DNA of 64,000 nucleotides, taken from Nitrospinaceae bacterium (lineage in GTDB: Bacteria; Nitrospinota; Nitrospinia; Nitrospinales; VA-1). The notes below the pieces were generated by a model. The model searched no databases. It was not told where the DNA came from and worked only from the letters and a program-made list of their open reading frames with translations. Positions within the stretch are counted from its first letter, which is position 1. Each line of letters starts with the position of its first letter. Shown here one piece after another: positions 1 to 64,000 of the stretch. The stretch is from contig BQJC01000001.1 of the NCBI GenBank assembly GCA_021604505.1, forward strand, positions 1,199,501-1,263,500. The letters run 5' to 3'. The position numbers and the translations under genes were made by a program.

Positions 1-309
<309 letters not shown>

Positions 310-395
310 AAAATAAATCCTTTTAAATTAATTGGTTAATTAAGTCCCCTCACTATCCTGCCCGGCGTTTGAGTTTCACCGGTTCTCCCCTCTGC

Positions 396-423
396 TTGAC
401 AATCATGATTACTGGTCTTATCT
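396..423 (+). promoter_or_regulatory. Possible promoter of clpB
   Basis: TTGACA at 396-401, a 16-bp spacer and TTATCT at 418-423 lie about 40 bases before the clpB start. The -35 is perfect and the -10 is poor. A heat-shock sigma factor would be expected for clpB, but I see no clean consensus for one and no CIRCE inverted repeat. Confidence 0.3.
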
Positions 424-463
424 CCCGTTTGAAGAAATTTAACCTCTTTTTCGAGATAAGCCC

Positions 464-3151
464 ATGAGATTTGACCGGATGACCATAAAACTGCAGGAAG
501 CCCTCGCTGCTTCTCAGTCCCTGACGGAAGAAGACAGCCAGCAGGCCATAGAAAGCGAGCACCTCCTCCTGTGCCTGTTGAAAGATTCTGAAGGAATCGC
601 CTCCGCCCTGGTTAAAAAAGTGGGTGTGGACCCAGGCCGGTTGATCAATGAACTCGATGTCAGCCGGAAAAGTTTTCCGCGCGTCACCGGTGGGGCGAGT
701 CAAGTGTACCTCTCTTCTTCCTTGAAAGAGGCGCTGGACAAAGGCTTTGAAGAAGCCCGCCAGATGAAGGACGAGTTTTTAAGCGCCGAACACGTGTTTC
801 TTGCCGTCGCGCAAAACCCGAAGTCGAGCGCCGGAAAGATTTTTCAGTCTCTGGGGCTGTCCCGCGACGCGTTGTTGAAAGCCTTGATGACCCTGCGCGG
901 AAGCCATCAAGTCACCGACCAGAATCCGGAATCGAAATATCAGGTGCTCGACCGTTTCTGCATCGACCTCACCGAAAAAGCCCGAAACGAAAAACTCGAC
1001 CCGGTCATTGGCCGCGACGCCGAAATACGGCGCGTGGTGCAGGTATTGTCGCGCCGCACCAAAAACAACCCGGTCCTGATCGGCGAACCGGGCGTGGGTA
1101 AAACCGCCATTGTGGAAGGCCTTGCTCAGCGTATACACCGCCGCGACGTTCCCGAAGGATTGAAAGACAAACGCATCCTCATGCTGGATTTGGGACAACT
1201 GGTTGCCGGCACAAAATACCGCGGCGAGTTCGAGGACCGTTTGAAAGCCGTCTTAAAAGAAATCAACCACAGCGAAGGAGAGATCATTCTCTTCATTGAT
1301 GAGATGCACACCCTGGTGGGAGCAGGGTCCGCCGAAGGGTCCATGGACGCATCCAATATGCTCAAACCGGCTTTGGCCCGGGGAGAATTGCATTGCGTCG
1401 GCGCCACCACACTCAGCGAGTATAAAAAACACATCGAAAAAGATGCGGCCCTGGAACGCCGGTTTCAACCCATTATGGTGGGCGAACCGACGGTGGAAGA
1501 CACAATTTCCATTTTACGCGGGTTGAAAGGCAAATACGAAGTGCATCACGGGGTGCGTATTCAGGATGCGGCCATCCTGGCGGCGGCGCGTTTGTCGCAC
1601 CGCTATATCGCGGATCGGTTCCTTCCCGATAAGGCCATCGACTTGATCGACGAAGCGGCTTCCAGTCTGCGCATGCAGATCGATTCCATGCCCGCCGAGA
1701 TCGACACGTATCAAAGAAAGATCACCCAGCTGGAAATCGAGCGCGAAGCCCTCAAGAAAGAAAACGATGCGGAATCCAACCGTCGGCTGGAACAGACCGG
1801 AAAAGAAATTGAAGCCCTGAAAAAAACCTGCACCGCCATGCAGGAGCAGTGGAAGCAGGAAAAGAAAATCATCGAAGAAAAACGGGGCCTGCAGGAAAAA
1901 ATTGAACAAACGAGACAGGAAACCGAAAACGCCGAGCGCGAAGGACGCCTGGAACACGCGGCAGAGTTGAAGTACGGCAGTCTGCCGCGACTTCAAAGCG
2001 AAGCTGACGAACTTGAAAAGCGGTTGAAGGAAGCCCAGGGCGAAGGCCGGATGCTCAACGAAGAGGTCGGCGAAGAAGAAATTTGCGCCATCATTGGCCG
2101 CTGGACCGGAATCCCGGTCGAACGCATGTTGCAATCGGAAAAACACCGCTTACTGCAAATGGAAGGTGTTTTGCAAAAGCGCGTCGTCGGACAGGACGAT
2201 GCGGTGCGTCTGGTGTCGAACGCCATCCGCAGGGCACGCGCCGGATTGCAGGAGCCCAATCGGCCCATCGGTACATTTTTATTCCTGGGGCCGACCGGGG
2301 TGGGCAAAACTCAACTGGCACGATCGCTGGCGGAGTTTCTGTTTGACGACGAGCAGGCCATGGTGCGTATCGACATGTCCGAATACATGGAAAAACATTC
2401 CGTCGCCAGGCTCATCGGGGCGCCTCCCGGTTACGTGGGTTACGAAGAAGGGGGGTACCTGACCGAGCACGTGCGCCGCAAACCCTATAGCGTCGTGTTG
2501 TTCGACGAAATCGAGAAAGCCCATCCGGACGTGTTCAATCTGTTCCTGCAGATTCTTGACGAAGGACGGTTGACTGACGGCCACGGCAAGACCGTCAACT
2601 TTAAAAACACCGTCATCCTCATGACCTCCAATATCGGCGGAAAATTGATTCAGGACGCCGGATTGGAAGCCGCGGAACTGGAAAGCCGGGCAGGGGGGGA
2701 CGATAAAGGCGTGTGGGAAGCCGGGTATGAAAAGGTTCAGGAAGCCGTCCGGCAGGAATTGCGAAACCATTTCCGCCCGGAGTTCTTGAACCGGATCGAC
2801 GACATCGTTTTGTTCCGCAACCTGAGCCGCGAGCAGATCAAAGAGATCGTGGAGGTGCAGTTGACCGATCTCAGGAAACGCCTGGCCGAGAAGCGCATGA
2901 CTCTGCATCTGTCGGACGCCGTCAAGGATGTCCTTGCAGAAAAAGGTTACGACCCCGTGTTCGGGGCGCGGCCCTTGAAACGGGCGGTGCAGAAATACCT
3001 TCAGGACCCGATTTCCATGAAAATTCTCGAGGAAGATTTTATTGAAGGCGATGACATCAGCGCCGAAACCAACGGCGCTTCCGAGAAATTCGTCTTCAAA
3101 AAATCATCCGCCAGCCGGGTTTCAGATGAACACGAAGAAGCGAACAAGTAA
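464..3151 (+). CDS. clpB: ATP-dependent chaperone ClpB (disaggregase)
   Basis: Hsp100 hexameric disaggregase that threads aggregated proteins through its pore together with DnaK. At 895 aa it is slightly longer than the usual 850-870. Order: Clp N-domain (about 1-150); AAA+ 1 with Walker A GEPGVGKT at 207-214 and Walker B LFIDE near 277; a long charged coiled-coil M-domain (about 400-530), which separates ClpB from ClpA/ClpX; AAA+ 2 with GPTGVGKT near 609 and [11 protein letters not shown] near 677; and the C-terminal D2-small domain with [11 protein letters not shown]. The first ATG follows a weak GAGATAAG ribosome site. A second ATG lies five codons downstream. The last 30 residues are Ser/Glu/Lys-rich and probably disordered. 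Confidence 0.97.
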
Positions 3152-3171
3152 AGCATTTCCTTTCCTATTGA

Positions 3172-3801
3172 TGCAAGGAATCTAATATTAAAGCTGAAGA
3201 CCTAATAGAAATAATCAAAGATGATCTTAACTTAGCAAAGGAACAAAACGTCCAAACAATAACAATTGAAAACTTTGAAGCTTGGTACGATGATCTCAAA
3301 AATTTTGTAAAAGATCATCCCGAACCGGAGTCGTCATCCGCTGAACAAAATAATTTAGAAGAATACAAGGCAAATGTTCAGAGAGGTTTTGAGCATTACA
3401 GAGCAATACAACAACATAGGTTAGAAGTTTTCAAAACCGTAGTTAATGCAGGTCAAGCTGCCTTAAAAAGCGCAATTTTGATAAATGGGGGTGGATCGGT
3501 GGCCATTCTTGTCTTTATTGGAAATATTCTCAAACCCGGTGACCCTATCAAAACCGCCCTTGTTCACTCATTAGGCGGTTCTTTAAGAATGTTTGCAATC
3601 GGAACGCTTTGCGCCGCAATGGCTGCTGGTGGCACCTATCTTGTTCAATTTTTAGATGCTGCTGGGTTAGATAGTAAGCACCCAAAAATATGGCGTGGGG
3701 TGGCTCTTTTTTTTAATATCCTGGTAATCGCCACTGTGATTTATTCATATACTCGATTTTGGTTGGGAGTGGATTATGCTTACTTAGCTTTTTCAAACTA
3801 A
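3172..3801 (+). CDS. Uncharacterised three-TM protein, start codon missing
   Basis: An open frame runs from the TGA at 3169-3171 to the TAA at 3799-3801, about 209 codons. It has no ATG, GTG or TTG before TTG 3478, yet the upstream part reads as real protein: a charged helical stretch with FEHYRAIQQHRLEVFKTVV leading into the first hydrophobic segment. Three hydrophobic segments follow: INGGGSVAILVFIGNIL, MFAIGTLCAAMAAGGTYLVQ, and a last one near IWRGVALFFNILVIATVIYSYT. ATG 3171 is one base out of frame, so a small indel just after the start, or an ATT/ATA start, would explain the picture. Base use is clearly more AT-rich than clpB or addA, which suggests transfer. I do not recognise its function. 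Confidence 0.5.
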   Translation, partial: CKESNIKAEDLIEIIKDDLNLAKEQNVQTITIENFEAWYDDLKNFVKDHPEPESSSAEQNNLEEYKANVQRGFEHYRAIQQHRLEVFKTVVNAGQAALKSAILINGGGSVAILVFIGNILKPGDPIKTALVHSLGGSLRMFAIGTLCAAMAAGGTYLVQFLDAAGLDSKHPKIWRGVALFFNILVIATVIYSYTRFWLGVDYAYLAFSN

Positions 3802-4099
3802 GTGTTTGCCGTCAGCTAAAGGTGGAACATTTAAGGTAAAAAGCTAAGAGATACTTTCTACTAAACTTTCCTCAGCCGAAAGAGGTCTTTCGGGGGCTAA
3901 AGAACATCTGGCACTTTCTGTAAGGTGGAATGCCAACTAGTGAAAATAAAATTAGAGGAATAAATTTCCAAAATTCCGGTTTCCGTTATATTTGAGCGCA
4001 AAACCTTAAGGGGTTTGCGTTCCAACCGGCGGGAGGGTCGCTCCTCCCTCCCGCTTTCCTGTTTTAGTTGACCAACACAACTTCTTTGAGTTAGTAGTT
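3802..4099. other. Intergenic region between convergent genes
   Basis: AT-rich 298-base spacer. A possible hairpin is present: GCGGGAGG near 4031 pairs with CCTCCCGC near 4047, followed on the plus strand by TTTCCTGTTTTAG. It may be a weak terminator for the upstream membrane gene. Otherwise I see nothing. Confidence 0.35.
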
Positions 4100-7000
4100 T
4101 TATACGACTTCAACCAGCTTTTTGTGCAGGGGATAGTAAAGCGCTTTTTTAATGGGCCGTGATTCGCCCTTCAGCTTTATCAGCTCTTCGTATTGATCCA
4201 GTTGCGGTTTGTAACGCTTGATCTCTTCTTTAAAATAATGCTCCAGATCCGCCCCCTGATGTTCCCCGGTTTTGTAGTCGATGATCCAACGGGTGCCCTG
4301 TGCATCGACGAAGGTGCGGTCGAGGATTCTATTTACATAGCGGTTATCGATAAATCCTGTAAGGGAGTATTCGGATTGACCGTCCTCATGATTCGTTAAA
4401 ATCCAGCGCCCGGATTCATCCTCGAGGGTGTTTTGAAGGGCTGTCATGCCGGCTCGAACGGTTTCGTCCAGTTGCGTCGGCGGCAGGCCTTCTTCCAGCA
4501 GGGCGGTTTTCAGTTTCGCCTCCAGACTGCCGAGAGTTGCGGACCAGCGATCCACGCCCTGATCGGCGATGTCCTTGAAACAGCGGTGCAGGACGTTGCC
4601 CAGACAGCGGGCCCTGTTCCCCGCCCAGACATATTCCGGATGAAGTTCGGCATCATATTCGCTTTCCGGTGCGGTATCAATCGCGATGTCCGGCAAGGGA
4701 TCCGGGAAGTGAAAATCCTGTGGCAGACGGTAAAAGCTATGGGATGTTGCTTTTTCCTGCGGGGTCGCAATTCCGGCTTCCTCCAGAGTGCGGGACAGAC
4801 CCCGTTTCCATTCCTCACCGAGATAGGGCCAGAGTTTGGACAGCAGGGAGTTTTTTTCCGGATAGATGCTTTCATCTTTTTGCTTCGCATGGCCAAACAG
4901 ATGAAGCTGTTTTTTTGTGCGGGTGGCCGCAACATAGAGCAGACGCAACGATTCGAATTCATCTTTTTTGCGGTCCATACGGGATAAAAAATCGTAGACC
5001 TGAGAATTGGGGCCGCCGCTTTCTTCGATCGGCGCCAGAAGGAGATCGTCTCCGTGCGGAATCCAGTACACGAGTCGTTTTTCTTCCGCTTTCGATAACT
5101 TTCCCAAACCGGGAAGAAGGACGTGATCGAATTCCAGTCCCTTGGCTTTGTGCATGGTCATGACCTGCACCGGGTTTTCCGTGGAGACGGACGGGCTGGC
5201 GTATAAATTGTTCAGGACATTTTGAAATTGATGCAGTTGGAAAAAATCGCCCGCTTCAACGGTTTTGGTGACTTCATCAAAAAATACCTCAATGTCCTCC
5301 ATCGTGGTTGGGTCCACACAGGCAGGTCCCCCCAGCCGAATCCAGCACCCTTCCAACAGATCGCGGAAATTTGAATAGGGAAAAGCATCTAAAGTGGGTG
5401 CCATCACCTCAATAAACCGCTTGAGGCGAAGTTGCCCATCCTGGCTCAAAGAACTTATTCGTTCCTCCCCGTTGATCATCTGCCAGACGGTGGAGTCGCT
5501 GTCCAATTCACAAAGGTCGTGCAGATCTGCGAGAAGAAGTCCGCACCAGGGGGCACGCAGGATGGACAACCAGGAGATGCGGTCCCACGGAGAAAGAAGG
5601 GCGCCCATGAGCGCAAGCAGATCCTGAATGGCGGGCCGGGCCGTGAGCGGGTCGATCTCTTCGGCTTTGATGGCGATTCCTGCTTCCTGGAAATGTCTTA
5701 TGATGGCAGGCAGATGGGTTCTCGCCCGCACCAGCAGAGCGACGGTTCTTTCAGGATCGGTTTTTCGCAGAGACAAAACCAGATCGGTGATTTGCCGCGC
5801 TTCTTCATTGGCCCGGTCTTCCAGATTCGTGAAATCGGAAACAGGGTGCAAGGCAATTCCCGGTTCAGGGTCTTCCGGTAAGGCGGCGCTGGATGCAGAA
5901 TAGGATATCGCCCCCAGATCCTCATCGTCGAATTTTGGAAATATGGTGGAAAAACAGGCGTTCACCCAATCGACAATTTTCTTTTGCGAGCGAAAGTTGC
6001 TTTCCAGGGTCAGGGAGTTGAGTTGAATGTCGCCGATTCCTTCCCGTTGGGTGCGTAGAAAAAGCCCCACCTCCGCATCCCGGAACCGATAGATGGATTG
6101 CATGGGATCGCCGACGATGAAAAGCGAGCGGCCGTCGTCCCGTTCCCAGCCTGCGGTGAGCAATTTAAGAAGTTCGTGTTGTTTGAAGGAAGTGTCCTGA
6201 TACTCGTCGACCAGGATGTGCTGGAATTTGGTGTCCAGGTAAAGCAGCAGATCCGTGGGGTCGTCTTCCTTTCCAAGAGCCTTCAATGCCGATAGTGAGA
6301 TTTCCGTAAAATCCGTCTTCTGCTGTTCCGTGAAAATTTTACGGAGCGTGCCCGCGATTTCGGGAAGTAAATTGAGTGTCTCCTTCAAAACATTCCACTC
6401 TTCATCGGTGAACCGGGGCGAAGGTAAATTTTGAACTTCCGCAAGAATTTCACTCAGCTCCGGAATTTTGGCAAGCGAGTCCAAAAGGTCAGAGAGTTCA
6501 TTTTTCTTTTCCTGTGCCTCCGATCCAGCTTTTCCCGCCGGGAAACCTTGATTGACGTTGATGGATTTACGAAATTCCCCTTGTTTGGTCAACAGCAGGT
6601 TCGTTAAAGCTTTCCACACCGCAATATTTTCGACCGAGGAGCCGGGGAGGGCGGTCAATGCTTCCAGGCAATGGCTCGATTCCTCAGGCAGGTTTTGCGT
6701 CAGATTTCGCCCGCTGTAGGCGGCGAGCGGCACGAGTCTTTCGACGGCCTGGGGCGGGAAGGACTTTATGGCATCCTCGAGGACGGTTTCGATCAAACCA
6801 GAAAGGGTCTGTTCCAGATAGGCCCGTGAATTTTCCGTGACGCCAAAGTTGTCGAAAAAAGGAATCATCCATTGATCGCGTTTTTGCAGTAGGTGGATGA
6901 TGCGTTTTAAAAACCCGGATTTTAAATTATCCAGGTGACTGTGAATGGTTCTCACCGAATTGCCAATGGATGAGTTGGATTCGATTTGATGGAGGATTCG

Positions 7001-7465
7001 ATGCGCGGTTTCCCGGTAAAGCTCCTGGGCGTTTTCTTCTATTGATAGAGTGCCCCCGGTTTGCGACAGAACAGGCATTTGCCGCGTCAGCGCCGCGCAA
7101 AAAGAATCGATGGTTTGGATTTTTAATCGCGAGGGGTTTTCAAGGAGACGCCAGCCCTGCCCGTCATTTTGCGACAGAGCGGTTTGCGCCAGCCGCCAGG
7201 TTTTGTGTTCATGCCGTGTCTCCGGCGGGGAATCGTTTTTGGCCTTTTCTAAGGCGGCGATGATCCGCGATTTCATTTCCCCGGCCGCCTTACGTGTGAA
7301 GGTCATGGCCAGAATCTGTTCTGGCTGTTCAACCGCTCCCAACAGTCCGAGATATCGCTGGATGAGGAGTTCGGTCTTTCCGGAGCCGGCAGGAGCTTGC
7401 ACGATGAATGAGCGAGTGAGGTCCAGGGCCTGCTCGCGGGCTTTTGAATCCCGGATGGCGCTCAT
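4100..7465 (-). CDS. addA: AddA-type UvrD/RecB helicase-nuclease
   Basis: Helicase-nuclease subunit for double-strand-break end resection, 1121 aa. Superfamily 1A motifs are in order: Walker A with AGSGKT at 26-31, TFTRKAAGEM (motif Ia), VDEYQDT near 418 (motif II), GDPMQSIYRFRDAE (motif III), SNFRSQ (motif IV), MTMHKAKGLEFDHV (motif V) and YVAATRTKKQL (motif VI). The C-terminus has a RecB-family nuclease site, IIDYKTGEH near 1061, followed by QLDQYEEL. Its start overlaps the end of addB by four bases, implying translational coupling. All catalytic motifs I looked for are present. Confidence 0.92.
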   Translation of the reverse strand: MSAIRDSKAREQALDLTRSFIVQAPAGSGKTELLIQRYLGLLGAVEQPEQILAMTFTRKAAGEMKSRIIAALEKAKNDSPPETRHEHKTWRLAQTALSQNDGQGWRLLENPSRLKIQTIDSFCAALTRQMPVLSQTGGTLSIEENAQELYRETAHRILHQIESNSSIGNSVRTIHSHLDNLKSGFLKRIIHLLQKRDQWMIPFFDNFGVTENSRAYLEQTLSGLIETVLEDAIKSFPPQAVERLVPLAAYSGRNLTQNLPEESSHCLEALTALPGSSVENIAVWKALTNLLLTKQGEFRKSINVNQGFPAGKAGSEAQEKKNELSDLLDSLAKIPELSEILAEVQNLPSPRFTDEEWNVLKETLNLLPEIAGTLRKIFTEQQKTDFTEISLSALKALGKEDDPTDLLLYLDTKFQHILVDEYQDTSFKQHELLKLLTAGWERDDGRSLFIVGDPMQSIYRFRDAEVGLFLRTQREGIGDIQLNSLTLESNFRSQKKIVDWVNACFSTIFPKFDDEDLGAISYSASSAALPEDPEPGIALHPVSDFTNLEDRANEEARQITDLVLSLRKTDPERTVALLVRARTHLPAIIRHFQEAGIAIKAEEIDPLTARPAIQDLLALMGALLSPWDRISWLSILRAPWCGLLLADLHDLCELDSDSTVWQMINGEERISSLSQDGQLRLKRFIEVMAPTLDAFPYSNFRDLLEGCWIRLGGPACVDPTTMEDIEVFFDEVTKTVEAGDFFQLHQFQNVLNNLYASPSVSTENPVQVMTMHKAKGLEFDHVLLPGLGKLSKAEEKRLVYWIPHGDDLLLAPIEESGGPNSQVYDFLSRMDRKKDEFESLRLLYVAATRTKKQLHLFGHAKQKDESIYPEKNSLLSKLWPYLGEEWKRGLSRTLEEAGIATPQEKATSHSFYRLPQDFHFPDPLPDIAIDTAPESEYDAELHPEYVWAGNRARCLGNVLHRCFKDIADQGVDRWSATLGSLEAKLKTALLEEGLPPTQLDETVRAGMTALQNTLEDESGRWILTNHEDGQSEYSLTGFIDNRYVNRILDRTFVDAQGTRWIIDYKTGEHQGADLEHYFKEEIKRYKPQLDQYEELIKLKGESRPIKKALYYPLHKKLVEVV

Positions 7466-10161
7466 TCTTCATCCTCCGTCTCGAAGGAGCCTTGATCTTT
7501 TTCAGCGATCCGGCACAGCATCTTGAGATCGCAGTGTCTGCAGGTGGCGGGGCCTTTTAAGGGATTCACTTCTGTTTGCCCGGATAAAAACTCATCCGCC
7601 ATAGCGGTTAAACGCATTCGCCAGTCCTGCAACTGACCCTCCCAGGTGGGAAAAGTTAATAGCCTGGATTGAATTTTAGAAATCCCGGGAAGGGGATGCG
7701 CGGGATCGAAAGCGCCTTGTAATTTGGTCTTCCCTTTTTTAACCTGTGCAAAAACGATAGCATCCGGTGAGGTCTTAAAAGCGTATAGCGGAAGCTGAGG
7801 TTCTTGAATCCGGTCTCCAAACCAGTCGGCGAACGTGACGGCGCCGGTTTTATAATCGATCAATACGACTTGGCCCGTTTCTGTTTTATCGATGCGGTCG
7901 ATCCGCAGGCGGATTTTCAATCCGGAAATTTCCAGGTGATCGTCTTTTTCCAGGTCGAGCACTTCAAACGGGGCGCGCAGCAATTCCTCATTCAACCAGT
8001 CCAGGATCAGATTGTGGACGCGTTCCAACTCCAGTTGATAAAACAGGTTCTGCCGTGCGATTCTGCCTTTCTGTTTATTCAGAGCTTTTTGGACAGCCTC
8101 GCGGACCGTTTGTTCCAGCCGGTTCTCCTTTTGCAGATTTTTGAGAGCATCCTGAGTCCGGGTTTGTCTCCAGAAAATTTCCAGCGCCTTGTGCACCAGA
8201 GTCCCGCGTTCCTGATGGTCGAAATCTAGTTCGGGAAATTCTTCTTTTTGTGCCTGCAGCCGGTGATGGGCAAAGGCGCGAAAGGGGCATTCCGCCTGAT
8301 CTTTCAGGAAGCGGTAGCCCCCGCCGGGGCCGTTTTCCTCTAAAAGTTTTCTTTCGGTTTCAGTGACTGGCAGAATAAAGGGTTCCTCGATCTTTATAAG
8401 ACCCGGTTCCAGGGAGAATTGATCTTTCAGGCGATGGGAAACGGGTTCGCCGGCATCCGCTTTCGCTTCTGAAGAAAGAAACGGGGCGATCAGCGGACTC
8501 ATTTTCAACTCGACGTTTATTTCCCCGGTGGCATAGCTGAACACGGTACTGGATGACGCGTTGATCAATCGGCGTATGGAGTTTTCCGCAAACTCCAGTT
8601 CCCGCTGGGCGGTGGAATGCGGAAGGTTGTGCCTTTTTCGGATTTCGACAGGAAGGAATGGGTTGGGCGAGGGCAGGGCGGGGAGGACATCGGCGTGGCA
8701 TCCCATGACCCACAAATGGTCAAAATGCATCCCCGACGATTCCAGCAGTCCCACCACCTGAATGGGCTGGTCTCTTGTTTTCTCCTGAAAGGGGTGGTTT
8801 TTGACCATTGCCGACAACGTTTCCACGGCCTTTCTTCGTGAAACGCGGTTGAGAACCGAATCCAGGGCGGCGAATTCATCGAGGCACCCCTTCCAGGCTT
8901 CATAAACCTGAAACTCCCGGCTGGTCAGGGTTCTGCCGGCACTGGGCCAACCCAGATCTTTTAAAAAATCCGAAAAAAGTTTTGCCCATTCACTCGGCGA
9001 CCGGTTTTCTTTTTCTTTGAGGTGATCTTTCCAGCCGACAGCCAGACCGGTCAGATGAGTGGATTTTCCCGGCCCAATCAATTCATTCATTTCGGAAAGA
9101 TAAACAGTCAGGGTTTTCCTTCTGAACAGCCTGCTCTCCAGAATGTGAACATCGGGCGACTGCGACCGGCCCACTGTTAGATAGGGGCTTCTCAGGACCG
9201 ATGTGAAGGTTCTCAGAGGGACGGCGGGTTCCTGGATGGCCAGAATCTCAGCGGCGATATGGATCATGGGCTCTTCCCAAAGCGTGGGGCCCAGGGAAAT
9301 ATTGAAGGGGAGTTCTTTGTCCACCTCAGGAGTCACAGAAGCCGGGGCCAACTCGGCGCTCAACTCCCGCTTAAGTAGAGACCGGTAGAATTGCAGGTCT
9401 ATCCCCACAATCCCGATTTTTTTTTCAGGCCGGTAATGGGCGCGCACCCAACGGGCACAATGGATCGCTTCGGTTTTTTTGTCCGCGAACTCACGCACCT
9501 CAATGCTCCTGCCTTCTGCCAGCGATTTTAAAGGGACCGATGCCTGCCCAGCAATTTCCGGGTTGAACTGGATGCGTACGTTGCAGGTTTTGAGAAAATC
9601 GAGCCAATTTTGAAACTGTGGAGTGATCTCCTCGAACCCGGCGAAAAGTATTTCCTTGGGAATGGGTATAAATCCCTGGCGCATGGCTTTTAAAACTTCA
9701 TCCATTGCGCTGGCAGGGTCGAGGGCGCTCATCTCTTTTAACCGGGTTTCGTAAAGGGTCCGCCACTTATAAAATGCCCGCGATTCCTCCGTCAGGAAAA
9801 ACTTTTCCTTGTTCAAGGGCAGGCGATGGCTCTGAATCAAAGCATGCGCTTTTGCCGCCTGTTTGGCGGTTTCATTCAGATGAAGCAGTTCGCGGATACT
9901 TTGTTGGCGGTCCTGCTGAACGATCTCTCCCCAGAGTTGCAACGACTGCGATTCCTTGAGGATGTATTTATCCGGCCAGGATTCCATCCACACCTGCTTC
10001 AGCCAGGCGGTCAGAGATAAAATTTCCGGTGTGTGCCAGACCTTATGTCCGAGAGCCAGTTGTTTTTCGTTGTGATCGAGAAGGAGCCAGCGGGCGAGAC
10101 GGGAATTGACGGTGAGCGTGAGGCACGCATCGCTTAAAGAGCCTGTTGGCAGTGAGCTCAT
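7462..10161 (-). CDS. addB: AddB-like PD-(D/E)XK nuclease, DNA repair
   Basis: Partner of the downstream AddA, about 899 aa from ATG 10161 (a TTG sits one codon upstream). The C-terminal third is a Cas4/AddB-type nuclease: RGTLVHKALEIFW, then VLIDYKTGAV near 767, then QLPLYAF. Four cysteines fit an AddB iron-sulphur cluster: one in AECPFRAF near 623 and three in CRHCDLKMLC near 873. The N-terminal region has no GxGKT loop, so it is probably a non-hydrolysing helicase-like scaffold, like the proteins annotated 'probable DNA repair protein' beside AddA-type helicases. No strong ribosome site is visible. A terminator separates it from moaE, so addBA may have its own promoter. Confidence 0.85.
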   Translation of the reverse strand: MSSLPTGSLSDACLTLTVNSRLARWLLLDHNEKQLALGHKVWHTPEILSLTAWLKQVWMESWPDKYILKESQSLQLWGEIVQQDRQQSIRELLHLNETAKQAAKAHALIQSHRLPLNKEKFFLTEESRAFYKWRTLYETRLKEMSALDPASAMDEVLKAMRQGFIPIPKEILFAGFEEITPQFQNWLDFLKTCNVRIQFNPEIAGQASVPLKSLAEGRSIEVREFADKKTEAIHCARWVRAHYRPEKKIGIVGIDLQFYRSLLKRELSAELAPASVTPEVDKELPFNISLGPTLWEEPMIHIAAEILAIQEPAVPLRTFTSVLRSPYLTVGRSQSPDVHILESRLFRRKTLTVYLSEMNELIGPGKSTHLTGLAVGWKDHLKEKENRSPSEWAKLFSDFLKDLGWPSAGRTLTSREFQVYEAWKGCLDEFAALDSVLNRVSRRKAVETLSAMVKNHPFQEKTRDQPIQVVGLLESSGMHFDHLWVMGCHADVLPALPSPNPFLPVEIRKRHNLPHSTAQRELEFAENSIRRLINASSSTVFSYATGEINVELKMSPLIAPFLSSEAKADAGEPVSHRLKDQFSLEPGLIKIEEPFILPVTETERKLLEENGPGGGYRFLKDQAECPFRAFAHHRLQAQKEEFPELDFDHQERGTLVHKALEIFWRQTRTQDALKNLQKENRLEQTVREAVQKALNKQKGRIARQNLFYQLELERVHNLILDWLNEELLRAPFEVLDLEKDDHLEISGLKIRLRIDRIDKTETGQVVLIDYKTGAVTFADWFGDRIQEPQLPLYAFKTSPDAIVFAQVKKGKTKLQGAFDPAHPLPGISKIQSRLLTFPTWEGQLQDWRMRLTAMADEFLSGQTEVNPLKGPATCRHCDLKMLCRIAEKDQGSFETEDEE

Positions 10162-10188
10162 CAACCAGGGGGATGAAGGGAGAAAAGA

Positions 10189-10215
10189 AAAGCCGCCTTA
10201 CCAGAGCGCGGCTTT
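10189..10215 (-). terminator. Rho-independent terminator after moaE
   Basis: AAAGCCGC (10189-10196) pairs perfectly with GCGGCTTT (10208-10215) around an 11-base loop. Read on the minus strand, the stem is followed by TTTTCTTTTCTC. It overlaps the moaE stop codon and lies just before addB, so it ends the moaCDE transcript. Confidence 0.75.
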
Positions 10216-10651
10216 AGGGTGTGTCCTGAACCCAGACCTCGCCGGTAGAGGTGGTTTCGCGTTTCCAGATGGGCGTGGTGCGCTTCAGTTCGGCGATCGC
10301 CCATTCGCAGGCTTCAAAGGCCTCTTTGCGGTGTTCTCCGGCGGCGACGATCAGGACGATGTTCTCGCCGATATCGATCTCACCGATGCGATGGATGATA
10401 CTCATGTCGATGATCTTGTAATCCGCAATGGCTTTTACGCGGATTTCTTCCAGTTTCTTTTCCGCCATTTTGGGATAATGCTCGAAGTTCAGCTTAGTGA
10501 TGTTCTCTCCCTTCGACAGCTCGCGGCCCGTTCCCAGAAAAACCACAATGCCGCCGATATTTTGGGAAACTTTTTTGATGGCTTCAATTTCATCGGTGAC
10601 GACAAAATCTTCACGCTGAATTCTTACTTTCGACTCCATGACCGTGCTCAT
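10214..10651 (-). CDS. moaE: Molybdopterin synthase, large subunit MoaE
   Basis: Converts cyclic pyranopterin monophosphate to molybdopterin using sulphur carried on MoaD. From ATG 10651 it is 145 aa, the usual size. A longer in-frame start at 10711 would overlap moaD and add 20 atypical residues. The chosen start has AAGGAA eight bases upstream, lying across the moaD stop. Family features: GIVVFLGTGRE, LNFEHYPKMAEKKL, IIHRIGEIDIGE, and AAGEHRKEAFEACEWAI. The terminal TPIWKRE segment holds the catalytic lysine region. Third gene of moaC-moaD-moaE. Confidence 0.93.
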   Translation of the reverse strand: MSTVMESKVRIQREDFVVTDEIEAIKKVSQNIGGIVVFLGTGRELSKGENITKLNFEHYPKMAEKKLEEIRVKAIADYKIIDMSIIHRIGEIDIGENIVLIVAAGEHRKEAFEACEWAIAELKRTTPIWKRETTSTGEVWVQDTP

Positions 10652-10661
10652 AGCGATTTCC

Positions 10662-10916
10662 TTATATTGATCCGCCGGAAAATGGGGGAAGAAAAGCCAC
10701 TTCGTCTCCATCGTGGATGACAGTATTCAAATCGGCGACATCCTGGTTGACGGAAACCATGATCTTCTTTCCCCGAATCATTTCTCCGATCTGCGGTGTG
10801 GTTTTTGACAGGGTCTCTGACAATTGTTGAACCGTTGCCTGGCTTCCCAAATCCAACTGCTCTTCCTCTTTACCCGCAATGGATTTTAAGCTTGCAAAAT
10901 ACTTTAGAGTGACCAT
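10662..10916 (-). CDS. moaD: MoaD sulphur carrier with a C-terminal extension
   Basis: Beta-grasp small subunit of molybdopterin synthase. ATG 10916 gives 84 aa beginning MVTLKYFASLKSIAGK, as in the family; the ORF's earlier in-frame start would add 45 unrelated residues. The functional C-terminus of MoaD is a free Gly-Gly that is adenylated and thiocarboxylated. Here the sequence reads LPPFSGGSI and then TAA, so two residues follow the Gly-Gly. Either these are trimmed before activation or the protein is not a standard MoaD. The stop lies ten bases before moaE. Confidence 0.88.
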   Translation of the reverse strand: MVTLKYFASLKSIAGKEEEQLDLGSQATVQQLSETLSKTTPQIGEMIRGKKIMVSVNQDVADLNTVIHDGDEVAFLPPFSGGSI

Positions 10917-10998
10917 TTCGATATTTCTACCAGGACTCAGTGGTTCTGGTCGACGATGAGTTTTCCAGGTGCCAGAATTGTAGCGTGACCAATTCGGA

Positions 10999-11499
10999 CT
11001 ATTCTCTATTATACGTTCCCGATTTGCCGCCGGATTTATGGGAAAGGCCAATGTCGTTAAAAACCATTCCCTTATCCACGGCCTTGCACATGTCGTAGAT
11101 AGTGAGAGCGGCGTGAGAAACCGCGGTCAGCGCTTCCATTTCCACGCCGGTTTTTCCAGTGACCTTCACCGTGGCCTCAATGGTTATGGAACACATTCCC
11201 GTGCCGGGGTCCGGGTCCAGATTGTCTGAAAAGCTGATGTCGACGTGCGTCAACGCCAGTGGATGACACATGGGAATCAAGTCGGATGTTTTTTTGGCGC
11301 CCATGATCCCGGCCACCTGGGCCACCGCCAGCACATCTCCTTTTTTGATCTGTCCTTCCTTGATCAGGCGCAGGGTGTCCGGCTGCATGTGGACTACACC
11401 TGTGGCTATGGCGACGCGCTCGGAAACGTTTTTGTCGCCGACGTCCACCATGCGGGCCCGGCCTTCTTCATTGAAATGCGTCAGCGGGTTGCTCATCAA
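10999..11499 (-). CDS. moaC: Cyclic pyranopterin monophosphate synthase MoaC
   Basis: Acts after MoaA to form cyclic pyranopterin monophosphate in molybdenum cofactor synthesis. The 166-aa length is normal. Signature segments are [18 protein letters not shown] at the N-terminus, [25 protein letters not shown] in the middle, and [23 protein letters not shown] with KSGGKSG at the end. First gene of the minus-strand moaCDE operon; the spacer to moaD is 82 bases. Two adjacent ATGs (11499 and 11496) are both plausible starts. The operon lacks moaA, moaB and mogA here. Confidence 0.96.
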
Positions 11500-11640
11500 T
11501 CAATAGTACAATAGTTCAATTCGGAGTCAAGCCAAACACAGCCGCGGCTGTTTGCCTGGAGTCCGTAAAATAAGAAAGCCATGAGTCATTATTTTACCAA
11601 AAAATCACCTGTTCCGCATAATTCAGGGAGATCTTTGAGA

Positions 11641-12000
11641 TTACTTTCTAGGAGGCGGCTCATAAAGCCCGAGGACATTGCCATCCGGGTCATGGAAATA
11701 GGCCAATTTACCATAGGGATACACCTTCACGCCCTCAAGGAAGGTGACCCCCTTTTGGAACAGTGCATCGATCGTTTGTTCAATCGGTTGAGCCGTGAAA
11801 GAAACACCCGCTCCCGGCGAAGATTTTCGGGGGACAATCTCGTCCACCTTGCACAACGCCAGACGCTGTCCAGAAACGAGGAATTCCGACCAATCCGCTT
11901 CTTTAAACAGCAGTTTTAAACCCAGAAGGTCCTGATAAAATTCGACGGCTCGGTCCATATCCGTGGTTGGATACCAGATATAGGCTATTTTTTCGATCAT
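11641..12000 (-). CDS. VOC (glyoxalase/bleomycin-resistance) family protein
   Basis: Single-domain 119-aa vicinal-oxygen-chelate protein. It begins MIEKIAYIWYPTTDMDRAVEFYQDLLGL, the usual opening of the fold, and ends AYFHDPDGNVLGLYEPP, which carries the usual C-terminal metal-ligand region. The N-terminal His ligand of glyoxalase I is replaced (IAYIWYP), so I would not call it a lactoylglutathione lyase. Substrate unknown. It stands alone, divergent from the EamA transporter across 140 bases. Confidence 0.8.
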   Translation of the reverse strand: MIEKIAYIWYPTTDMDRAVEFYQDLLGLKLLFKEADWSEFLVSGQRLALCKVDEIVPRKSSPGAGVSFTAQPIEQTIDALFQKGVTFLEGVKVYPYGKLAYFHDPDGNVLGLYEPPPRK

Positions 12001-12140
12001 GGTTCGTTGTCTTCGTTTGGGGATTGATAAACATTTTGGTATTTTAAGAGCGCCACGCTAAATTCTGTTCAACTCATAAACCCAGCGCGCGTTAATATGC
12101 GGAAACGCCTCAGGCCGACCGCCACCGGAGATTCCATCTT

Positions 12141-13040
12141 TTGTCCCTTGTCAACATCGGTTTGATTCTTCTTTCCAGCCTCTCGCACGCCCTTTGGAAT
12201 GTGCTCACCCAGACCAGCCAAAACTCACGCTATTTTTCCGGCTTGAAGGGGCTGTGGATCATCGCGATGGGACTCATATCCCTGCTGGTTTTTGATTTTC
12301 AGTGGAATCAATCCGATCTGCTTTTCTGGGCCGTGTTGTCAGGCATTTTGCATGGAGTATACATCCTCTGCCTGTCGCGTGCCTACAGTAATCAGGATAT
12401 TTCCTATGTGTATCCCATCGCCCGGTCCGCCCCGGCATTTGTTCCCTTTTTGGCGTTTTATTTTCTCGGTGAGAAACTGAATGCATACACCTTCTTAGCG
12501 ATTGCTGTCATATTGCTGGCCATTTACATTTTGCATTTCAAAGGACATCTGATCGAGGGATTCAAAAACCTGTGGGATGCCGTGCTTCACAAGGATCTGC
12601 GCTGGGCATTTTACACCCTCGCCCTGGTGGTGGCCTACAGTTTGGTGGATAAACGCGGAATGGATGTCTTTTTTGCACATTTTCCCGATCAGGCGTTCGC
12701 CAATGGAATCATATTTTTCTTTCTGGAATCTCTCGTCGGGTTCAGTCTTTATCTCGTTTACCTGTTCCGGGTGGAATCCGCACGGGACATTTTTCCGGTT
12801 TGGCAGCAGGAATGGAAAAAAGCCCTTGTCGCCGGAGTCGCCACTTTGGGTTCGTATGGTCTTATTTGCGTGGTCCTGCAATTTGAAGCGGTTAGCGCCG
12901 TGGTTTCCCTGCGGCAAACCAGTGTGCTGATGGTGGTTTACTGGGGATGCTGGAAACTGGGAGAACCGTTCGGCAAACAGCGAGTGCTTGCGGCGGGGCT
13001 GATGGTGCTCGGCATCGGGCTTCTTGGCTGGAACCCTTAA
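12141..13040 (+). CDS. EamA/DMT-family inner-membrane transporter
   Basis: A 299-aa, almost wholly hydrophobic protein with about ten predicted TM helices arranged as two EamA-type halves. The first half begins LINIGLILLSSLSHALWNVL-like and contains SRAYSNQDISYVYPIARSAP; the second contains LVVAYSLVDKRGMD and later EAVSAVVSLRQTSVLMV. Members export or import metabolites; the substrate cannot be read from sequence. The start is TTG 12141 with GGAG ten bases upstream. No partner gene is evident. Confidence 0.85.
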   Translation: MSLVNIGLILLSSLSHALWNVLTQTSQNSRYFSGLKGLWIIAMGLISLLVFDFQWNQSDLLFWAVLSGILHGVYILCLSRAYSNQDISYVYPIARSAPAFVPFLAFYFLGEKLNAYTFLAIAVILLAIYILHFKGHLIEGFKNLWDAVLHKDLRWAFYTLALVVAYSLVDKRGMDVFFAHFPDQAFANGIIFFFLESLVGFSLYLVYLFRVESARDIFPVWQQEWKKALVAGVATLGSYGLICVVLQFEAVSAVVSLRQTSVLMVVYWGCWKLGEPFGKQRVLAAGLMVLGIGLLGWNP

Positions 13041-13224
13041 AATCCTTGTAAATTCACCTTTTAATCCTGGCGGGTTTTTGGGTTCATGATGAAAAAAATT
13101 TAATAATGAGACAGAGAGATTCATGGTTATACTAATTGGTGTTTGAGTGTCATTGTCTACATTCCCTAATAAAATCATCCTCCCTTCTTTTCTGCAAAGA
13201 GAGTCGGGAATTTGGAGGTGTCTA

Positions 13225-16059
13225 GTGTTGAGGACCAATCTTTCTCGCATATTTCAAAGTTTTCTCATTTTGTTGCTGCTTCTCACCTGGACCTCGGCGG
13301 AAGCGGCAAAACGGGAAACGAAAACCTTGACGTTGAAAAACGGGCTGGATGTCCTGCTGGTGCATGACCCCAAGGTGCACCGGAGCGCGGCGGCCCTGTC
13401 CGTCGGCGTGGGCCATCTCTATGATCCAAAGGAAAAAATGGGTCTGGCCCACTATCTCGAGCACATGCTGTTTCTGGGGACCAAAAAATTTCCCGAAGCG
13501 GGAAGCTACAAAAAATACCTCGGCGAAAATTCGGGAGCCAGTAACGCTTACACGGGCGGGGACATCACCAATTATTTTTTTGAAGTGTCGCATGATGCGT
13601 TTGAAGGCGCCCTCGACCGGTTCAGCGATTTTTTCAAGGCCCCGCTTTTTGACAAGACCTACGCCGAGAGGGAAGTCAACGCGGTGAACAGCGAACATGA
13701 TAAAAATAAACTCAGCGATTCCTGGCGTGCCAATTATATTTCGGGCCTGATCGTTGAACCGGGTCACCCCGTGAGTCATTTTGGCACGGGAAACAAGGAC
13801 ACCCTGGCCGGCGACAATCAGCCCGCCCTGCTGGATTTTTATAAGAAGTATTATTCCGCTTCCATCATGAAGGTGTCGCTGCTTTCCAGCCTGCCGCTGG
13901 CGACTCAGGTGGAACTCGTCAAAAAATATTTCGAGGGAATTCCAGGTCATCCGGTGAAACTGCCGTTCATTGATCCCGATTATCGTAAGCCCCTCAAGGA
14001 TAAATACCGCTTGTTGAAGATAAAGATGATCAAGGATGTCCGGTCGCTTGAAATCGAATTTCCTACCATACGCCTGAACGATCATCTGGACAGCAAGCCG
14101 GCTTCCATCGTTGCCTCCATTATCGGTTACGAAGGCAAGGGTTCTCTTTTATCCAAATTGAAGGAGGAAGGCCTGGTTCTTGGTCTGAGCGCCGGGGGAG
14201 GGTCGAGCCATCCCAATATCAACTCCATGAACATCAATGTGTCCCTGACCAAAAAGGGAGTGGAAAATTACGATCGCATCCTGGAAATGGTGTTTTCCTA
14301 CATCGACCTGTTGAAAAAAAATGGGGTTGAAGAGTACACCTTTAAAGAGAATCAGGCCATGGCGCAGATCAATTTTGACTATAAAGACCCGGATGAAGGC
14401 ATGGGATTTGTCGCGGGCCGTGCGGCCCTGATGCAAACCCATGAACTGAAAGATGTAGAAACACAGCCTTTCCTGTTCAAGAAATATGAACCTGAAGTCT
14501 ACCAGCAGGTCCTGAAAACCTTGACCCCGGAGAACGCACTGGTTGTTCTGAAAACCAACTCGGTAGAAACCGATCAGGTGGCTCCGTTTTATGGTGCGGA
14601 ATATTCCATCCGGGAAATCGGCGGAGAAAATTTCAATAAGTTGCAGGCCCCGGTTCAGGTCGCTGAATTCACGTATCCGGATGTGAATGAATTCATTCCT
14701 TACAACCTGAAGCTGGCGGAAGAAAAACCGCATCTGGTGAGGGATGATGACCTGGCCAAAGTCTGGTTTCAGTTCGACACCCGGTTCAAACAACCGAAAG
14801 TTTATATGAGCCTGCGCATCGAAACCCCCCGCGTCTACGACACGGTGAAGCATTCTCAACTTTCCAGTCTGTACACCGCCGCCCTGCGTGAAGGGTTGAA
14901 TGAAATCGTTTATCCCATCCAACTGGCCGGTTTGTCCTACAGCCTGGGGTCCGAAAAGAAAGGAATCAACCTGACCATCGGCGGATATTCTGAAAGGATC
15001 GAGGAACTCCTGCGTCTGGTGATCAAAAATCTCAAAACCATAAAGATCGATCAGCAGAAATTTAACGACATTAAAGAGGCAAGGGTCCGTGGATTGCAGA
15101 ACAACAAATACGGCAAGGCCTATTCCAGAGGCGGCTATTACCATCGGTTGATGCTGCTGGAAAAGCAATACGACGAAGAGCAGGCCCTGGCGGCGCTAAA
15201 GCCTTTGACTCTCGATGACGTTAAGTCCTATGCGGAAACGCTTTACGAAAAAGTTTACATCACCGGTCTGGCTTACGGGAACTGGACAGACGATAAAGTG
15301 AAGGAAAGCGTTCAGATTATCCTGGATGAAATCAAAAGCCGGCCCCTGCCCAAGGAAGAACGGTTTGAACAGGTGGTGGAGGTTCTGGACCCTGCGGAAA
15401 ATGTCGTCTTTTCTCAAAAGGTCCTCGACAATAACAATTCGATGGCTTACGGACTGCAAATCGGCGAAAAATCGGTGGACCGGTCGGCAACCGCCCAGAT
15501 GCTCGGTTCCATCATTGAAAGCGATTTTTACACGCAGATGCGGACCAAACAGCAACTCGGCTACATCGTCTGGAGTTTTCAACAAACTATCGAAGACCGC
15601 ATGTTCATGCGGTTCGTGATTCAATCGGCGAATCACAGCCCGTTTGAATTGAAGCGCCGGGTCGAGGGCTGGTTGCAGAAAGCCGGAGAACTTCTCGACA
15701 ATCTGACCGACGAAGAATTTGAGAAGCACCGCGCCAGCCGCATTGTATCGCTCGAAAAGCAGGGAGAAAGCATCGCCGAGGTCATGGGCGATTTGTATTA
15801 CCTGGCGACGGAGGAAAAGGGTGATTTTGATTACAAAAAGAAACTCATCCGCGCCGTTAAGAAGCTTAAAAAAGAAGAGGTTGTTGCCGCCGGGCGAAAA
15901 TGGCTCATGGATCAGGCAACGTCCCGTCTGGTGATTCTCATGCGGTCCAATAACAACGATGAGGCTTTGCCGGAAGGAGTCCTGTCCGAAGTGGATCAAT
16001 TCAAAAATCGCAGAGGGGTTGAAGCGAAAAGTGGAGTGCCCGTGAGAACCGGTTCATGA
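13225..16059 (+). CDS. Exported M16-family (pitrilysin-like) zinc protease
   Basis: Large insulinase-superfamily metallopeptidase of about 944 aa, close to the size of E. coli pitrilysin. The inverted zinc motif HYLEH is near residue 76, and the third ligand region, EREVNAVNSEHDK, follows near 150-158. I chose GTG 13225 over the longer ORF start at 13147 because GGAGGTG ends five bases before it and the resulting N-terminus is a good signal peptide: charged LRTNLSRIF, hydrophobic LILLLLLTW, then SAEAAK. A TTG at 13228 is equally possible. It probably degrades peptides in the periplasm. The last four bases overlap the ABC1 kinase start, so the two are co-translated. Confidence 0.9.
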   Translation: MLRTNLSRIFQSFLILLLLLTWTSAEAAKRETKTLTLKNGLDVLLVHDPKVHRSAAALSVGVGHLYDPKEKMGLAHYLEHMLFLGTKKFPEAGSYKKYLGENSGASNAYTGGDITNYFFEVSHDAFEGALDRFSDFFKAPLFDKTYAEREVNAVNSEHDKNKLSDSWRANYISGLIVEPGHPVSHFGTGNKDTLAGDNQPALLDFYKKYYSASIMKVSLLSSLPLATQVELVKKYFEGIPGHPVKLPFIDPDYRKPLKDKYRLLKIKMIKDVRSLEIEFPTIRLNDHLDSKPASIVASIIGYEGKGSLLSKLKEEGLVLGLSAGGGSSHPNINSMNINVSLTKKGVENYDRILEMVFSYIDLLKKNGVEEYTFKENQAMAQINFDYKDPDEGMGFVAGRAALMQTHELKDVETQPFLFKKYEPEVYQQVLKTLTPENALVVLKTNSVETDQVAPFYGAEYSIREIGGENFNKLQAPVQVAEFTYPDVNEFIPYNLKLAEEKPHLVRDDDLAKVWFQFDTRFKQPKVYMSLRIETPRVYDTVKHSQLSSLYTAALREGLNEIVYPIQLAGLSYSLGSEKKGINLTIGGYSERIEELLRLVIKNLKTIKIDQQKFNDIKEARVRGLQNNKYGKAYSRGGYYHRLMLLEKQYDEEQALAALKPLTLDDVKSYAETLYEKVYITGLAYGNWTDDKVKESVQIILDEIKSRPLPKEERFEQVVEVLDPAENVVFSQKVLDNNNSMAYGLQIGEKSVDRSATAQMLGSIIESDFYTQMRTKQQLGYIVWSFQQTIEDRMFMRFVIQSANHSPFELKRRVEGWLQKAGELLDNLTDEEFEKHRASRIVSLEKQGESIAEVMGDLYYLATEEKGDFDYKKKLIRAVKKLKKEEVVAAGRKWLMDQATSRLVILMRSNNNDEALPEGVLSEVDQFKNRRGVEAKSGVPVRTGS

Positions 16060-17603
16060 AATTATTTTCACTGCTGAAGCGGGGAGCGAATCTGGTCAAG
16101 GTCGGCCATGCAGTTCGCTCCTTGAAAAACGCCACCGATGAAGACAAACGCCGCTGGGCGAAAAACTATCTGTTAGAGGTCTTGGGGCAATCCCGGGGCC
16201 TTCCCGCTAAAGTCGGGCAGTTCATGACTCTCGGGAAGGAGGATCAGGAGTTCAAAGGCACCCTCGATTCGGCTCTCGTGCCGATGCCCTTCGATCAGGT
16301 CGTTTCCATTTTAGAAGATAAATACCAGGCTCCGTTCAAAACGGTTTTCCGCCATTTAGATAAGGAATGCCGTCCCGCTTCTCTGGGGCAGGTGCATTTT
16401 GGCAAGCTTGCCGATGGAAGCAAAGTCGCGGTCAAAGTCCAATACCCCGAGATTGCCGAAAGTGTGGAAGCGGAAATGGACCTCATGGGCTGGATGCCGA
16501 AGGTGGGTCCCGTCGTCAAGTGGGGGTTCTCAATGGACGGTTACCGCGACGCCTTCTGGAGCAACTTTAAGAAAGAACTGGATTACCGTCAGGAGCTGGA
16601 GCACCAGCAAAAATACGCTGAGCTGGCGGCGCCGTTAAAAAATGTCATCGTTCCCAAAGTTTTTCCCGGCCTTTGTCATCCCACCATCCTCGTGCAGTCT
16701 CTCGAAGAAGGAATCGGGCTTGAGAAGGCGGAGACGTTGAGACAGAACCATCGCCAGTCCATCGGGCGCGCTTTGGTTCAGCATTATATCCACATGCTGT
16801 TCAGGCATGGGTTTGTCCACGCCGATCCGCATCCGGGAAATTTTGCCTTTCGGCAAACCTCGCGGGAAAATTTTTCCCTGATCGTTTACGATTACGGCTG
16901 TATTCTGCACATTCCCGATGAAGTCCGTTTGGGGCTGTTGCGCACCATCCTGGCTTTACAGAGCCACGAGTCTGTCGACCCGGTCGCCTGCCTCTCCATG
17001 ATCGGGTTCGACCCAGAAAAACTTCAGGATCTGCGTTCGACGCTTCCCGCTCTCCTTCACGTATTATTCGAGCCGTTTCTTATCGAAGCGCCTTACGATA
17101 TTAAAGATTGGCAGATGAGTGAGCGCTTTGACGGGATCGTCGGTGAAATGAAATGGTGGTTTCGGTCTGCCGCGCCTCCCGGTTTGATTTTTCTGATGCG
17201 CACCCTGCACGGGTTGTCCGTCATGCTGGAGCGTCTGGATGCTAAAATTCCCTGGCGGTTCATTCTGGATCGCTCGTGTTCCGACGTATATCCCGAGGCC
17301 AGGGCTATAGATATTCCCGAAGTTCCCTCGGCGCCTGAGAAAATCCTGCGTCTCGATGGGATCGCCCAGTATCTCAAGGTGAGCGTCATCAAAGCCAATG
17401 GCAATAAAGTAAGGCTCACCATGCCCGCGCGGGTGGCGGACAATTTAGAAGACATCATCGACCCTCCGGTGAAAGAGTCCATCGACCGGCAGAACATCGA
17501 CATGGTCGCCATTCAAAAACGCGTCCGCGAAAGCGGTTTCATCCCCCAGACGCTGTTCGACCTGAAAGACTCCGAACGTGAAGTCCTCGTTTGGCTCGAG
17601 TAG
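16056..17603 (+). CDS. ABC1/UbiB-family atypical kinase
   Basis: A 515-aa protein-kinase-like member of the UbiB/ADCK family, whose members support quinone synthesis and lipid homeostasis. Family marks: the KxGQ signature in GLPAKVGQFMT near 50-60, the nucleotide-binding ASLGQVHFG near 107, the lysine in VAVKVQYPE, the catalytic HADPHPGNFAF near 255 and the metal-binding YDYGC near 279. The start ATGA overlaps the protease stop. The role here is inferred from family only; the neighbours (M16 protease, CDP-alcohol phosphatidyltransferase) hint at envelope upkeep. Confidence 0.9.
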   Translation: MKLFSLLKRGANLVKVGHAVRSLKNATDEDKRRWAKNYLLEVLGQSRGLPAKVGQFMTLGKEDQEFKGTLDSALVPMPFDQVVSILEDKYQAPFKTVFRHLDKECRPASLGQVHFGKLADGSKVAVKVQYPEIAESVEAEMDLMGWMPKVGPVVKWGFSMDGYRDAFWSNFKKELDYRQELEHQQKYAELAAPLKNVIVPKVFPGLCHPTILVQSLEEGIGLEKAETLRQNHRQSIGRALVQHYIHMLFRHGFVHADPHPGNFAFRQTSRENFSLIVYDYGCILHIPDEVRLGLLRTILALQSHESVDPVACLSMIGFDPEKLQDLRSTLPALLHVLFEPFLIEAPYDIKDWQMSERFDGIVGEMKWWFRSAAPPGLIFLMRTLHGLSVMLERLDAKIPWRFILDRSCSDVYPEARAIDIPEVPSAPEKILRLDGIAQYLKVSVIKANGNKVRLTMPARVADNLEDIIDPPVKESIDRQNIDMVAIQKRVRESGFIPQTLFDLKDSEREVLVWLE

Positions 17604-17673
17604 TGAGGTTCCCTTAATATTTGAGGTCTGGTAGTATTGCTTCGCAAGTTGCAGGCGCATCCATGAACCCGCT

Positions 17674-18366
17674 ATGGAGTCAGACATCAATTCCAAGCCT
17701 TCATATCAGTTTGAAGTTCCAGTGGCTCCCTTGCCTCTGGTCAGGCATTTTTCCTATCCGGTCACCAGACTGCTGGTGCGTACACCTTTGACGCCCAATC
17801 AAATTACGGCGATCTCTCTGGTGTTCGGCCTGGCGGCGGGGTTGGCCTGTCTGCCGGGAGACTATTTTTCGATTCTTATCGGATCGATTTTATTCCTGAT
17901 CTGTTATGTGCTCGACAACTGCGACGGTGAGATTGCACGAATCAAAAATATGCGCAGTCGTTTCGGTATGCGTTTTGACACATTCGTCGACTGGCTGGTG
18001 CACGCGGTTTTCTTCACTTGTCTGGGCTGGGGGGCGACGGCGGCCACCGGGCAGGTGTGGTGGTTGTGGCTGGGAGTGGCGACTTCGGTCGGGGGTTGCA
18101 TCAATTACGGCATAGAACTTTATAAGAACAGGACCGAACTCCATTCCACGGAACTGCCTCCCGGGGAATCGGCGGTCCGTGACGATGACACCAACATGGA
18201 CCGCTTTGTATTGAACGCCCGCGTGATTCGCAGTGATTTCTGCTTCATCGCTCTGGTTCTGGCCATTGGCGGCGTATTGCCGTATCTGCTGGCGCCTGCC
18301 GCCATTGGCTCACAGGTTTACTGGGGATTGCAGTTCGCCAAAGCCGCCCGCCGCTGGCACGTTTGA
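17674..18366 (+). CDS. CDP-alcohol phosphatidyltransferase family protein
   Basis: A 230-aa membrane enzyme of phospholipid-type head-group transfer. It carries the diagnostic DGx2ARx8Gx3Dx3D signature starting near residue 83 (DGEIAR, then G, D and D at the required spacings). It has about six hydrophobic segments and the usual preceding LTPNQITAISLVFGL. The acceptor alcohol (glycerol phosphate, inositol, serine or other) cannot be told. It is separated from the ABC1 kinase gene by 70 bases on the same strand and may be co-transcribed. Confidence 0.9.
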   Translation: MESDINSKPSYQFEVPVAPLPLVRHFSYPVTRLLVRTPLTPNQITAISLVFGLAAGLACLPGDYFSILIGSILFLICYVLDNCDGEIARIKNMRSRFGMRFDTFVDWLVHAVFFTCLGWGATAATGQVWWLWLGVATSVGGCINYGIELYKNRTELHSTELPPGESAVRDDDTNMDRFVLNARVIRSDFCFIALVLAIGGVLPYLLAPAAIGSQVYWGLQFAKAARRWHV

Positions 18367-18451
18367 CCCCGCAACGCGGGGAGGAGAAGCCGGGCTGACA
18401 ATTGCTTCGCCCACGAGCTCCGGAAAGCCTAAAACGCATCGTTCGTCTAAA
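18366..18451. repeat. GC-rich hairpin and repeat-like sequence
   Basis: CCCCGC and GCGGGG form a tight hairpin immediately after the CDP-alcohol gene (18367-18381). It could act as a transcript end although no T-run follows. The rest, up to the acr3 fragment, has no reading frame I can support. Confidence 0.35.
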
Positions 18452-18604
18452 GTGGGTCCAGCGTCACGCTGGCGTTTCAGTCACTCCATAGCTTTCATAC
18501 CAGCCGCTCGATTTATTGACCACAGGGGCCTGCCACGCGATGAGCGACCCCGAATCGGCGGTTCAACATAGGCCAACCCGGAATGAAATACACCTGAGTC
18601 AAAT
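18452..18604 (-). pseudogene. Decayed acr3 (arsenite permease) fragment
   Basis: Two blocks closely match the intact acr3 gene further on. Bases 18452-18523 correspond to about 20358-20429 (the C-terminal end and just beyond), and 18527-18604 correspond to about 20572-20653 (the segment encoding LLNRRFGVAHRVAGP). The roughly 140 bases between them in the intact gene are deleted here. No working frame remains. This is the relic of a second acr3 copy in the same orientation. Confidence 0.8.
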
Positions 18605-18866
18605 TAGTAGTGATCCCATCTGGAAGGCCGTTTATTCCATTTTTCGATTTTCCACCAGACCCCCTATTGACAATCAGGGAAGCGGGCAACAGATTTAAAA
18701 GACCACATAAAATGTCCAGCAATAAGCAAAAATAAAGACTTTCAATATAAAACTAGACCTGTTGCTTGGGCCATCCCATAGGTTCCCCTCCATTTCGATG
18801 ACCCAACTTTTCCCGCGAATAATTGTTTGAAAAGTGGCGACAGGGTCCCCTTTTGTGGAGGGAATC

Positions 18867-19946
18867 ATGTTTAAATTCCTATTTTCCTTAATAATTTCAA
18901 TAATTTTGGCTTCATCGATTTTTCTGTTTTTCAACCCAGGCTGGAGTGCAACCAAGGTCATCCCCCTGGGAGTGTCTCCAATAATAGCCACCGATTACAT
19001 TCATTCGGTGATCGAAGCGGATCGAACCATTTACTCAAAAATGATCGTGGAGCGCCTTGGGGATGCCATTTCCTTAAAGGCAACGGAGAACTATCTACAA
19101 GAAAATACCCTGCCTCTTCCCGCTCAGTTCCTTTTATTGGCCTCGGAAAACGTTGCTTCCCAGGGATTGGGAATGACCTACCGGCTTATGAGTTTGTGGC
19201 CCATTAATCGCCAAAACGGCCCAACAGACAGTTTTGAAGAAAATGGGCTGAAGGAAGTAAGAAATAACCCGAATAAACCCTTTACGACCACTTTCACCTC
19301 AAAAGGGAAACGGATGTTCAAAGCCGTTTATCCTGACAAGGCGGTGAGCAAGTCCTGCGTCACCTGCCACAATGACCATCCAAAAAGTCCAAAAAAAGAT
19401 TTCAAAATGGGTGATGTGATGGGTGGAATAAGTGTCACCATTCCTCTGGGCAAGAAAGATTTGGTTCCCGCTAAAGTGGTGGCCAATTACATCCATGCCG
19501 TTTTGGAATCGGACCGCATGATATATGCAGAATACGTCGTCAATCGGCTGCAAAATAACAATATTGTCAACGCCTCAGAACATTGGTGGAAAGATAAAGC
19601 TTTGTTGCTCCCGGCCCAGTTTTTACTCAACGCTTCCGATCTTATCGCCCATCAACGTATGGGGCTCATGTACAAACTTTACAGCCCGTGGCCGATCAAT
19701 CAGTATAACCGGGCTGTGACCGAGTTCGAACAAAAAGGAATGGAAGTCGTCGCAAAGAACCCGAAAGAAGCGTTTATGGGAACCCATGAAGTCCATGACC
19801 GGCAATTCTTTGAGGCAGTCTATCCGGATCTGGCGGTTTCAGACTCTTGTGTCACCTGTCACAATACGCATCCCAATAGCCCTAAACGCGATTTTAAGCG
19901 CAATGATGTGATGGGAGGAATCATGTTGAGTTTTCCGGTCAAATAA
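18867..19946 (+). CDS. Tandem DUF3365 (Tll0287-like) di-haem c-type protein
   Basis: A 359-aa exported protein made of two copies of the DUF3365 module. Each copy has an N-terminal helix (DYIHSVIEADRTIYSKMIV / NYIHAVLESDRMIYAEYVV), an LPLPAQFLL / LLPAQFLL turn, an LWPINRQN / PWPINQYN loop, and CVTCHNDHP / CVTCHNTHP. The haem sites CVTCH are at 164-168 and 328-332, exactly 164 residues apart. Starting at ATG 18867 (GGAGGG seven bases upstream) gives a clean signal peptide ending about NPGWSA; the ORF's GTG at 18834 lacks a ribosome site. Single DUF3365 domains serve as haem sensors of kinases and chemoreceptors; a free tandem form may be an electron carrier or ligand sensor. Confidence 0.9.
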   Translation: MFKFLFSLIISIILASSIFLFFNPGWSATKVIPLGVSPIIATDYIHSVIEADRTIYSKMIVERLGDAISLKATENYLQENTLPLPAQFLLLASENVASQGLGMTYRLMSLWPINRQNGPTDSFEENGLKEVRNNPNKPFTTTFTSKGKRMFKAVYPDKAVSKSCVTCHNDHPKSPKKDFKMGDVMGGISVTIPLGKKDLVPAKVVANYIHAVLESDRMIYAEYVVNRLQNNNIVNASEHWWKDKALLLPAQFLLNASDLIAHQRMGLMYKLYSPWPINQYNRAVTEFEQKGMEVVAKNPKEAFMGTHEVHDRQFFEAVYPDLAVSDSCVTCHNTHPNSPKRDFKRNDVMGGIMLSFPVK

Positions 19947-20369
19947 AAAAGAATGAAAAAAAGAGGGGGGGGGAAAGGGGTCGGAAAGAGGTCGAAAGGA
20001 AAGGCGGCAAGTCTTGACTTGAGACAGCCTTTACTTTGTTTCAATGATTTCCCGAATTCTTAACAGCTGGCGGGAAAGTTTCCAGTCTGTTTTTATTCTT
20101 GTTTTCAATCGGCTACGACTCCAGCCACACGCTTAAGCCCGGCGAACCGAATTCCCCTGCCATTTCATCGGGAGCCGCATCTAACGGGGTGGCCGTAAAA
20201 ATATTCCCAAACTTTCGTTCCCTGTAGGGGGAAGATCCAGGGTGTTCTGGATTCCTTCGCTATACCCCCTACGGGGCATGAAGGCAAAGGTGGAATAGCA
20301 CAGCTCGCAATGAAGGACAGTAGGTTTGGCCTGCTCCAAACCCATCGCACTAAAACATTGGGTCCCGCG
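19947..20369. other. Intergenic region with interspersed repeat copy
   Basis: After a purine run (near 19955-20010) comes non-coding sequence. Bases 20234-20291 hold one copy of an interspersed repeat that recurs at 24.9-25.2 kb. From 20358 on it is the 3' flank of acr3 that is also present in the decayed copy at 18.45 kb. No gene is supported. Confidence 0.6.
20234..20291 (-). repeat. Interspersed repeat, copy A
   Basis: It contains GATCCAGGGTGTTCTGGATT and then CCCCCTACGGGGCATGAAGG. The first block recurs at about 24949-24967. The second is the reverse complement of the tandem units at 25101-25179. The palindromic cores suggest a non-autonomous mobile or REP-like element. Confidence 0.6.
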
Positions 20370-21461
20370 TTACGCTGGCGCTTCAGTCGCCCCATAGCTT
20401 TCATACCAGCCGCGCGATTTATTGACCACTCGGACAACAGACAGCATCACTGGAACCTCCACCAGCACGCCGACCACGGTGGCCAAGGCCGCGCCGGACT
20501 CAAAACCGAACAGGCTGATCGCCGTCGCCACCGCCAGTTCAAAAAAATTGCTGGAGGCGATGAGAGCCGACGGACCTGCCACACGATGAGCGACCCCGAA
20601 TCGGCGGTTCAACAGATAGGCCAACCCGGAATTGAAATATACCTGAATCAAAATTGGAATCGCCAGAAGCACGATGATCATCGGCTGGTTGATGATCTGA
20701 TTCCCCTGAAACCCGAACAGCAATACCAGAATGGCCAGAAGCGACAGGAGTGAAAAGGGGTGAAGCGATTGGAGCGTTTCTTCAAGTGCCGCTTCGCCAT
20801 TCTGATTGACCAGTCGGTTTCTCCAGAAGTGGGCGGCAATGACCGGCACCACGATATAAAGCCCCACCGACAGCAACAACGTTTCCCAGGGGACGCTGAT
20901 CGAGGAAAGCCCCAGTAGCAGGGCGACGATGGGAGCGAAGGCAATGATCATGATCACGTCGTTTAACGCCACCTGGCTCAACGTGAAATTGGCGTCGCCG
21001 TCCGTCAGATTGCTCCACACGAACACCATCGCCGTACAGGGAGCTGCGGCCAGAATGATGAGCCCGGCGATATAAGAGTCGATTTGTCCTGCGGGTAAAT
21101 ATTGGGAAAACAGGTTGGAGATGAACAGCCAGCCCAGAAGAGCCATGGAAAACGGCTTGACCGCCCAGTTGATAAATACCGTGACCGCGATGCCTTTCCA
21201 GTGCGAACGCACCTCGTGCAAGGCGCGAAAGTTGACCTTCAACAGCATGGGAATGATCATGACCCAGATCAGTACGGCGACCGGAATATTGACGTCGAAT
21301 ATTTTGGCGTTGCCGATGATCTGAAACGGTTGCGGCAGAAAATGGCCCAGCGTGATGCCCGCCACGATGCAAAGGAAGACCCATAGAGTTAAATAACGTT
21401 CGAAAATCCCCATTCCGCCGGATTTATTTTTAGGGCGCATTGCTTCACAGGCCGCGTTCAC
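20370..21461 (-). CDS. acr3: ACR3-family arsenite efflux permease
   Basis: A 363-aa carrier with ten hydrophobic helices that exports As(III). The conserved essential cysteine of the family is in LAAAPCTAMVFVWSNLTDGD, and the C-terminal half has LLNRRFGVAHRVAGPSALIASSNFFELAVA, typical of ACR3. The start is GTG 21461, overlapping the arsC stop (GTGA); an internal ATG at 21440 is an alternative. Last gene of arsR-arsI-arsC-acr3. Part of its 3' end is duplicated as a relic at 18.45 kb. Confidence 0.95.
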   Translation of the reverse strand: MNAACEAMRPKNKSGGMGIFERYLTLWVFLCIVAGITLGHFLPQPFQIIGNAKIFDVNIPVAVLIWVMIIPMLLKVNFRALHEVRSHWKGIAVTVFINWAVKPFSMALLGWLFISNLFSQYLPAGQIDSYIAGLIILAAAPCTAMVFVWSNLTDGDANFTLSQVALNDVIMIIAFAPIVALLLGLSSISVPWETLLLSVGLYIVVPVIAAHFWRNRLVNQNGEAALEETLQSLHPFSLLSLLAILVLLFGFQGNQIINQPMIIVLLAIPILIQVYFNSGLAYLLNRRFGVAHRVAGPSALIASSNFFELAVATAISLFGFESGAALATVVGVLVEVPVMLSVVRVVNKSRGWYESYGATEAPA

Positions 21462-21946
21462 TTTGCGATTTCCTCAAGGCTTTTTTGCAATTCACCGGGG
21501 CTGAGTTTATCCGGAGGCAGGGCGATTAGCTTTTCGACGTACCGATCCAATTCCCGGTAAACCTTCTCGAACAGGCCCATTTTTTCGTGAAAGGGTCCTT
21601 TAAACGCCGCGGGGTCTTCCATGCCCCAATGGGCATTGGCTGGGCTTCCCGGCCAGACCGGGCAGACCTCGCCTGCGGCGTTGTCGCAAACGGTAATGAC
21701 TGCGTCTATCGCCGGCGCGTTAGGAACCGTGAACTCATCCCAGCTTTTGCTTCGGAGCCGGTCAATGGGGTGGCCGTACGTATCAAGCAAGGCGATAGCC
21801 ACGGGATTGACCTTGCCCACGGGATGACTTCCGGCGCTGTAAGCGCGAAAGCGTTTACCGCCGTATTTATTGATGAGCGCTTCCGCCAGAATACTGCGCG
21901 CCGAATTACCGGTGCACAGGATGAGAATGTTTATAGGTTTTGTCAT
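21458..21946 (-). CDS. arsC: Arsenate reductase ArsC (low-molecular-weight phosphatase type)
   Basis: Reduces As(V) to As(III), which the neighbouring permease exports. About 162 aa from ATG 21946, which overlaps the arsI stop by one base. Active-site loop LCTGNSARS (Cys11 from this start) is the LMW-PTP-type P-loop. The redox cysteines are in VITVCDNAAGEVCPVWPG, followed by HWGMEDPAAFKG, placing it in the thioredoxin-coupled (or mycothiol-like) ArsC group. The C-terminus is about 25 residues longer than the shortest members. Confidence 0.93.
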   Translation of the reverse strand: MTKPINILILCTGNSARSILAEALINKYGGKRFRAYSAGSHPVGKVNPVAIALLDTYGHPIDRLRSKSWDEFTVPNAPAIDAVITVCDNAAGEVCPVWPGSPANAHWGMEDPAAFKGPFHEKMGLFEKVYRELDRYVEKLIALPPDKLSPGELQKSLEEIAK

Positions 21947-22389
21947 CAGCAACACCCAGCGGTTTCAGGGTCCGTTTCATTCGGAACACAGCACGCAGTC
22001 TTTTCAGAAGTTTCATGGCTGAATAGGTCAGCATCCTCCATGTTCCGGTAAGTCTCCCAGGCGATGCCGCTGGGGTCTTCCACCCAGGTTTTATCGGATT
22101 TTGCGTAACAGCAGGTGGTTTCGCCTTCGTCAAAGGTTTGCATGTCAGCTTGCTTCAGACGCTCGCGCACATCGTCCAACTCTTCCGCGCTCTCAACCTG
22201 AAGACCGAGGTGGTCGATGCCGGGTTTAGCGCCGCGGGCGGAAATGGCGAAGTTGACTTTCGGGTCGTCCAGCATCCATTTGGCGTAATCCTCCTCGCAC
22301 TTGGTCGGTTCACTGCCAAACAGTTTCGAGTAAAAGCCGATGGATTGCTTTAAATCATCTATGGAGACATGAATGTGTAGGCGTTTCAT
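21946..22389 (-). CDS. arsI: ArsI/CadI-family dioxygenase-like metalloprotein
   Basis: A 147-aa VOC-fold protein of the type that cleaves the C-As bond of trivalent organoarsenicals. Key positions seen: His5, His60 and Glu112 as likely Fe(II) ligands, and the vicinal pair Cys93-Cys94 in ETTCCYAKSDKTWVEDPSG that binds As(III). It also has two extra vicinal pairs at the C-terminus (TACC, and GCC as the last three residues), giving six cysteines able to bind arsenic or another thiophilic metal. Second gene of the ars operon. CadI-type cadmium binding is the alternative. Confidence 0.88.
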   Translation of the reverse strand: MKRLHIHVSIDDLKQSIGFYSKLFGSEPTKCEEDYAKWMLDDPKVNFAISARGAKPGIDHLGLQVESAEELDDVRERLKQADMQTFDEGETTCCYAKSDKTWVEDPSGIAWETYRNMEDADLFSHETSEKTACCVPNETDPETAGCC

Positions 22390-22401
22390 GAATGGTCTTC
22401 C

Positions 22402-22740
22402 TTATTTTGTGGTGGTTTTAGGAACACAGTCCGCAGGAGAATCGCAGTTCTCCACCTGACCCTGACAGCAGTTTTCCGTGAGGTAGGCCATCAGGTCGTT
22501 CATGCAATCGTAGTTGGCGGAATAAAACAGCGTCCGCCCCTCGCGGCGGCAGAGAATCAACCCGGCCTGTTTCAATTGATTGAGATGAAAGGACAGGGTG
22601 GACAGGGGCAGGTCCAGCCGTTCCCCGACTTTCCCCGCAGGAACCCCGTTCTTTCCGGCCTGAACCAGAAACCGGAAGATTTCCAGACGGCGCTCCTGAG
22701 CCAGTGCCGACAAAGCTGAAACCGCAGTATTAATTTCCAT
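22402..22740 (-). CDS. arsR: ArsR/SmtB-family arsenic repressor
   Basis: A 112-aa winged-helix repressor, using ATG 22740 (MEINTAVSALSALAQERRLEIF); the ORF's longer start adds 31 residues that run through the operator. The DNA-binding helix is in LPLSTLSFHLNQLKQAGLILCRREG. Cysteines 91, 92 and 99 (NCCQGQVENC) with another at 105 resemble the C-terminal As(III) triad of Acidithiobacillus-type ArsR rather than the CxC of the E. coli protein. It heads arsR-arsI-arsC-acr3 and should repress the operon until As(III) binds. Confidence 0.93.
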   Translation of the reverse strand: MEINTAVSALSALAQERRLEIFRFLVQAGKNGVPAGKVGERLDLPLSTLSFHLNQLKQAGLILCRREGRTLFYSANYDCMNDLMAYLTENCCQGQVENCDSPADCVPKTTTK

Positions 22741-22752
22741 AATTCTAGAAAT

Positions 22753-22766
22753 ATCAAAATATTGAT
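22753..22766 (-). promoter_or_regulatory. ArsR operator
   Basis: ATCAA-N4-TTGAT, a perfect inverted repeat 13 bases before the arsR start. It has the form of known ArsR-family boxes and overlaps the likely promoter (TTTACA upstream on the minus strand). Confidence 0.75.
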
Positions 22767-23114
22767 GATTTGTAAAGGGATTTTTTATGGATGGAGAGAG
22801 ATTGTAAAAGAGTTTGCCTGATAAGGCCACCAATACCTATATTTGGGAGAAGGGATTCCTCATCAGGGGAAGGGGTGGAGGTTGATATGTTTTTTGGTGA
22901 AAAATGAATTCAGATCCATTCAGCATTTGAAAACGGGGTGTCGGGCGTAAGCCACTAATTATTATTTGGGATCCAGTGAGGATCTTATTTTAATTTTGCT
23001 CCTGAGTATTTTGTCATCCACTCAAAATGCTTTTGCCGGTAGTGGTCCCGTATATCCAACATTTGTGCATCTTCCTGAAAAGTAATAAAAATTTTTAAAA
23101 AAGAAGGGATTGCC
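22767..23114. other. Divergent intergenic region
   Basis: About 350 bases between arsR and the exported protein gene. I see the AAGAAGGGATTG ribosome site of the right-hand gene and no further structure or ORF worth naming. Confidence 0.5.
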
Positions 23115-24602
23115 ATGAATTCTTTATCCTTTAGATGGGTAATCTGTGCTCCATCGGCAATGGTACTTGCAATTGTTGTTGTTTTTCTCCTGACCCCTGA
23201 TGCCGGCATGGGTAAAGTTTTGGATGATAATGGAGAGCCTGTCATTCTACCGAACATCCTGCGTGAACCCAACGAGCAGGGGCCTGCCTGTTCAAACGCT
23301 TCTGTTTGGCAAGACTGGATCAAACACAAGGTCAGCCGGGTTACACCAGGATACGAAAAGGTTGCCGAGAAACTCAAAAAGGTGAGTGAGACGTTTGATT
23401 GCCATGGCAAACGCATTGTCTGGCAGGGAGCTCTTATTCAATCCATTCTTGAAACGGGCTATTTCCGTTTTGAGGGCGACGCGGACCCTGAAAAATTCAA
23501 CATTGCAGGCGTCGGTATCACCCTGACTACAGATAAAAGTGAACAGGAAGATTTTGGAAATCTGGAAGACGGCATCAAGGCGTATTATCAACACCTTTGT
23601 CTTTATGCCACAAGCAAAAGGGTGAAAAATCTAATCGCCGAACGGACAAAAACGATGTCATCAGAAAAAATAAATATCATAAAGGGTTTCATAAAAAAAG
23701 ACCCTCTTCGGGCGATAACCTTCAATGACCTGAAAGCCGATTTCCCAACGGGAATGAATAAAAAATTTAATGCGACAAATGCGAGTGAAAAATTTATAAA
23801 TTTTGCTAAAAAATGGGTTGGCGTTAAGAAAAATGCCACTAACGCACAAATTATTGCGGCTTGGAATAAAAAGTGGGATCAGCATGACGAAACGGGGGGC
23901 ACGACATTCACCTGGGCGGGTGATCCGTTTTACGGAATAAAAATGATGTCTCTTTTTGCTGATGGAACCAAATGGGTGGAGGACCGTTGCCAAGAAGCCA
24001 GCGACCAGGAAAGTGATCAAAAGAAAGCGGAATGGGTACTGCAGTCTCAGTCCTCCGAGGGAGAAAAGCCCCTCATAGGCAAGCATACCGTTAAAGATTT
24101 GTGTGTCACCGACTATACGATGTTGCGGGAAAAATGGGAGAGCAAAACCACTCAGCTGACATATGAATGGGAACAGTGGGTGACTAAAACGGGGGGATGT
24201 AAGAAGGGGAAACCTAAAAATTTGAAGAGAAAATATTGGAAGAAATGGGTCTACACGTTCAATGCCCCGCCAGGAAAACTTTCCGTGAGGCAAAAACTTG
24301 ATCCCATCAAAGTTAACGGGGTGTTTACCTTTGGAGATGAATGGACGGGGGCCGCCTCTGCCTCCTTAGTTGTAGGGACTTTCAATTACGCTAGCGGGCC
24401 TCCGGATTGGCTGTTGCCGAGCGAAAAAAACAGGCGTGGTGGTGGCAGCAAAGCCAGGGTTGGAAAGGGGAAAGAGAGCGACTCCATCACCTACAATCTT
24501 AAACCTCCCGAAAGCGATTGGCCGGATGAAATCTGGATTAAATTTTACATGGGCGCGGGGCATGGAGCGTACGTCCAGTGGCTCTACGAAAAGCAAAATT
24601 AG
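23115..24602 (+). CDS. Exported glucosaminidase-like protein of unknown role
   Basis: A 495-aa protein with a single hydrophobic N-terminal segment (about 10-27), probably a signal peptide or anchor. Residues about 95-165 resemble the lysozyme-like glucosaminidase fold: WQGALIQSILETGYFRF with a candidate catalytic Glu, then FNIAGVGIT, then DFGNLEDGIKAYYQHLCLYA, matching the usual 'ESG...NFxGI...s.eDgI.aY..hL' layout. The C-terminal half is Trp/Lys/Gly-rich and unrecognised, ending with a predicted beta-rich segment. ATG 23115 has AAGAAGGG upstream. Peptidoglycan hydrolysis is an inference from this local resemblance. Confidence 0.6.
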   Translation: MNSLSFRWVICAPSAMVLAIVVVFLLTPDAGMGKVLDDNGEPVILPNILREPNEQGPACSNASVWQDWIKHKVSRVTPGYEKVAEKLKKVSETFDCHGKRIVWQGALIQSILETGYFRFEGDADPEKFNIAGVGITLTTDKSEQEDFGNLEDGIKAYYQHLCLYATSKRVKNLIAERTKTMSSEKINIIKGFIKKDPLRAITFNDLKADFPTGMNKKFNATNASEKFINFAKKWVGVKKNATNAQIIAAWNKKWDQHDETGGTTFTWAGDPFYGIKMMSLFADGTKWVEDRCQEASDQESDQKKAEWVLQSQSSEGEKPLIGKHTVKDLCVTDYTMLREKWESKTTQLTYEWEQWVTKTGGCKKGKPKNLKRKYWKKWVYTFNAPPGKLSVRQKLDPIKVNGVFTFGDEWTGAASASLVVGTFNYASGPPDWLLPSEKNRRGGGSKARVGKGKESDSITYNLKPPESDWPDEIWIKFYMGAGHGAYVQWLYEKQN

Positions 24603-24731
24603 TGAAGGGTTAACGGACTCTGACGGCACCGTTCCTTTTTCAAGCAGGTTGTGAACAACATTGCTCAGGGTGACAGCATCTGTGTTTATCGGTGGTTGCT
24701 TTGCGCTTTCCGCACCCTCTGCAGTGGAAAA

Positions 24732-24878
24732 TCACCACTTGGGCCATTTCCTTCTATTGTAGAGATAGGCTATTCCCCTGGCTGCATAATAGATCAGGAT
24801 GGACCCGGGAAGGGCTACCAAGACACCAAAACCAAATCCATTAAGCGTTTCAGCGATTATCTCAAAAAATCTTTCCAT
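24732..24878 (-). CDS. Small single-TM membrane protein (48 aa)
   Basis: ATG at 24878 (minus strand) is preceded by AGGA with a seven-base spacer and runs to TGA at 24732-24734. The product starts MERFFEIIAETLNGFGFGV, has one hydrophobic helix (FGVLVALPGSILIYYAARGI) and a basic, aromatic tail (LYNRRKWPKW). The positive C-terminus predicts N-out/C-in. Too short for usual ORF cut-offs but has the full layout of a gene. Function unknown; it is convergent with the exported protein gene. Confidence 0.6.
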   Translation of the reverse strand: MERFFEIIAETLNGFGFGVLVALPGSILIYYAARGIAYLYNRRKWPKW

Positions 24879-24939
24879 AAAGTTATCCTGAGAAAAGTAC
24901 GCTTGAACTCACCTCATACGACATCGCGAGCCGCATCAG

Positions 24940-24986
24940 CGGAGTGGCGATCCAGGGGTTCTGGATTTACCCCTGTGGGGCACGAA
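24940..24986 (+). repeat. Interspersed repeat, copy B
   Basis: GGCGATCCAGGGGTTCTGG then TACCCCTGTGGGGCACGAA. It matches copy A at 20234-20291 in the same orientation, with substitutions and small gaps. Confidence 0.55.
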
Positions 24987-25100
24987 AATTAATGAGGAAA
25001 CATCACGGCTTCGTTGCCGTTGGCTCCTCGCAATGACGGGTTGCGCAAAGTGCTCGGAGATATCGGCTTTGGGTCTTTGCGGTGAAATCCCCCCAACCCT

Positions 25101-25179
25101 TGTGATATTTTACCTTTGCCTTCATGCCCCGCAGGGGTATGTGATATTTTACCTTTGCCTTCATGCCCGGCAACGGGTA
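25101..25179 (+). repeat. Two tandem 39/40-bp repeat units
   Basis: Each unit reads TGTGATATTTTACCTTTGCC and then TTCATGCCC, followed by a small GC-rich inverted repeat (CCCCGCAGGGG in the first, CCCGGCAACGGG in the second). Units occupy 25101-25139 and 25140-25179. The same sequence is inverted at 20263-20291. It lies just downstream of the aldolase gene. Confidence 0.75.
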
Positions 25180-25204
25180 CTTCATGGAAGGGGGAGCCTG
25201 GGGA

Positions 25205-26602
25205 TTATTCGCAGGCGGCGATTTCGGCTTCGAGATCGGGCTTGACGGGGACCACTTCAACGGTTTTGCCCACGATCCCGCGGGTATTCTTGACGTTCAG
25301 CTTGTCAAACAGGAAGTCGAACTCGTTTTCCAGTTCTTTGCCGATTGCGGTTTTGATCTCGCTGGAGAGATCCCAGAATTGACGTTTGAATTCACCAAAG
25401 CCTTTTTTGCGGGTTTTGTAGATGAACTGTTCGTCGGTCATGCCGTCTTTCATTTCGTCGGCGAACCGGACCCGGAGGTGCTTGTAGATTTCTTGTTTAA
25501 AGTCGGCGGGGAAGTGTTTGCTGTCGTAGATCATGTTCTGAAAGTTGGTCGCCAGATGAATCTCGCTGGTCTCCAGTTCCGGAAACCGGTTGAACATTTC
25601 CCGGGGCAGTGTGGACGCCCCATGCTGAACCGCTCCCGCAAGACCGTAATCTTCCCTTGAGATTTTTGACAGTTTCCCCAGCGTGTCGAAATCCAGGTTC
25701 ACCTCCGCCACCGTTCCGTCGGGGAGGGGGACGCCGCCGTGACTGGTTCCCGTTTGAATGGAAATCTTGCTGATGCCCTTGTCGCCGCCTTTTTCTTTTA
25801 ATTTTTCATTGAAATTGTCCAGATAGGCGCGAAGCTCCTCCTCGGTGCTGTTTTGCTTGCCCACTTCACCGATTTCGCCACCCACGGAAATGGTGACGCC
25901 TTCCGGTTCAAGCTGGCGGATATAGCGGGTCAGTTTCACGCCGACCTCAAAATTCAAGCGTTGCTCTTCTTTGACATTCGGCTGGCTGAGATCGACGAGC
26001 GTGGAGGTGTCGATATCGATATTGTAAAACCCCGCTCCGATGCCACGCCGGATGAGGTCTTTCAGCCCGTTGATTTCTTTATCCGGGTCCAGAGCGTAAT
26101 TTTTGGCGTTGACCTGGAAATGGTCTCCCTGGATGAAGACCGGCCCCGTATGGTTTTCCTTAATGGCCGCCGCCAGAATGATCGGCGCCATTTCATGTGG
26201 CGGCTGAAAGGTGTATCCGATTTCCGACTTGGCAATCTCGAAGATCAGCGCTCCGCAGTCGGCTTTGTGAGCGGACCGGAAGATGGAGCGGCACATGTCG
26301 TAGGACATGCCCCGGATATTGAGCGCCGGTACGGTGTACCCCTTATTTTCTCCACGGCCCCTAGCTTCATAAAGCCCCTGGATGGATGACGGGACAATGC
26401 CCAATTGCAGGGCGGCTGATTTAATCAGGTACCTCGCTAACCCTTTAGTTTCTTTATTATTATTAAAAATAGCGTTTTCCACCAGCACGTCGATGAAATC
26501 GTCCCGGAGTTTGTCCGAATTTTCCAGCTTGACGCTGCCGTTGTTCTGGGCCAGAACGCCTTTTAATTGACTGGTAATTTCATCTTGACTGGCAAATAAC
26601 AT
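25205..26602 (-). CDS. Class II fructose-bisphosphate aldolase-like protein
   Basis: A 465-aa zinc-aldolase-fold protein. Recognisable segments: GYTVPALNIRG (substrate-phosphate side), FIQGDHFQV with the zinc-binding His after Asp, ISVGGEIGEVG with the family's Glu, SIQTGTSHGGVPLPDG (second zinc-His region) and GAVQHGASTLP. It is about 100 residues longer than the usual class II enzyme because of a roughly 90-residue N-terminal helical part and a long C-terminus. It could be a true glycolytic aldolase or a related tagatose/ketose-bisphosphate enzyme. ATG 26602 is preceded by GAGGAGG; a GTG sits one codon upstream. Confidence 0.82.
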   Translation of the reverse strand: MLFASQDEITSQLKGVLAQNNGSVKLENSDKLRDDFIDVLVENAIFNNNKETKGLARYLIKSAALQLGIVPSSIQGLYEARGRGENKGYTVPALNIRGMSYDMCRSIFRSAHKADCGALIFEIAKSEIGYTFQPPHEMAPIILAAAIKENHTGPVFIQGDHFQVNAKNYALDPDKEINGLKDLIRRGIGAGFYNIDIDTSTLVDLSQPNVKEEQRLNFEVGVKLTRYIRQLEPEGVTISVGGEIGEVGKQNSTEEELRAYLDNFNEKLKEKGGDKGISKISIQTGTSHGGVPLPDGTVAEVNLDFDTLGKLSKISREDYGLAGAVQHGASTLPREMFNRFPELETSEIHLATNFQNMIYDSKHFPADFKQEIYKHLRVRFADEMKDGMTDEQFIYKTRKKGFGEFKRQFWDLSSEIKTAIGKELENEFDFLFDKLNVKNTRGIVGKTVEVVPVKPDLEAEIAACE

Positions 26603-26605
26603 CAC

Positions 26606-27181
26606 ACCCTCCTCAAGGAGTATTGCAGATAATTTTTATTATTTAGCGGCGAAATTTCATCCGGTTTTTGGATGATTCTCTCAGAACCAGACTCTATTGT
26701 CTGAAAAGGTACAGTTTTTGTGTACAAGGCTGGTATCGGTTATAATGTATTCGAGAAACCCGTTTATTTTAGCTAAAAATTCCAAATGAGGCAAAACATC
26801 TTTATTTTTAAGGAAACCGTTCCCACCCATGGGCCCGGGTTTTCAAAGACTTTGACGCTATGTGAAAACGGACGGAAGTCGATAAAAAATTTGCGTTTAT
26901 TTAGATTTATTGTTGGCGGATCAAACGGAAACGGATTTTTTATGTTCCTGAAGGTAATTGAAAGTTCAGTAAAGGATTGGAAATACAGTGCTAATCAACC
27001 GGCTTTTAGTGTTGACAGCGAGGTATAATTTGCTAGAATCCGTCAGCAAGAGGCGAACGAATTTCCAACTTTCTATTCTTCGCAGGTTGAAGAATTAACC
27101 GTATACCTAACGACCTTTTCCAGTAATTTGACAATCCAACTCCTTTTTAATAAGGGAAGTTGCGAGGGAGAAATAAACCCC
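26606..27181. other. Long divergent intergenic region
   Basis: About 575 AT-rich bases between the aldolase and the UspA-fusion gene. A good promoter is present at 27012-27039. An 80-codon frame at 26786-27028 lacks a ribosome site and recognisable features, so I do not call it a gene. Confidence 0.5.
27012..27039 (+). promoter_or_regulatory. Sigma-70 type promoter of the UspA-fusion gene
   Basis: TTGACA (27012-27017), a 16-bp spacer, TAGAAT (27034-27039), about 140 bases before the start codon, leaving a long 5' leader. A TATAAT also lies inside the spacer. Confidence 0.55.
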
Positions 27182-29170
27182 ATGTTTAAAAATATTTATT
27201 TGCCCGTAGATAATTCCGACTATTCAAACGAATGCATTGAACTGGCTCTGGGATTTGCAAAACAAGGCGAAACCACCATCACCGCAAGCCATGTGTACGC
27301 GGCTAAAATGCATGATGTCCGTTTCCGACAAATGGAAAGCGGCCTGCCTGAAGAATATCAGGATGAGCAGGAACTCGAAAAACAGCGCAACATTCACGAT
27401 CAGTTGATCACCAAAGGCATGGAAGTGATCACCGATTCGTATCTCGAAGTTCCCAAGAGAAGGTCCGCGGAAGAAAAAATGAAGTTTGTGGGCAAATCGC
27501 TCGAGGGCAGAAACTGGATCGAGCTGGTGCGGGATATCAAGGAATCGGATTATGATCTGGTGATCATGGGCGCTCTCGGGCTGGGAGCCATCAAAGATAG
27601 CCAGATGGGCACCGTGACCGAGCGGGTCATTCGCCGCATTCAAACCGACACGCTGATCGTTAAGAATATTCCAGAATTGCATGGGGAAAAAGCAACGAGC
27701 GGAAAAATCGTGGTTGCCGTTGATGGCAGCGGCCATGCCTATGGCGGGCTGAAAACCGCCATCGAAATGGCGAAACAGCTGAACCGGCCTTTGGAAGTCA
27801 TTTCGACGTTCGACCCTTATTTCCATTACGCGATGTTCAACAGCCTGACCGGGGTTCTCACCAAAGAAGCCGGAAAAGTCTTCAAGTTTGAACAGCAGGA
27901 AAAACTGCACGAGGACATCATCGATAAAGGCCTGGCCAAGATTTACCAGGCGCATCTGGAAATTTCCAAAAAGATCGTAGAGGAAGAGGGCATCGAATGC
28001 ACCATTCGCTTGCTGGATGGTAAGGTCTTCGAGAAAGTTTTGCAGTACGCCAGGGAAGAGAACCCGTACTTGCTGGTTTTGGGCCGCATCGGAGTGCACA
28101 GCGCACCGGACATGGACATCGGCGGAAATACCGAAAACCTGTTACGGCTGGTTCCGTGCAACGTTTATCTGTCCAGCAAAGTGTTCAAGCCGCCGATAGA
28201 AATGGAAGCCGAGGAAAGCATCGAATGGACCGCGGAGGCCAGAGAGCGCTTGAAGAAGATTCCGGGATTCGTTCGTCCCATGGCCACCAGCGCCATCCTG
28301 CGCTATGCTCTGGAAAGAGGGCACAGCATGATCACCTCCGGTGTCATCACCGAGGCGGTGGAAAATATTCTGCCCGCCGGCGCTATGCAGGCCATGCGGC
28401 AGATTGGGGAAAACATGCAGAATGAAGGTGTGGACCCAAGCAGTCCGGAAGTTCTCGGCAAACTAAAAGATCAGATGATGGAAGCGCATACCGGGAAAGC
28501 GCCGGAGGAAGTCACCCTTAAATGTACGAGTTGTGGAAGCATTCTGAAGGGAGACGTGGTCAAGTGCGGAGTCTGTAGCGCCACATCGGAACGGTTCCTG
28601 CCGATCGACAAGGAAGAGTTCAAACCGGATGAAACCGAGGAGAAGGAAGTCACCACCTTCACCACCTTCGATGACATCGAAGTCAACTGGACTCAGGAAG
28701 CGCTGGATTATCTCAATGAATTTCCCGAAGGGCATGTTCGTAGAAGAGCCCGCGCGCGTATCGAGAAGAACGCCCGCATCCAGAAAATATCCGCAATCTC
28801 CGTGGCCTTCGCCAGCAAAATTCTCAATGAAAAAGCCATCAAGGAAAATGTGGATGGCAAGGGCAAGACCAATGGAAACGGAAACCCCAAGACCATTCAG
28901 GAAGTCATGGAGTTTGGCGCAACATTCGATCCGGAAGATTTTAAATGGTCGAAAGAAGCCCTTGAACGGCTGGAGCGTGTTCCCAAAGGCTTCATGCGGG
29001 ACAACACCCAGACTCGCGTGATGGGCTATGCCGGCGCAAACAATATCAAGGAAATTTCCCTGGAAGTCTGCGAAAAGGGAATCGCCGAATCCGTCAAATT
29101 GATGGAAGAGGCCATCGCTAATGGCGCCGGGTTGGATGATTTTCTGCCTAAAAAGGAGGTGGAAGCCTAG
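27182..29170 (+). CDS. Double UspA domain fused to PCP_red-like modules
   Basis: A 662-aa cytosolic protein. Two universal-stress-protein domains come first: residues 1-165 (FKNIYLPVDNSDYSNECIELAL ... DLVIMGALGLGA) and about 170-340 (GKIVVAVDGSGHAYGGLKTAI ... LLVLGRIGVHS). Then a PCP_red-like module starts near 347 (IEWTAEARERLKKIPGFVR), followed by a zinc ribbon CTSCG...CGVC near 448-471, and two more modules near 501 (VNWTQEALDYLNEFPEG) and 587 (FKWSKEALERLERVPKGFMR). PCP_red is named after the C-terminal domain of protochlorophyllide reductase subunit B. ATG 27182 follows GAGGGAG and starts at the UspA motif; the ORF's upstream start is unsupported. Possibly a stress-responsive redox or metal-binding scaffold. 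Confidence 0.85.
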   Translation: MFKNIYLPVDNSDYSNECIELALGFAKQGETTITASHVYAAKMHDVRFRQMESGLPEEYQDEQELEKQRNIHDQLITKGMEVITDSYLEVPKRRSAEEKMKFVGKSLEGRNWIELVRDIKESDYDLVIMGALGLGAIKDSQMGTVTERVIRRIQTDTLIVKNIPELHGEKATSGKIVVAVDGSGHAYGGLKTAIEMAKQLNRPLEVISTFDPYFHYAMFNSLTGVLTKEAGKVFKFEQQEKLHEDIIDKGLAKIYQAHLEISKKIVEEEGIECTIRLLDGKVFEKVLQYAREENPYLLVLGRIGVHSAPDMDIGGNTENLLRLVPCNVYLSSKVFKPPIEMEAEESIEWTAEARERLKKIPGFVRPMATSAILRYALERGHSMITSGVITEAVENILPAGAMQAMRQIGENMQNEGVDPSSPEVLGKLKDQMMEAHTGKAPEEVTLKCTSCGSILKGDVVKCGVCSATSERFLPIDKEEFKPDETEEKEVTTFTTFDDIEVNWTQEALDYLNEFPEGHVRRRARARIEKNARIQKISAISVAFASKILNEKAIKENVDGKGKTNGNGNPKTIQEVMEFGATFDPEDFKWSKEALERLERVPKGFMRDNTQTRVMGYAGANNIKEISLEVCEKGIAESVKLMEEAIANGAGLDDFLPKKEVEA

Positions 29171-29200
29171 AAAATCAGGTTTCTATCGTTTAAGAATTTT

Positions 29201-29248
29201 AAAAGCCCCTTGACTGTTGATGGATATCAACGCGAGGGGCTTTTTTTT
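29201..29248 (+). terminator. Rho-independent terminator after the UspA-fusion gene
   Basis: AAAGCCCCT (29202-29210) pairs with AGGGGCTTT (29235-29243), followed by a run of eight T. Strong stem; 30 bases past the stop codon. Confidence 0.85.
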
Positions 29249-29344
29249 GCCAAATGCGGTCCCCTGGACCGGAATAAGATTAGATTTTTTGCCGGAAAAC
29301 CCTTAAAATAGAGTGTAAGCTATTGTTAATTAAAGGGTATTGCT

Positions 29345-29623
29345 ATGAGGTTCGCAATCACGTTATTGAGTTTTCCGGCTCTGATCTGGGCCTATGTCGT
29401 GGTTCCTCAACTGCACCAATTTGACTGGAAGTGGTTGATTCTGGGTTTTTTTATCTATTGTTACCTGTTGTTGCGATTTTTGTCCAAGGTTGTGGAATCA
29501 CCCCAATATTATGGTTTTACTAAAGGCCGGTCCGGTAACGGGGAGACGGGCGGCGGTTATTTTGCTGACGGAGGTGCCGGTGGAGGGGATTGTGGCGGCG
29601 GCGGAGGTGGAGGCGACTGCTGA
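29345..29623 (+). CDS. Small membrane protein with Gly/Cys-rich tail
   Basis: A 92-aa protein with two hydrophobic segments (ITLLSFPALIWAYVVVP and LILGFFIYCYLLLRFL) and a soluble tail of Gly, Asp and Cys ending GGDCGGGGGGGDC. Similar Gly/Cys-rich ends occur on otherwise unrelated small membrane proteins; their role is unclear, perhaps metal binding or extrusion. The ribosome site is weak (AAGGG before ATG). It stands alone between a terminator and the exporter gene. Confidence 0.6.
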   Translation: MRFAITLLSFPALIWAYVVVPQLHQFDWKWLILGFFIYCYLLLRFLSKVVESPQYYGFTKGRSGNGETGGGYFADGGAGGGDCGGGGGGGDC

Positions 29624-29754
29624 ATCGTTTTGCTTTTTGGTTCTCCAATAAAATTGTATTATGACTTTTCCTTTCCAACTGGCCCGAAAAAAACTGGATT
29701 TTTTCCGATTGATGCTGAAATAATCCTCCCAACAGTAATTCGCAATTGAGCCTC

Positions 29755-31530
29755 ATGTCCTTCACTCTGTACAAACGTCTATTTCAATATGTAAGACCCT
29801 ACCTTTCCAAACTTATCCTGGCGATTTTCTTTTCCATCATCGTTGGGGCCATCGCGACGTCACCGGTTCCCCTGATTCAGAAAACCTTCGACAAAATTTT
29901 TGTCGAAAAGGACATGTTCATGCTGACCATGATTCCCCTGGTCCTGATTGGATTATATTTCATCAAGGGATGGTTGACGTACATTCAGAACCTGATCATT
30001 TTCGGAATTTCATGGGAACTTGTGGTTTCGGTTCGGGAAAAGTTATTTGCTCATATCCATCGATTGCCTTTCCAGTTTTTTGAAGCGAACGAAACGGGCC
30101 ATCTTATTTCAAGAATCATCAATGATGTGGCCGTCATGCAGTCGACGGTCACCCGCATGTTGAAGGAAATCATGCAAAACGGCGCCATGGCCATTGGTTT
30201 GTTGGCCTGGCTGTTTTATTTGAAATGGCAATGGGCCATTATCGCGATCATCATTTTTCCCGTCATGGCTTTCCCGGTTTCCAATATTTCCAGAAAATTG
30301 AAAAAATTCAGCCATAAAGGACAGGAGATTCTGGCGAACGTCAATTCCACCATTCTGGAATCCTTCTCCGGAATAAAAATCGTTCGCGCGTTTAATCTGG
30401 AGTCCATTGAAAAAGATAAATTCAACCGCCACAGCGAAAATTTTCTCGGGGTGATGAAAAAAAACGTCAAGTACGTTGAAATCGTCTCGCCGCTTTTAGA
30501 ATTTCTCGGCGTATTGAGCGCAGGGGTTGTTCTCTGGTACGGGGGCAGGCAGGTTCTAATGGGGGAGGTGAGCCAGGGGACGTTCATCGCCTTCGTTGTC
30601 GCCATGTTCATGCTTTACGGTCCGTTGCGGTTGTTGTTCAAGATCTATGCGAATATTCAAATTTCCCTGGCGGGCGCGGAGCGGGTATTTTCGATCCTGG
30701 ATCAGGAGGAAGAAAAGTCCGACGAAGGCACAGAAATACTCAGTGAATTTAAAGATCGAATCGAGTTTCGCAGAGTGGCTTTTCGCTACCCGTCTCGAGA
30801 CTCGATGGTGTTGAGCGATATTGATGTTGTCGTCAAAAAATCCGAGGTCCTAGCGATAGTGGGGATGAGCGGGGCAGGGAAAACCACTCTTGTCGATCTG
30901 TTGTTCCGTTTTTTTAATGTCACCTCTGGGGAAATCTTGATCGATGGAAAGGACATCCGGGAATATCGCATCGATTCCCTGCGTCAAAAACTGGCGTTGG
31001 TGACTCAGGAAACGTTTTTATTCAACGACACCATCTGGAATAACATCGCATTTGGAAAGCCCGGCGCTTCCAAAGAAGAAATTTTGCAAGCCGCGGAAGC
31101 CGCGCATGTGGATTTTTTTGTCAAGGTCATGGATGATGGCTACGAAACCGTGATCGGAGAGCGGGGCGTCAAACTTTCCGGCGGCCAGCGGCAAAGGATT
31201 TCGATTGCCAGGGCCATTTTGCGGGACGCGCCAATTCTGGTGCTTGACGAGGCCACCTCGGCCCTGGATTCAGAGTCGGAAAAACTGGTGCAGGATGCCT
31301 TACACAACCTCATGGAGCACCGAACCACATTCGTGATTGCACATCGCCTATCTACCATCAAGCACGCCGACCGCATCATCGTTCTGGATAAAGGGCGAAT
31401 CGCCGAGACCGGCACCCATGAAACGCTTCTATCCGGCAGCGGTTTGTACCAGAAGTATTTTGAAATGCAGATGTTTGATGTGGGGGATGTATTGCGAGAC
31501 ACCAAGGAAATGGGGGAAGATGTTATTTAA
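29755..31530 (+). CDS. MsbA-like ABC exporter (fused permease-ATPase)
   Basis: Half-transporter of 591 aa from ATG 29755 (TTG 29746 is a possible earlier start). Six N-terminal TM helices span about 1-310, with LPFQFFEANETGHLISRIINDV as the coupling region. The ATPase has Walker A GMSGAGKTTL, Q-loop VTQETFLFNDTI, signature LSGGQRQRISIARAI, Walker B ILVLDEATSALD and H-loop IAHRLST. Closest in layout to the lipid A flippase MsbA, but it is followed without a gap by oleA, so another lipid cargo is possible. The last 11 bases overlap the oleA start. Confidence 0.88.
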   Translation: MSFTLYKRLFQYVRPYLSKLILAIFFSIIVGAIATSPVPLIQKTFDKIFVEKDMFMLTMIPLVLIGLYFIKGWLTYIQNLIIFGISWELVVSVREKLFAHIHRLPFQFFEANETGHLISRIINDVAVMQSTVTRMLKEIMQNGAMAIGLLAWLFYLKWQWAIIAIIIFPVMAFPVSNISRKLKKFSHKGQEILANVNSTILESFSGIKIVRAFNLESIEKDKFNRHSENFLGVMKKNVKYVEIVSPLLEFLGVLSAGVVLWYGGRQVLMGEVSQGTFIAFVVAMFMLYGPLRLLFKIYANIQISLAGAERVFSILDQEEEKSDEGTEILSEFKDRIEFRRVAFRYPSRDSMVLSDIDVVVKKSEVLAIVGMSGAGKTTLVDLLFRFFNVTSGEILIDGKDIREYRIDSLRQKLALVTQETFLFNDTIWNNIAFGKPGASKEEILQAAEAAHVDFFVKVMDDGYETVIGERGVKLSGGQRQRISIARAILRDAPILVLDEATSALDSESEKLVQDALHNLMEHRTTFVIAHRLSTIKHADRIIVLDKGRIAETGTHETLLSGSGLYQKYFEMQMFDVGDVLRDTKEMGEDVI

Positions 31531-32566
31531 TAACGTATGCATCGAAGCATTGGCTTACCATCTGCCCAAAAATGTGGTCACCTCCGAAGACCTGGAAAAC
31601 CAGATGGCCCCCCTTTATGAAAGGCTGAAGCTTCCAGCCGGCAGGTTGGAACTGATGAGCGGAATCCGCGAGCGCAGGTTTTGGGATAAAGGAGTGTTCC
31701 CAAGCGAAGTCGGTACTCTGGCCGGAGAGAAAACCCTTGAGAAATCCGGGTTCGATCGTTCCCAAATCGGTTGTCTGATCAACGCTTCCGTTTGCCGGGA
31801 TTTTTTAGAACCCGCCACCGCTTCCGTGGTCCATCACAATTTGCGTCTGCCCAGGGAGTCACAGGTGTTCGATATTTCAAACGCCTGTTTAGGCGTTTTG
31901 AACGGAATGGTGCATGTGGCCGGCATGATTGAACTCGGCCACATTCAGGCGGGATTGGTGGTGGCCGGGGAGAATGGAGGTCCCCTGGTACAGAACACCA
32001 TCGAAACTCTGATAGCCGACTCGACAATGACCCGCAAAGAGGTTAAAACGTCCTTTGCTTCTTTGACCATTGGCTCGGCGGCCGTTGCGGTATTGTTGAC
32101 GCATCAAAAATTATCGCAATCGGGACATCGTCTTCTGGGAGGCGTTTCCTGCGCTGCCACCGAGTTCAATAACCTGTGCCGGGGAAACGATGACAGCGGC
32201 GGCGGTTCCAACTGGTCTCCGTTGATGGATACCGATGCGGAAACATTGATGCAGGAAGGCTGTTCCCTGGCCGGAAAAACCTGGGGCAGTTTTAAAGATA
32301 CTTTGAAGTGGGAAAATGAAGATGTGGACCGGGTTTTTTGTCATCAGGTCGGAACAATGCACCGAAAACTTCTTTATGAGACGATCGGTCTGAGTTTGGA
32401 AAAAGATTTTTCCACCCTTGAAATTCTCGGAAACACCGGTGCGGCCTCACTTCCCACGACCCTGGCGATGGGCGAAGAGAAGGGCGCCTTGCAGTCTGGA
32501 AACAAAGCGGCTCTTTTAGGCATTGGCAGCGGGCTCAACTGCCTCATGCTGGGCGTTGAGTGGTGA
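31520..32566 (+). CDS. oleA: OleA-like thiolase-fold beta-ketoacid synthase
   Basis: A 348-aa 3-oxoacyl synthase III-type enzyme; OleA condenses two fatty acyl-CoAs head to head to a beta-ketoacid. The nucleophile Cys123 is in ISNACLGVLNG; the catalytic His and Asn are in HQVGTMHR and LGNTGAASLP. The early LPAGRLELMSGIRERRFWD stretch matches OleA rather than FabH. ATG 31520 lies inside the end of the ABC gene with GGGGGAA upstream; the ORF's earlier start runs 180 bases into that gene and is not credible. The stop overlaps the oleB start. Confidence 0.85.
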   Translation: MLFNNVCIEALAYHLPKNVVTSEDLENQMAPLYERLKLPAGRLELMSGIRERRFWDKGVFPSEVGTLAGEKTLEKSGFDRSQIGCLINASVCRDFLEPATASVVHHNLRLPRESQVFDISNACLGVLNGMVHVAGMIELGHIQAGLVVAGENGGPLVQNTIETLIADSTMTRKEVKTSFASLTIGSAAVAVLLTHQKLSQSGHRLLGGVSCAATEFNNLCRGNDDSGGGSNWSPLMDTDAETLMQEGCSLAGKTWGSFKDTLKWENEDVDRVFCHQVGTMHRKLLYETIGLSLEKDFSTLEILGNTGAASLPTTLAMGEEKGALQSGNKAALLGIGSGLNCLMLGVEW

Positions 32567-33441
32567 TTCGTTTCCAGCAATTCGAAGACCTTTATCCTTT
32601 TCAGCCGAAGTCATTGAGCCTCGGGCCACTCCGCTACAATTATCTGGACGAAGGAGAGGGCGAGCCGTTGTTGATGCTTCACGGCAATCCCACATGGTCC
32701 TTCTATTACCGTAACCTGGTTCTCGGTTTGCGGGATGAGTACCGCTGTGTCGTTCCGGATCATATCGGTAGCGGTTTTTCCGACAAACCCTTGCGATACA
32801 ATTACACCCTGTCGCAGCACATCGAAAATTTAGAAGCTCTGATCGATTCCCTTGAACTGAAGAACATCACGCTGGTATTGCACGACTGGGGCGGAGCGAT
32901 CGGGATGGGGTTTGCTGTCCGCCACCCGGAAAAGATTGCTCGAATTATTGTATTTAACACCGCCGCCTTTTTATCGCCTCATATTCCCGCCAGCATCAAC
33001 TTTTGCCGGTTGCCTGTACTGGGTCCGATAGCGGTCCTTCTGTGTAATGCTTTCGTCCGGGGAGCATTCGCCCGTGCCTGTGTGCACCGGGAGCGTTTGA
33101 CTCAAAAAGTCCGCGAGGGTTATCTGGCGCCGTACAACACCTATCCCAATCGGATCGGGATTTTGCGCTTCATTCAGGACATCCCCATGAACCCAAAAAT
33201 TCCAAGCTATCCGGTTGTTAAAACGATTCAGGAAAAATTGGATCAGTTCCGTGACCGGCCCGTGATGATCGTCTGGGGCAAGCAGGATTTTTGTTTCAAC
33301 GATCATTTTTTAAAACGTTGGGAGGAATATTTCCCCGATGCTGAAGTGCATGAGGTTGAGGATGCGGGGCATTACGTGGTGGAAGACGCGCATGAACGCA
33401 TCGTCCCCTGGATGAAGGACTTTCTGCAAAAGTCTGCGTGA
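32563..33441 (+). CDS. oleB: OleB-like alpha/beta hydrolase (haloalkane dehalogenase fold)
   Basis: About 292 aa. OleB decarboxylates beta-lactones made by OleC to give cis-alkenes. The fold has HGNPTWSF (oxyanion region), nucleophile Asp near 108 in LVLHDWGGAIG, acid region IVWGKQDFCF and His in DAGHYVVEDAHE. The sequence also fits a haloalkane dehalogenase; the direct link to oleA favours OleB. Two GTG starts (32560 and 32563) overlap the oleA stop. The next genes are not oleC or oleD, so the pathway is incomplete at this site. Confidence 0.8.
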   Translation: MIRFQQFEDLYPFQPKSLSLGPLRYNYLDEGEGEPLLMLHGNPTWSFYYRNLVLGLRDEYRCVVPDHIGSGFSDKPLRYNYTLSQHIENLEALIDSLELKNITLVLHDWGGAIGMGFAVRHPEKIARIIVFNTAAFLSPHIPASINFCRLPVLGPIAVLLCNAFVRGAFARACVHRERLTQKVREGYLAPYNTYPNRIGILRFIQDIPMNPKIPSYPVVKTIQEKLDQFRDRPVMIVWGKQDFCFNDHFLKRWEEYFPDAEVHEVEDAGHYVVEDAHERIVPWMKDFLQKSA

Positions 33442-33448
33442 CTGAAAA

Positions 33449-33760
33449 ATGAAAATCGAATTTTTGTACTTTGAGAGTTGCGCGAACCACGAACAAGCTT
33501 TGAATCTTCTGCAAAAGATTTTGAAAGAGGAGGGCATTGAATCGCCGGTTGATTTGATAAAGGTTGAATCGGATGAGATGGCGGTAGAGTTAAAGTTCCC
33601 GGGATCTCCAACCATAAGGATAAACGGCCAGGATGTGGACCCACCCCAAGAAGCATCAGGGTTTAGTCAACAATGCCGCGTATACCATAACGATGGAATC
33701 CTTAAAGGGGTTCCATCGGAAGAGAAATTAAAAAAAATTATTAGACAGGGAATTGAATAA
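33449..33760 (+). CDS. Thioredoxin-fold small protein
   Basis: A 103-aa protein opening MKIEFLYFESCANHEQALNLL and containing FPGSPTIRINGQDVDP with a cis-proline position, the layout of small thioredoxin-like proteins often annotated 'thioredoxin family' or 'alkylmercury lyase-like'. The usual CPNH is CANH here, so only one cysteine sits at the active site; a further Cys is in SQQCRVY. Seven bases after oleB and probably in the same transcript. Function unknown. Confidence 0.7.
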   Translation: MKIEFLYFESCANHEQALNLLQKILKEEGIESPVDLIKVESDEMAVELKFPGSPTIRINGQDVDPPQEASGFSQQCRVYHNDGILKGVPSEEKLKKIIRQGIE

Positions 33761-33802
33761 TAATAAAAATTTCTATCAATCCCGCCAATTTTAAAAAATT
33801 CC

Positions 33803-34696
33803 ATGATTGGTAAATTTCTTCCCAAAAGTCTTAAAAAGGAAATAAAGAAAACAAAACTGTGGAAATTGAATAACGCCCGTTCTCTTTCGGGAAATGCCAA
33901 ACGCCTGGACTTATGCGCCGCGCAAATGGCCCATGTTCTGCATCTGGCAAATTTTCCGGGCAAACCGGTCGCTGAAAAAAATTGTCTCGAAATGGGTTCC
34001 GGCTGGGTGCTGACCCATGCGCTTGTATTGCATCTTCTCGGCGCCCAAAAGGTCATTGCGACGGATGTGGAAAATAATGCCTCTCCTCAGTTCATTAAGC
34101 GGTCGATAGAAAAATCAATTCCCTCGGTGGTTCGCGATATTCTGTCTCCCTTCGAAGATCACGGCAGGCTTCGCGAACGCTTGAACCGGTTATTGGCCAT
34201 AGACCAATTTTCTTTTGACGTGTTGAAGGGTTTGGGAATTGAATACATCGCCCCGGTGGACATGACAAAATTTCAATATGAAAACAAAATTGACGCCGTA
34301 TTCTCTTTTTCGGTCTTAGAGCACGTTCCTGCAAAAGACATCGACCCCATATTTGACAACTTGTTGAAAATAACATCGGGGCATGGGTTTATGATTCATA
34401 GTATCCACTTGGAGGATCATGCCGATTTTCAATTCCATCCGCTTAGATTTTTAACTGTTCCAAATGAAAAATACGATGAACATTGCGAGACCGAGAGGGG
34501 GAATAGAATCCGCGCTTCTCAATGGAAAGATTTAATACAAAAACTGGAAAATTCCAATTCCAAAGTATTGTATGAGTTTCAGCGGGACGCTGAGTTGTTG
34601 CCAAAAACGATTGACCCTTCCATCAAATACACCGATGAGAATGATCTGCGAACCAGCCATTTGGGGGTTTTGGTAGAAAAAAATCTCCGGGAATGA
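33803..34696 (+). CDS. Class I SAM-dependent methyltransferase
   Basis: A 297-aa protein with motif I NCLEMGSGWVLTHALVLHLLG, acidic strand-2 end VIATDVENN, and motif IV region IDAVFSFSVLEHVPAKDIDP, a Rossmann methyltransferase core (about 60-210). The basic, unstructured-looking first 40 residues are unusual. The substrate is unknown. It is the last gene before a bidirectional terminator; codon use is somewhat AT-richer than oleA/oleB. Confidence 0.8.
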   Translation: MIGKFLPKSLKKEIKKTKLWKLNNARSLSGNAKRLDLCAAQMAHVLHLANFPGKPVAEKNCLEMGSGWVLTHALVLHLLGAQKVIATDVENNASPQFIKRSIEKSIPSVVRDILSPFEDHGRLRERLNRLLAIDQFSFDVLKGLGIEYIAPVDMTKFQYENKIDAVFSFSVLEHVPAKDIDPIFDNLLKITSGHGFMIHSIHLEDHADFQFHPLRFLTVPNEKYDEHCETERGNRIRASQWKDLIQKLENSNSKVLYEFQRDAELLPKTIDPSIKYTDENDLRTSHLGVLVEKNLRE

Positions 34697-34722
34697 TTTT
34701 GTAAAACAACAATTCTCCAAAA

Positions 34723-34752
34723 AAAACGGCGTCCCAGAGGAACGCCGTTTTC
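34723..34752. terminator. Bidirectional terminator
   Basis: AAAACGGCGT and ACGCCGTTTT-type arms (34724-34732 with 34741-34751) form a strong hairpin with A-run and T-run on its two sides. It serves both the methyltransferase transcript (plus) and ahcY (minus). Confidence 0.85.
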
Positions 34753-34771
34753 ATTCAGATATTCTTTGATC

Positions 34772-36079
34772 CTAGTACCGGTACATGTCCGGTTTGTAGG
34801 GGCCCTCTACCGGAATATTCAAATAGTCCGCTTGTTCTTTCGTCAGCGTCGTCAACTTGACCCCAAGTTTTTCGAGATGCAGGCGCGCGACTTCCTCATC
34901 CAAAGATTTGGGAAGGGTGTAGACGCCGACTTCATACTTTTTGTTATACAACTCGATTTGGGCCAACACCTGATTGGTGAAGGAATTGGACATCACAAAC
35001 GATGGATGCCCGGTCGCGCAACCCAGATTGACGAGGCGGCCTTCGGCCAGCAGGATGATGCTGTGTCCGTCGGGAAACGTGTATTTATCGACCTGCGGTT
35101 TGATTTCGAGTTTTTTGATGCCTGCAAACTGGTTCAATTGCTCGACCTGAATCTCAATATCGAAATGGCCGATGTTGCAGACGATGGCATCGTCTTTCAT
35201 CGCTTCCATGTGCCCGATGGTGACGATGTCCTTGCACCCGGTGGTGGTGACGAAGATATTGCCTTCCTTGACCCCTTCCTCCATGGTGGTGACTTCGTAT
35301 CCTTCCATAGCCGCCTGCAACGCACAAATCGGGTCGATTTCCGTGACCAGCACCCGCGCTCCCAGATCACGCATGGCTTTGGCGCAGCCTTTGCCGACAT
35401 CCCCGTAACCGGCAACCACGACAACTTTTCCGGCCACCATGATGTCGGTGGCCCGTTTAATGCCGTCCGCCAATGATTCCCGGCAACCGTAGAGATTGTC
35501 GAATTTGGATTTGGTGACCGAGTCATTGACGTTCATGGCCGGAAGTTTTAGCGATCCGTCCTTGAGCATTTTGTAAAGATTGTGAACGCCGGTAGTTGTT
35601 TCCTCGGTAACCCCTTTGATTTCGGCGAGCAGTTCCGGGTGGTTCTTGTGAACGTAATAAGTCAGATCGCCGCCGTCGTCTAAAATCATGTTTGGACCCT
35701 GGTCGTTGTCGAAAAGCAGGGTCTGCCCGGTGCACCACCAATACTCCTCCTCCGTTTCTCCTTTCCAGGCGAAGACAGGAATGCCAGCTTTGGCAATGGC
35801 CGCCGCCGCATGGTCCTGAGTAGAAAATATATTGCAGGATGCCCAACGGACTTCCGCTCCCAGCTCGGTCAGGGTCTCTATCAATACGGCGGTTTGAATG
35901 GTCATGTGCAGGGACCCGGCGATTCTTGCTTTCTTCAGAGGTTTGGACTTTCCGTATTTTTTACGCAGGGCCATCAAACCGGGCATCTCTTTTTCGGCAA
36001 GAATCATTTCCTGCCTGCCCCAATCCGCCAGAGAGAGATCTTTGACTTTAAATTTTTCAGCGGCAGTGGCTGTGGACAT
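34772..36079 (-). CDS. ahcY: Adenosylhomocysteinase
   Basis: Hydrolyses S-adenosylhomocysteine to adenosine and homocysteine, removing the inhibitory product of methyltransferases. At 435 aa it is full length. Key parts: [15 protein letters not shown] and [37 protein letters not shown] with the NAD/substrate lysine, the NAD-binding [13 protein letters not shown], and the conserved terminal KPDMYRY. It lies alone between a terminator and 400 non-coding bases. Start ATG 36079 follows AGGAGAA. Confidence 0.97.
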
Positions 36080-36484
36080 TGTTTTCTCCTAAATATTAGT
36101 TGATTGAAGGTTGATCAAAATATGCGTGAATTTTGGTAATAACAATTAAATTGATAACGGTGAACCCCCTGTTGCGGGTTGGGCCAATCAGGGAAATTTT
36201 CGGATGAACACCCAAAAATTAAAAAATTCAACAGGTTACAGGCATTTCGAGAGAAACCCTGGCAGGGAATTGCCATGATAATCCCCAGTTTAAGGGGTTT
36301 TCATCGTTTCGTCCATAACAACTTTATGAAATAGGGGAGGTCCCTGTTCAATACAGTTTAATCCCGATTACAAAGAAAGTAAAGGGAAGTCAATGTAATA
36401 AGATCCTTTTCCTTCTTCAAGCTAGAGTGTTTTGCCAGGCGATCGAGGACGGCGGTCGGAGAAAGTTTCAGGCTCCCTGCGATT
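36080..36484. other. Non-coding region upstream of ahcY
   Basis: About 400 bases. It has a small hairpin CCCC-N7-GGGG at 36283-36297 and an inverted repeat TGGCA-N6-TGCCA near 36260. I looked for the SAH riboswitch often found before ahcY and could not fit its conserved core. No ORF. Confidence 0.45.
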
Positions 36485-39319
36485 CTAGTTAGACGATATC
36501 TTTACGGTTTTATAGATGAAATTCTTGAAGCTGATGAATTTTTTTCTTTCATCGCGGTCCGTTTGAAAATCTTTGCCGCAGACATTCAATTTTACGGCAA
36601 GCCCCGGCAGGTTGGTTTGATAGCGGGATTTTGCCGCCAGAATGAGAGACTTCACCGTTTCGCGGGTCAGATGATTTTCCCGAAACGGACGGTGAATGCC
36701 CGACCAGAAATCTTCTTCTCCGGATTCCAAACGGTTGAGTAGCGTTTCCACGGACCGGTCCGGGTCCAATTCCGTTGCAGGTGAAACTTCCAGCGGCTGA
36801 GTCTGGCAAGCGGCCATGATGTCGGCTTTCTGAATGCGGGGCGTTTTTCTAAAAAGCATCGCTCTCAGCAGGATATTTTTTAGTTCCCTGACATTTCCGG
36901 GATAGCTGTAATTTTTCAGATGTTCAATGGCGTCCTTTTCCAGCTGCGGTGGCGACCCCTCGGCGGCGTCCTTTAAATATGTGCTGAAAAGAATGCCAAG
37001 AAAGTGCGTGGCCAGGTCCTCTATATCCTCGACTCGTTCGTGAAGGCTGGGAATTCTAAAGCTCAGCGCGTTCAAGCGGTGGTACAAGTCTTCCCGGAAC
37101 CGGCCTTGCTTGATTTCCTCCTTGAGGTCCTTGTTCGTTGCCGCGATGAGAAATATTTTTGAATACCGGGGCTGATTTTCACCCAGTCTCAGGAAGACAC
37201 CGGTATCGAGAAACCGCAAGAGTTGGACCTGGGTTTTCGGGTCGGCATCGCCAATTTCATCCAGAAAGACGACTCCGTTGTTGGCTTCCTCCAGAATTCC
37301 CTGGCGGTTGAATTCCGCTCCCGTGAACGCGCCTTTTTTATGGCCGAACAGTTCACTGTAAGTGAGGTCCCCGCTGTAGGCGGCAATATTCGTTTTTCTC
37401 ACCGGGATTTTGTAATTCGGGCCTTTTGCATTTTGGAAGATTTCCGTCAGCCGGGAATAAATGTTGCTGAAGAAAAATTCCTTTCCGGTTCCCGTTTCGC
37501 CGCTGAGGAGCAGGCAGGGGAGACCGGGAAGCGCCTCGTGCTGCTCCCCTGAGATCCAGTGGATCATGCGGTTGCAGATCGACTCCACCACAATGTTGAT
37601 TTGATCGACCAACGCATGAATCTTATCGCTTTTTCCGATCACGTTGCCAAAATAATAGGAAGATACTTTCGGGTCGCGGTATTCGATGTCCTGCCTGAGT
37701 TGTGTGATTTCCTGGCGCAGGTCTTCGATCTGCTTCAGGTTGTGGAATTGCCGGCTGATCAGGCTGGCGATGATTTGCAGAATGCGTTTATGTTCTTCAT
37801 TGAAATTGTTTTTCCTGAAACTGTCCTGATTGATCACTCCAAGAACGTTGTTGCCATAAATGATCGGGACGGCCAGTTCGGACCGGATCGCGGGAGACAG
37901 GTTTTTATAGAATCCTTGAGTTTGCCGCTCCTCGTTGATGTCGTTGACCAGAATGGGCCGCGCCAGATGAGCGCAATGACCTGTCATGGATTTCATGCTG
38001 GCAGTGAGTTCCCCCGCGCCAACGGGCAGGGGAGGGATTCTGCTTTTCATCCAGCCACGCGATTTGGCGCCGATCGGTTTGCCTTCCGCATCCTCCACCA
38101 CCAGCCAGGGTTTCCCTTCAATGATATTTAACACGGATATCGTTCCGCTATCGGCGCCGATCAATTCCGAAGTCTTGTCGAGAATTTTGTGCAGAAAGGT
38201 TTGCAGGGAATTTTCTTCGCTGGAGAGGAGTTCCTCGATTTCCCCCAGAACCTGAATTTCAATGCGCTCGGGGCTGTCTTCCAGGATCAATTTTTCCACC
38301 ATGGAAGCGTGCTCTTTCAAGAGCATTTTCTCAAATTCGCTGAATTGATAGGCACGGCTGGTGTAATAGTTGACCGCGCACAAAAACTGCCCGTTTTTTT
38401 TATTGAAAACCAGAAACTGGTACAGGGAAACCAGGGCGATTTCTTCGGCGACCTGCTTGCGGGCAAATTTTTCCGCCATGACGTCCTCAATATAAACCGA
38501 TTCCAGCTTGCGGTCGCGGACCACCAGACCCAGAGCCGGGTCGTATTTGACTGTCAGGTTGAGCAGACTGTCGTCGCTGAGGATGCTGATTTGATCCTTA
38601 TTGCTGTAAACCAGAGCGTCTTTTTTTTGCTTGGAAAAAACCGCCAGCACCTCTACTTTGTCGGAAGGTTTGGATGATTTTGTTCTTGGATTTTGAGTGG
38701 AAGAAGGAACCCACACCGATGCCAGGGTGAGATCGTCCAGAAGGTTCACCGCCGAGCGCACCAGTCGCCAGGCGGCTTCTTTTTTCCGTGCAAGGTCGAG
38801 GTGCTTGGAAAAGGAGATCTGCTGATGGAACCGCTTGGCCCGCTCCATGGTTGCACTGTTTTCCGCCAGAAAAGAAGTGATCTCCCAGATATCCGATTCC
38901 GACAAAAACTCGCCGTCTTCACCCCAGTCGAGACTCAAGGTTCCAAACGGGCGCAGTTGATGGGAGATCGGAAACACCGCCGAGGCTTTGATCCCGGATA
39001 TTTTTTCAAAGGGATTTCTGAATTTGGCGGATCCCCCTGGCAGGTTCCAGGAAAGCAAGACCTGGTTTTCGATGAAGGCCTGCGACATGATCGATGCCTT
39101 GGGGGATATGAACTGAGTGATGCGTTGCTCCTCCGGTTGGTTCTGGCCGGTCACGTATTGACAGATAAGCATCCCTTCGTAAAGATCTTCCAGGTAAATG
39201 CGCACCATTTTGCACCGAAAGCGGTTCTTGAGGCCGGTGGCGGTGTAGTGCAGAATGTCGGAGAGATTTTCCTTGCCGAATTTCTGCAAGGTCTGGCGCA
39301 ATTTTTCAAGTTCGCTCAT
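36485..39319 (-). CDS. GAF-domain sigma-54-dependent transcription activator
   Basis: A 944-aa enhancer-binding protein. Residues 1-540 hold tandem GAF-like sensor domains (for example CKMVRIYLEDLYEGMLICQYV, and later GADSGTISVLNI ... VPIIYGNNVLGVINQDSF). The AAA+ domain has Walker A GETGTGKE near 610, the sigma-54 contact loop GAFTGA near 660, VVFLDEIGD (Walker B) and RFREDLYHRLNALSFRIPSL. The C-terminal part (TRETVKSLILAAKSRYQTNLPGLAVKL) may hold a poor Fis-type helix-turn-helix. No response-regulator domain, so control is probably by ligand or by partner. It is divergent from flgB, whose promoter is a sigma-54 type. Confidence 0.93.
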   Translation of the reverse strand: MSELEKLRQTLQKFGKENLSDILHYTATGLKNRFRCKMVRIYLEDLYEGMLICQYVTGQNQPEEQRITQFISPKASIMSQAFIENQVLLSWNLPGGSAKFRNPFEKISGIKASAVFPISHQLRPFGTLSLDWGEDGEFLSESDIWEITSFLAENSATMERAKRFHQQISFSKHLDLARKKEAAWRLVRSAVNLLDDLTLASVWVPSSTQNPRTKSSKPSDKVEVLAVFSKQKKDALVYSNKDQISILSDDSLLNLTVKYDPALGLVVRDRKLESVYIEDVMAEKFARKQVAEEIALVSLYQFLVFNKKNGQFLCAVNYYTSRAYQFSEFEKMLLKEHASMVEKLILEDSPERIEIQVLGEIEELLSSEENSLQTFLHKILDKTSELIGADSGTISVLNIIEGKPWLVVEDAEGKPIGAKSRGWMKSRIPPLPVGAGELTASMKSMTGHCAHLARPILVNDINEERQTQGFYKNLSPAIRSELAVPIIYGNNVLGVINQDSFRKNNFNEEHKRILQIIASLISRQFHNLKQIEDLRQEITQLRQDIEYRDPKVSSYYFGNVIGKSDKIHALVDQINIVVESICNRMIHWISGEQHEALPGLPCLLLSGETGTGKEFFFSNIYSRLTEIFQNAKGPNYKIPVRKTNIAAYSGDLTYSELFGHKKGAFTGAEFNRQGILEEANNGVVFLDEIGDADPKTQVQLLRFLDTGVFLRLGENQPRYSKIFLIAATNKDLKEEIKQGRFREDLYHRLNALSFRIPSLHERVEDIEDLATHFLGILFSTYLKDAAEGSPPQLEKDAIEHLKNYSYPGNVRELKNILLRAMLFRKTPRIQKADIMAACQTQPLEVSPATELDPDRSVETLLNRLESGEEDFWSGIHRPFRENHLTRETVKSLILAAKSRYQTNLPGLAVKLNVCGKDFQTDRDERKKFISFKNFIYKTVKISSN

Positions 39320-39630
39320 AAGAAAACGCTCAAATTGAATGTTTTGAGTATATTTTTAACACAGTATGCCAGCAATATACAATCATGATGATGAGTTATG
39401 AGGGGCGAAATTTGAACGGTTTCGGGAAAAAATTGCTCCTTACCGTTGGCTGGGCAGGAAAAAATTTCCTTTTGCTTTCCGACGGGCGCGTACAGATTTT
39501 CGCTGGACCCGGTTTTCTCAAACAAGGCGTTAAAATTCAAATGGATTTTTGAGGAAAAATTGAACGGATTTTCAACACCATTGGCACATATCTTGCGAAG
39601 TAAATAGCAATTAAAATAGTTGAGGATGCC
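39320..39630. promoter_or_regulatory. Divergent promoter region between activator and flgB
   Basis: About 310 bases with no gene. It holds the sigma-54 promoter at 39582-39596 and, upstream of it, the space where enhancer sites of the neighbouring activator would be expected. No clear inverted-repeat enhancer could be picked by eye. Confidence 0.5.
39582..39596 (+). promoter_or_regulatory. Sigma-54 promoter of flgB
   Basis: TGGCAC (39582-39587), a five-base spacer and TTGC (39593-39596), an exact match to the RpoN consensus with correct GG/GC spacing. It is 35 bases before the flgB start. Confidence 0.9.
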
Positions 39631-40056
39631 ATGCTGATCGACCGATTGTTATTTTCCGATACCGTTCCAGCGATGATGAAAAAGAGCCTGGACTTTAACT
39701 CCACCCGGCATCTGCTCATTTCCAACAATATTTCGCAGATGGACACACCCGGTTACAAGGCGCACGATGTCGATTTTAAAAGCCAGTTGCGGGAAGCCGT
39801 GGGAAGCAAGTCCCAACTCAATTTGCGCACGACGCACGAGAACCACTACGGGCCTGGGATGGCGGCGGTCAAGGGGATCACGCCGCTTCCTTATGAGCAG
39901 GATCATCTGGCCAAATCGAACGGCAACAATGTGAACATCGACTATGAAATGGCAAAACTGGCGGAAAACCAGATCGACTTCAATGCCGTGACGCAATTCA
40001 TGATGAAGCGCGGATCAACCGTTAGAAGCGCCGTGACCGAACTGCCACAGCAATAA
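39631..40056 (+). CDS. flgB: Flagellar basal-body rod protein FlgB
   Basis: A 141-aa proximal rod subunit. It has the rod/hook N-terminal signature (STRHLLISNNISQMDTPGYKAHDVDF, with the conserved N..N..T.GY pattern) and the C-terminal helix NVNIDYEMAKLAENQIDFNAVTQFM. ATG 39631 has TGAGGA upstream. It is under a sigma-54 promoter. In nearly all flagellated bacteria it is followed by flgC; here only 101 non-coding bases separate it from fliE. Confidence 0.93.
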   Translation: MLIDRLLFSDTVPAMMKKSLDFNSTRHLLISNNISQMDTPGYKAHDVDFKSQLREAVGSKSQLNLRTTHENHYGPGMAAVKGITPLPYEQDHLAKSNGNNVNIDYEMAKLAENQIDFNAVTQFMMKRGSTVRSAVTELPQQ

Positions 40057-40157
40057 AAAGTTAATTGAATGAGGCGAAACAGCCGAATAAGGAATAGATT
40101 GACAATTAACGGGTTAAGGATTAACTTGGTAGAGACACAAAATTCAGGTAAGAAGCC

Positions 40158-40475
40158 GTGAAAGACATCACCATACAAAGCAATTTAAAGGCCCTCCAGG
40201 GGGGCGTCCCGGCGGGAAAGATCGAGTTGCGGGAGGACGCTCAGGGAGCAAATGGCCCCTCATTTGCCGAAACCCTCACGCAGTCCTTGGAAAAGGTGAA
40301 TGATCTGCAAAAAGAAGCCGACGCAGCCATTCAGGATTTTGTCTCCGGCGAGACCCGCAATATCACCGAAACCATGGTCGCCGTCAACAAGGCCGATCTG
40401 GCGTTTCGGCTGACCATGCAGGTGCGCAACAAAATCGTCGAAGCCTATCAGGAAGTCCTGCGTACCCAGATTTAA
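40158..40475 (+). CDS. fliE: Flagellar MS-ring/rod junction protein FliE
   Basis: A 105-aa protein joining the MS ring to the rod. It has the conserved core SFAETLTQSLEKVNDLQKEADAAIQDFVSGE and the typical C-terminus NKADLAFRLTMQVRNKIVEAYQEVLRTQI. The start is GTG 40158 (no better start fits); the ribosome site AAGAAG is weak. It is co-transcribed with flgB and followed by a terminator, so fliF and the rest of the cluster are not here. Confidence 0.93.
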   Translation: MKDITIQSNLKALQGGVPAGKIELREDAQGANGPSFAETLTQSLEKVNDLQKEADAAIQDFVSGETRNITETMVAVNKADLAFRLTMQVRNKIVEAYQEVLRTQI

Positions 40476-40498
40476 CGCAAATTCAGCGAATCCGCTCA

Positions 40499-40536
40499 AA
40501 AGCCTCTGGAGAATCGTCTCCGGGGGCTTTTTTTTT
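40499..40536 (+). terminator. Rho-independent terminator after fliE
   Basis: AGCCTCTGGAGA pairs (with G-U pairs) with TCTCCGGGGGCT around ATCG and is followed by nine T. It ends the flgB-fliE transcript. Confidence 0.85.
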
Positions 40537-40762
40537 GGTGGCGTGACGCTGGGCCCGATATTGTCGTGCGATGTATCCTTCACCGCTCGCAGTTTCATTG
40601 CAAAGGGAGTTTCTTCCTCTCCCAAGGGGGGAGAGGGTTGAGGTGAGAAGGAATGTCAGCCCTTTTGCCGGGATATTTCCTCTTGCGCACGGGGTCCCAA
40701 ACGCGGTTAAATAAACCTTATTCCATTAATTGGACCGAATTTTCCTTACAGGGGATTGAACC

Positions 40763-41149
40763 ATGAATCGAATACTTAAACGCGGAATGATTGGACTGGC
40801 GGGAATCATTATTTCCTTTTCAATGGCATCCACCACCTGGGCACAGGCCGGTGGACACGCCAGCGTCGGATTGGGTCATGGCGAGGAAGGCTATCTGCAC
40901 CTTCAAGAGATGGTCAAGCATCTGGAATTCAGCCTTAAAATGCCCGATGCCTCAGAAGAACTGAAAACCCACGCCAACGTATCTTTGCGACATGCCAAGG
41001 AAGCGTTGAAGCATTATAACGAAGCGCTCAAACACGCCAGTGAATCCCTCGGAAGACCGGCAAATAATCCCATGATGGGCGGCGGTTCCGGTGGCGGCGG
41101 GATGCGGGAGGAAGGTTCCGGTCACCAGCACGACGAGGGCTCGCATTGA
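40763..41149 (+). CDS. SmbP-like small periplasmic His-rich protein
   Basis: A 128-aa exported protein with a signal peptide (GMIGLAGIIISFSMASTTWAQA, cleavage after WAQA). The mature part is a helical repeat of acidic residues and histidines (HLQEMVKHLEF, HANVSLRHAKEALKHYNEALKHASESL), the pattern of the small metal-binding protein SmbP of nitrifiers, which binds Cu and other divalent metals. The tail adds GGGSGGGGM and a His-rich end (GHQHDEGSH). It could buffer copper in the periplasm. Stands alone. Confidence 0.7.
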   Translation: MNRILKRGMIGLAGIIISFSMASTTWAQAGGHASVGLGHGEEGYLHLQEMVKHLEFSLKMPDASEELKTHANVSLRHAKEALKHYNEALKHASESLGRPANNPMMGGGSGGGGMREEGSGHQHDEGSH

Positions 41150-41218
41150 GCTTTTTGGGTTGATGCTAGGCTATGAAAGGTTTTATTAGATATGTCGTTT
41201 TGGCCAGAAGCAGGCTTT

Positions 41219-41296
41219 TGGTTAACGCCCACATCAACCGCGCGAGGTACGAACACCCGGCGTTCGAAGTGAGCAAGTTTCATGTGTTTGTTAGAC
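41219..41296 (-). repeat. attC-like integron recombination site
   Basis: Read on the minus strand it starts GTCTAAC (a match to RYYYAAC) and ends GGGCGTTAACC (one mismatch to GTTRRRY). The arms are imperfectly complementary: TAAC...CACAT.AA.C..GC...CGAAC on both sides, with a central spacer, 78 bases in all. The TAA stop of the adjoining kinase lies within GTCTAAC, as is typical of cassette genes. Confidence 0.55.
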
Positions 41297-41790
41297 ACGC
41301 TCGTGTTTATGTATAAACATATTGAAACCTTCATTTTTTGAAGGAGGCTTAAAAAGCTTTGTGATTGCCTCAAACTCAGCGTCTGTGGTAAATGCACTCC
41401 CTTCAGATTTTCCCCTGCTTCTTTTTCTTAGTTGCTGCTTGCAAACCTCGTTGCTTACGTCTAGATAGTGAAGGGTATGTGGTACATTTGCTGTTTCATA
41501 GAGGCCACGGAACCATTCTCGTTGACCTACAGTATTTGCTGGGAAGTCCATCACAACAGAAACACCGTGAGACAACAGAGAAACCACATGATTTAATATA
41601 CTTTTTGCAAGCGGGGAGCATATTTTATGTAATCAGAAAAAGTCGCAATTTCATCTGGAAAGAGCTGTGAAAGCCATTCATCCTCAACAAGTGAAATCGC
41701 CTTATTTTCCTCGGCTAATTTTCTAGCCAGAGTGGATTTCCCAGCCGCCATTTTCCCGTAGAAAAAGTGCAATGTTGTTTCTTCGCTCAT
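41291..41790 (-). pseudogene. P-loop kinase (AAA_33 type), frameshifted
   Basis: The first part (from ATG 41790) reads MSEETTLHFFYGKMAAGKSTLARKLA, a P-loop, and stops after PRLQKVY. The second part is in another frame: VVSLLSHGVSVVMDFPANTVGQREWF ... TKLFKPPSKNEGFN. Together they make one zeta-toxin/kinase-like ATP-binding protein of about 165 aa. One extra A in the five-A run near 41605 would restore the frame (…RLQKSILNHVVSL…), so a single-base deletion or a homopolymer read error is likely. The start overlaps the marR-type stop (ATGA); the stop is inside the attC-like site. Confidence 0.8.
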
Positions 41791-42380
41791 TTATTTCCTT
41801 GTGCGACCCCTATTTCCTCTGAACTCTTAAACTCCCGGCAAATTAACGTGACATCCGTCTTGCTCAAATTTTCTTGAGTCAGTTCGCAGAAGAATTTCCC
41901 TTCACTCTTTTTACGGTTGTAGCGGCAGGTCCGGCACTGTCCAAAGGGCTTCATTCCGTTTAACTGCTGCATCTTCTGCAGCAGTTGCTGAAGCCCATCG
42001 ATCAATTGATTCTGCTTTGTTTCTGGCACATCTTCCCAGGCCCTCAGCACCGTCTGAGCGGGCAGAGCCTCTCCTAATAGCTTCCTTCCCATCTTCGTCA
42101 CATTTAGATGCACGATCCTGCCATCTTTTTTATCGGGACTTTTCTGGATGAACCCTTTTCTTTCCAGGGCCATGAGGGTTTGCGACACCGTTCCCTTGGT
42201 CAGGCCTAAATATTCCGTCACTCCCTGAGGGGTGTTTGAGTAGCGATTGGCGCGACTCAGAAAATCCAGGGCGCTCAGCTGTATGGGCTGAAGGTCGTAA
42301 TCCGCCCCCGCCTGGCGGGTCTCTGAGCGAAGCAGTTGGGATATTCGCTCGATATATTCGTGTATTAGGGAAGCGCTCAT
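41787..42380 (-). CDS. MarR-family regulator with C-terminal Cys cluster
   Basis: A 197-aa protein. Residues 1-145 are a MarR winged helix (QLSALDFLSRANRYSNTPQGVTEYLGLTKGTVSQTLMALERKGFIQKSPDKKDGRIVHLNVT). The extra 50 residues hold CRTCRYNRKK, then C in KFFCELTQ and C in LICREF: a C-x2-C...C...C set that could bind Zn or an Fe-S cluster. Divergent from cytochrome P460, with two identical-type boxes in the shared promoter region. Probably senses NO, hydroxylamine or a redox signal; that is inference. Downstream gene is the broken kinase. Confidence 0.88.
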   Translation of the reverse strand: MSASLIHEYIERISQLLRSETRQAGADYDLQPIQLSALDFLSRANRYSNTPQGVTEYLGLTKGTVSQTLMALERKGFIQKSPDKKDGRIVHLNVTKMGRKLLGEALPAQTVLRAWEDVPETKQNQLIDGLQQLLQKMQQLNGMKPFGQCRTCRYNRKKSEGKFFCELTQENLSKTDVTLICREFKSSEEIGVAQGNK

Positions 42381-42390
42381 AATTATTTAT

Positions 42391-42407
42391 TGTATCGAAT
42401 CAAAACT
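42391..42407. promoter_or_regulatory. MarR-type box 1
   Basis: TGTATCGAATCAAAACT, ten bases before the regulator's start codon and just upstream of the -35 of the P460 promoter. It shares TATCGA-TCAA-ACT with box 2. Confidence 0.6.
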
Positions 42408-42410
42408 AAT

Positions 42411-42439
42411 TTGACAAATGAATTTCCATGGTCTATATT
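42411..42439 (+). promoter_or_regulatory. Promoter of the cytochrome P460 gene
   Basis: TTGACA (42411-42416), 17-bp spacer, TATATT (42434-42439). Box 1 ends four bases before it, and box 2 starts six bases after it, near the expected +1. Confidence 0.75.
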
Positions 42440-42445
42440 TCATTA

Positions 42446-42462
42446 AGTATCGAGTCAATACT
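42446..42462. promoter_or_regulatory. MarR-type box 2
   Basis: AGTATCGAGTCAATACT: AGTAT/ATACT inverted arms around seven bases. It covers the expected transcription start of the P460 gene, so binding should block it. Confidence 0.65.
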
Positions 42463-42495
42463 AGTAAAAACGATCACTTTCAGGAGGTAAATCCA

Positions 42496-42978
42496 ATGAA
42501 GCTCATTGCGGCATGTTTAACGGCGGTATGTCTCTATATCTCTGCGCCCGGAGCGTACGCAGACAGTGGAAAGGTTGAATATCCGGAAGGTTACCGTCAG
42601 TGGGTGCATATCAAGTCCATGCTCCTTGAGCCCGGACATCCTTTGGAAAACCCGTTTCAGGGCTTGCACCATGTTTACGGCAATAAGAACGCGTTGAAAG
42701 GGTTTGAAAACGGCAGTTTTCCGGATGGTTCCGTCCTGGTATTCGATCTTTTGCAATACAGCCGGGGCGGCCATGCCATTCAGGAAGGCGAGAGAAAGTT
42801 AATCGGCGTGATGAAAAAGGATAGCATGGCATTCAGTGCCACTGGCGGGTGGGGGTTTGAAGCGTTCCCCAAAAACTCCAAAAAAGACCGCATCGTGAAG
42901 GATGGAGGAAAAAGCTGTTTTCAGTGCCACACCTCTCAAAGGGAACACGATTTCGTTTTTTCCCGTTTGAGAAAATAA
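42496..42978 (+). CDS. Cytochrome P460 family protein
   Basis: A 160-aa periplasmic c-type haem protein; the family oxidises hydroxylamine and/or NO. Signal peptide of about 22 residues (AACLTAVCLYISAPGAYA). The haem site CFQCH is at 141-145 near the C-terminus, as in P460. WVHIKSMLLEPGHPLENPFQG, HHVYGN and GSVLVFDL are typical. A lysine cross-linked to the haem is expected from the family; I cannot tell which lysine. ATG 42496 has AGGAGG nine bases upstream; the ORF's longer start overlaps the promoter. Regulated by the adjacent MarR-type protein by position. Confidence 0.9.
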   Translation: MKLIAACLTAVCLYISAPGAYADSGKVEYPEGYRQWVHIKSMLLEPGHPLENPFQGLHHVYGNKNALKGFENGSFPDGSVLVFDLLQYSRGGHAIQEGERKLIGVMKKDSMAFSATGGWGFEAFPKNSKKDRIVKDGGKSCFQCHTSQREHDFVFSRLRK

Positions 42979-43050
42979 GATTGGCTGAATGGGTCATTGA
43001 AAAATTGCGCGGAACAAATACAATTTTTTTAAAAAAGAAAGGACAAAATC

Positions 43051-43389
43051 GTGCACAAGAAAAACTTTAAGATGAAAGCATTCTTTTTATTAATTTTTTT
43101 CTGCCTACCGGCCATTACTGTTGCCACAGAGGACGACGGCTCCATCCTGAAAATCATTTCTCCAAAAAATGCAACGGTAGTGGGAAAAGAGGTGGAAGTT
43201 AAATATGAGCTTCAAAAAGGCACTCAGGCAGATCACGTCCATGCCTTTGTGGATGGAGAATATCAAAAAGGTTTCAAAGGGACCCTGACCGGGCTCACTC
43301 CGGGTAAACACGAAATAACCCTTAAAGTCGCCAACTCGGATCATGATCTTTTGGCAATCTCCGAGACCATTGTGATTGAGGTGAAGTAG
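43051..43389 (+). CDS. Small exported Ig-like domain protein
   Basis: A 112-aa protein with signal peptide (MKAFFLLIFFCLPAITVATE) and a single beta-sandwich domain: SPKNATVVGKEVEVKYEL, ADHVHAFVDGEYQ, LTPGKHEITLKVANSDHDLL, ETIVIEVK. The order matches small periplasmic domains (DUF4399-like) that sit beside haem or metal proteins. Starts: GTG 43051 with AAAGGA upstream, or ATG 43072. 70 bases after P460 and probably co-transcribed. Function unknown. Confidence 0.7.
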   Translation: MHKKNFKMKAFFLLIFFCLPAITVATEDDGSILKIISPKNATVVGKEVEVKYELQKGTQADHVHAFVDGEYQKGFKGTLTGLTPGKHEITLKVANSDHDLLAISETIVIEVK

Positions 43390-43428
43390 TAAGTAACAAT
43401 TCTATAACTTTACAGAAAGGATAAAACA

Positions 43429-43662
43429 ATGAACAAAGCTGTTTTTTATCATGCCGGATGCCCCGTATGCGTCGAGGCCGAACAACGGTTTGTCACCGCC
43501 CTGAATCCATCGGAATATCAGGTGGAGGAAGTTCATTTAGGCAATGAAAAAGGCCGCATCAGCGAAGCCGAAGCATCGGGTGTAAAATCAGTCCCCGCGT
43601 TGGTTGTCGGAGGAACTCCCTTCCACATTAACTTTGGAGCTTCCATCAGCGACTTGAAATAA
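43429..43662 (+). CDS. Glutaredoxin-like protein (CPVC)
   Basis: A 77-aa thioredoxin-fold protein with active site GCPVC at 10-14 and the cis-Pro region VKSVPALVVGG. No signal peptide, so cytosolic. The C-terminus lacks the last helix seen in longer glutaredoxins. Preceded by AAAGGA. Follows the Ig-like gene by 40 bases and may be part of the P460 transcript. Confidence 0.8.
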   Translation: MNKAVFYHAGCPVCVEAEQRFVTALNPSEYQVEEVHLGNEKGRISEAEASGVKSVPALVVGGTPFHINFGASISDLK

Positions 43663-43671
43663 GCCTTGATG

Positions 43672-43704
43672 AATAACCGGTGGCAGGCGCCGCTGCCGGT
43701 TATT
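43672..43704. terminator. Bidirectional terminator
   Basis: AATAACCGG (43672-43680) pairs with CCGGTTATT (43696-43704), with an inner GGCAG/CTGCC. It lies between the convergent glutaredoxin and Rieske genes. Confidence 0.75.
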
Positions 43705-43706
43705 CT

Positions 43707-44018
43707 CTATTCAACTCTTACACAAATATCCTCTCCCTGCACTTCAACAGGGAAGACCTGGGTTTTGAGGGCCGGGTCGATATTGCAGTCTCCGGTCTTC
43801 AAGTCGAAGCGGTAGCCGTGGTTCGGGCATTTGATGCCGAAGCCGTCCAGCGTTCCGCGGATCAGGGGCGCCGTTTTTTTATGCGGACAGGTGTCGAAGA
43901 TGGCGTAGTATTGCCCCTCTATATTGAAGATGCTGATCTTCTTACCTTGCACCTCCACCCGTTTGCGGGCATCCGGGGGGATTTCCTCGACTCTGGCGAC
44001 GGGAATGAATTTGCTCAT
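43707..44018 (-). CDS. Rieske [2Fe-2S] ferredoxin-like protein
   Basis: A 103-aa cytosolic protein with the cluster ligands Cys44-x-His46 and Cys64-x2-His67 (TCPHKKTAPL; KCPNHGYRFDLKTGD). Small single-domain Rieske proteins are electron carriers for oxygenases or NirD-like subunits of nitrite reductase. The start overlaps the rhodanese stop by four bases, so the two are translationally coupled. Confidence 0.9.
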   Translation of the reverse strand: MSKFIPVARVEEIPPDARKRVEVQGKKISIFNIEGQYYAIFDTCPHKKTAPLIRGTLDGFGIKCPNHGYRFDLKTGDCNIDPALKTQVFPVEVQGEDICVRVE

Positions 44019-44962
44019 ACACCCTCCGCAGGCAAATCAGGGTTCGCGCTCCAGTCCCACCACGAGCCGTCGTAATTGCGCACCGAATACCCCAGACTGC
44101 GGAACGCGTAGTAGGCCATGCCCGAGCGGATGCCTCCGGTACAATACACCACAATCTCCTGATCACGGCGAATGCCCTTTTCCTGCAGCAGGGTGGACAA
44201 ATCCTCACGTTTCTTTAATACCCCTTCTTGGGTAAAAAACTCTTCCCAGGGAATGTGAATGGCTTTGGGAATGTGGCCGCCGCGCTTCGATCCATAGGGC
44301 GTGTCGCCATCGTATTCTTTTTTTGTGCGATTATCGATGATCGCCAGCTTACCCGATTCCAGGTTGGCGTGAATCCATGAACCCACCGCCGCAACCGCAT
44401 CATCCAGACGAATATCTTTCGCCGATAAGGAGGAAGGAGAAACCGGTCCCTGCTTGCCCCTTTCAATTTCACCGCCGGACTGTTTCCACGAATCCAGCCC
44501 TCCGGTCAAGATATGAACCGATTGGAAGCCGAAACGCTCAAACATCCATAAAAAGCGTCCATCGGTGCGCCAGCGGTCGGTTGGATCTCCGTAGATGACG
44601 ATAATTTTCTGTTTGTCGATGCCCAGAGGTTGCAGTTGGCCGACGATAAATTGCGGGTCTTCGATCAATATTCCTTGAACGCCGCCCACTTTATGCGTGA
44701 AATCACGCCAGTCGGGCAGGTTCACCGAGCCTGGGATATGCCCCAGAAAATACTTCCAGCCGGACCGTGTATCGATGACGACGGTCGCATCTTCTGGGAG
44801 GCTCCGCAACTGTTCCGCGGTCATGGAAACAGAGTTTTCCACAGCCTTTGCCGGGGCCGGAGCCGCATTCCAACCCAGGGAAATAAGGAGAACGGCGGTC
44901 AAAAAGAACCCCTTAATTTTTCTTGACAAGTCCCCGTTATCGTTAGTAATATCATGCTTCAT
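44015..44962 (-). CDS. Exported double-rhodanese sulfurtransferase
   Basis: A 315-aa protein with a hydrophobic N-terminus (GFFLTAVLLISLGWNAAPAPAKA) that should send it to the periplasm. Two rhodanese domains: the first, about 45-165, lacks a catalytic cysteine (VIYGDPTDRWR where Cys would be); the second, about 180-310, has YCTGGIRSGMAYYAF with the active-site Cys. This inactive-active pair is the thiosulfate/3-mercaptopyruvate sulfurtransferase layout. Possible role in periplasmic sulphur transfer or cyanide detoxification. The Rieske gene follows. Confidence 0.9.
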   Translation of the reverse strand: MKHDITNDNGDLSRKIKGFFLTAVLLISLGWNAAPAPAKAVENSVSMTAEQLRSLPEDATVVIDTRSGWKYFLGHIPGSVNLPDWRDFTHKVGGVQGILIEDPQFIVGQLQPLGIDKQKIIVIYGDPTDRWRTDGRFLWMFERFGFQSVHILTGGLDSWKQSGGEIERGKQGPVSPSSLSAKDIRLDDAVAAVGSWIHANLESGKLAIIDNRTKKEYDGDTPYGSKRGGHIPKAIHIPWEEFFTQEGVLKKREDLSTLLQEKGIRRDQEIVVYCTGGIRSGMAYYAFRSLGYSVRNYDGSWWDWSANPDLPAEGV

Positions 44963-45247
44963 TTTTAATGCCTTTCAATCTAAATAAGCGTAAGAAAATC
45001 CGCTATTTACTGCGGTCCGATTTTTAAAACAGGAAATTTTGGGCTTCCAATATTAAGTGGTCATTGGGAAATTTCCGAGCCCGGAATTTCTTTCTGTATT
45101 TATTGGTCTGTTTAGATCCGTGCGACACTATAAGTAAACCGCGAACGGCGGATCAGAACAAGAAAATTATTCAATGATAACCGTTTTCCCAACTGTAATT
45201 AAGACAACAAAAATCAGCAATGGGTTTCCAGGATTTGTGGAGGAGCT
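44963..45247. other. Divergent intergenic region
   Basis: 285 bases between the rhodanese and the acidic membrane protein. GGAGGAGC just before 45248 is the right-hand gene's ribosome site. No other structure seen. Confidence 0.45.
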
Positions 45248-46327
45248 ATGACGACGAGCGACAACGAGAAAGAAAACGAGTCTAAAGAGGATAAGAAAGA
45301 CGCGACAGACGACCGGCTCGAGGAAATTAAAAAGGAGGAGCAGGAGGACGCAAGTTCCTACTATGCTCAAGGCAAGGAGGAAACCCCTGACCTGAAGGAA
45401 GAGTTTGAAACGCCGGTTCCCGAGGTCGACAAGGCCAAGGAAGATATGAATTTGTTGCGCGCCGTCGCTTTTCTGGGTTTTGGATTGGCCGCTCTGGCGA
45501 TCATCTTTATTCTGTTCTTCATCCGCGACCTCGATGAGCGGGTGGGCGGAGTGGATTCTGCAGTCACCAAAGTGGATTCCGCGGTAAACAAACTTGAAGA
45601 CACGATCGGTCCCTTAAAATCTGAAGTTGAGACAAGCATCAAAGCCGTTGAGGCTAATCTCAATGCAGTGGCCCAGACCGTTGCCGGATTGCAAGGCAAG
45701 ATGGGCGATTATGAGAAGTCAATGGCCATCATGGAATTGAAACGCGCCTTGGTGATGGTCCAGGGAATTTCGATGGGATCCGATAGTGGAGTTCAGTCGA
45801 AATCCTCCGAGGTGGCGGCCAGCATTCAATCCCTGTTAAGCGAGTTGAGCGCAGGCACAGCGACCGCTCAGGAACCTGCCGGAGAGATACAGGTCCAGGA
45901 AGCGGCTGAGGAGTCAGCACCGCCTGCTATGGAAGAACCCGCAGCATCTGAACCGGAAGAAGCCGCTGAAGAAGAAACTGCTGAGGAAGAAGCCGCTGAA
46001 GAAGGTGAAGAAGGTGAAGAGGAAGCCTCGGGCGAATCCGAAGAGGGCGAGTCTGAAGAAGGCGAGTCTGAGGAAGCAGGCGAAGAATCAGGAGAAGCCG
46101 AAGAAGGCGAGTCTGAAGAAGGTGAATCTGAGGAAGGCGAGTCTGAAGAAAGTGAATCTGAGGAAGCAGGCGAAGAATCAGGAGAAGCCGAGGAAGAAGC
46201 CGCCGAGGAGACTGCCGAAGAAGCTTCTGAAGAAGGAGACGCCGAAGAACCTGCGGGTGACGAGGCAGCAGAAGCGGCTGCCGAAGGGGACGAACTTCCC
46301 ACCGTTGAAGAACTTCTTGCAGAGTGA
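45248..46327 (+). CDS. Very acidic single-TM protein with Glu/Ser/Gly repeats
   Basis: A 359-aa protein. An acidic, charged N-terminus (1-65) precedes one TM helix (LLRAVAFLGFGLAALAIIFI, about 68-92), then a coiled-coil-like region (VDSAVTKVDSAVNKLEDTIG; 100-170) and a long tail (about 215-350) made of EEGES/EEAGEESGEAEE repeats. The tail is coded by near-identical 15-33-base DNA repeats at about 46030-46195. The end PTVEELLAE is conserved-looking. The tail should be disordered and highly negative. GGAGGAG ribosome site. Function unknown; resembles no enzyme. Confidence 0.75.
   Translation: MTTSDNEKENESKEDKKDATDDRLEEIKKEEQEDASSYYAQGKEETPDLKEEFETPVPEVDKAKEDMNLLRAVAFLGFGLAALAIIFILFFIRDLDERVGGVDSAVTKVDSAVNKLEDTIGPLKSEVETSIKAVEANLNAVAQTVAGLQGKMGDYEKSMAIMELKRALVMVQGISMGSDSGVQSKSSEVAASIQSLLSELSAGTATAQEPAGEIQVQEAAEESAPPAMEEPAASEPEEAAEEETAEEEAAEEGEEGEEEASGESEEGESEEGESEEAGEESGEAEEGESEEGESEEGESEESESEEAGEESGEAEEEAAEETAEEASEEGDAEEPAGDEAAEAAAEGDELPTVEELLAE
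46030..46195 (+). repeat. In-frame tandem DNA repeats in the acidic tail
   Basis: Repeats of GAAGAAGGCGAGTCT and the longer GAGGAAGCAGGCGAAGAATC units, in frame, encoding EEGES and EEAGEES. The reverse frame gives a spurious Ser-rich ORF. Such tracts can vary in copy number. Confidence 0.7.
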
Positions 46328-46333
46328 CAGTGA

Positions 46334-46363
46334 GTTTAAAACAGCCTGTCGGCTGTTTTAAAC
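46334..46363 (+). terminator. Hairpin terminator after the acidic protein gene
   Basis: Perfect 13-bp arms GTTTAAAACAGCC / GGCTGTTTTAAAC around TGTC, seven bases after the stop codon. The T-run is inside the stem. Confidence 0.7.
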
Positions 46364-46505
46364 TGTGATCCGGTCCACCTTGACAGCAAGCCATTATTGC
46401 CTCACGGTTTGTTGCAATTTGTCAGTCACGAGGTGACTTCGAAAATACGATTCGGTTCCAATATTGTAAATAACGAACCGCAAGCAAACCTCACCGACCC
46501 TCAAT

Positions 46506-46832
46506 ATGCCAGCAATCAAATTTGTCATCTCCATACTGTTTCTAATCTGCCTCGCCGCCTTTGCAGTGTTGAATCGCGGCTCGGTTCCGGTTTTCTATTA
46601 CGACCTGCAGTTCTTAAAACAATCCCTGGAGGTTCCCTTAGTTCTGGTCGTTCTTATTCCCTTTGCCATGGGGTTCGTGATTGCATGGTCGTTCATGGTC
46701 GTGAATCGGGTGAAATCCAATGCCATGATAAACAAAAGGAACCGCACCATCGCATCCCTGAACGAGGAATTGGAGCGCTTTAAAGCTCATCCTCAGATAC
46801 CCGCATCGGTCAGCAGTCAGCATCGAGATTAA
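46506..46832 (+). CDS. lapA: LapA-domain inner-membrane protein
   Basis: A 108-aa protein with two TM helices (VISILFLICLAAFAVLNRG and VPLVLVVLIPFAMGFVIAW), an NRGSVPVFYYDLQ loop typical of LapA/YciS, and a C-terminal helix (ASLNEELERFKAHP). LapA with LapB controls LpxC turnover and so lipopolysaccharide level; lapB is not in this window. No ribosome site is obvious. Confidence 0.8.
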   Translation: MPAIKFVISILFLICLAAFAVLNRGSVPVFYYDLQFLKQSLEVPLVLVVLIPFAMGFVIAWSFMVVNRVKSNAMINKRNRTIASLNEELERFKAHPQIPASVSSQHRD

Positions 46833-46875
46833 CCCCTCCACACCGTCGGAGTTCTTTTAACGATTCCTATCGAGA

Positions 46876-47670
46876 CTATAAGTCGTCGAGAATTTTCTGA
46901 CGTTTAATATGATATTCCTCATCATTTATTAAGCCATCCTGTTTCAAATCCTCAAGAATATTCAGCCGGTTTTTTATATCCAAACTTTGCGGGCCGGGAC
47001 GGACAGGTTGTTTTTCTTCAGAAAGAAGAGGAAGTTGGATGATTCCTTTGGAATCGGGTTTGATCTTATTAAATACCACCCAATTGGTGAGGTCTTGCGT
47101 AAGACCCTTAATTTTTTCCTTCGTTTTATAAGACTGATGGGTGAGCGGAACCAAACGCCAGGGAAAGCCACTGACGGAAAAATCATCCACGGTTCTTCGT
47201 TTTTTTTGAATGGCAGTCAATCGCCAATGGAGCCCCTCGAAGGTTAAAAAAGTATCTCCCGCCAGAATAGTTTTTCCAGAAGCATTTTTTACCCGGAAAA
47301 CGATGCGTTGATTCCGGTCGGCCAGTAAAAAATTTTTCCGAATCATGGGCGCCAGACGCCGGGTCAGAGCGGTATTGAACACCCGTCTCTTATTGGACCA
47401 GGAGACTCCTCTTTTTTGATAGGCCAGGGAACTCATGATTTTATTAAGCGCAACGATGTCGAACCGGTAGGGTTGAATCATTTTCAGATTGTAATTTTGT
47501 ATTTCACCGTATTCGAACGATTGGACCGAAACAGATATTTTAAAGGCATCTGTTGGAAGTTGTGCCGCAAGGATGGCTTTAGGGAAAAATAAAATATAGA
47601 GGCAGGATAAAGCTATAATTCGTAATTGGCCCCGTTCTGGTTTTAATAGGCCATAGTTGAAATTTGCCAT
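46876..47670 (-). CDS. Exported protein with SHOCT-like C-terminus
   Basis: About 264 aa from ATG 47670. The ORF's earlier start (47760) runs into the upstream porin gene, so I use the internal ATG, which gives a signal peptide (IIALSCLYILFFPKAILAAQ). The middle part is a beta-rich domain of unknown type (FKISVSVQSFEYGEIQNYNLKM ... TILAGDTFLTFEG). The end, LNILEDLKQDGLINDEEYHIKRQKILDDL, is a SHOCT-type short helical hairpin, usually an oligomerisation motif. It follows the haem-porin gene by 19 bases and is likely its partner. Function unknown. Confidence 0.65.
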   Translation of the reverse strand: MANFNYGLLKPERGQLRIIALSCLYILFFPKAILAAQLPTDAFKISVSVQSFEYGEIQNYNLKMIQPYRFDIVALNKIMSSLAYQKRGVSWSNKRRVFNTALTRRLAPMIRKNFLLADRNQRIVFRVKNASGKTILAGDTFLTFEGLHWRLTAIQKKRRTVDDFSVSGFPWRLVPLTHQSYKTKEKIKGLTQDLTNWVVFNKIKPDSKGIIQLPLLSEEKQPVRPGPQSLDIKNRLNILEDLKQDGLINDEEYHIKRQKILDDL

Positions 47671-47689
47671 ATAAAATGCCAAGAAAAAA

Positions 47690-48904
47690 TCAATAGGCCA
47701 GAACGATTCCCAGAACTCCCGTATGTTCCTTCTCCGGGTGAAAGCGGTTGGTATCTTCAATATCAGCCGTAACTTCGGCGAGTAGATTTAGGTTTCTCAT
47801 CAAGTAGTAGGTCAGATTTGCGGTAACCGTATTGGCATCGAGTTCTTGTCGTCCGTACACCTTGACCCGGTTATACAGGAGAGACAAAAGCCAATCCTCC
47901 TTAAATTTCTTAGTCACCCCCGCAAACCCTCCCCATGAACGGGTATCATCCACGGGACCCGTCCTGAACTTCGGGTTCGAGTCTTCTCCGTAAAGAAAAT
48001 TTCCCCAAAGGTTCCAGTCTTCAAACAACCAGAAACTAAATACCGGTCCTACCCTGAAAAATTCATTGCGGATTTTAGCAGAATTTTTTCCCCGGCCACT
48101 ATAGGCATAAACTCCTATATTTTGTTCACCTAGCGAAAAATCCACTTTGCCATAGAAATTCTTAAAATTGTCCGAATCAAAATTTCGATCACTGTCCGCA
48201 ACGCCAATCCCGTTGCCGTTGGCTACCCCCGCGACCAGTCCCATGCCGAGGTTTTCGGTCACATCGAAATTGTAAGTCATTTCGACGACGCGGTCGTAAG
48301 TGAGGCGAAACCCGCTATCGCTGATAGCCGTGACATAATAAGTAAAGTCCTGAAACGTGAGACGCTGTTCGCGGGGAAACAGCACGTCCGTCACCTGGAA
48401 CTGGCCGAATCGGAGATCGAGATCGACGTCTTTATACGCGTCGTTTAAATGGATAAAAGCATCCTCGACGCCGCCCGTGTCCCCCCGTTCATCAAAAAGA
48501 AAGTAGAAATAATAGGAGATCTTTTCAGTCAGCGGTGCGCTGGATAATATTTTAATAGTGAAGGGGCCTTCAAAATCCGTGTTGGTTTCCGTGTCGTTTC
48601 GGACCCTGAAAAACGAATCGGCGCGAATGGCCAAAGGCAGGTGGTTTAAAAGCTGCAACTTTTCGTCACCCGTCTCGACGTTTTGTTCAGCGAGATCATT
48701 TTCGGCAAAGCGGTAACCGTTTCCTGCAAACGCTTCCCCGAAGCTGTTGAGTTTGGGAAATCCTATATGACAGGTCGTACAGCTTATCTTGTAATTTCTG
48801 GCAAACAGGGGAATGGCTTCAGCCATACTGGCCATTAAATGGAAAGCGGGCAAGAGTACAAAAAATGAAGTGACAATGAACTTTATTCCCGCATTTTTTA
48901 CCAT
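47690..48904 (-). CDS. Mono-haem c-type beta-barrel outer-membrane protein
   Basis: A 404-aa protein: a signal peptide (to about AEA at 30), an N-terminal haem site ISCTTCH (Cys42, Cys45, His46) in LFARNYKISCTTCHIGFPKLNSFG, then a beta-strand-rich barrel of alternating Tyr/Phe/charged residues (LDLRFGQFQVTDVLF, FRLTYDRVVEMTYNF, IGVYAYSGRG, WLLSLLYNRVKVYG) ending in an aromatic C-terminal residue (VLAY). One haem fused to a porin is the Cyc2 architecture (outer-membrane electron entry), though this sequence is not obviously Cyc2 itself. ATG 48904 has AAGGGGG upstream. Confidence 0.8.
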   Translation of the reverse strand: MVKNAGIKFIVTSFFVLLPAFHLMASMAEAIPLFARNYKISCTTCHIGFPKLNSFGEAFAGNGYRFAENDLAEQNVETGDEKLQLLNHLPLAIRADSFFRVRNDTETNTDFEGPFTIKILSSAPLTEKISYYFYFLFDERGDTGGVEDAFIHLNDAYKDVDLDLRFGQFQVTDVLFPREQRLTFQDFTYYVTAISDSGFRLTYDRVVEMTYNFDVTENLGMGLVAGVANGNGIGVADSDRNFDSDNFKNFYGKVDFSLGEQNIGVYAYSGRGKNSAKIRNEFFRVGPVFSFWLFEDWNLWGNFLYGEDSNPKFRTGPVDDTRSWGGFAGVTKKFKEDWLLSLLYNRVKVYGRQELDANTVTANLTYYLMRNLNLLAEVTADIEDTNRFHPEKEHTGVLGIVLAY

Positions 48905-49079
48905 TGAGAACCCCCTTTAACCACTCAACAACAATCGAATGCAATCAATCGTGACGCCATCTTATATGTGGACTTTGAAGAAATTTGAATACCGATGAGT
49001 AACTTATACCACTATTTCTTCAAAAACATAATAGGGCCTAAAATTTCATATTTTTGATTTTGATAACCAAACTTATTTT

Positions 49080-50144
49080 CTATTTAAAGTTATCTTCGGG
49101 TTGTTGCTGGGTGACGCAATGGATGGAACCAAACCCCTGCACCAGTTCCCGGCAGGGGATGGGGACGACCTCTCGCTCCGGGAATGCTTCCTGTAGGATG
49201 GACCGCGCCTTTATATCGTTTGCTTTGTTGTAAGCGGGAAGCAGAACCGATCGGTTTCCAATATAAAAGTTGGCGTAGCTCGCAGGCAATCGACCAGTGG
49301 GCCCTGTGACTTTTCCCGGCATGGGCAGGCGGATGATGTTCATCGCATTGCCATCCTGATCGGTGGCGGATTTCAGCGTGTCGTAGTTGTCTTTCAAACC
49401 CTTATAGTTTGAATCGCTGGAGTCTTCTTCATAAGCGCAGAGAATGGTGGTGGGATTGACAAATCGGGCGAGATTGTCGATGTGGCCGTCGGTGTCGTCG
49501 CCTTCCATTCCGCCCTTCAGCCAGAGGACTGTTTTCACTCCAAGATAATTTTTCAAGAAACCTTCCATGGTGTCTTTATCCATTCCCCCGTTGCGATTGG
49601 GGTTGAGCAGACACGGCTCCGTGGTCAGACAAGTCCCCCTGCCGTTGACATCGATGGCGCCTCCTTCCAGCACGATGCCCGGCTCGAAGGTTGGCAGATT
49701 CAATAACTGCGCGATTTTTCCCGCGGTTTCATTGTCGTGCAGTAAGTCGTCGTACTTGCCGCCCCAGGAATCGAACTCCCAATTGTTGAAGGCAGTCTTC
49801 CGTTTTTCCTTTTCCCCGCTCACCAGAAAGTTGGGGCCGTAGTCGCGAATCCAGGCGTCTTTTGTCGGAATGATGTGCAAGCGAACCCGGTCGAGCGTAA
49901 TTCCTGCATTGCGGATCTTATTTTCTACAGATTTTTGGGAGGCCTGGTCGTTCACCAGAATATGGACCTCTTCACCGGGAACGAGAACGCGAATCATGGC
50001 GAGGTAGGTTTTCTCGACTTCGGGTAAAACGGACCGGTCCCAGGTTTCCCGGTTGTGCGGCCAGGCGAGCCATGTGGCGGCGTGCGGTTCCCATTCCGCG
50101 GGCATGCGGTAACCCTGTGCGGCGGGATAGGGGCGGTCAGTCAT
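49080..50144 (-). CDS. aguA: Agmatine deiminase
   Basis: Hydrolyses agmatine to N-carbamoylputrescine and ammonia. From ATG 50144 it is 354 aa; the ORF's earlier start would run 159 bases into the upstream gene in another frame. Family segments: MPAEWEPHAATWLAWPHN, DAWIRDYGPNFLV, VLEGGAIDVNG, GDDTDGHIDNLARFV, and the catalytic Cys in GFGSIHCVTQQQP near the end. It overlaps the end of the aguB-type gene by eight bases, so the two steps of one pathway are co-translated. Confidence 0.93.
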   Translation of the reverse strand: MTDRPYPAAQGYRMPAEWEPHAATWLAWPHNRETWDRSVLPEVEKTYLAMIRVLVPGEEVHILVNDQASQKSVENKIRNAGITLDRVRLHIIPTKDAWIRDYGPNFLVSGEKEKRKTAFNNWEFDSWGGKYDDLLHDNETAGKIAQLLNLPTFEPGIVLEGGAIDVNGRGTCLTTEPCLLNPNRNGGMDKDTMEGFLKNYLGVKTVLWLKGGMEGDDTDGHIDNLARFVNPTTILCAYEEDSSDSNYKGLKDNYDTLKSATDQDGNAMNIIRLPMPGKVTGPTGRLPASYANFYIGNRSVLLPAYNKANDIKARSILQEAFPEREVVPIPCRELVQGFGSIHCVTQQQPEDNFK

Positions 50145-51021
50145 TCGGGTCGTGATAAATCTGGTTGATTCCCCGGTAAGCATCGATCCGGCGGTCGCGG
50201 AGAAACGGCCAACTCTGGCGGGTGGTTTCAATTTGCGACAGATCGCAGGCGGCGATGAGAATCTCGGGAGAATCGTTCCCTGCCTGGGCCAGAGTTTCCC
50301 CAAAGGGATTGCAGATGAACGAACGGCCCCAGAACTTTAAAGCGTCTTCCTCGCCCACCCGGTTGGCGGCGGCGAGAAACACCCCATTGGCAATGGCATG
50401 ACCCCGTTGCACCGTTTCCCAGGCGGAAATCTGCTGGTCCACTTGCCCGGCATCAGACTGCTGGAACCCGATCGCCGTCGGATAAAAAAGAAACTGCGCG
50501 CCGGAAAGGGCCGTCAATCGCGCCGCTTCCGGGAACCATTGATCCCAGCAGATAAGCACCCCGACCCGTCCATAGCGGGTGGCAAAACTTCGAAAGCCGG
50601 AGTCTCCGGGAGTGAAGTAGAATTTTTCATAGAAGCAGGGATCGTCCGGGATGTGCATTTTTCGGTACTTGCCGGCGATCGATCCGTCGGCGTCGATGAT
50701 CACAGCGGAATTGTGATAAATGCCCTCGGTCCGCTTCTCAAATAGAGGTACGATGATGACGATCTCAAGTTTAGCCGCCAGCTTGCTGAGTTCTTCCGTA
50801 CTGCGGCCGGGAATGGTTTCCGCCAGGGAAAACAATTCCGCGTCCTCCGTCTGGCAAAAATAGCGGGACCGGAACAGCTCCTGCAGGCAGACGATTTGCG
50901 CGCCTTTTTGGGAGGCTGCGGTGATCGCTCGAACGGCATCTTGCAGGTTTTTTGCAGGATCGGTTGAGCAGGCGGCCTGAATCAGGCCCAATGTGATGGT
51001 TTTGTTATCCGGGGTTGCCAT
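50137..51021 (-). CDS. aguB: N-carbamoylputrescine amidase
   Basis: Nitrilase-superfamily enzyme, 294 aa, that turns N-carbamoylputrescine to putrescine. The Glu-Lys-Cys triad is in CLQELFRSRYFC, GKYRKMHIPDDPCFYEK and GVLICWDQWFPEAARL. FYEKFYFTPGD is typical of the plant and bacterial carbamoylputrescine branch. First gene of a two-gene unit with aguA. Putrescine made here could feed spermidine synthesis; no arginine decarboxylase gene is in the window. Confidence 0.92.
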   Translation of the reverse strand: MATPDNKTITLGLIQAACSTDPAKNLQDAVRAITAASQKGAQIVCLQELFRSRYFCQTEDAELFSLAETIPGRSTEELSKLAAKLEIVIIVPLFEKRTEGIYHNSAVIIDADGSIAGKYRKMHIPDDPCFYEKFYFTPGDSGFRSFATRYGRVGVLICWDQWFPEAARLTALSGAQFLFYPTAIGFQQSDAGQVDQQISAWETVQRGHAIANGVFLAAANRVGEEDALKFWGRSFICNPFGETLAQAGNDSPEILIAACDLSQIETTRQSWPFLRDRRIDAYRGINQIYHDPND

Positions 51022-51040
51022 TGATGCGTGTGCAGCTTCT

Positions 51041-51628
51041 TTGTCAGACGTTGAAAACGCTGAGTATAAGGAAGTTTCCCTGCAATCTCAATCGCGAAAT
51101 ACAAACCGGGAGGATTTCCCAAACGCATTGTTTCCTATGGTCATTTGTGCTACAAAAGAAGGACCAATTAAAAGAGATGGTCGTAAAACCGACTCCCTTT
51201 GGCGGCGACTGAGCCAGACAAACTCAACAAAACCAGCCATCCCGAAATTTAAAACCATGTGGGTTAAAGAAGCGTTCAGAGATTACTACAAGCCGAAACT
51301 TCGCCGCGAATTGAAGCGCGATCCAAGCCAGGAAGAAATGGATCAGCGTTTTGAGGAGATCTACAGCCAGGTCAATTGCACGCTATTGGTTGGAATCAAG
51401 GAAGGCGTGGGCATCTATTTTTATGAAATCGCCAAGTTCACCCTGGAAGAGTTCAATACCTTTCGCGACCGGCCAGAAGAATATTTGTTCGAGCGGTTTG
51501 GCGGCGGTAACTATAAACTGAATTTTTACGAAGGGCCTTCCTTCATTGTCTGCGTGAATTTCAAACCGGAGGGCGAACCCAGGTGGCAGCACCTTCTACC
51601 CAAAAAAGCAGGAATTCCTCAAGAATAA
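51041..51628 (+). CDS. Uncharacterised protein
   Basis: A frame open from 50993 to 51628 (211 codons). The first 30 codons overlap the aguB start on the other strand, so the true start is probably later: TTG 51041, TTG 51128 (GGGAGG upstream but distant) or ATG 51137 remain. The protein has a conserved-looking C-terminal half: MWVKEAFRDYYKPKLRRELKRDPSQEEMDQ, YFYEIAKFTLEEFNTFRDRPEEYLFERFGGGNYKLNFYEG. No signal or TM segment in the part that matters. I do not recognise a family. Confidence 0.55.
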   Translation: MSDVENAEYKEVSLQSQSRNTNREDFPNALFPMVICATKEGPIKRDGRKTDSLWRRLSQTNSTKPAIPKFKTMWVKEAFRDYYKPKLRRELKRDPSQEEMDQRFEEIYSQVNCTLLVGIKEGVGIYFYEIAKFTLEEFNTFRDRPEEYLFERFGGGNYKLNFYEGPSFIVCVNFKPEGEPRWQHLLPKKAGIPQE

Positions 51629-51689
51629 AAAGCTGAGTCACCCTAAAGAAACTTTCTTTTAATCTGCAAATTCACCTCTTTTTTAATTG

Positions 51690-54600
51690 ATGGATCAAAC
51701 CTTAAATTACCCTCAATTGGGAACTCTTGATTTTGCCGGCCGGATAAAAACCGTGACCGGGTTCCTGAAGGACCCGGCGGCTCAGGTAACCGTCGAAGGA
51801 CTTTCAGGCGCATCGCGGGCCCTCTTCCTCGCGCATCTTAAGAAGAACCTTCGCCGGCCCATTGTTTTGCTCACTGCCGACCAGAATACCGGGGAAGCCC
51901 TTTTAGGCGATTTAAAATATTTTTTCCGCTACGAAAAAATTCGCAGTCAACCGCAGTTTTTCCCCACCTGGGAAATCTTGCCCTACGAGCATATCTCCCC
52001 GTTGAGTGAAGTGTCCGGCGAGCGCTTGTCGATTCTCGATCAGTTGCTGCACGGAGGCTGTCCCTTTCTGGTGGTTCCCGTGGAAGCCGCCATGCAATCG
52101 GTGGTTCCAAAATCCGTGCTTGGAAAACAGGTGTTTCCCGTTAAGAAAGGCGATTCGCTGGAGCGCGAATTGCTGGAAACCTGCCTGATGGATAACGGCT
52201 ACTCGCGCGTCCACATGGTCGAGGACCGCGGTGAATTCAGCGTGCGCGGTGACATTGTGGATATTTTTCAGTCGGCGGCGGCGAACCCCATACGCGTCGA
52301 GTTTTTCGGCGATCAGGTGGAATCGTTGCGAGAATTTGATATCAGCTCGCAGGTCTCCATTCAGGAGATTGCCGACACAAAAATCCTGCCCGTGCGGGAA
52401 ATCATGCTGACCCCGGAAGAGATCCAACGCGGCGTGGATAATATTCTGTCCTTTGCCAGGGAAAACGATTTCGACCGGACCCGGCTCAAGGAAGTGGTGG
52501 ATCGCATCGAGCATTTGGGCGGGTTTTCAGGGATTGAGCGTTTTGCTCCTTTCTTTTACCCGGAAAAGGAAAATCTGTTCGACTATCTGCCGCCGGAAAC
52601 CCTGGTGGTGGTGGACGAGGAAGACCTGGTGCGCGCCAAATGCGACCAATACGAAGAACTCATACAAACCGAGTATGAGAACTCCCTGGAAAATGGAGAC
52701 ATCGCTTCACCTCCTGAAAGTTTTTATTTAAACGCTCAAGACATGAAATCGCGTTTCGATGCCATCGGAAAACTGTCCCTGAATTCTCTCAAACTGTCCG
52801 ATGCAGAATCATCAAACGTAGTGCATTTCGATATTCAACCGATTCCTTTGATGCGCGGAAAATTCGATGCCCTGGCGGAGCGCGCCCTCGAATGGCAGGA
52901 AGAGGGCCTGGAAGTCATCCTGGTCGCTCCGACCAAAGGTCACGTACGGCGCGTTCACCAGTTGCTCGATGAATATGGCCTGGAACTCGCGGTGGACAAA
53001 GGCTTGATCAGTTCCGGGTTTAAAATCCGCGACCTGGGAAAGGTTTTTGTCGCTGAAAGCGAGGTTTTTGGACGTTCCCACAAACACCGGTACCGGCGCA
53101 AGCCCAAGTCGCAGAGTTTTCAACGCGGATTCAAAGACCTCAAGCCCGACGATTTTCTGGTGCACGTCGAATACGGAATCGGTCAGTACATGGGAACCCG
53201 TGAACTGAAAACCGGGGTCGGAAGCGGCGAGTTTCTGGAAATCCTTTATGCCGATGACGAAAAACTTTATATCCCAATGGACGGATTGGGATACATCCAA
53301 AAGTATATGGGCTCAGGCGAGACCCAGCCGCCGCTCAGTAAAATGGGAGGCGTCGCCTGGCAGCGACAGAAGTCCCGTGCCAAGAAAGCCATTCAGGAAA
53401 TGGCCGAAGACCTGCTCAAACTGTACGCCGCCCGGGCGATCACCGAAAAAGCCGCTTATACGGGAAACGCCGTGGCCACCCAGGAATTTGCCGATTCGTT
53501 TGAATTTGAGGAGACGGACGACCAGCTAAAGGCCATCGACGAAATCGACGAAGACCTCGAACAGCAAAAACCGATGGACCGCCTGGTCTGCGGCGATGTC
53601 GGTTACGGTAAAACAGAGGTGGCGATGCGCGCCGCGTTTAAGGTGATCTCGGACAAACGGCAGGTCGCCGTTCTGGTTCCGACGACGATCCTTGCGCAAC
53701 AGCATTTGAACACGTTTCGAGAACGCTTTCGCAATTATCCCGTCAATATCGAACAGGTGAGCCGGTTTCGCAGTCCCAGGCAGCAAAAGGAAACTCTGGC
53801 CAGGCTGAGTACGGGAGAACTGGATATCATCATCGGAACCCATCGCATCCTTTCCAAAGACGTCAAATTTGCAGATCTTGGGCTGATCATTATCGACGAA
53901 GAACAGCGCTTCGGCGTTAAGCACAAAGAGAAGCTGAAAAAACTGCGCGCCTCGGTCGATATCCTGACCTTGACGGCGACGCCCATCCCCAGAACCCTGC
54001 ACTTTTCTTTAATGGGAGTCCGCGATCTGAGCGTGATCGAAACCCCGCCCAGCGACCGGCTGGCGGTCAAAACCTTTGTGCGGAAATTCGACGAGAAAGT
54101 AATTCGGGAGGCCATTTTGCGGGAACTGGATCGCGGCGGACAGATCTTTTTTGTACACAACAAGATTCACAGCATACAGTCCGTGCAGGAGATGATTCAC
54201 AGAATCGTCCCGCAAGTGCGGATTGGAATCGCGCACGGCCAGTTGCCGGAACACCAGCTGGAAGAGGTCATGAAAAAGTTCATGGACCATGAGGTCGACC
54301 TTCTGCTGAGCACCACCATCGTTGAATCCGGTCTGGATATTCCCTCCGCAAACACCATCATCATCAACCGCGCCGACCAGTTCGGGTTGGCGCAATTGTA
54401 TCAATTGCGGGGCCGGGTGGGGCGCTACAAACATCAGGCTTACGCGTATCTATTGATTCCCGGTACCCTGGCCATCACTCCCGAAGCTCGAAAAAGAATC
54501 TGCGCTATCGAAGAAATGAGCGAACTGGGAGCCGGATTTCAATTGGCCGCCAGGGATATGGAAATTCGCGGGGTCGGGGACATGCTGGGGCACAAACAGT

Positions 54601-55136
54601 CCGGGCAAATCTCTGCTATTGGGTTCGACTTGTATTGCAAGCTGATTGAAGAGACGGTCCAGGAAATCAAAGGCGAAAAAGTCGCCGCTAAAATTGAACC
54701 TGAAATCGACTTCATGGTCAAAGGCTACATCCCCAAGGACTATATCGAAAATCTCAACCAGCGGTTGGAGGTGTACCGGACCATTCAAACGATTGCGGAA
54801 CTGGAAGAATGCGAATCCCTGAGAAATGAACTGCTGGATCGTTATGGAAAATCCCCGGAACCGGTAGAGAAATTGTTGCAGTTATTGGAAATAAGGGTTT
54901 TTTGTCAAAAGCTTCATATCTCGAAAGCCAAACTAAAAGGCAATCTGGCTTACCTCACCGTGGAGCCGGGCACACCCATGAGTCCGGCAAGCATGGCATC
55001 CTTGACCGACGACCGGCTGAAATTTATTTCCGAGTATCAGATAAGTATCAAGATCGACCGTAAAGGATGGAAGCAGGACATGGAAAAGGTCAAACATTAT
55101 CTTAATGCTTTGCTCGGAGACGCACACCGTGAATAG
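51690..55136 (+). CDS. mfd: Transcription-repair coupling factor Mfd
   Basis: A 1148-aa translocase that removes stalled RNA polymerase at lesions and recruits UvrA. UvrB-like N-terminal modules (DNA tracking and UvrA-contact), an RNA polymerase-interacting domain (VEYGIGQYMG ... EFLEILYADDEKLYIPMDGL), then RecG-like helicase: Walker A CGDVGYGKTE near 635, DEEQRFG near 737, TLTATPIPRTLHFSL, and TIVESGLDIPSANTIIINRADQFGLAQLYQLRGRVGR. TRCF C-terminal domain follows. ATG 51690 lacks a clear ribosome site; TTG 51687 is an alternative. Confidence 0.96.
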   Translation: MDQTLNYPQLGTLDFAGRIKTVTGFLKDPAAQVTVEGLSGASRALFLAHLKKNLRRPIVLLTADQNTGEALLGDLKYFFRYEKIRSQPQFFPTWEILPYEHISPLSEVSGERLSILDQLLHGGCPFLVVPVEAAMQSVVPKSVLGKQVFPVKKGDSLERELLETCLMDNGYSRVHMVEDRGEFSVRGDIVDIFQSAAANPIRVEFFGDQVESLREFDISSQVSIQEIADTKILPVREIMLTPEEIQRGVDNILSFARENDFDRTRLKEVVDRIEHLGGFSGIERFAPFFYPEKENLFDYLPPETLVVVDEEDLVRAKCDQYEELIQTEYENSLENGDIASPPESFYLNAQDMKSRFDAIGKLSLNSLKLSDAESSNVVHFDIQPIPLMRGKFDALAERALEWQEEGLEVILVAPTKGHVRRVHQLLDEYGLELAVDKGLISSGFKIRDLGKVFVAESEVFGRSHKHRYRRKPKSQSFQRGFKDLKPDDFLVHVEYGIGQYMGTRELKTGVGSGEFLEILYADDEKLYIPMDGLGYIQKYMGSGETQPPLSKMGGVAWQRQKSRAKKAIQEMAEDLLKLYAARAITEKAAYTGNAVATQEFADSFEFEETDDQLKAIDEIDEDLEQQKPMDRLVCGDVGYGKTEVAMRAAFKVISDKRQVAVLVPTTILAQQHLNTFRERFRNYPVNIEQVSRFRSPRQQKETLARLSTGELDIIIGTHRILSKDVKFADLGLIIIDEEQRFGVKHKEKLKKLRASVDILTLTATPIPRTLHFSLMGVRDLSVIETPPSDRLAVKTFVRKFDEKVIREAILRELDRGGQIFFVHNKIHSIQSVQEMIHRIVPQVRIGIAHGQLPEHQLEEVMKKFMDHEVDLLLSTTIVESGLDIPSANTIIINRADQFGLAQLYQLRGRVGRYKHQAYAYLLIPGTLAITPEARKRICAIEEMSELGAGFQLAARDMEIRGVGDMLGHKQSGQISAIGFDLYCKLIEETVQEIKGEKVAAKIEPEIDFMVKGYIPKDYIENLNQRLEVYRTIQTIAELEECESLRNELLDRYGKSPEPVEKLLQLLEIRVFCQKLHISKAKLKGNLAYLTVEPGTPMSPASMASLTDDRLKFISEYQISIKIDRKGWKQDMEKVKHYLNALLGDAHRE

Positions 55137-56118
55137 GTCGACAGGCTTGTTGTTCTTCAAGCGCTCCCATGTTAGTCTTTTGTTTTTAATGTTATTGGCA
55201 ACAGTGGCGTGTTCACCGGACGGGAATACCCCCGATGGAATCAAGGACAGCGTCACCATCGCCAAAGTCAATGAAGAGGGCATCAGCATCGGGGAGTTTA
55301 GAAAAAGCATCGAAAAGAACAAAAGAAAATACCGAGTGGATTCCAGCGAGCCCGTGGATTCGGATTCCTATCTGTGGCTCAAGACAGATGCTTTGAACGG
55401 GTTGATTCAAAAGACATTATTCAAGCAGGAGGCCAAAAAAAGAGATATATCCCTCACTGCGGAGGAGACTGCGGATTTCATCAGACAGGCCAAGGACGGG
55501 TATTCGGAAGACACCTTCAATAAGTATCTGGGGATTGAAGACATTACCGAAGAAGAATGGGAAAACGATTTGAAAAATAACCTGTTGATAAAAAAATTGA
55601 TTGATGAGCAGGTGAATAGTAAAGTGTCTGTCAATGAAGAGGAATTACGTCAATATTTTGAAGAGCATGAGGTCGAGTTTCACAAGGGGAAACAGGTAAA
55701 AGCATTACATATCATGGTTGAAACCGAAGAGGAAGCTCTGGCGATTAAAAAACAGCTCGACTCCGACGCCAGGGATTTTTCTGATTTGGCCCGCGAACTT
55801 TCACTCGGACCGGAAGGCGCGGAAGGGGGCGATTTAGGCTACCTCGAACAAGGTCATATGCCTGCGGAACTTGAAGACATTTTTAAGTTGAAGGTGGGTG
55901 AAGTGAGCAACGTGATCCGCACCCCCTACGGAAGTCATATTTTCAAAGTGGTGGATAAGAAAAAAGATCAGAAAATGAGTTTTGAGGAATCTAAAAAAAT
56001 AATCCACGACAAACTGCTCCGGGAACGTCAGGATACGGCGTTTCATGCGTGGCTGTCTGAATTGAAGGAAAAAGCGAACATTGAGATTGAACATGAAGTT
56101 TTGGCAAAAGTCAGTTAA
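55129..56118 (+). CDS. SurA/PpiC-type peptidyl-prolyl isomerase, lipoprotein
   Basis: About 329 aa from GTG 55129 (GGAGA eight bases upstream; overlaps the mfd stop). A signal ending LMLLATVAC is a plausible lipobox, so the mature protein may be anchored at Cys. SurA-N-like helical part (IAKVNEEGISIGEFRKSIEK ... LIQKTLFKQEAKKR), then a parvulin domain (KALHIMVETEEEALAIKKQLDSDARDFSDLARELSLGPEGAEGGDLGYLEQGHMPAELEDIF ... GSHIFKV in order). It assists outer-membrane protein folding. Followed immediately by a second member; the ends overlap by 26 bases. Confidence 0.85.
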   Translation: MNRSTGLLFFKRSHVSLLFLMLLATVACSPDGNTPDGIKDSVTIAKVNEEGISIGEFRKSIEKNKRKYRVDSSEPVDSDSYLWLKTDALNGLIQKTLFKQEAKKRDISLTAEETADFIRQAKDGYSEDTFNKYLGIEDITEEEWENDLKNNLLIKKLIDEQVNSKVSVNEEELRQYFEEHEVEFHKGKQVKALHIMVETEEEALAIKKQLDSDARDFSDLARELSLGPEGAEGGDLGYLEQGHMPAELEDIFKLKVGEVSNVIRTPYGSHIFKVVDKKKDQKMSFEESKKIIHDKLLRERQDTAFHAWLSELKEKANIEIEHEVLAKVS

Positions 56119-57331
56119 GCCGGTTTCCGCGCTATTGGGTTTGGCGTTGACTCTGTTGGTGGCCCACCCTGTTTCGGCAAGAGTGGTGGACCGGGTCGTG
56201 GCGAAGGTCAATGGCGAAATCATCACCCAGAGTTCCGTTGAAGAAAGGGTTGCCGTTGCGGTCCAGCAACTGAACGCTTCTGGAAACCCATCCGAGTTCA
56301 CGGAAAAGGACATCATCGAAAAAACCCTGAATGCGATCATCGAAGAAAAACTACAACTTCAGGAAGCCAAAAAATCGGGGTTGGAGGTCGATGACGAATC
56401 CGTTGAAAATGCTTTTAAGGATATCCAAAAAAGAAATAACATCACGGCAGAGCAAATGCAGGCCATGCTGGAACAAGAAGGCCGTTCCATGGAGCAATAT
56501 AAGGAAGTGATCCGCGACCAGATTCTGGTGACCAAGGTGGTGCAGTTTCATATGGGAAAATCAGGCTCTGTGACCAAAAAGCAGATCAAGAAATATTATT
56601 TTGAGAATCAAAAGGAATTCTGGCAGCCAAGGCAACCCTTTGTACGCCATCTTTTACTGATTGCCGATGAAAGCGCCACTCCAGAGCAAAAACGGTTAAA
56701 AAAAATCAAGGCCAATGAGATCCTGCGACAGATTCGCTCAGGAAAAGATTTCAACGAGATGGCTAAAAAGCATTCGGAAGATGTCTCCGCAAGCTCCGGC
56801 GGCGAAATCGGATTATTAAAGAAAGGCCATTTAGTTCCCGAATTCGAAGAAGTGGCTTTCTCGCTGAAACCGGGAGAAATCAGTGATGTGGTCGAAAGCC
56901 GTTACGGCTACCACATCATCAAAGTGGACAGCGTCATTCCTGGGAAAGCGCAGCCCATCGATGAAGTCAAAGATAAAATCGAACAAGCCCTGCAGATGCA
57001 AAACCGGAAAGACAAATACGATGAGTGGATGAATGAACTTAAAAAAGATGCCATGATTCAAATCACATTGTTTGAAGAAAAGAACCCGAAGGAAAACACG
57101 AATCAGGATCTTTTCCTGGAAAAAGCTCAGACGCCCTCTGAGCGTGAGACCCATTGGGAGGAAGCTTCCAATGTAAAAAATAAATCAGCCCTTAAAAACG
57201 TGGGCCTGAAAGGCAACAATTTCAAGGAAATCAAAAACAAATTGTCCTTTATCAAAAGACTGCGAAAACACGAAAAAATCTCGGAAGAGGAATATCAGGC
57301 AAGGAAGCAGGATTTGCTTGATCAATTATAA
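56093..57331 (+). CDS. SurA-type peptidyl-prolyl isomerase with C-terminal extension
   Basis: A 412-aa periplasmic foldase from ATG 56093. Signal peptide ends about HPVSA; a SurA-N domain follows (VVAKVNGEIITQSSVEERVAVAV ... NAIIEEKLQLQEAKK), then one parvulin domain (RHLLLIADESATPEQKRLKKIKANEIL ... SGGEIGLLKKGHLVPEFEEVAF ... YGYHIIKVD). A non-standard tail of about 90 residues ends FIKRLRKHEKISEEEYQARKQDLLDQL, a SHOCT-like helical pair like the one in the protein at 46.9 kb. The overlap with the preceding gene implies a tandem chaperone operon after mfd. Confidence 0.87.
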   Translation: MKFWQKSVKPVSALLGLALTLLVAHPVSARVVDRVVAKVNGEIITQSSVEERVAVAVQQLNASGNPSEFTEKDIIEKTLNAIIEEKLQLQEAKKSGLEVDDESVENAFKDIQKRNNITAEQMQAMLEQEGRSMEQYKEVIRDQILVTKVVQFHMGKSGSVTKKQIKKYYFENQKEFWQPRQPFVRHLLLIADESATPEQKRLKKIKANEILRQIRSGKDFNEMAKKHSEDVSASSGGEIGLLKKGHLVPEFEEVAFSLKPGEISDVVESRYGYHIIKVDSVIPGKAQPIDEVKDKIEQALQMQNRKDKYDEWMNELKKDAMIQITLFEEKNPKENTNQDLFLEKAQTPSERETHWEEASNVKNKSALKNVGLKGNNFKEIKNKLSFIKRLRKHEKISEEEYQARKQDLLDQL

Positions 57332-57443
57332 GAAGTTTTTCCCGTTGTAACTTTTCTATCAGTAGATCCTTCTTGCCGTCAATGATCGAGTTGCTGCATC
57401 CCTTTTCTCTTCTTTAAGAATCCCCGCTTGCAAGAATAAGGTT

Positions 57444-58883
57444 ATGAAAAATTTTCTGGAAAAATCCACGCTGGCCCTTTCCCGCATGGTTTCTTCTGGC
57501 GATAAGATCGTCGTCGCGGTGTCCGGTGGTCCCGACTCGGTGGCGCTCTTGCACCTTCTCAACGAAACCCGCAGGGAATTTGATGTCAGCCTCACCGTAG
57601 CCCATTTGGACCATATGGCCCGGGGAAAGGAATCGGAAGAGGATGCCCGCTTCGTGGAGGAACTAGGAGAGAAACTGGGACTGGAAACATTCATTGAAAG
57701 AGTTGACATCCGGACCGAAAAGGAAAAATTGAAAACTTCGTTCCAGGAGTCTGCCCGGATTCTTCGTTACCGTTTTTTGCTTTCGATCATGAAACGTTGC
57801 AACGCCAACCGGTTGGCGCTGGGGCATAATGCCGATGACCAGGTGGAAACCGTCTTATTGAATCTCCTGCGCGGCAGTGGTTTGAAAGGGTTGGCGGGAA
57901 TGCCGGAAAAAAGAGGAGAGATCATCCGGCCATTGATTGACTGCACCCGGACGGAAATCGAAGCGTATCTTGATGCCCGGAGCATTGAGAGCAGGACCGA
58001 TAGTACCAACGCCAGCCATAAATATGTACGCAATCGAATTCGGCGGGAACTGCTTCCGGTTCTTAAGACTTTCAATGAAAATATCACCGCGAACCTTTTG
58101 GAAACCGCGAAAATCATCCGCGATGACGATGGATGCCTTCAAGGTCAGGTCCGCCAATTGTATCCACAAATTGCGATGCCAATAAATGCGAACCAGGGAG
58201 TGGTGCTGGATCGTGAAAAGTTCAACGAGCAGGCGCCTGCTCTGCAAAAGCGTCTGGTGAGACAGGCCATTGCAACTGTTCAGGGAAACCTTCGTCGTAT
58301 TTCCACGAAACACATTCAACAAGTTCTGGAGTTATTTTGCGATTCTTCGGCGGATAAAAAGATCGACCTTCCCGGTCCGTTGCTGGTGGTCAGCCGTTTA
58401 AATGGCGTTGAATTTCAAAAAAGCGCATCTTACGAAAGGTCCAGAGCGGTTGCGGTCGTGGAAAACGACCTGCCCGCAACCGAATTGCAAATTCCCGGGG
58501 CCACCGAGATTCATAAAGCCGGAATCCGCTTACAGGCGCGGATTCTCACCCCGGAAAGCCGGGTGAAGGATTTTGACAAGGGTCCGCGCCGGGCTTTTTT
58601 CGACTATGATAAAACCGGAACCGGCATTAAAGCCCGTTTTTTCAAGCCGGGGGACCGGTTTATTCCCCTGGGTATGAAAGGCCGGAAAAAACTGAAGTCT
58701 TTTTTTATCGACGAGAAAATTCCAAAAAAATCAAGAGAATCCATTCCCATCTTGACAACCGCGGAGGACGATATTATATGGGTTTACGGGGGAAGGATCT
58801 CTGATGAATTCCGGGTCACCGAAGAAACCCGCGCCGTCCTTTGTATCGAGGGAGATGGGGATTTTCAAACATTTCCCCATTGA
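57444..58883 (+). CDS. tilS: tRNA(Ile)-lysidine synthase
   Basis: Modifies C34 of the CAU anticodon of tRNA-Ile2 to lysidine with ATP. A 479-aa full-length enzyme: PP-loop SGGPDS at 26-31 (VAVSGGPDSVALLHLL), then LGHNADDQVETVLLNLLRGSGLKGLAGM, IRPLI-type contact and YVRNRIRRELLPVL, then the C-terminal substrate-binding domain (FKPGDRFIPLGMKGRKKLKSFFIDEKIPK). ATG 57444 follows AAGG. Sits between the isomerase genes and ftsH, an order seen in several bacteria. Confidence 0.95.
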   Translation: MKNFLEKSTLALSRMVSSGDKIVVAVSGGPDSVALLHLLNETRREFDVSLTVAHLDHMARGKESEEDARFVEELGEKLGLETFIERVDIRTEKEKLKTSFQESARILRYRFLLSIMKRCNANRLALGHNADDQVETVLLNLLRGSGLKGLAGMPEKRGEIIRPLIDCTRTEIEAYLDARSIESRTDSTNASHKYVRNRIRRELLPVLKTFNENITANLLETAKIIRDDDGCLQGQVRQLYPQIAMPINANQGVVLDREKFNEQAPALQKRLVRQAIATVQGNLRRISTKHIQQVLELFCDSSADKKIDLPGPLLVVSRLNGVEFQKSASYERSRAVAVVENDLPATELQIPGATEIHKAGIRLQARILTPESRVKDFDKGPRRAFFDYDKTGTGIKARFFKPGDRFIPLGMKGRKKLKSFFIDEKIPKKSRESIPILTTAEDDIIWVYGGRISDEFRVTEETRAVLCIEGDGDFQTFPH

Positions 58884-58963
58884 ATAATGCACTCCCTATC
58901 CATCCGGTTTGTGGTAAGATTAATTAGAGCCAGTGGCACCATTCTCTAATAAAGGAGAAAGTT

Positions 58964-60898
58964 TTGAATCAATTTTATAGAAATTTAGCGCTTTGGTTGG
59001 TCATCGGACTGATTCTTATCGGTCTTTTTAATATTTTCAATAAACCCATCACCAGCCAATCTGAAATCATATACAGCGATTTTATGGAACAGGTGGACAA
59101 GGGCCAGATCACGGAAGTTGTGATCCAGGGCGATAATATCAGCGGAAAATATATGGATGGCCGCTCGTTCCAGTCCATCGCTCCGTCCAGAGATCCGGAC
59201 CTGATCAAAATTCTCCGGGATAAGGGAGTGCGGATCGTTGTGGTTCCTCCCGAGCAGACCAGCTGGTACATGAATATTCTTATTTCCTGGTTTCCCATGT
59301 TGCTCCTTTTGGGCATATGGATTTTCTTCATGCGGCAGATGCAGTCGGGCGGTGGCAAAGCGCTCTCTTTCGGCAAAAGCAAGGCCCGGTTATTGAGTGA
59401 TTCTAAAAACCGCACCACCTTTAAAGACGTGGCCGGCGTTGAAGAAGCGAAAGAAGAGCTCCAGGAAATCATCGAATTTTTGAAAGAGCCGCAGAAGTTC
59501 AGCAAACTCGGAGGAAAAATTCCCAAGGGAGTTCTCTTAGTGGGTCCTCCTGGAACCGGAAAGACGCTGTTGGCCCGGGCGATTGCCGGTGAAGCGAATG
59601 TGCCGTTTTTCAGCATCAGCGGATCGGACTTCGTCGAGATGTTTGTTGGAGTCGGCGCCTCGCGCGTTCGCGACCTCTTTGAACAGGGAAAGAAAAACAG
59701 CCCCTGTATCATATTTGTCGATGAAATCGACGCGGTCGGCAGACACCGGGGAGCGGGTCTCGGCGGCGGGCACGATGAACGCGAGCAGACCTTGAATCAG
59801 CTTCTGGTGGAAATGGACGGCTTTGACAATAACGAAGGCGTCATCATGATCGCCGCCACAAACCGTCCGGACGTACTGGACCCGGCGTTACTGCGCCCCG
59901 GCCGTTTTGACCGGCAGGTTGTGGTCAGCCGGCCCGATGTTCGAGGACGTGAGGCGATTCTCAAAGTTCATACCGCGACGGTTCCGCTTGAGGACGGTGT
60001 AGATCTTAAAACCATTGCGCGCGGAACCCCTGGGTTCACCGGCGCGGACCTTGCCAACCTGGTGAACGAGGCTTCTTTGCTGGCGGCCCGGCGGGACAAA
60101 AAAACCGTCACCATGGTGGACTTTGAGGACGCGAAAGATAAAGTGCTCATGGGTGTGGAAAGGCGCAGTCTGGTGATTTCCGACAAAGAGAAAAAGACCA
60201 CCGCCTATCATGAAGCCGGACACGCACTGGTGGCCCTCTTATTGCCTGGAACCGATCCCATTCATAAGGTAACGATCATTCCGCGCGGGCAGGCTTTGGG
60301 TGTGACTCAGCAATTGCCGACCGATGAACAGCACACCTATCCCAAAAGTTATCTCTACAATAACCTCGCCATTCTGATGGGTGGCCGGTTAGCGGAGGAA
60401 ATTTGTCTTGGACAGATGACCACCGGTGCGGGTAACGACATAGAGCGGGCCACCGAGATGGCGCGTAAAATGGTGTGCGAGTGGGGCATGAGCGACAAGA
60501 TGGGCCCGTTGACTTATGGAACCAAGGAAGAACAGGTTTTTCTCGGAAAAGATTTTTCTTCACAGAAAAATTTCAGCGATCAGACTGCCAAACTCATTGA
60601 TCAGGAAGTGAAGGCTTTGGTGATGGGTGGCTACAATAAAGCCCATGAATTGCTGACGGCAAACCGGGATAAACTGGAAAACCTGGCGTTGGCTCTTCTG
60701 GAACGCGAAACTCTCGATGCCAAGGAAATTATGGAGATCTTTGAAGGCAAAAAAACCGATGATTCGACCGACAAAGATGACGAGCTTCCCACTCAGACGA
60801 TTCCGACGGTCAACCCCAAGAAGAAATCGCAGGATCGGCCAAGTGACACGGGGGATGTGGTCGGCGGCGGTGGGTTGCCCGACCCGCATCCGGCTTAA
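58964..60898 (+). CDS. ftsH: Membrane-bound AAA+ zinc protease FtsH
   Basis: A 644-aa hexameric protease that degrades unneeded membrane and cytosolic proteins (for example LpxC). Two N-terminal TM helices flank a periplasmic loop; then the AAA+ domain with Walker A GPPGTGKT near 194, [31 protein letters not shown] (SRH), and zinc site HEAGH near 416. The C-terminus is Gly/Pro-rich ([13 protein letters not shown]), as in many FtsH. The TTG start at 58964 has AAAGGAGAAA seven bases upstream. A strong terminator follows. Confidence 0.97.
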
Positions 60899-60944
60899 AG
60901 AGGAAAATTTCCTTTTTGAAACCGAAGGGGTTCAATCAAATTCA

Positions 60945-60987
60945 CTCCATTTCCAGGCCATTCAGGCTTGGGGATGGAGTTTTTTTG
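60945..60987 (+). terminator. Rho-independent terminator after ftsH
   Basis: CTCCAT...AGGCC (60945-60959) pairs with GGCTT...ATGGAG (60964-60979), followed by T8. Long, G-U containing stem. Confidence 0.8.
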
Positions 60988-61058
60988 TTTTAAAATCGAC
61001 TATAGCCCTATATTTTCAAAGCCAATCCGTCGATTTTATGAGAACATAACGAATTATT

Positions 61059-61898
61059 ATGGCTTCTTTATTCCACAGAACCGAGGGCAATGAGACCGTA
61101 ACCCTCATGGGAATCATTAACTTATCCCCCGATTCCTTTTATGAGCAGAGCCGGTCCCGTTCGGAAAAACAGGCGCTTCTTCAAGCCGAGCGTTATATCG
61201 AGGAAGGGGCGTCTATTCTGGATATAGGAGCTGAAAGTTCGCGGCCAGGTTCTCAGCCGATAGCAGAAGAATTGGAACGGGAGCGATTGCTTCCCGTGGT
61301 TTCCCGAATCTGCAAAGAGTTTGATATTCCCGTTTCCGTGGACACCTACAAACCGTCCGTTGCCGAAAGGGTATTGTCCGCAGGGGCGGTTATCATTAAC
61401 GATATCACAGGACTCCAGCGGACTCCTGAGATGGCGAAAATCATCGCCCGGTATCAGGCGGGGGTGGTGCTGATGCACATGCAGGGATCGCCCTCAACCA
61501 TGCAGGACAGCCCTGAATACGGCGATCTGATTTTGGAAGTCAAAAACTATTTGCAGAAAAGTATCGCATTGGCAAAGAACGCCGGAATAGATAATATCGC
61601 CATCGATCCCGGTATCGGGTTTGGAAAAACCCGGTCGCATAACCTGGAACTGATCCGCCGCCTGCAGGAGTTTGAAGAACTGGGACCGCCGGTTCTTTTA
61701 GGGGTTTCGCGGAAGACCTTCATCGGAGGGGTTCTTGATCTTCCCGTCGAAGAACGATTGGAAGGATCTTTGGCCGCCGCGATCATTGGCGTTATGAATG
61801 GAGCGGCAATCATCCGTACCCACGATGTTCGTGCCACCGGCCGGGCGGTGAAAATGGCCCAGGCGATCATGAAGGAAAGTGGAGTGGAAACAATATGA
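61059..61898 (+). CDS. folP: Dihydropteroate synthase
   Basis: Folate synthesis: joins 6-hydroxymethyl-dihydropterin diphosphate to p-aminobenzoate. 279 aa. Signature [13 protein letters not shown], then [55 protein letters not shown] and [10 protein letters not shown]. The loop reads NLSPDSF where NVTPDSF is usual. The stop overlaps the pdxJ start by four bases. Confidence 0.96.
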
Positions 61899-62638
61899 CA
61901 CGGCTTTTTGTCAACGTCGACCATGTCGCCACCATTCGGGAAGCCCGAAAAACCGTGGAACCCGATCCTCTCATGGCGGCGCAACTGGCGGAACGCGCGG
62001 GAGCGGATGGAATCACCGTTCACTTGAGGGAAGACCGCAGGCATATCCAGGATCACGATCTGTACCGGATTCGGTCTGCGATAAAAACCAAGCTGAATCT
62101 CGAGATGGCGCCTGTGGAAGAAATGGTGCGGATTGCCCTTGAGTCGCGTCCATACCAGGTATCGCTTGTTCCTGAAAAACGCCAGGAAATCACCACCGAA
62201 GGTGGCTTGGACGTATTTTCCCAGATAGAAAATCTCATTGCAGTGAAAAACAGATTGCAGGCCGGTGGAATTTTATTCAGCTTGTTCGTGGACCCCGATC
62301 CCAAGCAAATTGCAGCGGCGGCAAAGGTCGGAGCGGACAGCATCGAAATAAATACCGGAGCTTACTCCGAGTTGAACGATAAAGTAGCCGTGGAGGCGGC
62401 TTTAAGCAAAATCCGCGAGGCCGCAATGCAGGCATCCGCCTTGAAATTGCGAGTGTTCGCGGGGCATGGCTTGACCTGTGAAAATGTCAAACCCATTGCC
62501 GAGGTTTCAGAAATTGAAGAGCTGAATATCGGCCACCATATCGTTTCCCGGGCGGTTTTTTGCGGCATGGAGAACGCCGTCAGAGAAATGATCCTGACCC
62601 TCAATCAGTTTTCGAGCCATGAAGTTGGGCAATCGTAG
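61895..62638 (+). CDS. pdxJ: Pyridoxine 5'-phosphate synthase
   Basis: Closes the pyridoxine ring from 1-deoxyxylulose 5-phosphate and 3-amino-2-oxopropyl phosphate. 247 aa, normal. [13 protein letters not shown] with [90 protein letters not shown] and [16 protein letters not shown] are all PdxJ. ATGA overlap with folP gives coupled synthesis of two cofactors. Confidence 0.97.
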
Positions 62639-62746
62639 TCTTTTTGCTGAGGTTGGAAATAAAAGCACTTCTTTTCAGATGGCATAAAATTTGCGTTTTA
62701 ACTTTTTAATCATATATTTGCCAACAAATTGACGGAAGACAAGCTT

Positions 62747-63544
62747 ATGGTTATGAGCCAGAAAGATCCAAAAATTGCAGAAGAAAATATCGCCGTAAGA
62801 GAAAAGGCTTCAATCATTGCCAGAGAATTCGACCGGACCGTGAATACCTTTAAAAGAGTATTGGAGTTCAAGGAAAAATACGGCAAAAATCTGGAGGAGA
62901 AATTTGAGGATTTGAAAATCAGTTTAAAAGAAAACCTGGAAGAACTGGAAGAGGTCAATCAAAATATTGAAGTCTTCGATACCAACAGCGAAAAAATAAT
63001 CATCCATCTCAAACAACTGGAAGAAGATGAAAAAAAATACACCGACCAATACGAGAAGCTATTGCGCGGAGTAGGGGTGGAAGAAAGAAATCTGGAGGCA
63101 GAAAATTCAGATAATTCCCACTCTCCCTCATCCAATGAGTCGGATGAATATGAAAGGGAACTCAGTAAAATTTTAATGAAACGCCGAGAGGAGTTTCTTG
63201 AGAATTTAAAAAGCAATTTTGACAAATTAGATGAAAAACTGGCATCGATAGGCACCTTGAAAAAGGAACTCGACGAATCGCGGACCGAAATCAGCCAAAG
63301 GAAACTGCAAGCCCTGGATAAGAAAAAGGAAATGGAGGAAAAGGGAAAGAAACTGGTCAAAGAAGTCGGAAGATTAGAAAGTGAATTGGAGACAACCATC
63401 CGCGAGGAAAAAACTTTAATAGCTGAATTTTCCCGGATTGTGAGCCATGTGGAAAATTCCCTGGAATTGGATGAGACCACGGATTCCGTATTGTTTTCCG
63501 CTCTATCCATTGCCGAATCCCCTGAAAACACGCCCGCAGACTAG
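62747..63544 (+). CDS. Coiled-coil protein of unknown function
   Basis: About 265 aa, nearly all helical and charged; heptad-like Leu/Ile spacing from about 40 to 105 and 130 to 235 (for example FEDLKISLKENLEELEEVNQNIEVF and MKRREEFLENLKSNFDKLDEKLASIGTL). A Ser/Asn-rich break at about 118-130 (ENSDNSHSPSSNESDE). No signal or TM. ATG 62747 with GGAAG upstream is my choice; TTG 62729 opens the frame. Likely structural or cell-organisation role, not identifiable from sequence. Last gene before the gap promoter. Confidence 0.65.
   Translation: MVMSQKDPKIAEENIAVREKASIIAREFDRTVNTFKRVLEFKEKYGKNLEEKFEDLKISLKENLEELEEVNQNIEVFDTNSEKIIIHLKQLEEDEKKYTDQYEKLLRGVGVEERNLEAENSDNSHSPSSNESDEYERELSKILMKRREEFLENLKSNFDKLDEKLASIGTLKKELDESRTEISQRKLQALDKKKEMEEKGKKLVKEVGRLESELETTIREEKTLIAEFSRIVSHVENSLELDETTDSVLFSALSIAESPENTPAD

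Positions 63545-64000
<456 letters not shown>

Follow-up and report, generated by a model that had tools for sequence, protein, structure and literature searches.

The window, 64,000 nucleotides of DNA from a Nitrospinaceae bacterium (a scan of named genomes places the host in this family, with 91% identity to its closest relative), holds on its forward strand a gene for a 662-residue protein of the architecture Usp-Usp-PCP_red-ribbon-PCP_red-PCP_red (27182..29170). The reading frame opens with an ATG at 27182, residues 1-662 are encoded by 27182-29167, and the stop codon occupies 29168-29170. Upstream, a promoter-like site on the same strand (TTGACA-16-TAGAAT, with a TG before the -10 element; 27012..27039) agrees with the consensus at 11 of 12 positions, this being a consensus match only; downstream lies an intrinsic terminator, likewise on the forward strand (29201..29248), in which a hairpin at 29201-29244 (-24.5 kcal/mol and z -5.7 by RNA folding) is followed by a run of U. 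Because the gene sits between this promoter-like site and a strong terminator, it is probably transcribed alone in its Nitrospinaceae host. Elsewhere in the window, a small membrane-type ORF with a Gly/Cys repeat end (GGGDCGGGGGGGDC) occupies 29345-29623 and is present at no more than 2 of the 36 Nitrospinaceae loci, and adjoining genes at 21946-22833 resemble an ArsR-type regulator and a VOC/ArsI-like protein whose tail is rich in Cys.

The N-terminal half of the protein matches the Pfam Usp family over two stretches (108.6 bits in total), both encoded on the forward strand. Domain 1 (residues 1-161; 27182..27664) carries a G-2x-G-9x-G-T motif at G130, G133 and G143, and domain 2 (about residues 173-332; 27698..28177) has the equivalent glycines at G301, G304 and G314; these glycines of the G-2x-G-9x-G-(S/T) nucleotide motif are conserved in both domains, and a fold search with this half returned tandem Usp proteins, including the ATP-bound TTHA0350. 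Judged by its sequence, then, this half is a tandem Usp whose two domains both carry nucleotide-binding motifs. The sequence-only reading from which we started had spoken of stress-protein domains; the Usp assignment stands, together with the nucleotide motifs, but a stress role for the window protein is not supported. The tandem fold and motifs are common to the known tandem ATP-binding Usps (TTHA0350, 3AB8; Rv2623, 2JAX/3CIS; the A. fulgidus protein, 3LOQ), from which the window protein differs by its extra helical inserts with invariant His pairs and by its C-terminal PCP_red/ribbon tail. H37, H44, H72 and M51 in domain 1, and H215, H243 and H306 in domain 2, are identical in all 20 family members examined, two of which are without PCP_red yet keep the same His/Met set, and a neighbouring, unrelated Usp lacks the six histidines and M51. 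The pairs H44-H72 and H215-H243, one in each domain and each with a spacing of 28, look like a putative duplicated metal or haem site.

Towards the C-terminus, the PCP_red profile (PF08369, curated cut-off 32.5 bits) scores 112.4 bits over three stretches, again on the forward strand. Module 1 (residues 349-392; 28226..28357; 56.1 bits) and module 3 (28946..29074; 33.7 bits) each exceed the cut-off singly; module 2 (28688..28807), a basic module with a mean net charge of +5.6 across orthologues and a one-residue Gly insert, reaches 30.5 bits when taken alone in the genome profile search, slightly below it. All three contain an exact match to W-[TS]-x-E-A-x3-L-x2-[IFV]-P, at residues 349, 503 and 589, and the near-invariant positions of the module are W, P, A, R and I only, with no conserved metal ligand within it. 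Between modules 1 and 2 lies a rubredoxin-like CxxC..CxxC knuckle (C448, C451, C462 and C465; 28523..28576, forward strand), whose four cysteines are invariant in 44 orthologues. The rubrerythrin-type rubredoxin domain (PF21349, RUBY_RBDX) is matched by the knuckle in 26 of these 44 at E<=0.01; the copy in the window scores 15.7 bits, below the cut-off of 26.5. The open reading frame, its coordinates, the order of its domains and the motif common to the modules had all been proposed beforehand, and each was confirmed; the refuting outcome named beforehand, a failure of PF08369 on every segment, did not arise.

A predicted structure was obtained for module 1 in isolation (pLDDT 79), and for this module alone a fold search gave TM-scores of 0.70/0.78 against the solved PCP_red domain 2KRU and 0.62/0.70 against 2L09, and an rmsd of 0.9 over 48 columns against chain D of 2YNM. 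There were also weaker matches to AAA+ lid domains and histone folds (E 0.3-1), which we treat as fold likeness only. The model of the full-length protein is weak (pLDDT 69.8), and the domain packing that it offers was discarded on that account.

As to its distribution, we compared PCP_red proteins across Nitrospinota, Nitrospirota and Poribacteria, and a survey of Usp-PCP_red fusions, which the earlier reading had suggested, finds the same architecture in all three. An orthologue or partial match is present in 74 of the 77 genomes of the phylum Nitrospinota, and relatives in Nitrospirota and Poribacteria, at 57-59% identity in a scan of named genomes, keep the full architecture. Between phyla, modules in the same position share 49, 38 and 41% identity (modules 1, 2 and 3 respectively) as against 26-34% for modules in different positions, and modules 1, 2 and 3 are therefore one-to-one orthologous. 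Simpler forms also exist: a Nitrospinota family has a single module, deep Nitrospirota have two, and the loci L282 and L285 have none, so that the module number in the family ranges from 0 to 5; this suggests a stepwise addition of PCP_red modules to Usp. More broadly, PF08369 is found in 165 of 296 genomes of a Nitrospirota sample, with two modes, of 8-14 modules or of 1-3.

The host genome encodes five proteins that match PF08369. Besides the window protein, these are a radical SAM/SPASM protein with a C-terminal PCP_red, a protein of the HemQ/chlorite-dismutase family with PCP_red at its N-terminus, a ribbon-PCP_red protein whose gene lies directly 3' of an Mrp-type ATPase gene, and a protein made up solely of three modules; the size classes of these ORFs are also kept in relatives. 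We put the chance that two of five random genes would be tetrapyrrole enzymes at roughly 1e-5 to 3e-4. BchB, a tetrapyrrole enzyme, is the only studied home of PCP_red, and neither BchB nor ChlB is among the five; the window protein itself scores 57.8 bits against the BchB/ChlB equivalog (cut-off 509), in its tail region only. As no BchB-like protein is among the PCP_red matches of this genome, we rejected photosynthesis, or a relic of DPOR, as the explanation, and the earlier expectation that the module has a role outside photosynthesis is borne out, given that it occurs on or beside enzymes of the haem pathway.

The PCP_red-HemQ protein aligns best with coproheme decarboxylases. Across 19 loci it retains the catalytic Tyr, the distal His and further pocket residues of the C. 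diphtheriae coproheme decarboxylase, ChdC (residue roles from PMC9953210); it is alike in these respects to the actinobacterial-type enzyme and differs in its added N-terminal PCP_red and in belonging to phyla outside the Gram-positives. At 197 bits it is the only full-length HemQ of the host. Since HemY (332 bits) and the ferrochelatase HemH (278 bits) are present alongside this HemQ, with HemF giving no match in the genome and HemN none above its cut-off, the simplest reading is that the host would make haem by the coproporphyrin-dependent route, ending in PCP_red-HemQ.

The radical SAM-PCP protein is harder to place. Its best NCBIfam matches, over the whole domain, are to the radical SAM-SPASM families NirJ and AhbD (302-456 bits), and in the host these are NirJ2 at 316 bits and the haem b synthase AhbD at 302; both equivalogs have a cut-off of 500 bits. 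None of 26 relatives exceeds this value for AhbD, and the protein at L077 reaches 455.6 bits. It further differs from AhbD and NirJ in its C-terminal PCP_red tail and in occurring in genomes without the AhbA/B family (PF17805), which is absent from 26 genomes, with archaeal controls positive. Given this absence, we rejected a siroheme (Ahb) route for the radical SAM-PCP protein, and a plain AhbD was set aside in view of the sub-cut-off scores and of a second, PCP-less AhbD-like protein in the host. The latter, a radical SAM/SPASM protein (G000:C2:614404-615426; L296:1453-2532) that scores 412 bits against TIGR04545 (cut-off 500), turned up in no more than 2 of the 26 relatives that were searched. 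A further fusion, of 479 residues, is encoded at L080:699-2135 (G076:C77), where PCP_red-rubredoxin-PCP_red-PCP_red is joined to a haem-oxygenase-like (PF14518) domain.

Outside the Nitrospinaceae, 38 loci had sufficient downstream DNA for gene order to be read, and in 31 of them a radical SAM-PCP gene lies 3' of the Usp-PCP gene, mostly overlapping it or less than 100 nt away; inside the family this holds for 0 of 31 loci, no haem gene adjoins Usp-PCP, and the conserved neighbours are other genes. In a Nitrospinota family, the gene after Usp-Usp-PCP encodes a PCP_red enzyme close to AhbD (455.6 bits against a cut-off of 500). HemY joins the operon in deep branches, in the order Usp-PCP, radical SAM-PCP, HemY at L284 and L294 (304 and 291 bits, cut-off 97.85), and in Nitrospiria PCP_red-HemQ adjoins HemY. 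At L282 and L285 a Usp that belongs to the same subfamily but has no PCP_red is still partnered with radical SAM-PCP, which indicates that the partnership is independent of the fusion. One Poribacteria neighbourhood brings together Usp-PCP3, Mrp, ribbon-PCP, a CopD-like membrane protein, radical SAM-PCP and a coiled-coil PCP protein, and at L210 a siroheme-type reductase with CysG-N is a neighbour. A small CopD/UPF0093-like membrane protein (HemJ-like, sub-threshold) recurs in the operon (L127:8779-9282, L145:8457-8981, L126:6971-7411 and L205:9297-9803). Ribbon-PCP_red genes have other surroundings as well: those of deep Nitrospirota (L283:4877-5275 and L287:4617-4997) adjoin a B12-binding radical SAM gene and leuD, and the ribbon-type PCP_red-PCP_red genes of Nitrospira (L202:7049-7528, L204:5992-6471 and L211:6918-7475) lie beside an O-methyltransferase, DUF420 and a bd-like oxidase.

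Because the module recurs on or beside HemQ/ChdC, an AhbD/NirJ-type radical SAM enzyme, HemY and BchB, we tie PCP_red to the haem system, and we give an even chance to a reading in which the window protein belongs to a PCP_red-tagged system of tetrapyrrole (haem) synthesis and acts there, under nucleotide gating, as a scaffold, carrier or regulator. On this reading PCP_red would be a shared interface, which either cradles a tetrapyrrole or docks tetrapyrrole-handling proteins, such that Usp-PCP3 might pass, buffer or throttle late haem intermediates (coproheme, haem b) between PCP_red-tagged enzymes; its action may be set by the energy or redox state of the cell through nucleotide gating, with redox sensing possibly performed by the rubredoxin-like knuckle. 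The general role first proposed for the module, perhaps in binding redox cofactors or nucleic acid, survives in part: a link to cofactors is likely (HemQ, radical SAM, HemY), but the evidence is more specific than 'general', and nucleic acid finds no support in the fused domains or the neighbours. Several observations count against the haem-system reading. Putative tetrapyrrole binding by PCP_red rests on fusions and operons, and the module has no conserved metal ligand; the radical SAM partner falls below the AhbD cut-off in genomes that lack the AhbA/B family; the Usp gene of Nitrospinaceae adjoins no haem gene; ribbon-PCP_red proteins are instead paired with an ATPase of the Mrp type; and the full-length model is weak.

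In the main rival to the haem-system reading, PCP_red would be a docking module for NifH/Mrp-type P-loop ATPases or for Fe-S delivery, Usp-PCP3 would recruit Mrp or ferredoxin to Fe-S enzymes such as the radical SAM partner, and the tetrapyrrole link would be secondary. The ribbon-PCP_red gene lies directly 3' of the Mrp-type gene in Nitrospinaceae, Nitrospirota and Poribacteria alike, and the partner of BchB is the NifH-like BchL. Moreover, 2YNM, which was solved with the L protein, is the sole DPOR chain among the fold matches listed, other DPOR entries holding the domain in their sequence, and this hints that PCP_red might be ordered only with the ATPase bound, with presumed disorder elsewhere; the open-licence literature that we searched yielded no evidence on the behaviour of the BchB C-terminal domain in DPOR. 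Against this, HemQ bears an N-terminal PCP_red although it lacks an Fe-S cluster and does not require a NifH/Mrp-type ATPase, and most Usp-PCP3 operons are without Mrp, so that we regard ATPase docking as unlikely, at something over one chance in five.

We think it somewhat less likely again that the protein regulates respiratory complexes in response to oxygen or energy, with haem synthesis as one neighbour and PCP_red as a generic protein-interaction tag of the lineage. Usp-PCP does neighbour c-type cytochromes with an EB_dh haem domain (L282 and L284), a bd-like oxidase (L202) and bc-type genes (L127), and several UspA proteins, of which Usp-PCP may or may not be one, increase at low oxygen in Nitrospira marina (PMC8115632). 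However, such neighbours are haem proteins and equally consistent with haem supply, and a generic tag would hardly account for covalent fusion to HemQ, a radical SAM enzyme and BchB. A role under stress as a nucleic-acid or general redox module, to which the Usp domains, the basic module 2, the AAA+ lid and histone fold likeness (E 0.3-1) and the rubredoxin-like knuckle might each be turned, seems to us very improbable, the PCP_red ORF classes seen containing no recognised DNA- or RNA-binding domain and the operon partners being tetrapyrrole and haem genes. That the Usp protein merely carries its three modules along as neutral passengers, as the PCP-less versions at L282 and L285 and the varying module number might suggest, is scarcely credible and appears already disfavoured by conservation, with W349, W503, W589 and the ribbon cysteines invariant across two to three phyla and the modules orthologous one to one.

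Returning to the haem-system reading, several known systems offer points of comparison. Haloferax volcanii has paired haem routes, an aerobic one through PitA/ChdC and an anaerobic one through AhbD (PMC5746218), and is like the host in combining ChdC with an AhbD-type enzyme in one organism; the extra domain of its ChdC is ABM-like rather than PCP_red, and no Usp is described. The PCP_red of BchB/ChlB (2KRU, and within 2YNM) belongs to the same HMM family as the modules of the window protein and shares the predicted fold of module 1, but the window protein has no nitrogenase-like catalytic domain, three modules instead of one and a tandem Usp attached, and its host has no identified chlorophyll enzyme. 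The stand-alone Asr4154 of Nostoc (2L09) resembles the window protein in carrying the module outside BchB, and differs in being a single small protein from a phototroph. Some of these architectures are probably already in domain databases; the link between them appears to be new, and our search of the open-licence literature found no relevant paper on PCP_red function or on a Usp-PCP_red system, which is weak evidence of absence.

A wider and more tentative proposal, to which we give clearly less than even odds, is that PCP_red may be a general module for tetrapyrrole hand-over, marking BchB, ChdC/HemQ and the AhbD-type radical SAM enzyme, and that in Nitrospinota, Nitrospirota and Poribacteria Usp-PCP3 could be the hub of an undescribed system of haem synthesis and delivery, its loading gated by nucleotide and its Usp halves holding a His-rich site for metal or haem. 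The nitrite-oxidising Nitrospira and Nitrospina, which are responsible for a key step in nitrogen cycling, are rich in haem proteins, and to our knowledge the making and routing of their haem have been little described. If PCP_red does mark a haem-handling system, a domain named after chlorophyll synthesis would gain a function open to testing in bacteria that do not photosynthesise, and what it does in BchB would become easier to address; such a reading would also link the universal stress proteins, few of whose targets are known, with one particular pathway.

Follow-up and report, generated by a model that had tools for sequence, protein, structure and literature searches.

The 64-kb stretch of Nitrospinaceae DNA analyzed here (the window) carries, on its minus strand, a gene for a Cyc2-like monoheme porin followed by a gene for a secreted protein with a SHOCT tail. 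The features of this locus are listed below.

47690..48904 (-), Cyc2-like monoheme cytochrome-porin, 404 aa (ORF, motif, family alignment, AlphaFold2 model)
48815..48904 (-), predicted signal peptide, residues 1-30, ending in AEA (hydrophobic stretch; A at -1 and -3)
48797..48817 (-), AXPXFAR motif, AIPLFAR, residues 30-36 (as the defining passage of PMC8406198 gives it)
48767..48781 (-), CXXCH heme c attachment site, CTTCH, residues 42-46 (sequence)
48749..48757 (-), PXL motif, PKL, residues 50-52 (sequence)
47693..48631 (-), predicted 16-stranded β-barrel, residues 92-404 (AlphaFold2 strands; Foldseek and VIA-align matches to 16-strand porins)
48299..48394 (-), third extracellular loop (long; mature residues 141-172), which likely forms the constriction (AlphaFold2 topology)
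46876..47670 (-), secreted partner with a SHOCT tail, 264 aa when read from the ATG at 47670 (ORF)
46888..46968 (-), SHOCT tail of the partner (PF09851)

A preliminary description of this DNA had placed a partner gene 19 bases downstream of the porin gene, and this was correct: the porin ORF spans 47690-48904, and the second ORF has an ATG at 47670, 19 nt past the porin stop codon. It had also proposed that the porin follows the Cyc2 plan, with a single CXXCH at the mature N terminus and a β-barrel behind it. The protein begins with a signal-peptide-like stretch, called by eye and from the residues at -1 and -3, that ends in AEA and is followed by IPLFARNYKISCTTCHIGFPKL; the first Ala of AXPXFAR is residue -1 of the predicted signal peptidase site, and the sole CXXCH spans C42 to H46. 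The segment after the heme site reads CTTCH-IGF-PKL, so that PXL follows at the spacing of about 4 aa expected of Cyc2, and the length of 404 aa exceeds the Cyc2 minimum of 365 aa. At the [Q/K][T/Y] consensus after the core motif the porin has N-Y, which differs at the Q/K position and fits at the T/Y position; many of its relatives have K-Y. According to the sections of PMC8406198 that deal with it, the Cyc2 consensus itself varies between clusters. The porin had no Pfam match above the cutoff, and a PDB sequence search gave no match at an E value of 1. An Rfam scan of positions 46000-49500 returned nothing at the gathering score, and a promoter and terminator scan found three promoter-like sites (shuffle mean, 4.1) and eight terminator-like sites (shuffle mean, 3.6; standard deviation, 1.9), the latter mostly on the plus strand and inside genes.

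The AlphaFold2 model of the porin, built from 87 sequences (pLDDT, 89; pTM, 0.87), has 16 barrel strands, counted from the DSSP line, behind a helical N-terminal part. This is the strand number that the preliminary description had expected. Foldseek ranked OmpK36, OmpC, and OmpF first (E = 5e-13), and VIA-align placed OprO first (Z = 25.0; root mean square deviation [rmsd], 3.0; 299 residues aligned) and OprP second (Z = 24.8; rmsd, 3.2; 301 residues aligned), with Omp32 and OmpC tied with these two within 1 Z unit. According to PMC8406198, published Cyc2PV-1 models used these two porins, OprO and OprP, as templates. Among the 87 sequences, many of the most conserved residues fall in the N-terminal domain and in loops L2 to L4, and L5 to L8 are variable. 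The third and fourth loops hold conserved charged residues (D143, R148, E149, R151, D156, D213, D215, and K218), the first five of which, in the third loop, are at least 90% conserved.

The heme site is a property of the whole family. A search of named genomes with the pattern AIP[LAV]FAR[KRN][YH], in which CXXCH was not specified, fetched at least 551 relatives. In the best 80 of these, CXXCH occurs 3 to 8 residues beyond the motif in all 80, and PX(L/I/V) follows it in 79. Since CXXCH was no part of the pattern, its presence in every one of these relatives indicates that the site is not due to chance. The first heme Cys is mature position 12 in all 110 family members compared, from several groups, as counted with a pattern that admitted Cys at positions 10 to 14 only. 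Ala precedes the predicted mature start in all 110, of which 71 had Ala, Pro, Phe, Ala, and Arg set by the search pattern and 39 were chosen by similarity to the pattern rather than by the pattern itself; in each of these 39, position -3 is occupied by A, S, or V. Our alignment A4 leaves out L003 (the window protein) as well as L006, L026, L027, L029, L030, L032 to L041, L045, L047, and L094, which are duplicates, truncated, lacking a called ORF, or highly diverged.

Of 77 phylum genomes, 33 had some porin match at an E value of 1e-5 and 20 had a close ortholog, 54 to 100% identical; the window genome has a single copy. Some orthologs are broken or cut: at least two are interrupted (by a TAG stop in L019/G039 and by a split in L021/G057), and those of G028 and G035 are cut off where their contigs end. 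The other 57 genomes, many of them incomplete, lack a close ortholog. The missing and broken copies mean that the gene is dispensable in some genomes. Outside the phylum, full-length relatives with 33 to 42% identity occur, among the matches listed, in KSB1, Zixibacteria, Ignavibacteria, Calditrichota, Bacteroidota, Aminicenantes, Gemmatimonadota, and some Gammaproteobacteria. Anaerobic heterotrophy is the lifestyle usually ascribed to the groups from which many of these relatives come. A quick maximum-likelihood tree covered 111 proteins; it has long branches and leaves out the same-contig duplicates L034 to L041, L045, and L157. In it, the 17 window-type proteins cluster together (SH-aLRT, 99) within a larger group that also holds the relatives from outside the phylum (99). 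This clade stands apart from canonical-looking Nitrospinota Cyc2 proteins and from a Caballeronia protein; the tree includes no named reference Cyc2. Canonical-looking Cyc2 proteins (FARQ..., CHFQ or CHYQ) occur in other Nitrospinota families (L149, L150, L174, L175, and L176), adjoined in L149 and L150 by 9-heme cytochromes and a distant SHOCT protein. A plasmid search with the porin gave three records with N-terminal matches only, and one with the L030 protein gave four. Caballeronia plasmid pSBC1_3 (L033, positions 2939-5956) carries, one after another, genes for a HiPIP, a Cyc2-like heme-porin, and a c-type cytochrome. No porin relative was confirmed in a virus search.

Of 71 loci from outside Nitrospinota, 66 were assessable, after removal of one without a called porin ORF (L047) and four with less than 500 nt of upstream sequence; L045, which is from Nitrospinota, was also left out. 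In 55 of the 66, a pentaheme cytochrome gene in the same orientation precedes the porin by no more than 600 nt, and in 47 of those 55 the gap is at most 70 nt. The groups with this gene directly before the porin include Ignavibacteria, KSB1, and Calditrichota, and the 11 loci without a close pentaheme gene are from Gammaproteobacteria (three) and Gemmatimonadota (seven), plus L049, whose pentaheme gene is farther upstream, at about 3 kb. The pentaheme protein matches Cytochrome_C554 and Cytochrome_C7 and, weakly, the NCBIfam ExtKL model (E = 2e-12; 46 bits versus a cutoff of 250). From these conserved neighbors we infer an electron-transfer role for the porin, and that part of the earlier proposal of an electron conduit is supported. 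The recurrent gene pair also suggests which periplasmic protein exchanges electrons with the porin in the wider family.

The window genome itself gave no match to the pentaheme protein (L084 as the query) at an E value of 1e-5, and neither a multiheme cytochrome nor another clear electron carrier adjoins the window porin gene. Only three ORFs of at least 90 codons in the window contain CXXCH, none with more than two copies. Mono- or diheme cytochromes adjoin other Nitrospinota orthologs (L035, L037, L038, and L011). The conduit had earlier been extended to a periplasmic pathway through a P460 protein and a diheme carrier. The P460 gene is indeed in the window (42418-42978; PF16694, E = 2.4e-31), but the protein probably taken for the carrier (18831-19946, plus strand), although it has two CXXCH motifs, consists of tandem Tll0287-like domains (PF11845, E = 5.8e-40), which do not support that label. 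We found no gene link between either one and the porin, and we rejected both as members of the pathway. Elsewhere in the window, a small Rieske-type ferredoxin ORF, identified by eye, adjoins a secreted double-rhodanese protein identified by Pfam (43707-44962, minus strand), and positions 45248-46327 (plus strand) encode a protein whose C terminus is a long, repetitive tail rich in Glu. In another Nitrospinota locus (L146, positions 1112-6880), genes for a Rieske protein, cytochrome b, an octaheme cytochrome, a paralogous monoheme porin, a SHOCT partner, and a triheme c7 cytochrome lie together, and this cluster is a candidate route from a heme-porin to a bc-like complex.

The SHOCT tail of the partner, also named in the preliminary description, scored just under the Pfam cutoff in the window (E = 7.6e-6; 25.9 bits versus 27) and above it in the genome search (29.7 bits). 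Relatives of the partner occur in 62 of the 77 phylum genomes. Its close group comprises 18 loci in 17 genomes, and a monoheme porin lies within 3 kb of the SHOCT-partner gene in 12 of them, which makes the partner a real and recurrent neighbor. Seven of these porins are of the window type and point in the same direction as the SHOCT-partner gene; the other five are of a second type, with (W/F)-(A/S)-R-K-Y, and point towards it. In six of the 18 loci a triheme c7 cytochrome gene lies directly upstream of the SHOCT-partner gene. Counted from the porin, the SHOCT partner follows in 7 of 18 assessable loci (20 less 2 cut by contig ends). The loci are related by descent and the counts thus not independent, yet two gene arrangements are seen. 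The AlphaFold2 model of the partner (pLDDT, 88.9) had no structural match in the PDB at an E value of 0.001, and its best VIA-align score (Z = 5.1) involved the C-terminal helices only. The SHOCT protein probably acts in the periplasm, helping the heme-porin to assemble or to dock. SHOCT-family genes are also often found near a sirohem-synthase-like gene (Met8 type, by eye), even without a porin nearby (L144, L145, L151, L155, and L156).

Taken together, the motif, the heme site, the barrel, and the redox neighbors are best explained if the porin is a Cyc2-like outer-membrane electron gate that takes electrons most likely from Fe2+ and passes them to a periplasmic c-type cytochrome, a reading to which we assign a probability of about 0.6. 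The 16-strand barrel, which we infer to lie in the outer membrane, would be plugged at its periplasmic mouth by the N-terminal 50 residues, which would hold one c-type heme. The redox partner, a small solute that is most likely Fe2+, would enter the pore past the conserved, charged constriction loop and exchange one electron with the heme, and the heme would exchange that electron with a c-type cytochrome in the periplasm. In many other phyla this cytochrome would probably be the pentaheme protein encoded just upstream; in the Nitrospinaceae window genome, it would have to be a different carrier. The inward direction of electron flow and Fe2+ as the substrate are the least certain parts of this model. 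Fe(II) oxidation by the window porin is possible; its position outside the canonical-looking Cyc2 clade and the many relatives from anaerobic, heterotrophic groups weaken the case for it. Further points against the gate reading are the absence of an adjoining carrier gene, the N at the Q/K position, the patchy and partly broken copies within the phylum, and the want of a conserved Met or His as a second heme ligand. Published authors consider the function of distant Cyc2 homologs (cluster 3) the most uncertain and warn that distant homologs may serve another purpose. Contig ends of the window genome gave weak type II molybdopterin oxidoreductase matches. If the porin is an electron gate, some relatives of nitrite oxidizers may take up electrons from the cell exterior or discharge them to it, which would connect the nitrogen cycle with the iron cycle.

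The pentaheme neighbors could instead mean that the heme-porin works outward, from periplasmic cytochromes to an external acceptor such as Fe(III), Mn(IV), or other oxyanions, in the manner of Geobacter ExtHIJKL. Ignavibacteria, Bacteroidota, Aminicenantes, and others do pair the porin with a cytochrome that weakly matches ExtKL, but the window genome lacks the pentaheme gene, and the 21 transmembrane domains reported for ExtI are unlike the 16-strand barrel here; we consider outward transfer rather unlikely. The fold allows another view, since it lies near general and anion porins: the protein might be an ordinary solute porin with no respiratory role, its heme being structural or serving as a sensor (a redox-gated pore, or one responding to NO or peroxide). 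Charged residues are conserved in L3 and L4, as in selective porins, and a heme with no conserved Met or His as its sixth ligand could bind small ligands. The heme domain is nevertheless among the most conserved parts of the protein, and most relatives have genes for redox partners next to them, which makes a plain solute porin quite improbable. That no heme is attached at all, CXXCH being a leftover or else a site for a metal or a disulfide, is very unlikely given the CXXCH in all of the best 80 of at least 551 relatives and the first Cys at mature position 12 in all 110 members.

Besides the CXXCH His, no conserved Met or His that could serve as a second ligand occurs near the heme in the 87 sequences, a result that fits an N-terminal amine ligand but also a five-coordinate heme or a Tyr or Lys ligand. 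Because the first residue of AXPXFAR is also the last of the predicted signal peptide, the mature protein would start x-P-x-F-A-R, and its α-amino group could ligate the heme as in cytochrome f. In cytochrome f, the N-terminal amine ligates the heme, and the mature protein starts YPIFAQ or YPVFAQ in solved structures (chains 1ctm and 1hcz start YPIFA), so that both proteins have x-P-x-F-A upstream of CXXCH. Predicted mature N termini read x-(P/S)-x-(F/W)-(A/S)-(R/K) across groups with very different barrels, and position 12 is always the first heme Cys. In cytochrome f, however, the first Cys is at position 21 and the fold is different, and Pfam and PDB profile searches with the N-terminal 50 residues of the porin did not return cytochrome f among their matches. 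The resemblance is thus a short motif only, and it was noticed after the fact. We consider it possible, but on balance doubtful, that AXPXFAR combines a signal peptidase site with a cytochrome f-like mature N terminus whose residue 1 provides the sixth ligand. The idea makes heme ligation in Cyc2-like proteins directly testable. In the passages searched, which did not span the modeling and mutagenesis work on Acidithiobacillus ferrooxidans Cyc2 (Jiang 2021; Su 2025), we found no report of N-terminal amine ligation in Cyc2 or of the pentaheme pairing.

Among known systems, MtrAB and MtoAB combine a barrel of about 26 strands with an adjoining multiheme cytochrome; the window porin has 16 strands and no multiheme neighbor. 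Geobacter ExtHIJKL resembles many relatives of the window porin in joining a pentaheme periplasmic cytochrome to an outer-membrane protein, but it differs from the window locus in the 21 transmembrane domains of that protein and in its rhodanese lipoprotein, and the window genome has no pentaheme gene. Cyc2-like genes have been reported in Nitrospinaceae and Nitrospinota (in the relevant passages of PMC11995701 and PMC11442690), including Nitrospinaceae metagenome-assembled genomes (MAGs) from an Oslofjord tunnel (PMC11995701), and the window porin is therefore not a new kind of protein. Orthologs of the window gene are present in contigs of MAGs OFTM191, OFTM6, OFTM44, and OFTM387 of the PMC11995701 series and may be the genes reported there. 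The window porin departs from Cyc2 in the N at the Q/K consensus position, in its separation from the canonical-looking Nitrospinota Cyc2 clade, and in having a SHOCT partner in place of a Cyc1-type cytochrome. With the fused cytochrome-porins Cyc2, Cyc2PV-1, and Cyt572 described by Keffer et al. 2021 (PMC8406198), it shares the predicted signal peptide, the single N-terminal CXXCH, AXPXFAR, PXL, a length of more than 365 aa, and a predicted 16-strand, OprO/OprP-like porin.
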